NCBI GenBank assembly: GCA_021323605.1 | Contig: JAJPKS010000328.1 | Location: 1 to 33,944 of the forward strand | From: Bacillota bacterium | Lineage (GTDB): Bacteria; Chloroflexota; Dormibacteria; Dormibacterales; Dormibacteraceae | Direction: 5' to 3' | Length of the DNA stretch: 33,944 nucleotides | Notes under the pieces: model-generated | Seen by the model: the letters and a program-made list of their open reading frames with translations, nothing else | What the model was told of the DNA's origin: nothing | Databases searched by the model: none | In this document: piece after piece, positions 1-33,944 of the stretch | How the letters are laid out: every line of letters starts with the position of its first letter | Numbering within the stretch: position 1 is the stretch's first letter | Translations under genes and position numbers: made by a program

Positions 1-243
1 ACCATTCCGCAGCGCGAGCTCCGCAACCGCATCTCTGAGGTGCTGCGTCGTGCCGAGCACGGCGAGGAGTTCGTGATCACGGTCGGCGGAAGGGCGGTCG
101 CCCGTCTCGGTCCCCAGCGGCGACAGCGGTGGGTGTCGCGCGACCGACTCCGAGCGCTGATGGCTCGGCCAGCGACACCGACGCTGCTCGAAGACATCCG
201 CCGCCTTCCGGGCGCGCTTCAGGATCCCTTTGGCACCAGGTGA
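1..243 (+). CDS. Phd/YefM-type antitoxin (partial, 5' end outside window)
   Basis: The reading frame is open from base 1, so the N-terminus lies outside the window; 80 residues are visible. The sequence has the classic prevent-host-death pattern: an ELRNR segment, a VLRRAEHGEEFVITVGGRAVARL core, then a basic/variable tail. The core matches the N-terminal DNA-binding fold of Phd/YefM antitoxins, and the tail is the part that normally wraps the toxin. The stop codon TGA overlaps the GTG start of the following PIN-domain toxin by four bases (GTGA), the usual translational coupling of antitoxin before toxin. By family, the protein should neutralise the VapC-type toxin and repress its own promoter. 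The promoter is outside the window. Confidence 0.85.
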   Translation, partial: TIPQRELRNRISEVLRRAEHGEEFVITVGGRAVARLGPQRRQRWVSRDRLRALMARPATPTLLEDIRRLPGALQDPFGTR

Positions 244-650
244 GAGCCCTCCTCGATACGTCGGTCTTGATCAGCGATGATCCCAGCCTTCTGCCGGAGG
301 AGGCCGCGATCAGCGTGGCGTCCCTTGCCGAGCTTCACTTCGGCCTGCTCCTCGCCAAGGATCCCTTGGAACGAGCCCATCGCGCGCAGAGACTGGGATT
401 TGTCGAGGCCGAGTTCGACCCCATCCCGGTGGACGCCGAGATCGCCCGCATCTGGGGAGAGCTGGCTCATATCTGTGTGGCTCGGGGCCTCCACCCACGG
501 CGGCGTTCCATGGACCTCCTCATCGCGGCGACCGCTAAGGCTCTGCGCGTCCCGCTCATCTCCCTTGACGAGGACTTGAACCCGCTCGCAGACGTCGTCG
601 ATCTCCGCCGTGATCCCGGCGAGCGGGCTGACCTGGGGACGCCTGGCTGA
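240..650 (+). CDS. vapC: VapC-type PIN-domain toxin ribonuclease
   Basis: This 136-residue protein has the length of a stand-alone PIN-domain toxin. The acidic metal-site residues are in place: D6 in LLDTSVLI, E31 in the SLAEL motif, D92 in SMDLLIAATA, and D110/D112 in SLDEDL. PIN toxins of this family cut RNA (often tRNA or rRNA) using Mg2+ and are held inactive by the antitoxin. I place the start at GTG 240 because it overlaps the antitoxin stop by 4 bp and puts LLDTSVLI at the N-terminus as in the family; a longer frame from 129 runs antisense-like through the antitoxin and is not needed. Next to it lie integrase and IS remnants, so the pair may be cargo of a decayed island. Confidence 0.88.
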   Translation: MRALLDTSVLISDDPSLLPEEAAISVASLAELHFGLLLAKDPLERAHRAQRLGFVEAEFDPIPVDAEIARIWGELAHICVARGLHPRRRSMDLLIAATAKALRVPLISLDEDLNPLADVVDLRRDPGERADLGTPG

Positions 651-887
651 GTTGTTGCGGATTCCGTCGTGGCCGCCTCGGGATCATCACCGGGAATCCC
701 CAGCGCCGCAACCGGCGGTGGGCCTCCAGTGGGTCCGCACACCAGACCAGCTCGGCCTGATCACCCTCGACCGATTCGTCGTTGCCCCCAGGCCCAGCCG
801 GGCCTGGCGGGCACTCGTGCCGAACACCGTCGGTGAAGAACGCCGGATGGACCTACCCCGCTACGACAGGCAACTTCACTATCTTCC
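651..887. other. Intergenic stretch, no supported gene
   Basis: Between the VapC stop and the transposase tail I see no coding pattern I recognise. A plus-strand frame (about 610-933) stays open, but its product has no motif and it runs antisense into the transposase remnant, so I treat it as chance openness in GC-rich DNA. The stretch may be the outer flank of the decayed mobile region. Confidence 0.4.
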
Positions 888-1163
888 CTACGCTGCCCCT
901 GCCCAGCGCGCCGACGCCCGACGGGTCTCGTAGGCGGCGGGCGTCGTGTAGCCGAGCGTGGAGTGGAGCCGCTGCCGGTTGCAGGACACCTCGACGTACT
1001 CGAACACCGCCGGTTGCGCCTGCGCCCGCGTCGGCCGGGCGTGGCGGTGGATCAGCTCCACCTTCAGCGTCGAGCAGAACGACTTCACCACCGCGTGGTC
1101 CCAGCATGGCCGCGGCCGCGACCGGCTCTGCCGGATGCCGTGCCGGGCCAGCAGCGCGGCCGC
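888..1163 (-). pseudogene. IS3-family transposase (OrfB) C-terminal remnant
   Basis: The minus-strand frame encodes about 91 residues matching only the end of an IS3-type DDE transposase. It includes GIRQSRSRP...CWDHAVVKSF, then a STLKVELIHR segment, then a VFEYVEV...CNRQRLHSTLGY motif and the PAAYE ending typical of the rve_3 region. The catalytic Glu region is represented by the VVKSFCSTLK stretch, where E is the usual residue before SF and a K is seen here. The frame is bounded upstream by a stop at 1164-1166, and everything N-terminal (helix-turn-helix, first two catalytic acids) is missing. No terminal inverted repeats were identified. It directly abuts an integrase fragment, suggesting nested insertion and decay. 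It cannot be an active transposase. Confidence 0.75.
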
Positions 1164-1164
1164 T

Positions 1165-1440
1165 CACCGGCTCGCCCTCCCTGCGCAGCCAGGCCAGGGA
1201 GGCATTGGCCGTCTTGACGTAGCTGGCGATGGTGTGGGGGAGAGCGGCCCCCGGCCCGGAGCGGGCCCGCCATCACCCGCCAAGCGGCTCATCTGGTACT
1301 GGCCGGGCTGGGCGGGGTCGGTGATGCCCGCCCTGGCGCAGCAGGGGAGGAAGACCCCCTCCAGCCGGTAGCGGAGGCCGTCCTCGATGGTCCTGGGGCT
1401 CAGGCCGACGGCCTGGCGCGAACTCGGGCCGAACTCGGCC
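1165..1440 (-). pseudogene. Tyrosine recombinase/integrase N-terminal remnant (frameshifted)
   Basis: On the minus strand, just 3' of the tRNA-Val gene, one frame reads GLSPRTIEDGLRYRLEGV then LPCCARAGITDPAQ. After about base 1245 the continuation moves to another frame reading TIASYVKTANASLAWLRREGE. Together these resemble the SAM-like core-binding domain of phage-type integrases (pattern LSPxTxxxYxxRL ... FLAWxxREGE). Restoring one C in the run ccccc near 1240 would join the frames. No catalytic R..H-x-x-R..Y domain follows; the sequence passes straight into the IS3 tail. A position beside a tRNA, in the same orientation, is the classic arrangement of an integrase next to its attachment site. 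The family call rests on motif recall, so confidence is moderate. Confidence 0.5.
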
Positions 1441-1449
1441 GGAGTTGGC

Positions 1450-1524
1450 TGGTGGGCGGCGCTGGGATCGAACCAGCGACCTCTTGCGTGTGAAGCAAGC
1501 GCTCTCCCGCTGAGCTAGCCGCCC
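1450..1524 (-). tRNA. tRNA-Val(CAC), CCA encoded
   Basis: The minus strand folds as a complete cloverleaf. The acceptor stem GGGCGGC pairs with GCCGCCC, the D arm is GCTC-AGCGGGA-GAGC, and the anticodon stem CTTGC/GCAAG encloses loop TTCACAC with anticodon CAC (valine). The T arm is GCTGG-TTCGATC-CCAGC, the discriminator is A, and CCA is encoded. The integrase remnant begins immediately beyond its 3' end, so this gene is the likely historical attachment site of the decayed element. Confidence 0.95.
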
Positions 1525-1714
1525 GCGTGATGCCAATTCTAGAGACCTGGCCGGGGGGCAGGGCCGGGGCACCTCGGTGCCAGCCCGGCCCGGCGTGCCC
1601 GCCGCCGGGCCGGTGAGGCGACCGCGACCGCGGCCCCGGTCACGACCGCATCCCGCCCCCCACCGGCCCGCTTGGCATCGCCGGGAAGGCCAGGTCGAGA
1701 ATACTCACCGTCCC

Positions 1715-3421
1715 ATGCACGAGACCTCGATCCGGGCCCTGGTCGGAGCGCTGATCGGTGCGGTGGCGGTCGCGGCCTGCGGCGGCTCGGCTCCGGTGGG
1801 GAGTCCTGCCCAGCCGCTGGCCCCTCTGGGTGCGCAGGTCCTGCGCTTCGGCGTCGCCCAGCCGGCCCTGAACCTCGACCCGGCACGGACTCACGACCCG
1901 ACCACCGTCTCTTTGGTTCAGAACCTGTTCGACGGCCTCTACCGATGGGACGAGCACCTGAGGATCGTGCCCGACGCCGCCCTGGGCATGCCCGACGTCT
2001 CTCCCGACGGCCTGACCTACACCTTCCACCTGAACCCGGCGGTCAGGTTCTCCAACGGCGACCCGGTCACGGCCCAGGACTGGATCTGGTCATGGACCCG
2101 GGCGCTCCGGATCCATGCCGCCGACCTGAGCGCCCTGGAGCTGATCCAGGGTGCCGCCGAGGTGGAACAGGGAAGGGCCTCCACCGTCACCGGCCTCTCG
2201 GCGCCGGGCGACCTCACGCTGGTGGCCCGACTGGTGCGGCCCGCCGGCTACTGGCTGGGTCAGTTGGCCATCCCCGGGCCTGCGAGCGTGGTGGATCCTC
2301 GGGTGCTCACCGCCAGCGGAGACCCGGACGGCTCCGCCTGGGCCACCAGCCCGGCCACCTGCGTGGGCACCGGCCCCTATCGCCTGGCCGGCGTTCGCCC
2401 CGGTCGTTCCCTGTGGTTCACGCCCCTGGCCGACTGGTGGGGAGGGTCGAGCGGGGTGCTGCAGAAGGTCGTGGTCGACCTCGGCGTCGCGCCCTCGACC
2501 CAGGTGCGCAGGTTCGAGGACGGCGCCTACGACCTGGTGGGGGAGGCTTCCCAGCCCATCGACCCGGCCGATCTCGTGCGCTACGCCGAACAGCCGAACC
2601 TGCGTCAGCAGCTCCACCAGGAGCCGACCGCCACCACCGTCGCCCTCGCCTTCGACCCGGAGAGCGGCCCCTTCGCCGGTGGGACGGAGCCCGCGGCCGT
2701 TTCCGCGGGGACGACCCCGGCTCCCGCCGAGGACCGTGGTCCGATCGCGCGGGAGGCCTTCGACCTGGCCATCGACCGCCAGCAGCTGGCCAACGCGGCC
2801 TGCGCCGGCTCCCTCACCTGTGTCCCGGCCACCGGGGGGCCCATCCCCCCCACGCTCCGCGGCTACCTGGGCACGGGGAAGGATCCCTACGCCCACGCCG
2901 ACCCCGCCCGGGCCCGGAGGCTGCTGGCCGAGGCAGGAGGGCCGGCCAGGTTCGACGGGCTCGTCCTGGCCTATCCCCCGGACGACCGCAGCGCCCGCGT
3001 CGCGCACGAGCTGGTCGCTCAGTGGAGGTCGGCGCTGGGGGTCGAGGTGACCGCGGCGGCGGTCGCGCCAGGGGCCGTCCAGGCCCGGCCCGTCCTCTTC
3101 CTGGAGACCTGGACCGCCCCCTACGACAGCCCACAGGCCTGGTTCGACGCCCATCCTTCGTGTACGGCCGTGCCGCTGGCCGGGATTGGATCCGCCTGTC
3201 CAGCCTCGGTCACGCGCCTGGTGGGACGAGCGGCGGTCACGGCCGGCGACGGCGCCCTGCCCCTCTACCAGCAGGCCCTTCAGGTCGTGGTCAGGGACGT
3301 GACCTGGGCGGCCCTGCTCTACGGCCAGCAGCCGGTGCTGATCCAACCCTACCTGCTCGGCTGGGACTACAGCGGCCTGGAGGACGTCCCCTGGACCGAT
3401 CTCAAGTTCATCGCGCGCTGA
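1715..3421 (+). CDS. ABC transporter substrate-binding lipoprotein, peptide/nickel family 5
   Basis: The product (568 aa) is a secreted solute-binding protein of the SBP_bac_5 family, which delivers oligopeptides or similar ligands to an ABC importer. It starts with a short signal sequence and a lipobox ending AVAACGG, so C22 would be lipidated and anchor it outside the membrane. Family landmarks are visible: FGVAQPALNLDPARTHD near the mature N-terminus, QNLFDGLYRWDE, TYTFHLNPAVRFSNGDPVTAQDW (the conserved ligand-domain strand), and a GTGPYRL segment. I chose ATG 1715 because it gives the signal peptide; the frame is open upstream without one. No strong ribosome binding site is seen. The permease and ATPase genes are not adjacent, so it is an orphan binding protein and its substrate cannot be assigned. 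Confidence 0.88.
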   Translation: MHETSIRALVGALIGAVAVAACGGSAPVGSPAQPLAPLGAQVLRFGVAQPALNLDPARTHDPTTVSLVQNLFDGLYRWDEHLRIVPDAALGMPDVSPDGLTYTFHLNPAVRFSNGDPVTAQDWIWSWTRALRIHAADLSALELIQGAAEVEQGRASTVTGLSAPGDLTLVARLVRPAGYWLGQLAIPGPASVVDPRVLTASGDPDGSAWATSPATCVGTGPYRLAGVRPGRSLWFTPLADWWGGSSGVLQKVVVDLGVAPSTQVRRFEDGAYDLVGEASQPIDPADLVRYAEQPNLRQQLHQEPTATTVALAFDPESGPFAGGTEPAAVSAGTTPAPAEDRGPIAREAFDLAIDRQQLANAACAGSLTCVPATGGPIPPTLRGYLGTGKDPYAHADPARARRLLAEAGGPARFDGLVLAYPPDDRSARVAHELVAQWRSALGVEVTAAAVAPGAVQARPVLFLETWTAPYDSPQAWFDAHPSCTAVPLAGIGSACPASVTRLVGRAAVTAGDGALPLYQQALQVVVRDVTWAALLYGQQPVLIQPYLLGWDYSGLEDVPWTDLKFIAR

Positions 3422-3449
3422 GGTGGCCGTAGCTCGTACCCTATCGGCC

Positions 3450-3806
3450 ATGGCCGAGCAGCCGCTCCGCACCCGTCGCTGCGTCCCCTGTGAAGGCGGC
3501 GTCCCGCCGCTGACCGAGGAGCAGGTTCGTCCGCTCCTGGCCCAGGTCGAGGGCTGGGAGGTGGAGGAGGCCGACGGGCACCAGCAGCTGGTGAAGACCT
3601 TCCGGTTCCCCAACTTCGTCAAGGCGGTGGATTTCGTGAACCGGATCACGCCGGTGGCGGAGTCGGAGGGACATCACCCCGACCTGCTGGTCGCCTGGGG
3701 TCGGGTGCGGGTCCAGCTCTGGACCCACGCCGCCGGCGGCCTGACCGAGAACGACTTCATCCTCGCCGACAAGATCGACGAGGTGGCCTCGGGAGCCACA
3801 CCCTGA
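3450..3806 (+). CDS. 4a-hydroxytetrahydrobiopterin (pterin-4a-carbinolamine) dehydratase
   Basis: This 118-residue protein belongs to the PCD/DCoH family, which dehydrates 4a-hydroxy-tetrahydropterin to recycle the cofactor of aromatic amino acid hydroxylases. Some bacterial members act in molybdopterin metabolism instead. The diagnostic active-site string ESEGHHPDLL is at residues 71-80, with the paired histidines H75/H76, followed by WTH (91-93) and GLTENDF (96-103), where a third His and a conserved Asp are expected. A 25-residue N-terminal extension contains CVPC, a possible metal-binding or redox pair often seen in this subfamily. ATG 3450 fits the family length. It lies 28 bases after the lipoprotein gene and its stop overlaps the next small gene. 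No phenylalanine hydroxylase is in the window. Confidence 0.92.
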   Translation: MAEQPLRTRRCVPCEGGVPPLTEEQVRPLLAQVEGWEVEEADGHQQLVKTFRFPNFVKAVDFVNRITPVAESEGHHPDLLVAWGRVRVQLWTHAAGGLTENDFILADKIDEVASGATP

Positions 3807-4066
3807 ACTCGCCGGCCTCGAAGCCATGTCCGCGCTGCGGGGGCCGGGGGCGACCCATCGTCTACGGCCGCCCGACCGCGGCCGCGCTGGAGCTGGCGGC
3901 GAGGGATGAGATCGTGCTCGGGGGGTGCATCGTGGGATCGGACAGCCCGCGCTGGTGCTGCACGGCCTGTCGGCACCGGTGGGGTGGGACCGGTCGTTCG
4001 CCGCTCCCGAGCACACCCGTGCCCGGCGGCCTGGCCGGAGGCGGCGGAGAGGACGAGCCGACGTAG
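3803..4066 (+). CDS. Small zinc-ribbon protein, conserved hypothetical
   Basis: The plus-strand frame encodes about 87 residues with KPCPRCGGRGRPIVYGRP, then LELAARDEIVLGGCIVG, then PRWCCTACRHRWG. Two CxxC knuckles, CPRC and CTAC, frame a YGxP...GEIVLGGC core. I recall this pattern from a widespread family of small actinobacterial-type zinc ribbons with no assigned function. There is no ATG or GTG start in place; the most likely start is CTG 3803, overlapping the preceding stop, but this is uncertain. The C-terminal 20 residues are low-complexity. The stop TAG (4064-4066) lies inside the tRNA-Thr gene, so the gene end and the tRNA 5' end overlap by 10 bases. It may be cotranslated with the dehydratase. 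Confidence 0.6.
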   Translation: MNSPASKPCPRCGGRGRPIVYGRPTAAALELAARDEIVLGGCIVGSDSPRWCCTACRHRWGGTGRSPLPSTPVPGGLAGGGGEDEPT

Positions 4067-4133
4067 CTCAGGCCGGCAGAGCGATCGCCTTGTAAGCGAT
4101 TGGTCGGGGGTTCGAATCCCCCCGTCGGCTCCA
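4057..4133 (+). tRNA. tRNA-Thr(TGT), CCA encoded
   Basis: The plus strand gives a full cloverleaf. Acceptor GCCGACG pairs with CGTCGGC, the D arm is GCTC-AGGCCGGCA-GAGC, and the anticodon stem ATCGC/GCGAT encloses loop CTTGTAA with anticodon TGT (threonine). The T arm is GGGGG-TTCGAAT-CCCCC, the discriminator is T, and CCA is encoded. Its first ten bases overlap the end of the small zinc-ribbon gene. Confidence 0.96.
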
Positions 4134-4296
4134 GGCACGATCCGAGCCGCCGCGGCGCCTGGGGGCCCACCGGCCCTGGAGTCCCGGCGGAGGCCAGCAC
4201 GGGGCCGAAGCGGCGACGGACGAGGGGACATCGGCCCCGGGCGGCGGGGATGGGCGGCGGGCGCGACCTCCGGTGCCGGGGCCGCGCCGTGCCCCG

Positions 4297-4470
4297 TCAA
4301 TATGCACTGGGGGCCTTGCAGCTGAACATCGAGACCACCTGGTGCGTCTGCTTGCCCTTGCACTTCGGGCACTCGGGGGGATCGTCCTTCAGGCGATCGT
4401 GCTGGCTGATGGGCATGCTGAGCTCGAAACGCTCACCGCAGGTCCGGCACTCGAACTCGTAGACGGCCAT
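4297..4470 (-). CDS. FmdB-family putative regulatory zinc ribbon protein
   Basis: The 57-residue product starts MAVYEFECRTCGERFEL and contains CRTC and CPKC pairs separated by about 25 residues, the zinc-ribbon pattern of the FmdB family (CxxC...CxxC). Members were named for a putative regulator of formamidase in Methylophilus; most have unknown roles. ATG 4470 is chosen because it sits behind a strong purine-rich GAGGAGGAGG ribosome binding site; upstream in-frame codons are not needed. It is transcribed away from the YbhN-like gene region and is probably monocistronic. Confidence 0.85.
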   Translation of the reverse strand: MAVYEFECRTCGERFELSMPISQHDRLKDDPPECPKCKGKQTHQVVSMFSCKAPSAY

Positions 4471-4614
4471 GGAAACCACACCTCCTCCTCGACTCGTGAC
4501 CAATCGCACACTACACGGCGCCCGGGGTGCGGTCGTCAATCCTCGATCACGGACCGGTGGACCGGGGACCGCGATGGGCGTGGCCGCCGTTTCCCCGGCA
4601 AGGACGAGCAGGCC

Positions 4615-4743
4615 TCAGCCACTGGCGCGGCCGGGCGAGCGCCGGCGCCAGGACGAGGGGATCACCGGAGCCGTGGGGGACCGCTTCCGGATGACCTCGA
4701 TCAGCGGTCGACCGGCGGCCCCGGGCTCGGCTTCCTCGCTCAC
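4615..4743 (-). CDS. Possible small protein coupled to YbhN-like gene
   Basis: A 42-codon minus-strand frame begins with GTG whose bases overlap the stop of the upstream membrane-protein gene (GTGA). The product is SEEAEPGAAGRPLIEVIRKR followed by a basic, proline/serine-rich tail. It has no recognisable domain. The only argument for reality is the coupling-type overlap; in DNA this GC-rich such overlaps also occur by chance, so it is offered with low confidence. Confidence 0.22.
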   Translation of the reverse strand: MSEEAEPGAAGRPLIEVIRKRSPTAPVIPSSWRRRSPGRASG

Positions 4744-5768
4744 GGGTGGCTCAGCGGTCGGGAACGGCGAAGGCCGTAGAGCGCGATCAGGCCCAGACCA
4801 ATGACCACCGCCGCACCCACCAGGTGCCAGAGGACGATGGCCCCGGCCGCCACCGGCCGTGAGAGCCCGATCGAGGAGAGAAGGAAGGTGCCCATCGCCT
4901 CCAGGCTCCCCACGTAGCCGGGCGCGGCGGGCAGGACGTACGTGTAGAGGAGCGTGACCTGGGTCACGATCGCCGACGCCACCGGCACCGCCAGCCCCAG
5001 GGCCGGGAAGAGCATGAAGAAGGCCAGCCCGTCGAGGAGCATGGCGGTGGCCGAGACGAGCACGATGCCCAGCAGGCGCTGGCCACGGGTGGCCGCCAGC
5101 CCCACGCGGAGGGCTGCGCTCTGCCGCTGCAACGACTCGACCCACCTCCCCGGTAGGAAACGGAGAGCACGACTGGAGCAGACCAGCCGGGGGCCAAGCA
5201 AGAGGCCACCGCCGATGGCCATCAGCGTCACCAGCGCCATCCCGAGCACGACCACGAGCTGGGTCAGCGAGGGCAGGGCGGTGTCCGCTGCCGTCAGCTT
5301 GAGGAGGGTTCCGGCGCTGAGCACGGCCGCCACGCCACCGAGATCGAAGGCGTGGTCGACCACGATCACCCCGAGCCCCACCGCGGCCGATTGCCCTCCC
5401 CGCCTCACCAGCCACCACAGGCGCAGCGCCTCGCCGGCCCGGAAGGGAACGGCGTAGTTGACCAGCTGGGTGGCGGCGTTGACCCAGAGAGCGTCGGTCA
5501 ACCTCACCCGGGTCCAGGCCCGCAACAACAGCATCCAGCGCGTCGCCCTCGCCACCTGGCTGAGCAGGGTCAGGACCACGATGGCCAGCAGGGGGCTGAG
5601 GTGGCGGGGCTCGAGGTGGTGTTCCACCTGGTCGATGGGCACGGCCCGGAACAGCAGGTAGAGAGCGACGATGCCGAAGGCGGAGTTGACCGCACCTCGA
5701 ATCCAGGGGTTCACCCAGGCGGCGCGTGCCCGTTCGCGGATGGGACGGATGCTGATGGAGATTCTCAC
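4740..5768 (-). CDS. YbhN/UPF0104-type integral membrane protein (LPG synthase TM-like)
   Basis: The product (342 aa) is a multi-pass membrane protein with about eight hydrophobic segments. It includes the family landmarks QVARATRWMLLLRAW, a NYAVPFRAGEALRLW motif and, near the end, YVLPAAPGYVGSLEAMGTFLL. The conserved PxRxGE and PxxPGxxGxxE signatures are those of the flippase-like domain of lysylphosphatidylglycerol synthase/UPF0104 (YbhN, AglD2). Stand-alone members are thought to be lipid-linked carriers or to assist glycolipid export, but their function is not settled. GTG 5768 is the best start because it precedes the first charged, then hydrophobic, segment; the upstream open frame has no coding signature. 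A possible tiny gene overlaps its stop. Confidence 0.82.
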   Translation of the reverse strand: MRISISIRPIRERARAAWVNPWIRGAVNSAFGIVALYLLFRAVPIDQVEHHLEPRHLSPLLAIVVLTLLSQVARATRWMLLLRAWTRVRLTDALWVNAATQLVNYAVPFRAGEALRLWWLVRRGGQSAAVGLGVIVVDHAFDLGGVAAVLSAGTLLKLTAADTALPSLTQLVVVLGMALVTLMAIGGGLLLGPRLVCSSRALRFLPGRWVESLQRQSAALRVGLAATRGQRLLGIVLVSATAMLLDGLAFFMLFPALGLAVPVASAIVTQVTLLYTYVLPAAPGYVGSLEAMGTFLLSSIGLSRPVAAGAIVLWHLVGAAVVIGLGLIALYGLRRSRPLSHP

Positions 5769-5900
5769 GGGTGGCCCTTCGACCGGCAACGATACTGAAC
5801 CGGCACCGCCCCGCGCCAGCCGGACGGGGCCTCCCCGACCCCGATCGTGGTCCGGCCGGCTTGGAGTTTGACCGGGCCATCCGCCGGCCATATACGTCAC

Positions 5901-6245
5901 ATGAGCAACCGGTACGCCGACGTATGGGCCGACGCCGCCGACGCCGCGTCCGTCCACCGCGAGCGGAACGCGGTCTCGCGGCGCTACCGCCGGATGCTCG
6001 CCCTCACCGACGACCTGCTCGGCCGCCTGGAGTCCCTGAACGCATCCGGCGGCGGGGAGCTGTCGCGCCAGGCGCGCGCCACCATCGAACGAGTGGTGGT
6101 CCGCCTGGACCCCGACCTCCAGGTCGGGCTCCTCGGCTGCGGCACGGTTCAGGAGGCCGTGGACGCGGTGCTGGCGGTGCAGGACGAGGTCCTCCGCCGC
6201 CTGCACGGCCGAGCCCCCGCGGAGCGGGAGCGCCGGAGCGCCTGA
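5901..6245 (+). CDS. Hypothetical protein, mostly helical
   Basis: I do not recognise this 114-residue protein. It is rich in Arg, Ala, Asp and Leu, predicted largely alpha-helical, with RRYRRMLALTDDLLGRLESL and AVDAVLAVQDEVLRRL forming amphipathic helices that could make a small helical bundle or coiled coil. There is no signal peptide, membrane segment or cysteine motif apart from one central LLGCG. ATG 5901 is the most natural start. It is divergent from the YbhN-like gene across 132 bases that include a short AT-richer tatacgtcac patch, and convergent with the patatin gene. Confidence 0.6.
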   Translation: MSNRYADVWADAADAASVHRERNAVSRRYRRMLALTDDLLGRLESLNASGGGELSRQARATIERVVVRLDPDLQVGLLGCGTVQEAVDAVLAVQDEVLRRLHGRAPAERERRSA

Positions 6246-6360
6246 GCCGCGCTGTCGCCGACGGCACCTGGCTCGGAGGGGAGTCACCCGGAGCGAGATC
6301 TCGCCTCACGCCATCCCGGTCGACCCTCCCTCTCGGGACGAGCCGGGCTGCCGGCCGGCC

Positions 6361-7329
6361 TCAGCGCCGGGCGGCCGACCGGAGGCGGTCGACCAGGTGA
6401 CGCACCGAGGGCAGCTCCAGCCGAGCCAGGGTCGTGTCCCGGGCCACCTCGGCCACCCGCCTGGCCCGACTCCCGTCCATGACGTTGGGCCCCATGGCCG
6501 CGAGATCGGCCTCGCCCGGCTCCAGCAGCAGCACCTCGGCCCCATCTCGCCGGAGCCGGGCCACCTCGGCCGCGACCTGACGGGCACGGCGACGCCGCAG
6601 GGCCGCCGCCACCCCCATCCACGGGTTCCGGCTCCGGGGGCGGGCTCGCGTCGACATCGGGCTCAGGGCCACGACCAGGTCGAGGTCGTGACCGACCAGC
6701 AGGTCCAGGTTCGACATGGAATGCAGCCCGCCGTCGACGTAGAGGCGTCCCGCAACCGGGACCGGGCGGAAGAAGCCGGGAATGGCGCAGGACGCGGCCA
6801 CGGCGGTCGCGAGCGGGGGCCGGGGAGCGTCGTCGCGCCCGAACACGACCCGATCCCCGGTCCGGTAGTCGCAGGCCACGATCCAGCACGCGTCGTGCGG
6901 TGCCCAGCCGTCGGCGACCACGCGACGCACCGCGGTCTCGATCACGGTCGTCGGCACCGTCCCCGGCGGCACCAGCCCCGAGATCATCCGCGACGGCGCC
7001 CGCTCGCGCAGGGCTCGGCGCGCCAGCCCGATCGAGCCCGGCCGCAGGGTCGGCAGCCGCCAGGGGAAGCGATACGCCCCGGGTCGCGTGAGGTCGCGCA
7101 GCCAGTCCGGGGCGGCGTCGAGCCCTTCCTCGGGAGGGCCCGGCAGCAACCGGCGCGGCGCCACGCCCGCGGCCACGAACGCCGCCACCACCGAGCCCGC
7201 CGAGGTCCCGATCTCCACGTCGGCCGCGACCGGACTCCAGCCCGTGCTCGCGTTCAGGGCGACCATGGCCCCGGTCAGCCAGGCGCCTCCCACCACCCCA
7301 CCCGCCCCCAGGACGAGCGCGACCTTCAT
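6361..7329 (-). CDS. Patatin-like phospholipase (serine acyl hydrolase)
   Basis: The 322-residue protein has the complete patatin catalytic set: the oxyanion-hole glycine loop VLGAGGVVGG at residues 6-15, the nucleophile elbow GTSAGS with S43, and the catalytic aspartate D199 in the YVDGG motif, giving a Ser-Asp dyad. RssA/YchK-like bacterial patatins hydrolyse membrane lipids or act as esterases in the cytosol. ATG 7329 is chosen because it begins directly with the beta-strand before the glycine loop; an upstream in-frame GTG would add 22 residues with no fold. The region 280-322 is a helical, Arg-rich tail. It follows the DUF1841 gene at a distance in the opposite order and may be monocistronic. 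Substrate is unknown. Confidence 0.92.
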   Translation of the reverse strand: MKVALVLGAGGVVGGAWLTGAMVALNASTGWSPVAADVEIGTSAGSVVAAFVAAGVAPRRLLPGPPEEGLDAAPDWLRDLTRPGAYRFPWRLPTLRPGSIGLARRALRERAPSRMISGLVPPGTVPTTVIETAVRRVVADGWAPHDACWIVACDYRTGDRVVFGRDDAPRPPLATAVAASCAIPGFFRPVPVAGRLYVDGGLHSMSNLDLLVGHDLDLVVALSPMSTRARPRSRNPWMGVAAALRRRRARQVAAEVARLRRDGAEVLLLEPGEADLAAMGPNVMDGSRARRVAEVARDTTLARLELPSVRHLVDRLRSAARR

Positions 7330-7422
7330 CGCATCGAGTTTCGCATCGGCGCCCGCGGCCTGACACCGTCCCGTACCGGATTCCCGCACGACCACCGATC
7401 GCGGCCGCGATCCGCAGTCGGT

Positions 7423-7917
7423 TCAGCCGTCCGGGCGGGGTTCCCTCGGGATACCGGGGCCGCCCGGCGCGCCCATCCGCCGCGGCCTGCCCCGGCGACG
7501 GGTGGCACGCCTACCCGGCCCCGGACGGGGAGCGGCGGGGCGCAGACGTTCCCACGACTCGGGAAGGCCGGCCAGGGCCACGACGTAGCGGTCGCGATCA
7601 TAGGGACGGCCCTCACAGACCATGTCCCAGAGCTGCTCCAGCGCGACCGACCCCAGCATGTGCAGGATGTCGTGCCGCTCGTAGCCCAGCTCGCGAAGCC
7701 GGAGCGCCGTAGCCCAGACCTCGGGCGGATTCCCCTCCCAGAGCTGATTGGCGATGAGCTCGTGCACGGCCAGGTGGAGCCGCGGATTGAGGCGAACGCC
7801 GCCCACCTCCACCTCCTCCACCTCGCGCTCGATCGCGTGCTGGAACTCCGGGTGCTCGGCCAGGATGAGGAAGTAGCGGTCGTCGGCCTTGGCCGGGTCC
7901 AGGCAGCCGAGGTCCAT
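7423..7917 (-). CDS. DUF1841 family protein
   Basis: This 164-residue protein carries the DUF1841 core: DDRYFLILAEHPEFQHAI, then a NPRLHLAVHELIANQLWEG motif, then ELGYERHDILHMLGSVALEQLWDM. The histidines in NPRLHLAVHE and RHDILH are the strongly conserved residues and could bind metal, but the family has no established function. The start at ATG 7917 follows a GGGAG sequence, while the frame stays open further upstream without family similarity. The C-terminal ~35 residues are a Pro/Arg-rich tail that is probably disordered. Upstream is a 316-base gap; downstream by 93 bases is the patatin gene on the same strand, so the two may be cotranscribed. Confidence 0.82.
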   Translation of the reverse strand: MDLGCLDPAKADDRYFLILAEHPEFQHAIEREVEEVEVGGVRLNPRLHLAVHELIANQLWEGNPPEVWATALRLRELGYERHDILHMLGSVALEQLWDMVCEGRPYDRDRYVVALAGLPESWERLRPAAPRPGPGRRATRRRGRPRRMGAPGGPGIPREPRPDG

Positions 7918-8233
7918 GTCTCCCAGCGTGCCCGTCGCCGAGGGCACCGCCCAGCTCCGTCGCTGCTCGTCCGCGAGTCGTCCTCGTCCCACCTCACGAC
8001 CACCATAGCGAGGACAGGGACGGAAATGGGATGACACATCGGCCGGAGCCGGCCCCGCGGGGTCACGTCGAGGCGGGCAGGTTCGAAACTATCCCTACAC
8101 CGTCTTCCTGCCGTATGGTGTCGCCGACGGCTGCGGGTAGGCAGGACGGTCGAGCCGTCAAGGAACCCTCACCGAGTTCGACTACCGTCTACCCCCCGGA
8201 GCGGCGTCGAGCGTGCTCGACGCCGCCCACTTT
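7918..8233. other. Intergenic region upstream of the DUF1841 gene
   Basis: These 316 bases hold no supported gene. They contain the hairpin at 8201-8226 just past the cyanophycinase-like gene, and a somewhat less GC-rich patch around 8085-8125 (minus-strand TAGGGATAGTTTCG) that could hold the promoter of the DUF1841 gene. No conserved RNA structure was recognised. Confidence 0.4.
8201..8226 (-). terminator. Hairpin just after the cyanophycinase-like gene
   Basis: A perfect inverted repeat with 12-base arms (gcggcgtcgagc / gctcgacgccgc) and a 2-base centre begins 8 bases past the stop of the minus-strand gene ending at 8234. No U-tract follows on the minus strand, which is usual for terminators in very GC-rich bacteria. 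It may stop transcription or protect the mRNA end; assignment is inference. Confidence 0.45.
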
Positions 8234-9535
8234 CTACGGCTCAGTGCCCGGCCGGCCGGGCCTGGACCTCGATTCCCTGACCAGCCAGGTGGTGCCATCG
8301 CGACGGTCTCGCACCTCGACCCCACCCTCCCCCAGGGCGTCGCGAAGGGCGTCCGCCAGCCGGTACTCGCCCTGTTCGCGGAGCCGGGCACGCAGGGCGA
8401 GCACCGGCTCCACGACGGGAGCCAGGCGCTGGTGGGGGTCGCTCATCCCCTCCACGGCCGCCGCGCCGAGGCGCACGATCAGGGAGCGGAGCACGGTCCG
8501 GGCCTGGCCCAGCTCGTCCGATTCGAGTACGTCGTCGGACCAGGCGGCGATGGCCTCCTCGAGGTCGAGGGCGGCGGCGGCCATGGCCCGCGCATCCAGG
8601 GCCGCCTCGGCTCGATCGAAGCGCTCCTCGCAGGCCTGAGCCGTCATCCGCAGGGAGTCCCGCCGGCCCTCCGCCTCGACCGGCGCGGCCGTCGCCGGGG
8701 CCACGGGCGCCGCGGGAGCGCCCAGCTGGCCGGCCGCGAGCCGGCACAGTTCGTCCAGGGTGAGCACCGTGCCCGGGCCGAGTGAGTGCGAGGAGCCCGC
8801 GCGGCGGAGGGTGACGCCTCCGTGGCCACGCACGCTCAGCGTTCCCGTGCCCAGATCGAAGACCGCGGCCGTGTGCTCGTCGATGCCCAGGATCACGGCT
8901 TCGCCCGGCAGCTGCGCCTCCAGGGCCCGCAGCCGCCGCTCGCCCACGAAGCAGTAGCGGGTGTCGTGGGTGCCCCCCTCACGGTTGTCGAAGTGGGGGA
9001 TGACCGCCGCCACCAGGCCCAGCTCCGCCATCAGGTCGATCCCTTCCAGCCAGGCCGGGTCCATCCCCACCTTGTAGATCTCGTAGACGGGCAACGTGAA
9101 CCGTCCCAGGGTGCAGGCCGCGGCCGAGGAGACGACCGTGATCCCGCCCCGCCGCAGGCGATCGCGCAGGGCCGCGCCCACCGGCGACGCCGACCACTGC
9201 CGGGCGGCGTAGGAGGGGCTGCCGGGGCCGGTGAACACCCAGTCGGCGGCGCGCACGGCGGCGATGCCCTGGGCGAGGTCGACGGCCTCGGTGTCGGCCG
9301 GCCGGCGGAGCCCCGGCGCCACCCGCACCTGCAGCCCGACGTTGACGGCGAAGTACCGCCGGGCCTTGGCGGTGACCTCGTCCGCGTTCTCCTGGAAGCC
9401 GTACGGGGTCTCCACGAGCACGGCCGTGGGATCCCCTCCCAGGGAGGCGACCAGCTCCCGGTGCAACGTGACCATCGTCGGGCTGGTCTCCCCGGAACCG
9501 ACGACGACGAGGAGGCCGGCCCCTTTCGACCCCAT
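8234..9535 (-). CDS. Cyanophycinase-like S51 peptidase fused to CysRS-like C-terminal domain
   Basis: The 433-residue product has two parts. Residues 1-250 form a class I glutamine-amidotransferase-like fold of the peptidase S51 (cyanophycinase/dipeptidase E) type: LLVVVGSGETSPTM, FTGPGSPSYA, a nucleophile region VVSSAAACTLG with S136/S137, PHFDNREGGTHDTRY around residue 180 and GIDEHTA around 218. Residues ~300-420 are helical, with ALDLEEAIAAW and LRAREQGEYRLAD-type segments ending in GVEVRDRRDGTTWLV. That ending closely resembles the C-terminal helical domain of cysteinyl-tRNA synthetase, where the final strand reads xGIxVxDxxDGTxW. A Pro/Ala linker (270-290) joins them. ATG 9535 is selected; the frame is open for kilobases upstream only as the shadow of the MFS gene. 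Substrate is unknown; the usual GxSAG elbow is altered to SSAAA. Confidence 0.82.
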   Translation of the reverse strand: MGSKGAGLLVVVGSGETSPTMVTLHRELVASLGGDPTAVLVETPYGFQENADEVTAKARRYFAVNVGLQVRVAPGLRRPADTEAVDLAQGIAAVRAADWVFTGPGSPSYAARQWSASPVGAALRDRLRRGGITVVSSAAACTLGRFTLPVYEIYKVGMDPAWLEGIDLMAELGLVAAVIPHFDNREGGTHDTRYCFVGERRLRALEAQLPGEAVILGIDEHTAAVFDLGTGTLSVRGHGGVTLRRAGSSHSLGPGTVLTLDELCRLAAGQLGAPAAPVAPATAAPVEAEGRRDSLRMTAQACEERFDRAEAALDARAMAAAALDLEEAIAAWSDDVLESDELGQARTVLRSLIVRLGAAAVEGMSDPHQRLAPVVEPVLALRARLREQGEYRLADALRDALGEGGVEVRDRRDGTTWLVRESRSRPGRPGTEP

Positions 9536-9883
9536 GCAGGGACAGCGTACCCACCCTCCGGAGCCGATGCGGCGGAAAGAGCGTGGCCCCCCGAGGGCGC
9601 TCACCGCCGGCCGGGCACCCCCACCGGAGACCGGCGTCGGGAACGAGGCCGAGCCAGCCCAGGGGCGGGCCGGCGGCCACGGGGAGGGCTGTACGGCTCC
9701 GACGTGCGGTGGCATGATGTGAGCGGTTCCACAACGCGGCTGTCGTTTTCGTTCAGCGGCCGTCCGTGTCGGGTCGGAGCCATTCCGGACCGTGCGGCCG
9801 GGTTCGAGGTCGTGTCCGGTTCGGAGCGCGGGATCGGGCGAGGAGAGATAGGGAGAACGGACAACGGGAGTGGAGGAGCGAGC
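9536..9883. promoter_or_regulatory. Divergent intergenic region before MFS transporter gene
   Basis: This 348-base gap separates the divergently transcribed cyanophycinase-like and MFS genes, so both promoters should lie here. I see no protein-coding pattern. The stretch 9710-9765 is less GC-rich (tggcatgatgtgagcggttcc ... tcgttttcgttc) and is the likeliest place for the plus-strand promoter. No operator or riboswitch was recognised. Confidence 0.4.
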
Positions 9884-11221
9884 ATGAGCACGACGGAGGC
9901 CACCCGGGGCCAGCTCGTGCGGGCGGTGGTCGCCAGCACGGTCGGGACCTCGATCGAGTGGTACGACTACTTCCTTTACGGCAGCGCGGGGGCGCTGGCC
10001 CTGAACCAGGTCTTCCTGCCCCAGAAGAACGCGCTGGCGGGCACGCTCGAGATCTACGCCAGCTTCTTCGTCGGCTTCCTGGCGCGCCCGATCGGCGGCG
10101 CCATCTTCGGTCACTTCGGCGACCGGATCGGGCGCAAGGCGACGCTCATCGCCACCCTGCTCCTGATGGGGATCGCCACCTTCCTGATCGGCGTCCTGCC
10201 TGGCTACGCCACCATCGGCATCTGGGGCTTCGTCATCCTGAACCTCCTCCGCGTCTGTCAGGGCCTGGGCGTGGGCGGCGAGTGGGGCGGTTCCGTCATC
10301 CTCTCCCTGGAGTGGGGCAGCCGCGGCCGCCGAGGCTGGATCGCGAGCTGGCCGCAGTTCGGGGTGCCCGTGGGCCTGCTGCTCTCCAGCGCCGTGCTGG
10401 CGCTGATGCTGGGTGTGATCTCCCCCGGGGCCGCCTTCGTGGCCTGGGGCTGGCGCGTCCCCTTCCTGCTCAGCATCGTCCTGGTCGCGATCGGCCTCTA
10501 CATCCGCCTCGGCATCCTGGAGACCCCCGTCTTCTCCAGGATCCTGGAGCAGCACCGCGTGGAGCCGGCCCCCTTCCTGGAGGCGTGGCGGCTGCACTGG
10601 CGCGAGATCATCCTCAGCGCCTTCCTGCGCCTGCCCGAGCAGGCCCCCTTCTACATCCTGACCGTCTTCGTGGTCACCTTCGGGCTCTCGGTCCATTTCG
10701 ACCGCGCCTTCATCCAGAACGCCGTGCTGGTGGCGGCCGCGGTCGAGCTGTTCGCGGTCCCCTTCTTCGGCCACCTGTCGGACCGCATCGGTCGCAAACG
10801 CATGTACCTGATCGGGGCCGGAGTCATGGGCGTGTGGGGGTTCGTCTACTTCGGTCTCTACAGCCTCGCCATCCCCGTTCTGGCCTTCATCGTGATCGCC
10901 GTCTCCCTGCTCCCCCACGCCATGCAGTACGGTCCCCAGGCGGCGCTGATCGCGGAGAACATGACCGGCCGGGTTCGCTACAGCGCGGCCTCCCTCGGGT
11001 ACCAGCTGGCCTCGATCATCGCCGGCGGCCCCTCGCCCTTCATCGCCACCGCCATCTGGGCCGGCACCCGAAACCCCTACGCGATCGGCGCCTACATCCT
11101 CCTCTGCGCCGTACTCGGGTTCATCGCCACCGTCCTCATCAGCGACCGCTCTCGAGCCGACATCACGGTCGAGTACGACGATCAAGCGCAGCCGGCGAAG
11201 ACGACCACGATCACCGCCTGA
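9884..11221 (+). CDS. MFS transporter, metabolite:H+ symporter (MHS/ShiA-ProP-like)
   Basis: The product (445 aa) is a twelve-segment major facilitator. The N-terminal motif ASTVGTSIEWYDYFLYGSAG is the hallmark of the metabolite:H+ symporter subfamily (shikimate ShiA, alpha-ketoglutarate KgtP, proline/betaine ProP). Both copies of the family loop motif are present: FGHFGDRIGRKATL after segment 2 and FGHLSDRIGRKRMYL after segment 8. GLGVGGEWGGSVIL is in segment 4-5. It imports an organic acid or osmolyte with protons, but the substrate cannot be told from sequence. ATG 9884 is preceded by a good GGAGGAGCG ribosome binding site. The neighbours do not suggest a pathway; a hairpin follows 10 bases past the stop. 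Confidence 0.93.
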   Translation: MSTTEATRGQLVRAVVASTVGTSIEWYDYFLYGSAGALALNQVFLPQKNALAGTLEIYASFFVGFLARPIGGAIFGHFGDRIGRKATLIATLLLMGIATFLIGVLPGYATIGIWGFVILNLLRVCQGLGVGGEWGGSVILSLEWGSRGRRGWIASWPQFGVPVGLLLSSAVLALMLGVISPGAAFVAWGWRVPFLLSIVLVAIGLYIRLGILETPVFSRILEQHRVEPAPFLEAWRLHWREIILSAFLRLPEQAPFYILTVFVVTFGLSVHFDRAFIQNAVLVAAAVELFAVPFFGHLSDRIGRKRMYLIGAGVMGVWGFVYFGLYSLAIPVLAFIVIAVSLLPHAMQYGPQAALIAENMTGRVRYSAASLGYQLASIIAGGPSPFIATAIWAGTRNPYAIGAYILLCAVLGFIATVLISDRSRADITVEYDDQAQPAKTTTITA

Positions 11222-11231
11222 CCCGTCAGCG

Positions 11232-11254
11232 GTCCCGGGTTCTGCGGCCGGGAC
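11232..11254 (+). terminator. Hairpin following the MFS gene
   Basis: Seven-base arms gtcccgg and ccgggac enclose a 9-base loop, starting 10 bases after the MFS stop codon. There is no T-run. The position fits a GC-type transcription stop, but in this composition hairpins are common by chance. Confidence 0.35.
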
Positions 11255-11381
11255 GGGGACCCTCCCCGCCCCGGCCGGCCCGGCCTCGGAGTGCCTCGGC
11301 AAACCGCGTCCAGAACCCCAGCCGGGTGACCGGCACCGGTCGGCACCGGCGTGCCCTCGACCGCGGGCTTCCTGATGGCAA

Positions 11382-11411
11382 TGCAACCATCCGGGTGCGA
11401 ACCGGGTTGCA
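11382..11411. promoter_or_regulatory. Inverted repeat upstream of ECF sigma gene
   Basis: TGCAACC at 11382-11388 and GGTTGCA at 11405-11411 are exact inverted copies separated by 16 bases, located about 90 bases before the sigma-factor start in an otherwise featureless leader. Inside and after the second arm is GAACCGGG, loosely like the GGAAC/GAAC -35 element of ECF promoters. This might be an operator or autoregulated promoter for the sigma/alkyltransferase pair. It is suggestive only. Confidence 0.3.
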
Positions 11412-11499
11412 GGGGCGTGATCGCATCCCACCCGGCCCCGCTCCGAGGCTCCTCCCGCCCGCGTCGCCGCCGGACGCACAAACCGGAGAGGAGCGGCGC

Positions 11500-12072
11500 G
11501 TGAGTCGGATCGGGGCTGGCCGGCGTGACTCCGGTCTGGCCGCGGCCGTGGCCCGCGACCTGGACGGCAGCTTCGAAGACCTGGTGGCTGCGTACCAGGA
11601 CCGGCTCTTCGCCTACGCGGCAAGCCTCTGCGGCGACCCCGGACGAGCCGAGGAGGTCGTCCAGGACGCCTTCGTCCGAGCCTATCACGCGCTGCGCCGC
11701 TACGGTCCGCGGCGACGGCGGGAGCTGGCGCTGCGGCCCTGGCTGTACCGGATCACGCTCAACACCCTGCGCCATCACCTGCGGGCCCGACGCCCCGACG
11801 TGCTCTCCCTGGCCGAGGCACCCGAGCCCGGGGCGCCGGCGGCGGCCGAGCCCGAGAACGTGGCCATCCGCGACGGGCGGACCCTCCAGCTCCAGGCCGC
11901 GTTGCGCCGCCTCCCGCTCCGCCACCGTCAGGCCATCGTGCTCCGATACGTCCACCAGCTGACCTATCCCGAGGTGGCGGAGATCCTCGGCCAACCGGTG
12001 GGGACGGTGAAGGCCAACGTGCATCGGGGCCTGCAGAGGCTCCGCCGATATCTGCCCCCGGAGGTGACCTGA
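11500..12072 (+). CDS. ECF-type RNA polymerase sigma-70 factor
   Basis: The 190-residue protein has the two-domain layout of an extracytoplasmic-function sigma factor. Region 2 spans roughly residues 24-92 and contains the -10/core-binding string GDPGRAEEVVQDAFVRAYHAL followed by RPWLYRITLNTLRHHLR. After a 25-residue Ala/Pro/Glu linker, region 4 (about 128-182) has LRRLPLRHRQAIVLRYVHQL and the helix-turn-helix LTYPEVAEILGQPVGTVKANVHRG that reads -35 elements. GTG 11500 follows a GGAGAGGAG ribosome binding site. No anti-sigma gene follows. Instead the stop codon is immediately followed by the ATG of the alkyltransferase gene, so the two are an operon, and this sigma factor probably directs an alkylation or related stress response (inference). 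Confidence 0.93.
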   Translation: MSRIGAGRRDSGLAAAVARDLDGSFEDLVAAYQDRLFAYAASLCGDPGRAEEVVQDAFVRAYHALRRYGPRRRRELALRPWLYRITLNTLRHHLRARRPDVLSLAEAPEPGAPAAAEPENVAIRDGRTLQLQAALRRLPLRHRQAIVLRYVHQLTYPEVAEILGQPVGTVKANVHRGLQRLRRYLPPEVT

Positions 12073-12867
12073 ATGGACGATCCTGGTCTCGCGAAAGCGA
12101 CCCTGGGCGGAGGCTCGCCGGTGCGCGCGCCGGCGAGCCTCCTGCCCCGGGTGCTGGGCACGCTGGGACTCGGCTACTGGTACGCCGACCTGGACTCCCC
12201 GCTCGGCCCCGTCCATCTCGCCTGGGGCCCTCGGGGCGTCGCCGCCCTGCGGCCGGCCGGCGATCCGGCACGCTTCGAGGAGTGGTTCCGAGCCCGAACC
12301 GGACGGCCGGCGAGGCGGGCGGCGGGCCTGCCCACGTCCCTGGCCACACGCCTCGCGGCGGCGATGGGCGGAGCCCGAGAGCGCGTGCCCGTCGACCTGG
12401 CCCACCTGGGCGAGTTCGCGCGGGCGGTCCTGATCAAGACCCGTGAGATCCCCCGTGGAGAGGTGCGCCCGTACTCCTGGGTGGCCCGGGAGATCGGCCG
12501 GCCGCGAGCGGTCCGGGCGGTCGGCAACGCCCTGGCCCACAACCCGGTCCCGCTCCTCGTCCCCTGCCATCGCGTGGTCCTCAACGACGGCCGACTGGGT
12601 TCGTACAGCTGCGGGGGAGCGGTGGCGAAGCGGGCGCTGCTGGATCTCGAGGGCGCCCAGCCCGATGCCCTGGAGGAGCTGGCCAGGCGTGGGGTGCGCT
12701 TCTGGGGCAGCCCCAGCACCGGGATCTTCTGCTTCCCTTCCTGCCACCGAGCCCGCCGGATCGCTTCCCACCGCCGGGTCGAGTTCGGTTCCGAGCGGGA
12801 GGCGGCGGCGGCCGGGTTCCGTCCCTGCCGCATCTGCCGTCCCGGCGGCCCGCCGGCCGGCGGGTGA
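12073..12867 (+). CDS. O6-alkylguanine-DNA alkyltransferase fused to C-terminal Ada zinc domain
   Basis: The 264-residue protein combines two suicide DNA-repair modules. Residues ~35-195 are a methylated-DNA-[protein]-cysteine S-methyltransferase: an N-terminal RNase H-like strand (YWYADLDSPLGPVHLAW), EIPRGEVRPYSWVAREIGRPRAVRAVG with the arginine finger helix, and the active-site PCHRVV with C165. Residues ~205-257 match the Ada methylphosphotriester zinc domain (STGIFCFPSCHRARR ... AAAAGFRPCRICRP), with four cysteines C220, C224, C252 and C255 as zinc ligands. In E. coli Ada the zinc domain is N-terminal and an AraC helix-turn-helix lies between; here the order is reversed and no HTH is present. 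The first 34 residues include ASLLPRVLGTLGLG, possibly a docking segment. It starts directly after the ECF sigma stop codon. Confidence 0.92.
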   Translation: MDDPGLAKATLGGGSPVRAPASLLPRVLGTLGLGYWYADLDSPLGPVHLAWGPRGVAALRPAGDPARFEEWFRARTGRPARRAAGLPTSLATRLAAAMGGARERVPVDLAHLGEFARAVLIKTREIPRGEVRPYSWVAREIGRPRAVRAVGNALAHNPVPLLVPCHRVVLNDGRLGSYSCGGAVAKRALLDLEGAQPDALEELARRGVRFWGSPSTGIFCFPSCHRARRIASHRRVEFGSEREAAAAGFRPCRICRPGGPPAGG

Positions 12868-12905
12868 GGACGATCGCGAGGGCTGAGCCAGAGCCCGACC
12901 CGCCC

Positions 12906-15659
12906 TCAGGTGAGGGCCGCCGCCCCCTCGAGCACCACCAGGCGGTCCCGCGGGGCCTGGAGGGCGCGCTGTGCCCACTCCTGGACCTGGTCCTCCTGGG
13001 TGAAGAGCAGCACCTGGTGGGTCTGGCTGATGCGGTGCAGGAGGTCGAGCAAGGCCTCCGTCCGCCCGGTGTCGCTGTGAACGGTGACCTCGTCGAGGAG
13101 CAGCGGACAGCTCTCCCCGGTCCGGGTCAGGCGCTCGACCAGGGCCAGCCGGAGCAGCAGGTAGATCTGCTCCCTGGTGCCTTGGGAGAGCAGGTGGGCC
13201 TCGCGCCACTGGCCGCGGGGGCCGCAGACCCGCACCTCGAGGGTGCTCGGGTTCACGATCGCATCCGTGTACCGGCCGCCGGTCACGTGCGGCAGCCAGT
13301 CGCGCAGGGTCCGGGTCAGCACCGGGGCGACGTCCCGGTGGACCCGCTCCTGGGCCCGGCGAAGGAAGTCCCGGGTGAGGCTCAACACCCTCTCCAGGTC
13401 CTGCACCCGTCGCAGCTCGGCCTCCGCCTGCTCCAGCTCCTCCTCGGCGGCGGAGAGATCGGGCACCCGGGCGGCCAGCTGGCGAAGGCTGCCGCGCGCG
13501 GCGGCCGCCTGCTCCGCCGCCGTCGCCGCCTCCTGGCGCCGGAGCCGAAGCTCGGCCTCGAGATCGACGTCCTGGGCGAGGATGGCGGCCAGGCGGGAGG
13601 GATCGACGGCGGCCTCGAGGGGCCGCGCCTCGGCGTCGCGCCGTTCCGCCTCCGCCCGGAGCTGGTCGACGGTCGCGCCCGCCAGGAGCGTCTCCAGCTC
13701 CCCCCACTCGCGGACGCGGCGCTGGTGCTCGGCCACCGCCTCCAGCCGCCGGTCCAGCCAGTCCTCCACCGCCACCGCCAGCGCCTCCTCGCTCTCGGCC
13801 CGCAGGCCGATCTCGGCCGCAATCGAGACCAGCTCCTCGCCCGCACGCCGGCGCGAGGCGAGCTCCTCCGCGGTCCTCGCCTCGAGCGCCCGCCGCATGG
13901 CCAGCTGTGCCTCCAGCGTCCGCCGCCGGGCGGCCAGCTCGGCCCGCGCCTTGCGCTCCCGGCACCCCTGCGGGTAGGCGTCCAGGCTCGCTTCCACCGA
14001 CCCGAGCCAGTCCTGACCCCGTCCCGCCAGCGCCGCCCAGAGCTCGTGTTCGGCCCTCTGGAGCTGATGACCGAGCTCGGCCTCCCGCCGCCGCCAGGCC
14101 TCCACCTGGGAGCGGGCCGCCGAGGCCGTCGCGATCTCGTCGGCGAGTTCCAGGAGCCGCTCGGGATCGGCGGGCAGGCCCAGCCCGGCCGCCTTCTCCG
14201 CCGCCTCCCGCCGGCGCCGGACGGCCATCCCGGCGCCGCCGAGCGCCGCGTCGGCCTGGCTGAGCGCGGTGAGGGCGGCGTTCCGCTCCTGCAGGTGACG
14301 TACCCACACCACCGAGCCCAGGACCACGTCGACCAGAAGCGCCGCCAGCACCAGGGCCGGCCGGACCAGCACCGCCCCCGCCAGCCCGGCCACCAGCACC
14401 GCCAGCAGGGCCGCGATCAGGGCCAGCTCGAAGGGGGAACCCTGACTGGCCTCCACCCTGCGGCTGGCCTCGGCGCGCCGCGCCAGCAGCTCGGGATCCG
14501 CCTCCGGCTCGGGGCCGCCCAACTCACGGGCCAGGTCGCGCAGGACGTGCTCGGGGTGCTCGGTGGAGGGCGCCGGAGGTTCGGGCGGCCGGGCCCGCTC
14601 GTGGGCGGCGATCACGCCCCGGGCCGCGATCCATTCGTCGCGGGCCGCGATCACGGCCGGGTCGGGGTCCAGATCCCCCTGTGGAGCCTCCGGCAGGGCG
14701 GCCAGCTCGGCCTCCATCTCCGCCGCCGAGGGACCGGCCAGGACGGGCACCTCGGGCCGTTCCAGCCAGCGCTTGAGCACCGCCTGGGCGCGCCGGGCCA
14801 GGTGCTCACCCGCGGCCAGGTCGAACTCCGGCCGCTCCGGGACACGGGCGAGGATCTCCTCCACCCGGCCCAGGCGACGGCCGGCCTCCATGGCCCGGCG
14901 CCTCGCCGCCGCCGCCTCCCAGGCCATCAGCTCGGCCCGGGCGACCCGCTCGGCCTGCTCCAGCGCCTCGGACCGGGCCGCCGCCCGCCGGTACTCGGTG
15001 TGGGCCTCCCGGGCCGCCGCCAGGCGCTTCCGCGCCTCGTCCCGGGCCTCGAGGGCCCGTCTGAGCGGCCGCGTGCTGGAGGCGCGATCCTGGCCCACCC
15101 GCTCCCGCAGGAAGCGGTCGATCAGCTCCAGGGCGGCGGCGGCGGTGGCGTCGCCGCCGGCGCTGGCGGCCGCCCGCTGCAGGTGCTCGGCCAGCAGCTC
15201 CGGGTGCTCGATGACCCCCAGCACGTCCGCCTGGCGGACGCAGGCCGTGGCCAGGAACGTCCGCCGGTCGAGCCCCAGCCACCGCGAGCCGTCGAGGGCG
15301 CCCTCGAACACGATCTCCCCGGAGACGTCGGTCCCCAGCCCCAGGTCGATGGCCCGGGAGCCGACCTTGCCGTCGAGGTCGTGGCGGAGGTCGATCCGGC
15401 GCCCGTCGGCGAGCACGATCACGGCCCCGACCGCCCACTCGCTCCCGTCCCAGGGGCGATGCTGGTCGCGGAACGCCTTCTCCTCACGCGACAGGCCCCG
15501 GCCGCGGCGGGTGCCGCAGAGCCCGGCGTAGGCGGCGGCGTGCAGGGCCGACTTGCCGGCCTCGTTGGGGCCGTAGACGACGTTCATGCCCGGCGCCAGC
15601 TCCAGCGGGCGGGCGGAGAAGGGTCCGAAGGCGATCAGGTTCAGCGACTCGAACCGCAC
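12906..15659 (-). CDS. SbcC/YhaN-like AAA ATPase with internal membrane segment
   Basis: This 917-residue protein has the architecture of SMC/Rad50-like nuclease ATPases. At the N-terminus are FESLNLIAFGPF and Walker A GPNEAGKS (residues 30-37). Long Ala/Glu/Arg-rich coiled coils fill the middle. The C-terminus has an ABC-signature-like LLSQGTREQIYLLLRLAL and Walker B LLLDEV (D856). About residues 405-450 form two hydrophobic helices (LIAALLAVLVAGLAGAVLV and LVLAALLVDVVLGSVVWV), placed where Rad50 would have its zinc hook. Bacillus YhaN has a similar membrane-anchored layout. GTG 15659 starts with no gap after the stop of the upstream SbcD-like gene, so the two proteins are made from one mRNA and very probably form a complex acting on DNA ends at the membrane. 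Confidence 0.88.
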   Translation of the reverse strand: MRFESLNLIAFGPFSARPLELAPGMNVVYGPNEAGKSALHAAAYAGLCGTRRGRGLSREEKAFRDQHRPWDGSEWAVGAVIVLADGRRIDLRHDLDGKVGSRAIDLGLGTDVSGEIVFEGALDGSRWLGLDRRTFLATACVRQADVLGVIEHPELLAEHLQRAAASAGGDATAAAALELIDRFLRERVGQDRASSTRPLRRALEARDEARKRLAAAREAHTEYRRAAARSEALEQAERVARAELMAWEAAAARRRAMEAGRRLGRVEEILARVPERPEFDLAAGEHLARRAQAVLKRWLERPEVPVLAGPSAAEMEAELAALPEAPQGDLDPDPAVIAARDEWIAARGVIAAHERARPPEPPAPSTEHPEHVLRDLARELGGPEPEADPELLARRAEASRRVEASQGSPFELALIAALLAVLVAGLAGAVLVRPALVLAALLVDVVLGSVVWVRHLQERNAALTALSQADAALGGAGMAVRRRREAAEKAAGLGLPADPERLLELADEIATASAARSQVEAWRRREAELGHQLQRAEHELWAALAGRGQDWLGSVEASLDAYPQGCRERKARAELAARRRTLEAQLAMRRALEARTAEELASRRRAGEELVSIAAEIGLRAESEEALAVAVEDWLDRRLEAVAEHQRRVREWGELETLLAGATVDQLRAEAERRDAEARPLEAAVDPSRLAAILAQDVDLEAELRLRRQEAATAAEQAAAARGSLRQLAARVPDLSAAEEELEQAEAELRRVQDLERVLSLTRDFLRRAQERVHRDVAPVLTRTLRDWLPHVTGGRYTDAIVNPSTLEVRVCGPRGQWREAHLLSQGTREQIYLLLRLALVERLTRTGESCPLLLDEVTVHSDTGRTEALLDLLHRISQTHQVLLFTQEDQVQEWAQRALQAPRDRLVVLEGAAALT

Positions 15660-16754
15660 CTACCCCACCTCCAGGTCGGAACGCCCGTCCAGGGCCCGCA
15701 GCCCGGTCACGACCACCCGCCGCCGCAGCTCCGGGTCGAGGTCGGAGGCCATCACGTCCCGGACGAACTGCCCGCGCACCGTCTGCTCGGCCGCGATCGC
15801 GTCCAGGTCGTAGGCGGGGGTGAGCCCTTCCATCCGCACCGGCAGGAGGTCGAGCCCGGGGACCAGGTCGCCGAGGTCGGCCGGGCGCAGGTCGACGCGG
15901 GGATCCAGATCCCCCTTCAGGGTGAGACGGGCCACTCCGCTGAGGCCGGCGAGGAGGCGGGCCGCCCGGTCGCGAACGTCCTGGGCGCTGGTGCACCCGG
16001 TCACGTCCACGGTCAGCTCGTGCAGGCCCGCGGTCGCCACCCGGTGCCGCTCCCGGCGCACGGCGCCGTCCGGGCCCACGACCGCGACCACGGCGCCGCG
16101 GACGCCCTCTTCGCCGAAGACGAGCGGGGCGGGGTTGCCGGGATAGGTGTGGAAGGGGGCGTCGCGGGGCAGGTGGTAGTGGCCCACGAAGGCGTGGTGG
16201 AGGCCGGCCGCGGGGATCTCGGTGGCGTCGAAGGGGGCGTGGGGCTCCTCGCCCCCGGCCGGGAGGGGCTGTGAGCGCTCCGAGCCGTGGAAGAGGGCGA
16301 GGTGGATGCCGCCCCGGTCGACCCGGAACCCGTGCAGGAAGCCGACGGTGCCGGCGGGCTTCAGGTGGGCCGCTCCCCAGAGGGTCAGGCCCTCGCTGAG
16401 CGTGACCGGCTCCAGCCGATCCGAGGTGAAGACGTGCACGTTGGGGCTCCAGCTCGCCTGGCGGTAGAGGCTCTGGGGCCCGAACCAGTCGTGGTTGCCC
16501 GGGGCCAGGTAGACGGGGAGGGGGTGCACGCGCTCGAAGGCGGCGCGAACGAACTCCACCGTGTCGGGCGTGAAGCGCTCGTCCTCGTAGAGGTCACCGG
16601 CGCCGAGCACGGCGTCCACCCCGAGCTCCAGTGCCAGGTCGAGGACCCGGACCAGGGCGTCGCGAAGGGCCTGCCGGCGGCGACGGGCGAGCTCGGGTCC
16701 CGCCCAGCGAAACGGCGCGTCGAGATGGAGATCGGCGAAGTGCAGCAGCTTCAT
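15660..16754 (-). CDS. SbcD/YhaO-like metallophosphoesterase, DNA double-strand-break nuclease subunit
   Basis: The 364-residue protein contains the full calcineurin-like phosphoesterase metal motif set: DLH at D8/H10 (LLHFADLHLD), GD at 53-54 (LGAGDLYED), GNHD at 86-89, LFHGS, and the final GHYHLP. These bind two Mn2+ and cut DNA in the Mre11/SbcD family. The C-terminal ~120 residues form a capping and partner-binding region. ATG 16754 starts exactly at the MKLLHFADLH strand; the frame upstream lacks family similarity. It is followed without a gap by the SbcC/YhaN-like ATPase. By analogy with YhaO-YhaN and SbcCD, it should process blocked or hairpin DNA ends in an ATP-dependent way. Confidence 0.9.
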   Translation of the reverse strand: MKLLHFADLHLDAPFRWAGPELARRRRQALRDALVRVLDLALELGVDAVLGAGDLYEDERFTPDTVEFVRAAFERVHPLPVYLAPGNHDWFGPQSLYRQASWSPNVHVFTSDRLEPVTLSEGLTLWGAAHLKPAGTVGFLHGFRVDRGGIHLALFHGSERSQPLPAGGEEPHAPFDATEIPAAGLHHAFVGHYHLPRDAPFHTYPGNPAPLVFGEEGVRGAVVAVVGPDGAVRRERHRVATAGLHELTVDVTGCTSAQDVRDRAARLLAGLSGVARLTLKGDLDPRVDLRPADLGDLVPGLDLLPVRMEGLTPAYDLDAIAAEQTVRGQFVRDVMASDLDPELRRRVVVTGLRALDGRSDLEVG

Positions 16755-16940
16755 CGGCGGGTGAGGGATGGGGGCCCCCCTCGGGCCCGTGTGGGCGCAG
16801 CCTAACCATTCATCGCCCCCGCCGACAAGCCGGTCACGAGGTCGGCAAGGGGCTCGGGCCTGCGGGCACTCGGGGATGACGGCCACACCCGACCCACCCG
16901 GGACCGGCCGCCGTCCCCGGCATCCCCGCGTCGGCGCCTC

Positions 16941-17378
16941 TTACACCGTCATCTCGCGGAAGGCAGGGCTCACGGTCAGCCGGGGCTCGGTGATGGCCTG
17001 CACCGCATCGACCGACCAGCCGGGGGCCGCCTCCTCCAGGACCAGGCCCCCGGCCGTCACCCTGATCACGGCGACGTCGGTGAAGATGGCATGCACGGCC
17101 TCGACCGCCGTCAGCGGATAGGTGCAGCGACGGACGATGCGCAGCCCGCCGTCCCTGGTCGTGTGCTCCATGGCCACGTAGACCCGGCGGGCCCCCCGGG
17201 CGATGTCGGCGGCCCCGCCCACCGACCCCACGCCTCGCTCCGGCCGCATCCAGTTCGCCAGGTCACCCCGCTCCGACACCTGCAGGCCGCCCAGCACGGC
17301 GACGTCGAGGTGGCGGCCGCGGATGATGGCGAAAGAGGTCGGCCCGTCGACCACGGCCGCGCCCGGCCGCAGCGTCAC
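16941..17378 (-). CDS. CoA-transferase subunit B, C-terminal half (downstream of frameshift)
   Basis: This frame encodes the second half of family I CoA-transferase subunit B. It includes FAIIRGRHLDVAVLGGLQVS, then GDLANWMRPERGVGSVGGAADIARGARRVYVAMEHT, and the ending that usually closes the subunit. It begins with GTG 17378 in a four-base GTGA overlap with the stop of the N-terminal half, so it could be translated by coupling. In normal homologues the two halves form one chain of about 215-220 residues, and here adding one G would restore it. Either it is a real split subunit, a pseudogene or a sequencing error. Confidence 0.75.
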   Translation of the reverse strand: MTLRPGAAVVDGPTSFAIIRGRHLDVAVLGGLQVSERGDLANWMRPERGVGSVGGAADIARGARRVYVAMEHTTRDGGLRIVRRCTYPLTAVEAVHAIFTDVAVIRVTAGGLVLEEAAPGWSVDAVQAITEPRLTVSPAFREMTV

Positions 17379-17608
17379 GTGGCGGAAGCCGCGTCGAAGA
17401 GGTCCGGGTCCTCCTCTCCCGGCCTCGCCGCCGGCCCGAAGCCGAGGATCCCGTTCTCGGCGTGGAAGACCACCGTCTTGGAGGGATCGACGTAGCCGGC
17501 GACCAGCGTGGGCAGGCCCACACCCAGGTTGACGTAGTCGCCGTCCTCCAGCTCGGCCGCGACCCGACGGGCCACAGCCTCGCGCGAGAGCCGTTCTCCG
17601 CCACTCAC
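17375..17608 (-). CDS. CoA-transferase subunit B, N-terminal half (catalytic Glu)
   Basis: Seventy-seven residues give the N-terminal part of 3-oxoacid/acetate-type CoA-transferase subunit B. It has LSREAVARRVAAEL, then YVNLGVGLPTLVAGYV, then the active-site stretch VVFHAENGILGFGP with nucleophile E51, and EEDPDLFDAASAT. The glutamate forms the glutamyl-CoA intermediate. The frame stops (TGA 17375-17377) exactly where homologues continue into VTLRPGA..., which lies in the next frame. GTG 17608 overlaps the stop of subunit A by four bases (GTGA). Confidence 0.75.
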   Translation of the reverse strand: MSGGERLSREAVARRVAAELEDGDYVNLGVGLPTLVAGYVDPSKTVVFHAENGILGFGPAARPGEEDPDLFDAASAT

Positions 17609-18297
17609 GCCGCCCCTCCCCGACGGACCAGGCGGTCGACGAAGATCCCGGGCGTCACCACCGCGTCGGGATCGAGCTCCCCGGCGGGGACGATCTCGCC
17701 CACCTCGGCGATGGTCACGTCGGCGGCCATGGCCATGGCCGGGTTGAAGTTGCGTCGGGCCAGGCGATAGGTGAGGTTGCCCATGGTGTCGGCGCGGTGG
17801 GCGCGCACGAGCGCGAAGTCGGCGCGCAGAGCCCGCTCCAGGAGGCACTCCTGGCCGTCGATGACGCGCACCTCCTTCCCCTCCGCGAACACGGTCCCCA
17901 CCCCGGTTGGGGTGTAGAAAGCGGGGATGCCGGCCCCTCCGGCCCGGATGCGCTCGACCAGGGTGCCCTGAGGCACCAGCTCCAGTTCGATCCGGCCCTC
18001 ACGGAACAGCCGCTCGAAGGCGGTCATCTCGCCCGAGGTGGTGGGAGGGACGGGGAAAGAGCAGACCACCTTGCGAACCTGGCCCCGCTCGACCAGCAGG
18101 CTGCTGTCCGATCCCCCCGGCCGGCCTGTGGGCCCGTTGCAGATCAGCGTCAGCTCGCGCGGCCCGGCCTCCGCCAGGGCCCGGATCAGGAGGTCGGGAC
18201 AGTCCGAGGGACCGAATCCACCCACCATGACGCTGGCGCCGTCGGTGACGCCGGCGACCGCCTCGGCGGCTGTGACGCAGACCGTCGTCCGGGCCAT
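17605..18297 (-). CDS. Family I CoA-transferase subunit A
   Basis: The 230-residue product is the alpha subunit of a 3-oxoacid/3-oxoadipate-type CoA-transferase, which moves CoA from succinyl- or acetyl-CoA to an organic acid. It shows VMVGGFGPSDCPDLLIRAL near residue 25 (the GGFG CoA-site loop), ISNGPTG-like LICNGPTG, the FVPPT..GE-type FPVPPTTSGEM, LVPQGTLVERIRAGGAGIPAFYTPTGVGT, the ALRADFALVRAHRAD stretch and the GELDPDAVVTPGIFVDRLV ending. ATG 18297 fits the family start. Coupled by overlap to subunit B. The precise acid is unknown; in this neighbourhood (aldolase, gentisate dioxygenase) an aromatic or keto-acid route is plausible. Confidence 0.9.
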   Translation of the reverse strand: MARTTVCVTAAEAVAGVTDGASVMVGGFGPSDCPDLLIRALAEAGPRELTLICNGPTGRPGGSDSSLLVERGQVRKVVCSFPVPPTTSGEMTAFERLFREGRIELELVPQGTLVERIRAGGAGIPAFYTPTGVGTVFAEGKEVRVIDGQECLLERALRADFALVRAHRADTMGNLTYRLARRNFNPAMAMAADVTIAEVGEIVPAGELDPDAVVTPGIFVDRLVRRGGAA

Positions 18298-18462
18298 CAG
18301 CGCCGACGGCCGCCGGACGCGGCCGTTGCAGGAAGGCTGAGGCACTGCACGCCGACAGCATAGAGCCCGATGGCCGGTCGAGGCGCCGCCGGCGCCCCGA
18401 TGCCGCGGCACGACCGGCCGGCGGGGGACCAGGAACGATGTCCCTCAGGATATCTCTAGACC

Positions 18463-18474
18463 TTGGACTTCCAA
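18463..18474. promoter_or_regulatory. Short inverted repeat in CoA-transferase promoter region
   Basis: TTGGA-CT-TCCAA is a perfect 5-base-arm inverted repeat in an AT-richer island (18448-18485, with tatctctaga nearby) about 165 bases before subunit A. The island is the likely promoter region of the CoA-transferase operon, and the repeat might be an operator. This is suggestive only. Confidence 0.25.
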
Positions 18475-18558
18475 ACCGTTATGCTGTTGATGGCTGCGGG
18501 GGTGACCCCACCCGGGCGGCCGGCCCGAGGGGCCCGAAAGCCGAGCGGCGGGCACGCC

Positions 18559-19794
18559 TCAGAAGTCGCCCTCGAGGAGGTAGAGGCCGCCGGTGAAGCG
18601 GTCGACGGCGTAGACGATCCGTTTCTCGTCGACGAACACGTCGTTGACCTGGGCGGCGCCGGCCGGCGAGCCGGGGGGAGGTGGCGGCACGAAGTACGCC
18701 ACCTCCCGAGGATGGAAGGGGTCGCGCACGTCGTACACGCGTACCCCGGCGTTGAAGAACGCGCCCACCAGGTGCTCCTCGGAACGCCAGGACACCTCCA
18801 CCGGGTCGTTCTCGTGCAGGTTGTGGGGGCCGAAGCGTCCACCTCGGTGGCGGAAGTCCTCCGCCGGCGGGAGGGGGGCGGTGCCCAGGATGGTGAGGTT
18901 GCTCTCCACGCTGCAATCGACCAGCCAGAGGTGCTTGGGATGGTCAGCGCCACCGTCCACCACGGTTTCGTCGGTGACCGCCAGCAGCCCTCGGTCCAAC
19001 AGGGGCAGCACGGTGTGGGTGAAGCCGGTCATGGGCGGGTGATAGTCGAGGCGTGACACCTGCCGGGGTCGGGACGGCTGGGAGATGTCCAGGACGACGA
19101 TCCCGCCGTCCAGGTAGCCGACGTAGGCTCGGTCGGGGCGCCGGGGATAGACGTTGACGTTGTGGGCCCGATAGCCGCCGTCGAAGCGCGGGTGACGCGC
19201 CGGGGGCTCCACGTCGTCGCCGCGGCGGGTCCCCGGGAGCCACCAGCGGCCCACCTCCCGCGGCCGGTCGGGCCGGGTCAGGTCCACGATCACCGGGATC
19301 TGGTGGTCCCTGGGATGCGAGGGCTCGAAGTCGGGCATACCGGTGGAGAGGTAGGCGTACCGGCCGTCCACGAACCAGACGAAGTGGACGCCCAGGGAGT
19401 GCGGACCCGAGGTGTCGAAGAAGCCCACCGGGCGCGGTCGCTCGGGATCGGTGAGGTCGAAGACCTCGAGCCCGACCTGCCCCGGTTCGGTGCCGGCCGC
19501 CGACGCCTGCTCCAGGTGGACCTGGTAGGCCACCACCAGCAGGCCGGCACAGACGGCCAGGGAGTTGGAGCGCAGCCGTGGATCGCGCAGCCGCGTCTGG
19601 TCGACCAGCCGGGGCCGACGGGGGTCGGTCACCTCGACCACGCTGAAGTTCACCGGCCCTCGCTCGTGGGCGATGTAGAGGTAACGGCGACCGCCGGCGA
19701 CGTGAATGCCCATCCCCTCTCCGCCGTTGCCGTGGCCGGCCAGGTCGTGGTGCCCGAGCAGACGCAGGTTTCGGGCTTCGGCGTTGGCCATCAT
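18559..19794 (-). CDS. LVIVD-repeat beta-propeller protein
   Basis: The product (411 aa) is built of repeated blade motifs of the LVIVD type (pattern ...YLYIAHE..., VVEVTDPRRPRLV, LEVFDLTDPERPRPVG, PVIVDLTRPDRPREVG, GGIVVLDISQPSRPRQVS, VRVYDVRDPFHPREVA). Each ends in D-[IVL]-[ST]-x-P-x-x-P-x-x-[VL], giving about six or seven blades of a beta-propeller. Such proteins are often surface or scaffold proteins and have no defined catalytic role; some are annotated as selenium-binding-like because of their fold. A signal peptide is not obvious. The ATG at 19794 is used because ATGATG follows a GGAGG site. Its role in this neighbourhood is unknown. Confidence 0.82.
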   Translation of the reverse strand: MMANAEARNLRLLGHHDLAGHGNGGEGMGIHVAGGRRYLYIAHERGPVNFSVVEVTDPRRPRLVDQTRLRDPRLRSNSLAVCAGLLVVAYQVHLEQASAAGTEPGQVGLEVFDLTDPERPRPVGFFDTSGPHSLGVHFVWFVDGRYAYLSTGMPDFEPSHPRDHQIPVIVDLTRPDRPREVGRWWLPGTRRGDDVEPPARHPRFDGGYRAHNVNVYPRRPDRAYVGYLDGGIVVLDISQPSRPRQVSRLDYHPPMTGFTHTVLPLLDRGLLAVTDETVVDGGADHPKHLWLVDCSVESNLTILGTAPLPPAEDFRHRGGRFGPHNLHENDPVEVSWRSEEHLVGAFFNAGVRVYDVRDPFHPREVAYFVPPPPPGSPAGAAQVNDVFVDEKRIVYAVDRFTGGLYLLEGDF

Positions 19795-20036
19795 CCGCGT
19801 TCCAACCTCCCACCTCGTCGGGTTCAGCCCGGGCAGCACACGCCCGGGCCACCTCTCGACCACACGGGACACTGATCCATCGCCCCCCGCCCGCGCCGGC
19901 AGGAGCCGAACGCCGCCCCGCGCATCGCTTTCCGACCATTCGACCCGTCGCCGGGCACGCTCCCGTGGCCGGGCGCGGCTCAGGCCAGCGGACCTCGGCC
20001 CCCTGGCCGGCCCGCGCCGTGCACCGGCACCTCGCC

Positions 20037-20720
20037 TCAGCTCGAAGCGGGACTGCTGCCGTGACGGGCCATGTGCTCGTGCTCCCGGACCAGGGCGCCG
20101 GGCGGGAAAGGACGAGCGCCGCCCAGGGCCTCGGCGGCGATGACCGCGGCCGCGCCCTCCTCCATGGCCACGATGAGCCGCGCCACCGAGATCGGGTCGG
20201 GGCCCATGGCGAGCAGCCCGTGGTTGCCCAGCAGCACCGCCCGGCGGCTCGGTCGCTCATGGAGCAGGCCGAGGATGTTCGACACCGATTCCGGCGAGCC
20301 CCGGGGAGCCCAGGCCGCCACCGGCACGTCCTCCTCCAGGCCGAATCTGAGCATGGCCTCGTACCGGCAGGGCAGGGGTCGGTTGGCGAGGGCGAAGGCG
20401 GTCACGGCGGGCGAGTGGGTGTGGATCACCGAGCGCAGCCGATCGAGGCCGAGCAGGTAGACCTGCCGATGCATCTCGACCACCTCGGCGTTGGTGGGAT
20501 CCAGTCCCCGCGCCTCGCCCCGGAGCGGAACCCGCACCAGCTGCCGGAGCTCCAGGTCGCGCAGGTGCCCTCCGGCGGTCATCCAGAAGCTGTCGGCGCC
20601 GTCCAGCACCGAGGCGTTGCCGTGGCCGCTGGCGGACATCACCCCGGCCTGGAAGAGCAGGCCGATCGCGCTCACCAGCGTCTCTCGAAGGTCCGTCCGG
20701 CCATCGTCCAAGCTGTACAC
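20037..20720 (-). CDS. Class II aldolase/adducin family protein
   Basis: The 227-residue protein has the zinc-dependent class II aldolase fold of the fuculose/rhamnulose-aldolase, ribulose-5-P 4-epimerase group. It shows the phosphate/substrate loop SASGHGNAS (29-37), the acid E79 in TNAEVVEMH, the zinc histidines H100 and H102 in VIHTHSPAV, and a third zinc ligand at H167 in LLGNHGLLA. The spacing matches FucA-type enzymes. The substrate is not determinable; paralogues cleave sugar phosphates, keto acids or aromatic side chains. GTG 20720 is used, with a GGAGG just before it. It is on the same strand as the LVIVD gene and ahead of it, with a 242-base gap. Confidence 0.88.
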   Translation of the reverse strand: MYSLDDGRTDLRETLVSAIGLLFQAGVMSASGHGNASVLDGADSFWMTAGGHLRDLELRQLVRVPLRGEARGLDPTNAEVVEMHRQVYLLGLDRLRSVIHTHSPAVTAFALANRPLPCRYEAMLRFGLEEDVPVAAWAPRGSPESVSNILGLLHERPSRRAVLLGNHGLLAMGPDPISVARLIVAMEEGAAAVIAAEALGGARPFPPGALVREHEHMARHGSSPASS

Positions 20721-20857
20721 CTCCAGGGCGGGAGCGTACCGCGATTCGGCGAGGTCGGGGAACTCGGGGTCGCGGCAACGGCCGAGGACGAAGGCGGAGC
20801 GGTGCCGTCGGCAGACGGCACGCGCTCCGTCGGATGGGAGGAAGGGGAGTGCCCGCG

Positions 20858-22291
20858 CTAGGTGGTCGGGGGAGCGGAGCTCTCCTGGCTGGTCAGGCTG
20901 TGGTTCGACGCCTGCCCGAGCGCGACGTTGGCCTGGGCCACGTCACCGGTCTTGACCCGGCTCAGAACCGTGACCGGGGCGTTGACGTTGACCTGGGCCA
21001 CGCCCGTCTGACCGGTGGCGGACTGGTCGGTGGTGCTGCTCAGGGACCCGGAAGGCAGCTCATCGGCACCGTTGCTGATGAGATCACCACCACTCGACTC
21101 CTGGGAGGTGGTGGAGCCGTTGGACGCCTCGCCGGTCGAGATGTTGGCCTGTCTCACGTCGCCGCCCTCGACCCGACTCAGAACCGCGACCGGGGCGTTG
21201 ACGTTGACCTGGGTGGTCGTGTCCTGGCCCACGGCGGTCTGCACCGGGTCGTTCGGATCGGATTGATGAGTCCGGCTCTGGTTGGACGCGTGACCGATGG
21301 CGACGTTGGCCTGTTGGACGTCCCCGCTCCGGACCCGGCTCAGGACCGTGACCGGATCGTTCACGTTGACCTGGACCGTACCCATCTGACCGGTTGCGGA
21401 TTGGGTGGTGCTGCTGGTGGCGGGATCGGCGAGCGACGCCGGTCCCAGGTTCGGCCCCACCGCCTCCGGTTGGGTATTCGACCCCACCGTTCCCGGCTGG
21501 ACGGAATCGGACTGGATCCGGGCGGCGGCATCGTGGGCCCGAGCGAGTGGGCCCTCAAGGCCCGGGAGGCCGGAGGCATCCGCCACGCCAGGGGCACCGC
21601 TGGAGTCCGGCGCACTTCCGAGCGAATTCACGACCTCCTGGACCGTCTGGTCCGTGTTCGACCGGGTGCCGAGGCTGGCACGGCCGGCGACGATGCCGCC
21701 TGGGATCGGCGGGTCCCCCGCGGCCTCGGACATCGCCAGGGCCAGAGGGGCACTCAGGGGCGGCTGCTCGGCTTCCTGGCGGGTCGCGGAGGCGTTCGAA
21801 ACGCTGCCACGCTGGACGTTGGCCTGGGCGACGTCCCCGGAATCGACCTCGCTCCAAAGGACGACCGGGTCGCTCTCGTTGCGCAGCGGCCTCGGGTCCT
21901 GGCCGATCAGCGTCTGACCGGTGGTCTGATCCAGGGTGGCATCGCCGGTCTCGTCGCTCTGCTTGCCCGTGGCCTCGTCATCGGCCGATCCCAGCGCGAC
22001 GTTGGCCTGCGCCACATCGCCGCCGTTGACCCTGCTCCCGAGCGTGAAGGGGCCGTTCTCGTTCCTCTCGCGGACGTCCAGCTGGCCGGTCGTGTCCTGC
22101 TGGGTATCCGAGGTGAGATCGCTCGGATCACCGCCGAGGGGCCAGCGCGCCTGGCTCTGGGCGAGGTTGCTCTGGGTGGTGGAGCCTCCCCGACCGGGGC
22201 CGACCAGGGCCTGGGTACTGCCCGCGCTCAGCGCGATCGAGGCAGCGAGGCTCAGGCTCGCCCCCATGGTCCGGAAGAGACGGGACCTCAT
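20858..22291 (-). CDS. Secreted repeat protein of unknown function (NVNxPVxVLS/GDVxQANV repeats)
   Basis: The 477-residue product begins with a clear Sec signal peptide (MRSRLFRTMGASLSLAASIALSAGSTQA). ATG 22291 is chosen because it follows a GGAGG site 11 bases upstream. The mature protein is rich in Gln, Asn, Ser, Thr, Gly and Val, has no cysteine, and contains five copies of a ~45-residue repeat. Its consensus is Q-V-N-V-N-x-P-V-x-V-L-S-R-V-x-x-G-D-V-x-Q-A-N-V-x-x-G-x-A-S-N-x-S-x-T-x-Q. The last three copies are nearly identical and the first two more divergent. A Pro/Ala-rich linker (about 176-295) separates copies 1-2 from 3-5. There is no membrane anchor or catalytic motif. Regularly spaced Gln/Asn and beta-branched residues resemble amyloid-forming curlin-type repeats, so an extracellular fibre or coat role is possible, but that is inference. 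Confidence 0.7.
   Translation of the reverse strand: MRSRLFRTMGASLSLAASIALSAGSTQALVGPGRGGSTTQSNLAQSQARWPLGGDPSDLTSDTQQDTTGQLDVRERNENGPFTLGSRVNGGDVAQANVALGSADDEATGKQSDETGDATLDQTTGQTLIGQDPRPLRNESDPVVLWSEVDSGDVAQANVQRGSVSNASATRQEAEQPPLSAPLALAMSEAAGDPPIPGGIVAGRASLGTRSNTDQTVQEVVNSLGSAPDSSGAPGVADASGLPGLEGPLARAHDAAARIQSDSVQPGTVGSNTQPEAVGPNLGPASLADPATSSTTQSATGQMGTVQVNVNDPVTVLSRVRSGDVQQANVAIGHASNQSRTHQSDPNDPVQTAVGQDTTTQVNVNAPVAVLSRVEGGDVRQANISTGEASNGSTTSQESSGGDLISNGADELPSGSLSSTTDQSATGQTGVAQVNVNAPVTVLSRVKTGDVAQANVALGQASNHSLTSQESSAPPTT
20885..22102 (-). repeat. Five in-frame ~45-residue repeats within the secreted protein
   Basis: Copies lie at approximately 22102-21959, 21928-21776, 21403-21263, 21238-21101 and 21022-20885. 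Each carries the invariant sub-motif GDVxQAN[VI] preceded by a PVxVLS-type strand (PFTLGS and PVVLWS in the first two copies) and followed by a Ser/Asn/Thr/Gln-rich tail. The DNA of copies 3-5 is also clearly related, suggesting recent internal duplication. Confidence 0.75.
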
Positions 22292-22845
22292 GAACCGATG
22301 TACCTCCTCAATCGAGTCTTGCCTGCCACACCGGCCGGAGAGCCGGCCGGTCGATCGGCGGTCCCACTCCTCCCGATCGAGTCGGCTGCTCAAGCCCCTT
22401 CCGAGCGCGTCACCTCCTCCCGGCCTGGACGCCGGTCAGCGGGGACGAGGGGGTCGCAGGCCACGCCTCACGCTGGAGGACCCGGCGCGTGGCGCCGGTG
22501 CGACCGCCGCTCAGCCGGTGCCGGACCGGAAGGTCGCCCGGAGGACGAGCGATCCAGCCCCCAACACCCCCATGACGGCCGCGTCGCTGCCGGCGCACGG
22601 TCTCCCGGCGCATTCGGCAATCCCCGATGGCCCATGGGAACCGCCCCCGCGCCCCCGCCCATGCAACCCGCGGTCACGTAATCCGGTACGTCAAAGAGAA
22701 GGAAATGGATAACCCTTCATGGAGGATTTCTCCCCCGAGCGCTCGGGGTCGGCTCGCTCCCACCCCCTGGGCGAGCCGCCCCCAGGGAGACCGCGGGCGC
22801 CGGGCGGCTCGCCGACGGCCGGGTGATCCCGGCGCCCGCGGCCGG
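22292..22845. promoter_or_regulatory. Long intergenic region between repeat protein and gentisate dioxygenase genes
   Basis: These 554 bases contain no supported gene; open frames here lack recognisable products. They should carry the repeat-protein promoter (minus strand, near 22292-22400) and the end of the dioxygenase transcript. A strikingly AT-richer island at about 22676-22732 (cgtcaaagagaaggaaatgg ... gataacccttcatgg) and a perfect palindrome at 22733-22748 stand out. Neither was assigned to a known RNA family. Confidence 0.4.
22733..22748. other. Perfect 16-base palindrome, possible terminator or operator
   Basis: CCCCGAGC-GCTCGGGG is a perfect palindrome, about 100 bases past the end of the gentisate dioxygenase gene on the minus strand and adjacent to an AT-rich island. 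It may be a transcription stop for the dioxygenase mRNA or a protein-binding site; no run of T follows on either strand. Confidence 0.3.
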
Positions 22846-23937
22846 TCAGCGACCGGGATCGAAGGTACCGGTGATCGGCTGCGGCTCGCCGGTCTCCTCT
22901 TCCCGGTACAGGTGCAGGGCGCGCAGAACCGGGGCGTCGGTGATCGCGAAGAGATCGGAGACCTGGAAGGCCTCGTGGTCCACCGCCGACCAGGAGGGGG
23001 TGACGAAGACGTCGCCGGCGCCCCACCGCATCTCCATCCCGTCGACCACGGTTCGCCCCGCGCCCCGGAAGACCACGTAGACGGAGCTGCCGGTCTTGCG
23101 CCGGGTGGGGGTTCGGCCGCCGGGGAAGAGGCGGTGCATCTCGTTCCCGAAGGTGGCCACCGCCGGCCCTCCGGTCAGGGGGTTGACGAACTCAAGGCTG
23201 ACCGCGAGGCCGCCCCGCAAGCGGTGGAGCGAGGCCAGGGCTCGATCCGTCTCCGTCCACCGATAGCGCAGCAGCGGGGAGTGGGCGGGCGGCGACTCGG
23301 CCCCCGCCTCGCGCAGGCCCACGGCGGCGAAGCGCTGCTGGGAGAGGTTGCGGCCCTCCACCGCCTGGCGATCCCGGGGATGGTTCTCGAAGAACACCGC
23401 CTCCAGGGAGCTCACCAGGGGCAGGTCCAGCCCGTCGAACCAGACCATGGGCTCGTCGCCGCGGTTGTTGTGGTCGTGCCAGTTCCAGTTGGGGGTCAGG
23501 ATGAGGTCGCCGGGCTCCATCTCGCACTCGTCTCCGTCCACGGTGGTGGAGACCCCGTGGCCGGTCATGACGAAGCGCACCGCGCTGGGCGTGTGCCGGT
23601 GCGCGGGCGCGTTCTCGCCCGGCCCCAGGTACTGGATGGCGCCCCAGAGCGTGGTGCTGGTGTAGGGCAGGCCGTTGAGGCCGGGGTTGGCGAAGGCCAG
23701 AACGCGCCGGTCCCCACCGCGTTCGATGGTGACGATCTCGCCCGCCCGCTTGGCCAGGGGCAGGACCTGGTCCCACTTCCAGAGCCAGGGGCGGGTGGTG
23801 GGCAGGGGCGTCTCGGGCATGAGCTGCCTCGCCATTCGCCACAGCGGCTTCAGGTCCCGCGCCGCCAGCGCCCCGCAGAACTCGTCGTAGCCGACCTCGA
23901 CGGTGTGGACCTCGCTGACCTCGAGCATCGAACCCAT
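22846..23937 (-). CDS. Gentisate 1,2-dioxygenase (double-cupin, Fe2+)
   Basis: The 363-residue protein is a bicupin ring-cleavage dioxygenase that opens gentisate to maleylpyruvate with Fe(II). The first cupin has LWGAIQYLGPGENAPAHRHT followed by SAVRFVMTGHG and NWNWHDHNN; iron ligands H113, H115 and H154 match the family. Family-specific stretches are WLDGLDIPLV-like WFDGLDLPLVSSLEAVFFE, and LEFVNPLTGGPAVATFG before the second cupin, which ends WSAVDHEAF. 1-Hydroxy-2-naphthoate dioxygenase has a similar fold and is the main alternative. ATG 23937 is placed 8 bases after AGGGAGG. Downstream maleylpyruvate isomerase and fumarylpyruvate hydrolase genes are not seen. Confidence 0.9.
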   Translation of the reverse strand: MGSMLEVSEVHTVEVGYDEFCGALAARDLKPLWRMARQLMPETPLPTTRPWLWKWDQVLPLAKRAGEIVTIERGGDRRVLAFANPGLNGLPYTSTTLWGAIQYLGPGENAPAHRHTPSAVRFVMTGHGVSTTVDGDECEMEPGDLILTPNWNWHDHNNRGDEPMVWFDGLDLPLVSSLEAVFFENHPRDRQAVEGRNLSQQRFAAVGLREAGAESPPAHSPLLRYRWTETDRALASLHRLRGGLAVSLEFVNPLTGGPAVATFGNEMHRLFPGGRTPTRRKTGSSVYVVFRGAGRTVVDGMEMRWGAGDVFVTPSWSAVDHEAFQVSDLFAITDAPVLRALHLYREEETGEPQPITGTFDPGR

Positions 23938-24026
23938 CGCTCTCACCTCCCTGACCGGTGGGCCCCGCCCTTCGCGGCCGGCCCTCCCTCTCCCAAAACC
24001 TTACGACCGCCCCGGCGCCTCTCCGC

Positions 24027-24878
24027 TCAGCCCGGATAGAGGTGGCGGATGCTGAGGCGATCCCAGACCTCCTCCCCACGCAGGTGGTCGAGCACGATGG
24101 CGGCGAAGCGCTCGGCGTAGCGGTGGGCCAGGCGCCGACCGATCTCGACCCCACCCGCCGCCGGGTCCCCGGTGTACCCAAGCCCGTTGCCCAGCTCCCG
24201 GAAGTCCCGGGCCCGGCGCAGGTCGCGCTCGAAGTCCAGCCGCACCGGGGTCAGGTCCTCGCGCTCCCGGGCCACCAGCTCCGGCCGCGCCGCGAGCACC
24301 ATCGAGGTCTCGATCATGCCGGCGTGGCTGTCGCCCTCGACCGCCTCCCCGAGCAGCTCGCGCAGGGCGCCGGAGCGCAGGTCGTCGAAGAGCAGCCGCT
24401 CGTAGCCCTCCACCGCCCGGGCGCCGCTCTCCGCCGCCGCCTCCCGGCAGGCCTGCTCCCAGGCGAGCACGTGCGGTGGGTCCATGTGCTGGCTGACCAC
24501 GACCAGGTTGACCAGCCCGTTGACGGCGAACGAGCAGAGCACGTCCCGGAAGAAGGGGACGATGCTGGACTTGCGGACCGACACCGACCCCGGAAAGCGC
24601 CGGCTGAGCACGGCCGTGGTGTACGGGAGGGCGGGGGCCAGCACCACCGTCCAGCCCGCCTCGCGGACGCGGGCGACGACCGTGTCCATCACCAGTCGCG
24701 CCTGGAAGAGATCGCTGCCCAGGGGCAGGTGGGGACCGTGCTGCTCGATGGGGCCGGAGAGCATGAAGACCACGGTCCGGGCCGGGTCGAGGGCGGCGAC
24801 CCGGGTCCAGGTGGCCTCCTCCAGTGCGATCAGCGGTGCCTTCACCGGCTCCAGCCTAAGCGGGGCGTCGAGAGCCAT
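24027..24878 (-). CDS. Creatininase-family amidohydrolase (variant motif)
   Basis: The 283-residue product matches creatininase/creatinine-amidohydrolase-like enzymes. It has the first metal motif GPIEQHGPHLPLGSD with E45, H47 and D56, and GDSHAGMIETSMVLA (H185, E190) later. The usual middle motif NGHGGN is replaced by SQHMDPPH at residues 129-136, although H131 keeps a possible ligand. Members hydrolyse small cyclic amides or act on peptides (for example MftE in mycofactocin maturation), so its substrate is open. It lies 89 bases upstream of gentisate dioxygenase on the same strand and may be cotranscribed, which would link it to aromatic degradation. ATG 24878 is the first start consistent with the family. 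Confidence 0.8.
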   Translation of the reverse strand: MALDAPLRLEPVKAPLIALEEATWTRVAALDPARTVVFMLSGPIEQHGPHLPLGSDLFQARLVMDTVVARVREAGWTVVLAPALPYTTAVLSRRFPGSVSVRKSSIVPFFRDVLCSFAVNGLVNLVVVSQHMDPPHVLAWEQACREAAAESGARAVEGYERLLFDDLRSGALRELLGEAVEGDSHAGMIETSMVLAARPELVAREREDLTPVRLDFERDLRRARDFRELGNGLGYTGDPAAGGVEIGRRLAHRYAERFAAIVLDHLRGEEVWDRLSIRHLYPG

Positions 24879-25229
24879 GTGCGCAACGGACCGGGCCACC
24901 GGAAGGGTGGCGTTCGGCCCGGGGAACGGAGCCCCGTGGGGATCGAGGACCACCCCCGGGCGCGCGGCCGAGATCCGGGCCGTCGCACTCGGTCGACGGA
25001 CGGTCCGTCGGTGGCCGACGGGCGCCCGCGTGGCCGGCACGAGAGCGGTGAACGCCTCCCCCCGCCGCCACGGTGAGGAACGCCCCCACCGGCGACGGCG
25101 CCCGGGGGAATGGTGCCTCGCCCGTGCCGACCACATGCCGATCCAGTTCGAATCGGACCGGAGTGATGAAGAATACATCATCCCCGATCGTAGAGGCAAG
25201 GAATCACTATTGAGCCACCGCATATCACC
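24879..25229. promoter_or_regulatory. Divergent control region between creatininase and LuxR-type genes
   Basis: This 351-base gap separates two divergent genes. The last ~90 bases are unusually AT-rich for the window (gagtgatgaagaatacatca, then caaggaatcactattgagcc and catatcacc), typical of a promoter. An inverted repeat GATGA...TCATC (25165-25169 and 25178-25182) lies there and could be an operator for the regulator. The rest (24879-25140) is GC-rich without recognised features. Confidence 0.5.
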
Positions 25230-27563
25230 ATGGACATCACTACACTCGTTGCCGTGGCGGAGGCGGGACCGAACAACCTGCCCGTGCCGAGCACCAGCTT
25301 CATCGGGCGCGAGGGGCAGATCGACGAGGTCACGCGGCTCCTGGCGGCTGCCCGCCTGCTGACCCTGACCGGCGCCGGCGGCTGCGGGAAGACCCGCTTG
25401 GCGCTGCGTGTGGGGGTGGACGTGCTGCCCGTCTACCCGGATGGCGTGTGGCTGGTCGAGCTGGCCGCGCTGGCCGATCCGGCACTGGTGGCCCAGGCCG
25501 CGGCCAGGGCCGTGAACGTGAAGAAAGCCCCGGGCCGCCCCGTCATCGACAGCCTGATCGATCACCTGCGTGCGAAGACCAGCCTGCTCATCCTCGACAA
25601 CTGCGAGCACGTCATCGAGGCCGCGGCTCGGGTCGCCGAGGCACTGCTTCGCGCCTGTCCCGGCCTGCGCATCCTGGCGACCAGTCGCGAGCCCCTGCGC
25701 ACCGCCGGTGAGGTCACCTGGCTGGTTCCCTCCCTCAGCCTGCCGCCTCGCTCGCGGCTGGTCGCCTCCGATCTGGACCGCATGATGGGCTCGGAGGCGG
25801 TACGGCTGTTCGCCGACCGGGCGCAGGCGGCCCGGCCCGGCTTCGCTCTGAGCCCGGCCGACGGGCCGGCGCTCCAGGAAATCTGCCTCCGGCTGGACGG
25901 CATTCCCCTGGCCATCGAGCTCGCGGCGGCGCGGGTGCGGGTCTTCTCCCTCGACCAGATCGCCGCCCGCCTGGACGACCGCTTCCGCCTCCTGACCGCC
26001 GGCCCGAGGACGGTCCTGCCCCGGCAGCAGACGCTGCGGGCGACGGTGGATTGGAGCTACGCCCTGCTGGCGGAGCCGGAGCGGTCGCTGCTGCGCCGGC
26101 TGTCGGTGTTCGCCGGCGGCTGGACGATCGAGGCCGCCGAGACGGTGGCGGCCGGCGACGACATCGAGGCGCACGCGGTCATCGAGCTGCTGGCGGCGTT
26201 GGTGGAGAAGTCGCTCGTGCTGGCCGAGCATCGGGACAGCGCCACGCGCTACCGGCTGCCCGAGACCATCCGCGAGTACGCTCGCGAGCGCCTCCAGGAG
26301 AGCGGCGCGGCCCGGGCCACGCTGGACCGGCACGTGGCGTATTTCCTCGGCCTGGCGGAAGCAACCGAGCCGAGGCTGCGCGGCCCGCACGTCCGCCTGG
26401 CCCTGGACCGGCTGGAGGAGGAGCACGACAACTTACGGCTGGCCATCGAGCGTGCGCTGGAGACCGGTGGGGAGCAGGCGCTCAGGTTGTGCGGCGCGCT
26501 GGGCTGGTTCTGGTGGAATCGCAGCTACCACACCGAAGGCCGCCGCTGGCTGGAGCGTGCCCTGGCAACCAACCCCGACCCGACGGCGGCACGCATGAAG
26601 GCGCTCCATGCCGCCGCCTGGCTGGCCCATCATCAGCGCGACCTGAACCAGGCCCGCGCATGGCTCACGGAAAGCCTCACCATCGCACGTGCCCTCGACG
26701 ACCGGTGGACGGTGGCCTGGGTGCTGCACGTGCTCGGTCGCGTCGCCTATTTCGAGAACGACCCGGCAACCGCCCGATCGCTGGGCGAGGAAAGCCTGGC
26801 GGTTGCCGAAGGCGTGGGCGACAGCTGGTTGATCGCGTGGTCGCTGCACGTGCTCGGCCTCGCGGCCTACCTCGCCGGAGACGATGCGACCGCCCGGACC
26901 CACTACGAGCGCAGCCTGGCCATCCGGCGCCCGCTCGGCTTCCAGGAGGGCATTGCCGTCGTGCTGGCCCTGCTCGGCCTGGTGGCCCTCCGTGAAGGCA
27001 ACCTGACCGAGGCCCAGGGGCTGTTTCGGGAGGGCCTGGCGATCTGGCGGACACTGGCCGGCGCCTGGGGCTCGGCCATGATCCTGGCCGGGCTCTCACG
27101 GACGGCCGCCGCCCTTGGACAACCGCTCCGGGCGGTGCGGCTGGGCGCCGCCGCCGCGGTGCTGGCCGAGTCGTACCGGACGCCCCTGATTCCGCTGTTC
27201 GAGCCCGTCCTGCGGGAAGGCCTGGAGGTGGCCCGGCGATCGCTCAGGCAGGACGCCTTCGCACGGGCCTGGGCCGAAGGCCGGGCGCTGCCGCTCGATC
27301 AGGCGGTGGCGGAGGCCCTGGCGTCGCAAGGCACACCCGGGGCCGCGCCAGGCGGCCGGGATGGCCCTTTCGGCAGCTTCACGGTCATGGAGCGCCGGGT
27401 GCTTCGCCTCCTGGCCAGCGGGCGCACCACCAGGGAGATCGCCGGCGAACTGGTCATCGCCGTCTCGACCGTGGATCGGCACATCACCCACATCTACGGG
27501 AAACTCGGCGTGCGCAACCGCGCCGAGGCGACCCGCCTGGCACTCGAGCACGGTCTCGTCTAG
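25230..27563 (+). CDS. LuxR-family transcriptional regulator with NB-ARC-type ATPase and TPR-like repeats
   Basis: The 777-residue protein is a large ATP-sensing regulator. Residues 20-60 hold FIGREGQIDEV and the P-loop GAGGCGKT (48-55), then Walker B SLLILDNCEHV (about 115-125), a SREPLR sensor and the GIPLAIELAAARVRV segment typical of STAND/NB-ARC ATPases. A winged region precedes TPR-like helical repeats (about 400-660, e.g. ARSLGEESLAVAEGVGDSW, LRGLAAYLAGD-type) that could bind a ligand or partner. The C-terminal LuxR helix-turn-helix is at about 715-775 (MERRVLRLLASGRTTREIAGELVIAVSTVDRHITHIYGKLGVRNR). No strong ribosome binding site precedes the ATG at 25230. It is divergent from the creatininase/gentisate genes and upstream of the FAD oxidase, either of which may be its target. 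Confidence 0.92.
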   Translation: MDITTLVAVAEAGPNNLPVPSTSFIGREGQIDEVTRLLAAARLLTLTGAGGCGKTRLALRVGVDVLPVYPDGVWLVELAALADPALVAQAAARAVNVKKAPGRPVIDSLIDHLRAKTSLLILDNCEHVIEAAARVAEALLRACPGLRILATSREPLRTAGEVTWLVPSLSLPPRSRLVASDLDRMMGSEAVRLFADRAQAARPGFALSPADGPALQEICLRLDGIPLAIELAAARVRVFSLDQIAARLDDRFRLLTAGPRTVLPRQQTLRATVDWSYALLAEPERSLLRRLSVFAGGWTIEAAETVAAGDDIEAHAVIELLAALVEKSLVLAEHRDSATRYRLPETIREYARERLQESGAARATLDRHVAYFLGLAEATEPRLRGPHVRLALDRLEEEHDNLRLAIERALETGGEQALRLCGALGWFWWNRSYHTEGRRWLERALATNPDPTAARMKALHAAAWLAHHQRDLNQARAWLTESLTIARALDDRWTVAWVLHVLGRVAYFENDPATARSLGEESLAVAEGVGDSWLIAWSLHVLGLAAYLAGDDATARTHYERSLAIRRPLGFQEGIAVVLALLGLVALREGNLTEAQGLFREGLAIWRTLAGAWGSAMILAGLSRTAAALGQPLRAVRLGAAAAVLAESYRTPLIPLFEPVLREGLEVARRSLRQDAFARAWAEGRALPLDQAVAEALASQGTPGAAPGGRDGPFGSFTVMERRVLRLLASGRTTREIAGELVIAVSTVDRHITHIYGKLGVRNRAEATRLALEHGLV

Positions 27564-27672
27564 CACCAAGCTCGCACCCCCGCACCGAGGGATTTCCCTC
27601 ACCCCGGCAGCGTGACCGAATTCCCGGGTTTCCCGGATGGCGGGCCGCTTCCGGCAGCCTACGCTGCGCGCC

Positions 27673-29085
27673 ATGGCAAGAGATCTCAAGGCCTCCCCGA
27701 GCGAGGCCGCGACGGCCGCGTTCCGAGCGAACTTTCGTGGGGAGATCATCCGTCCCGGCGATGAGACGTACGACCGGGCCCGCCATGTCTTCAACGGCAT
27801 GATCGACCGGCGGCCCGCCCTGATCGCCCGTCCCAGGGGCGCGGTCGACGTCATCGCCGCCGTGAACCTGGCCCGGGACAACGACCTGCCGCTGGCCGTT
27901 CGCTGCGGCGGCCACAGCCTCTCCGGCAACAGCGTCTGCGACGACGGTCTGCTGATCGACCTGTCGCACATGAAGGGTGTTCGCGTCGATCCCGCCGCCC
28001 GCACCGCTCGCGCCAACGCCGGCGTGCTGTGGGGCGAGTTCGATCGCGAGACGCAGCTCTTCGGGCTCGCCACGCCGGGCGGCCGTGTGACGACCACCGG
28101 ACTGGGCGGCTTCACCCTGGGGGGCGGCTACGGCTGGATCTCGCCGAAGTTCGGCCTGACCTGCGACAACCTCGTCTCCGCCGACGTGGTCACCGCCGAT
28201 GGACGGCTGGTGACGGCCAGCGAGCGAGAGAACGCGGACCTCTTCTGGGGCCTGCGCGGTGGAGGTGGCAACTTCGGCATCGTCACCTCATATGAGTTCC
28301 GGCTGCATCCGCTCGGTCCGATCGTGCTGGGTGGCCTGCTCATCTACTCCATCGAGCAGGGACGGGAGGTCGCCCGCGCCTATCGCGAGTACGTGGAGCA
28401 GGCGCCCGACGAGCTCGCAACCGCCCTGGCCGTGCTGACGGGGCCACCCGAGCCGTTCGTACCCGAACATCTGCAGGGCAAGCCGGTGTTCGGGATCGCC
28501 GTGCTGTACGCCGGCCCGCCCGGCGAGGCCGAGGGGGTGGTGGGACCGCTCAAGCGTCTCGGGCCGCCGGCCGTCGACCTCGTGCAGCCCATGCCCTACG
28601 TCGCCTTCCAGGCCATCCTCGACCCGACCGCACCCTGGGGACTCCACGTGTACGCCCGTGGTGAGCATCTGACCGGCCTCACCGATGAGGTCATCGACGC
28701 CATGCTCGACTACGGCGCCGAGATCTCCTCCTCCTCGCCCTGGAGTCAGACGATCATCTTCCGACACGGCGGCGCCGTGGCTCGCGTCCCCGACGGTGCC
28801 ACGGCCTTCAGCCACCGCGCCGACGCGTACCTGGCCCACCCCATCGCGGCCTGGGAGAACCCGGCCGACACCGATCGCCATCTGGACTGGATTCGCCGCT
28901 ACTCGGCCGCCCTGCGGCCGGCCACCACCGGCGGCGTCTACCTCAACTTCGAGCCGGACGGGGACGAGGAGGAGATGCGCGCCGGTTACGGGACGGAGAA
29001 GTACGCCAGGCTGGCGGCGCTCAAGGCCAGGTGGGACCCGCGGAACCTCTTCCACTTCAACCAGAACATCAAGCCACGCCCGTAG
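27673..29085 (+). CDS. FAD-linked oxidase, berberine-bridge-enzyme (BBE) type
   Basis: The 470-residue protein is a VAO/BBE flavoprotein. The FAD-binding PCMH domain starts at RPALIARPRGAVDVIAAV. RCGGHSLSGNSVCDDG contains H81, the usual histidine for covalent 8-alpha FAD attachment. The TTTGLGGFTLGGGYGWISP loop lacks the second cysteine of doubly linked members, so single covalent attachment is predicted. GLRGGGGNFGIVTSYEFRLHPLGP is the next conserved strand, and the C-terminal BBE motif YGTEKYARLAALKARWDPRNLFHFNQNI closes it. Such enzymes oxidise sugars, alcohols or ring substrates. An ATG at 27637 is possible, but 27673 better fits the family. It follows the LuxR-type gene by about 110 bases. 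Confidence 0.93.
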   Translation: MARDLKASPSEAATAAFRANFRGEIIRPGDETYDRARHVFNGMIDRRPALIARPRGAVDVIAAVNLARDNDLPLAVRCGGHSLSGNSVCDDGLLIDLSHMKGVRVDPAARTARANAGVLWGEFDRETQLFGLATPGGRVTTTGLGGFTLGGGYGWISPKFGLTCDNLVSADVVTADGRLVTASERENADLFWGLRGGGGNFGIVTSYEFRLHPLGPIVLGGLLIYSIEQGREVARAYREYVEQAPDELATALAVLTGPPEPFVPEHLQGKPVFGIAVLYAGPPGEAEGVVGPLKRLGPPAVDLVQPMPYVAFQAILDPTAPWGLHVYARGEHLTGLTDEVIDAMLDYGAEISSSSPWSQTIIFRHGGAVARVPDGATAFSHRADAYLAHPIAAWENPADTDRHLDWIRRYSAALRPATTGGVYLNFEPDGDEEEMRAGYGTEKYARLAALKARWDPRNLFHFNQNIKPRP

Positions 29086-29667
29086 ACGCTGGCGATCGTC
29101 CGGAAGATCGAAGGCCGAACCGGCGTGCGAAGACCCGGACCGGCCACGCTCCGGCGGAGGCCCGGCGTCCGGGCACGGGCGGACATCCCCCGCCGGGGGC
29201 ACGACCGCCCCGCCTCCAGGGCCCCGGGGCCACGCCGGCCGCTCCCGAGGCCGGTGAGCCGAGACCAAGAGCCGTTCGTCGATCTCGATCTCTCGCCGCG
29301 CGGCGACGGGCCGGAGGGATCGATCACGAACCAGCTCAGCCGCACCGCCCGGCGCCGTGCAGCGGTGCGGGAACGAGGGTGCGCTCGCCCGGGGCCCGGT
29401 CTCGACCGTCCCGCCGAGGAGATCGTCGAGCCCGGCATCGACCGAGCGGCGCCCCGGGGACGCGGCCCGGCGTGGCCGGGCCCAGCTCGGCGGCGATGAC
29501 CGCCCCGGTTCGTCGCCACGCGGCGTTCGATGGGCTCCACCGCCACCGCCGCCCCACCCGGAGTCCGGTCGACCGGCGCCGGCCGGCTCGTCTCCGCCGG
29601 CCGGGGCGGAAACGCGCCATCATCCAGGTCGAGCATCGACGTCCGCGCCGTTCCAGGAGGGGGTTCC
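29086..29667. other. Intergenic region with no recognised gene
   Basis: These 582 bases between the FAD oxidase and the hydrolase have open frames on both strands, but the products are Arg/Pro/Gly-rich without motifs, typical of chance frames in GC-rich DNA. They should hold the hydrolase promoter, and I see no tRNA, repeat or mobile-element sequence. Degraded coding sequence is possible. Confidence 0.4.
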
Positions 29668-30417
29668 ATGAGTCGGTCCCAGGCCATCGTCCTCATCCCC
29701 GGCCTGCTCTGCTCGGCCCGCCTCTACGTCGAACAGATCCCCGTCCTCTGGCGGTTCGGGCCGGTGACCGTCGCCGACCACACCCGGGATGACAACCTGC
29801 GCGACATCGCCGGCCGCATCCTCGCCTCCGCCCCGCCCCGGTTCGCCCTGGCAGGGCTCTCGATGGGCGGCTACCTGGCCTTCGAGATCCTGCGCCAGGC
29901 CCCGCGGCGTGTGACCAGGCTGGCCCTTCTCGACACCGTGGCCCACCCCGAGCGTCCCGAGCAAACCGAGCGCCGGCGCGTCCAGATCGAGCTGGCCCAG
30001 CAGGGACGGCTGGCCGAGGTCTGCGACCTGCAGTTCCCACTCCTGGTCCACCCCTCGCGGCTCCAGGACCGGGATCTGGAAAGGGCGGTGCGGCTGATGG
30101 CGGAGGAGGTCGGCGCGGAGGCGTTCATCCGCCAGCAAAAGGCGATCATGGGCCGCCCCGACTCCCGGCCCGACCTGCCCGGCATCCGCTGCCCGACGCT
30201 GGTCCTGGTCGGGGACGGCGACCGGCTGACGCCTCCGGACCAGGTTGGGGAGATGGCCGCCGCGATCCCGGGAGCGCGGCTGGTGATCGTGCCCGGCTGC
30301 GGCCATCTCTCCACCATGGAGCGGCCACGGGAGGTCGCCGAGGCGCTGGTGGAATGGCTGCGCCAGGACGGGACGGACGGGGTCGACGCGGACGACGCCG
30401 ACCCCGCGGGGGCGTGA
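29668..30417 (+). CDS. Alpha/beta hydrolase, BioH/MenH-like
   Basis: The 249-residue protein has the alpha/beta hydrolase fold with VLIPGLLCSARLY (oxyanion hole) at the start and a nucleophile elbow GLSMGGYLAFEIL with S65. An acidic residue at D183/D185 in LVLVGDGDRLTPPDQ and the catalytic histidine H213 in VPGCGHLSTMERP complete the Ser-Asp-His triad. This pattern is close to carboxylesterases of the BioH and 3-oxoadipate enol-lactonase group, but the substrate is not determined. ATG 29668 follows an AGGAGGGGG site. The last ~15 residues are Asp/Gly-rich and unstructured. It converges with the thiolase gene 13 bases later. Confidence 0.9.
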   Translation: MSRSQAIVLIPGLLCSARLYVEQIPVLWRFGPVTVADHTRDDNLRDIAGRILASAPPRFALAGLSMGGYLAFEILRQAPRRVTRLALLDTVAHPERPEQTERRRVQIELAQQGRLAEVCDLQFPLLVHPSRLQDRDLERAVRLMAEEVGAEAFIRQQKAIMGRPDSRPDLPGIRCPTLVLVGDGDRLTPPDQVGEMAAAIPGARLVIVPGCGHLSTMERPREVAEALVEWLRQDGTDGVDADDADPAGA

Positions 30418-30430
30418 CCGGCCCGGCCGA

Positions 30431-31596
30431 CTACTCGGCCACCAGGATGTGGACCGTCGCCACCAGGTTGTCCCCGTCCCCCCAGCCGCCGGCGTTCTGG
30501 GTGAGGGCGACGCGGGCGCCCTCGACCTGGCGCCGTTCGGCCCGCCCGCGCAGCTGCAACACCGCCTCGTAGATCTGGGCCAGGCCCGTGGCCCCGATCG
30601 GGTGCCCTCGGGCCAGGAGGCCGCCGCTGGTGTTCACGGGAAGCTTCCCGCCCAGCCGGGTGGTGCCGCTCCGGATCAGGGCCGGGCCCTCGCCCGGCTC
30701 GGCGAACCCGAGCTGCTCGTACAGCGCCAGCTCGGCCGAGGCGGCGGCCTCGTGCAGCTCGGCACAGTCGAGCGACTCGGCCCCAGGCCCGCCGTCTCGT
30801 AGGCAGCCCGGGCGGCCAGCTCGGAGACCCTGGCCGAGGCGCCGGCCGAGCGCAGCGCCGAGGCCGCGACCCTGACCCGGCGGCCGTTCCCCGAGGCCAG
30901 TCGACGGCTCACCACCACCGCGGCGGCGGCGCCGTCCGAGATGGGGGAGCACATGAGCAAGGTGAAAGGATGGACGATGGGCCGCGAGGCCAGCACGTCC
31001 TCCACCGTCAGCTCCGACCCGTACTGGGCGAGCGGGTTGAGCATGCCGTGACGCTGGTTCTTCACCACCACCGCCGCGAAGTCCTCGACCGTGGCCCCGC
31101 TGCGCTCCATGTAGTCGAGCGCCGCCTGCGCGTACATGTCCATCAAGAAGGAGCGGTCGGAGGGGAGCTGGGCCGGGATGCGTTCCACGTCCACCGACCC
31201 CCCGATGGCGGCGAACGACCGCCGCTTGTCGGGATGGGTCATCTTCTCCGCCCCCACCGCCAGGGCGACGTCGCAGTAGCCCGAGGTCACCGCCTGGCAG
31301 GCGAGGTGGAAGGCGGTGGAGGCGGAGGCGCAGGCGTTCTCGACGTTGACCAGGGGGATCCCTTCCAGGCCCAGAGGCCGGAGCATCACCTGGCCGGCCA
31401 CCATCTCCTGGCCGGTGATCGACCCGGCCACGGCGTTGGCGAAGTAGCAGGCCTGGATCTGGCGCGCCTCCAGCCCGGCGTCCTGCAGGGCGGCGGTAAC
31501 CGCCTCCGCGGCCAGATCCTTGAGCGTGCGCTCGGGCTGCTTGGCGAAGAGCGTCATGCCCACCCCGGCCACGTAGGCGTCCTTCACGTCCGGCAC
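30431..31596 (-). pseudogene. Thiolase (SCP-x-type acetyl-CoA acetyltransferase-like), frameshifted
   Basis: The gene encodes a lipid-transfer-protein-type thiolase in two frames. Frame 1 (31596 to about 30785) runs from MPDVKDAYVAGVGMTLFAKQ through ENACASASTAFHLAC (catalytic C89) to ELAARAAYETAGLGP. The sequence then continues in the next frame as ESLDCAELHEAAASAELALYEQLGF, GGLLARGHPIGATGLAQIYEAV and NAGGWGDGDNLVATVHIL, with the catalytic His in GHPIG. One missing base near 30780-30786 (ggcc where ggccc or ggccg is expected) breaks the chain; restored length would be about 388 residues. The usual final Cys is replaced (NAGG), as in many SCP-x paralogues. GTG 31596 follows GGGGAGGTGAGCCG. It is 27 bases downstream of the MetE-like/methyltransferase gene, probably in one operon with metK. 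Confidence 0.8.
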
Positions 31597-31623
31597 CGGC
31601 TCACCTCCCCTTGCCCGGAGCGC

Positions 31624-33711
31624 TCACCGTCGACAGGTGATGTAGGTCCAGCAGGCGCGGAACTCCTTGCGTCCGCCGAACAGGATGTCCATGGAGTGGC
31701 GGATCAGGCCCAGGCGGTCCTGGACGGCCTCCGGCGTGGGGGGGCGGCCGTCCACCTTCTCGGTGCCGCCGACCCAGCCCAGCACGGCGTCGTGGTAGGT
31801 GCTCATCAGCTCGAACCAGTCGTCGACGTCGGCCTCGATCGTCTCCTCGCGCACCCGCTCGACTCGGAGCCCGGCCTCCTCCAGGGCGTCCAGGTAGTAC
31901 TGCAGCGGACGGGGGGCGAGGAATACCCGATCGCGGTAGGCGTGATGGGCGGCCAGCCGGTCGTGGTCCTCCAGCGCAGCGCGATAGGCCGAGTACCGGG
32001 GATCGGTGCGCACCAGTCCCTCGGCCACCTCGTTGATGACCCATACCGTCTCGTCCAGGATCCACTCGTTGGGCCGGGCACGCGGATTGCGGATGTTGCC
32101 GGAGTTGATGAAGACCAGGCCCCCCGGCCGCAGGGCCCGCACCCACGAGGCCAGGGTCTCGGGCAGGTCGTAGTAGAGGTGGATGGCGTTGGTGGACACG
32201 ATCGCGTCCACGCCCCGTCTCAGCATCTCCGGGCCGAGCACCTCGTCCAGGTGCTCCAGCCGCTTCTCCCGCTTGCGATAGTGGAGCAGACGCAGGGCCA
32301 CCAGGGGGTCGTCTCGGAACTTGTCCAGGGCGACGCGCAGGAACTTGGCCGAGCTGTCGGCGATCACCACCCCGATCTGCCGGTCGAACACACGCAGCTT
32401 GAGCCGGTCGAGCAGGATGCCGGTCCCACCCGAGTAGTCGACCAGGACGTCCCCGTCGCGAAGGCTCCGGGCCAAGTCCTCGACGGTGGGGTCGAGGTTG
32501 CGGTACCAGCCATGCTGCTCGACCGTGTCGTAGGCGAGTCCAAAGCTGTCGACCGGCTGGCGGGTCCAGTCCTCGTCCAGTACGCGCTCGAAGCCGGCCG
32601 GCCACCGAAAGACCGTTGGCCGCTCCTCCACCGGCGCCGCCAGCGGCGCCGACACCAGGCGGTGCAGCTCGATCAGCTCGCCCACCGCCTGGGGCGCCTC
32701 TCGGCCCCAGCCGCACTCGCTGGCCGCGCCGAACTCGGACACGTGGCGCAGCGCGGCCCGGATGCGTCGCCGGGCCCCCTCCACCCCGTCGGCCCGGTGG
32801 ACCACGCCCAGGTAGAGCTCCGTCTCCGGCCGCAGGCGAAGCTCGCTCAGCGGCGCGAAGTAGGCGTCGTCGGCCTCACGCGGGACGGGGAGGTGTACCC
32901 AGTTGAGCGGCCGATCCAGGCTGGTGGCGAGCGCGTTGGCGATCTGCACCAGCTTGCCGGCGTCGGCCGGCTCCCGGAAGGAGCGGCCGCGCACGTCGCC
33001 GTAGCAGAGGTGGTACCCGAGCTCGACCTCGGGCGGGACGTGACGACTCAGGCGGAGCAGCCGCTCCAGGATCCCGGCACGGACGTCGGAGAACCACACC
33101 GGGACCAGGCCCTCGATCATGCCCATCTCGACGTTGGTGTCCCACTGGATGGCGAGCTGCTCGTGCGGGATGGCGCCCAGCATCTCGCGCAGCTCCTCCA
33201 GCATGCGCGCCTCGTAGACCGGCTCCAGGGCCGCCTGGTTCTCGGCCGCCACGAAGGCGCTGATCGGGGCCAGCGGCGTCGGCAGCGAGACCTGGAAGCG
33301 GCACTCGCTGGGGATCACACCGTCGCGCTTGAGGCGGGCGAAGATCCGGTACGAGGCCACCGCCGCCTGGGCGTAGCCCAGGCTGCCGAAGCGGATACCC
33401 TCCACCCGCTCGCCGTCGCGGACCCGGAGCTTGGGCAGGGCCCGATAGTGGCCCGGCCCTGGAGGCCCCACCTCGAACTGAGGTAGAGCGCTGAGGACCG
33501 GGTACTGCCAGACGATCCAGTCCGAGCGGGGCCCCGTCTCCCCGTCGGGGATCCGGTGCAGGCGGTCACCCAGCGAGGCGGCCACGGTGCGAAACACCTC
33601 CTCGGGGTTGGCCAGCGGGACGCTGCCCACCAGGTGGACGCCCCCGGCGGCGACCTCCGGACCATCGTCCCGGCTTCGGGTCGGAGCAGACGTCCGCACG
33701 CTCGTCGACAT
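31624..33711 (-). CDS. Fusion of MetE-like (cobalamin-independent) core and class I SAM methyltransferase
   Basis: The 695-residue product has two enzyme-like halves. Residues ~22-355 resemble the catalytic barrel of cobalamin-independent methionine synthase: VHLVGSVPLANPEEVF, RIPDGETGPRSDWIVWQYP, SLPTPLAPISAF, AIQWDTNVEMGM, LGYHLCYGDV with H234 and C236 placed like the HxC zinc ligands of MetE, and SECGWGRE with C333 as a third ligand. The folate-binding N-terminal MetE domain is absent. Residues ~380-690 are a Rossmann-type SAM methyltransferase: VDYSGGTGILLDRL is motif I (424-437), a STNAIHLYYDLPETLASWVRALRPGG stretch covers motifs IV-V. ATG 33711 is 12 bases past metK's stop with an AGGAGGAAGG site, so this is in the metK operon. 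The reaction is unknown; methyl transfer involving methionine or SAM is inferred. Confidence 0.85.
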   Translation of the reverse strand: MSTSVRTSAPTRSRDDGPEVAAGGVHLVGSVPLANPEEVFRTVAASLGDRLHRIPDGETGPRSDWIVWQYPVLSALPQFEVGPPGPGHYRALPKLRVRDGERVEGIRFGSLGYAQAAVASYRIFARLKRDGVIPSECRFQVSLPTPLAPISAFVAAENQAALEPVYEARMLEELREMLGAIPHEQLAIQWDTNVEMGMIEGLVPVWFSDVRAGILERLLRLSRHVPPEVELGYHLCYGDVRGRSFREPADAGKLVQIANALATSLDRPLNWVHLPVPREADDAYFAPLSELRLRPETELYLGVVHRADGVEGARRRIRAALRHVSEFGAASECGWGREAPQAVGELIELHRLVSAPLAAPVEERPTVFRWPAGFERVLDEDWTRQPVDSFGLAYDTVEQHGWYRNLDPTVEDLARSLRDGDVLVDYSGGTGILLDRLKLRVFDRQIGVVIADSSAKFLRVALDKFRDDPLVALRLLHYRKREKRLEHLDEVLGPEMLRRGVDAIVSTNAIHLYYDLPETLASWVRALRPGGLVFINSGNIRNPRARPNEWILDETVWVINEVAEGLVRTDPRYSAYRAALEDHDRLAAHHAYRDRVFLAPRPLQYYLDALEEAGLRVERVREETIEADVDDWFELMSTYHDAVLGWVGGTEKVDGRPPTPEAVQDRLGLIRHSMDILFGGRKEFRACWTYITCRR

Positions 33712-33723
33712 CTCACCTTCCTC

Positions 33724-33944
33724 CTATCCCGCCCTGGACGCCGGCGCCCGGTCGGCCTCCACGCGCTCGAGCAGTGCCTGCACGCGATCGGTCCGCTCCC
33801 AGGGCGCGTCGATGTCGGTACGTCCGAAATGCCCGTAGGCGGCGGTGGCGGCGAAGATGGGGCGGCGCAGGTCGAGGTCCCTGATGATCGCGCCCGGCCG
33901 CAGGTCGAAGACGGCCTGGACCGCCTCCAGGATCCGATCGTCGG
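33724..33944 (-). CDS. metK: S-adenosylmethionine synthetase, C-terminal part (window edge)
   Basis: Only the last 73 codons are in the window; the rest lies beyond the right edge. The visible sequence, [20 protein letters not shown], then [19 protein letters not shown] and [17 protein letters not shown], is the characteristic C-terminus of bacterial MetK. MetK makes SAM from methionine and ATP. The stop TAG (33724-33726) overlaps the ribosome-binding sequence of the downstream MetE-like/methyltransferase gene. That tight spacing points to a single transcript linking SAM synthesis to the methyltransferase fusion. Confidence 0.95.

Follow-up and report, generated by a model that had tools for sequence, protein, structure and literature searches.

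A lineage-restricted protein with a predicted export signal and five Gln/Asn-patterned repeats that may stack as beta layers

The window, a 33,944-nucleotide stretch of DNA from an uncultured and very GC-rich (68-78%) bacterium, carries a gene for a protein that combines an export signal with five repeats, an invariant Gln/Asn/Gly/Val register within them and linkers between them (Table 1). We propose, with a probability of roughly 0.4, that the protein is secreted, restricted to its lineage and assembled into a matrix or fiber by the stacking of its repeats as beta layers, resembling curli and FapC without belonging to either. Its most likely identity is that of a structural protein outside the cell, made of stacked beta layers; the stacking itself is moderately likely, and we hypothesize that the protein polymerizes into fibers.

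Table 1. Features of the repeat gene, in window coordinates
Feature	Residues	Position	Strand	Basis
Repeat-protein CDS, 477 aa		20858..22291	-	translation; codon usage; GC by codon position
AGGAGGT, Shine-Dalgarno-like, 10 nt 5' of ATG		22302..22308	-	sequence reading; function inferred
Open frame of 615 codons, judged a shadow ORF		20834..22681	+	codon register; codon log-odds
Sec-type signal peptide, predicted cleavage after STQA	1-28	22208..22291	-	sequence; hydropathy maximum
Repeat R1, most degenerate end (DEATGKQ)	61-113	21953..22111	-	profile, 92.5 bits
Repeat R2	122-175	21767..21928	-	profile, 93.5 bits
Linker R2-R3, 117 aa, 26% Gly+Pro, 9% Gln+Asn, with remnant-like SLGTRSNTDQTVQE	176-292	21416..21766	-	
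Repeat R3	293-345	21257..21415	-	profile, 95.9 bits
Repeat R4	348-400	21092..21250	-	profile, 89.4 bits
Repeat R5	419-472	20876..21037	-	profile, 94.7 bits

With 615 codons open on the opposite strand, the strand of the repeat gene was put to the test. Codon log-odds, calculated against the codon usage of neighboring genes, reach 0.258 bits/codon in the minus frame and do not exceed 0.054 in any of the others, and GC at codon positions 1/2/3 (.68/.56/.86) is like that of real neighbor genes. Amino-acid identity between repeat pairs peaks in the minus frame for nearly all pairs; the synonymous and nonsynonymous counts across repeats also lean to this frame, but are noisy. Translation of the minus strand starts with the ATG at 22291 and stops at 20858-20860, which confirms the interval 20858-22291 reported by an earlier, sequence-only reading. 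The codons of the plus frame lie exactly opposite the minus-strand codons, and its log-odds of 0.054 is like the 0.065 of the shadow frame of the neighboring aldolase gene; we rejected it as a gene. That the repeat ORF is no gene, or that the real gene is the plus-strand frame, is highly improbable: the plus frame is open over the whole stretch, but codon usage, GC3, the start with its Shine-Dalgarno-like sequence and the signal peptide all favor the minus strand. Judged by these coding signals, we read the five-repeat protein as a real gene product. Several weak profile matches in other genomes are likewise antisense frames, which calls for caution wherever a Q/N/V pattern comes from a shadow frame of high-GC DNA. 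The ~550 bases upstream of the gene (22292-22845) show no coding signal in any frame and are probably its promoter region; a search at the gene for sigma-70 promoter and intrinsic terminator patterns yielded neither, a result that weighs little at such GC.

The predicted signal peptide, MRSRLFRTMGASLSLAASIALSAGSTQA, is the most hydrophobic stretch of the whole protein and comprises three arginines, a hydrophobic core and STQA ahead of the likely cut, features that bear out the signal peptide first noticed by eye and make export very likely. Functional amyloids are exported, and this predicted peptide would give the repeat protein the same property. No second membrane segment, C-terminal transmembrane segment or LPxTG/sorting signal is apparent in its sequence or hydropathy. 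The protein is acidic and, as had been claimed, free of cysteine (zero in 477 residues); its mature chain is rich in S, A, G, T, Q, D and P, with one Phe, two Trp and no Tyr.

A profile built from the copies recovers exactly five repeats at 89-96 bits each, the number counted originally, with a unit of 53-54 residues rather than the ~45 first given. Over 45 residues, the highest self-match score is 166, vs at most 52 in 100 shuffles, and the gaps between successive repeats are 8, 117, 2 and 18 residues. The consensus is sxTxQxATGQxxxxQVNVNxPVxVLSRVxxGDVxQANVAxGxASNxSxTxQxs. Fifteen positions (Q, G, Q, N, P, S, V, G, D, V, Q, A, N, G, Q) are invariant in all five repeats, yet DNA identity across the five is 55-76%. 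Among the invariant or near-invariant Gln/Asn are Q+4, N+6, N+14 and Q+20, counted from the Gly of GDV. The NVNxPV motif by which the repeat had been described holds its NVN in R3-R5 and reads NEN in R1 and NES in R2. Over a 44-residue core, R3-R5 share 64-70% amino-acid and 65-76% DNA identity, and R1 and R2 are more distant than R3-R5 are from one another. These values contradict the earlier impression that the last three copies are near-identical and that duplication was recent; since core identity is only this high, the repeats read as old, diverged duplicates. Synonymous divergence exceeds nonsynonymous divergence in R3-R4 and R3-R5, and not in R4-R5. Two short segments, GSTTQSNLAQ (residues 36-45) and SLGTRSNTDQTVQE (residues 206-219), score below zero against the profile and are only suggestive of weak half-copies. 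Gln+Asn makes up 17-21% of the repeats vs 6-12% of the linkers and N-terminal segment (mature CsgA, 21%), and the QVNVN and DVxQANVA segments alternate in hydropathy from one residue to the next.

The repeat protein has no family match in Pfam, NCBIfam or the PDB and none in PHROGs below E=0.16; these four collections showed no enzymatic, binding or anchoring domain in it, in line with a non-enzymatic protein. A 25-residue stretch aligned to the PDZ domain of PDLIM5 in the PDB profile search (E=0.01) was rejected as chance because the match is short, eukaryotic, covers a partial PDZ domain and has no Pfam PDZ counterpart. Sensitive profile searches covered the organism's own genome, genus, family and class, a sample of the phylum and two other classes. 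The gene is the sole copy in its own genome, and a same-genus genome has no match. A search with the repeat profile, of the kind suggested in the sequence-only reading, produced no credible relative outside the gene, whether among 110 genomes of the class or in a 400-genome phylum sample; there was likewise no credible match in 396 genomes of another class or in 29 genomes of a third, the last a sample insufficient alone to prove absence. Most of the weak matches (E 0.002-2) with a given locus were inspected singly, and all those inspected were antisense frames or unrelated proteins. No relative turned up in plasmids, phages or viral contigs, the one viral-contig match being a lone NVNAPVIVL inside an unrelated ORF. 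GTDB-wide scans with near-exact 8-residue patterns also returned no relative, and would miss distant ones because the patterns are near-exact and eight residues long. Within the limits of sensitive searches at the level of the phylum and near-exact scans across GTDB, the protein thus appears to be an orphan, or lineage-restricted.

The same-strand neighbors of the gene are catabolic by their Pfam matches: a cupin protein lies upstream, across a ~550-base gap, and a class II aldolase followed by an LVIVD-repeat protein downstream, with a CoA transferase and a creatininase farther out in the window. The LVIVD-repeat protein, two genes downstream (18559-19872, minus strand), has a single repeat by Pfam (E=4.9e-07). 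The window also contains tRNA-Val(cac) at 1450-1524 (minus strand) and tRNA-Thr(tgt) at 4057-4133 (plus strand). The search for secretion partners close to the gene came back empty, with no secretion or assembly gene, dedicated exporter, chaperone, sortase or second repeat protein identified within the window. A same-genus genome encodes an aldolase orthologue 69% identical to the downstream aldolase, vs 44-54% identity for other families, which argues that the contig is correctly binned. By eye, an arginase-like gene of opposite orientation lies upstream of that orthologue and a frame resembling a sedolisin protease downstream of it; synteny is poor there because none of the other window genes tested occurs in that 16-kb contig stretch.

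The ~23-residue repeats of curli are beta-arches, each made of two N-x-psi-x-psi-x-Q half-motifs with Gln/Asn facing inward (PMC10192328); in FapC, three ~38-residue repeats are joined by variable linkers, each repeat forming one cross-beta layer with conserved Asn/Gln (PMC12392863), and the minimal Fap repeat is defined as X15GX4NX3GX6NX7 (PMC3792158). The repeat protein is like CsgA in having five repeats, Gln/Asn at fixed register and one N-x-psi-x-psi-x-Q half-motif at the end of each of R2-R5, whereas its unit is 53 rather than ~23 residues, the paired second half is absent and R1 lacks the half-motif altogether. This half-motif was picked after looking, and a column shuffle puts its match at 3.9%. 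The full curlin motif SX5QX4NX5Q occurs 0 times, vs 5/5 in the E. coli CsgA control, which fits the original remark that the repeat recalls curlin with a distinct consensus. Pfam Curlin_rpt has no match in the protein and none over cut-off in its own genome and 20 relatives (E. coli control positive), CsgG is missing from its own genome (89% complete) and the 20 relatives while four control genomes score over cut-off, and hhalign of the protein to CsgA is null. Membership in curli was rejected on these absences, with the positive controls working.

With FapC and FapB the protein shares a predicted export route, imperfect Asn/Gln/Gly-rich repeats and linkers of very variable length (PMC3792158, PMC12392863), and there is a local likeness between GN-V-x-x-NVAAG of Fap and GDVxQANVAxG. 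It differs in spacing (G-X5-N-X3-G, with no Asn at +7), in repeat length (53 vs ~38 residues) and in the lack of recognized fap-like genes beside it, by the Pfam matches of its neighbors; the literature, moreover, confines Fap to Proteobacteria. The Fap motif X15GX4NX3GX6NX7 has 0 matches in the protein and the Fap profile comparison gives an hhalign probability of 1.3% over 8 columns, and membership in Fap was rejected. Alignment scores are no better than column shuffles for Fap repeats (97/500) or CsgA repeats (446/500). In FapC, replacing Gln/Asn of the repeats by Ala slows assembly. Also comparable are the chaplins and rodlins of Streptomyces, which are small, exported and rich in Val/Asn and coat the surface with amyloid. 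They differ in their cysteine pair, and neither family is known to have a multi-copy 53-residue repeat; the chaplin domain ChpA-C (PF03777) has no match in the repeat protein and none over cut-off in 20 relatives, and membership in chaplins was likewise rejected. Because the motif, Pfam and profile tests failed, the protein cannot be placed in curli, Fap or chaplins; by analogy, it would work like curli or FapC as a member of neither.

AF2 modeling of the full protein without an alignment gave low confidence (mean pLDDT 40), as did a repeat-shifted self-alignment (pLDDT 32). A strand nevertheless recurs in the same register in all five repeats, from about -9 to +8 relative to the Gly of GDV (pLDDT ~52-69), with no long strand elsewhere in this low-confidence model. 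Foldseek on the full model returned nothing significant; its top row, FapC at E=5.6, is meaningless, and the other weak rows, none significant, are mostly ice-binding beta-solenoids. Structure prediction had been suggested as a check for a beta-solenoid; no confident solenoid emerged from it, and the quality of the models is too low to establish how the repeats fold.

From the repeat pattern we infer stacking, polymerization and a matrix role as follows. The gene product would be exported by the Sec route and serve, unanchored, as an acidic structural protein without Cys outside the cell. Each of its 53-residue repeats would form one layer of beta strands: a strand QVNVNxPVxVLS, a turn RVxxGD, a strand VxQANVA, a Gly arc and a strand SNxSxTxQ. 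As one repeat stacks on the next, in the same molecule and perhaps across molecules, inward-facing Gln/Asn would line up into hydrogen-bond ladders and yield a beta-solenoid or amyloid-like matrix fiber, with the Gly/Pro-rich linkers, above all the one of 117 residues, looping out. A fiber or coat function had been put forward as a hypothesis in the sequence-only reading and keeps that standing here. It is quite unlikely, though conceivable, that the protein is the founding member of a new family of functional-amyloid or beta-solenoid fibers, one in which a 53-residue layer joins an N-x-psi-x-psi-x-Q strand of curlin type to a longer Gly arc and which arose independently of curli and Fap in a lineage lacking CsgG.

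Three other explanations bear on this proposal. The repeats may instead fold alone, as a monomeric beta-solenoid or beta-sandwich adhesin or matrix-binding protein that binds a surface, polysaccharide or ice and does not polymerize. The signal peptide, the invariant turn residues (G, P, GD), the strand predicted in each repeat and the ice-binding solenoids among the weak Foldseek rows are consistent with such a protein; however, it matches no adhesin or binding-module family and its array is interrupted by a 117-residue linker, unusual for a rigid solenoid, and we consider this explanation somewhat unlikely. Intrinsic disorder, in an exported low-complexity protein whose repeats act as short linear binding motifs or spacers, would explain the mean pLDDT values and the composition of the mature chain. 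Single-sequence AF2, however, scores poorly on orphans of any fold, and the 15-position register, the alternation of hydrophobic and polar residues and the conserved Gly/Pro/Asp turns exceed the needs of linear motifs; disorder is accordingly an unlikely account.

The remaining explanation concerns kinship rather than fold, namely that high-GC bacteria share a wider, unnamed family of exported repeat proteins to which this one belongs, perhaps as part of the cell envelope or spore coat, with the pattern N-x-P-[VI]-x-[VI]-L-S ... G-[DN]-V-x-Q-x-N ... N-x-x-x-T-x-Q. What speaks for it is a presumed resemblance to actinobacterial proteins, and kin could have escaped our searches, since the sensitive ones addressed this phylum and the GTDB-wide ones used near-exact 8-residue patterns. 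Widening the probe with sequences of this presumed type nonetheless gave nothing credible in the 400 phylum genomes, and plasmids, phages and viral contigs were empty, leaving this family very doubtful.

If the protein is merely a disordered exported one, it would be one more lineage-specific orphan. If the stacked beta layers do form fibers, they would represent another independent route to an extracellular amyloid built on Gln/Asn ladders, in a bacterium that lacks the machinery for curli export, and the compact, Cys-free repeat would offer a means of testing which residues make functional amyloids.
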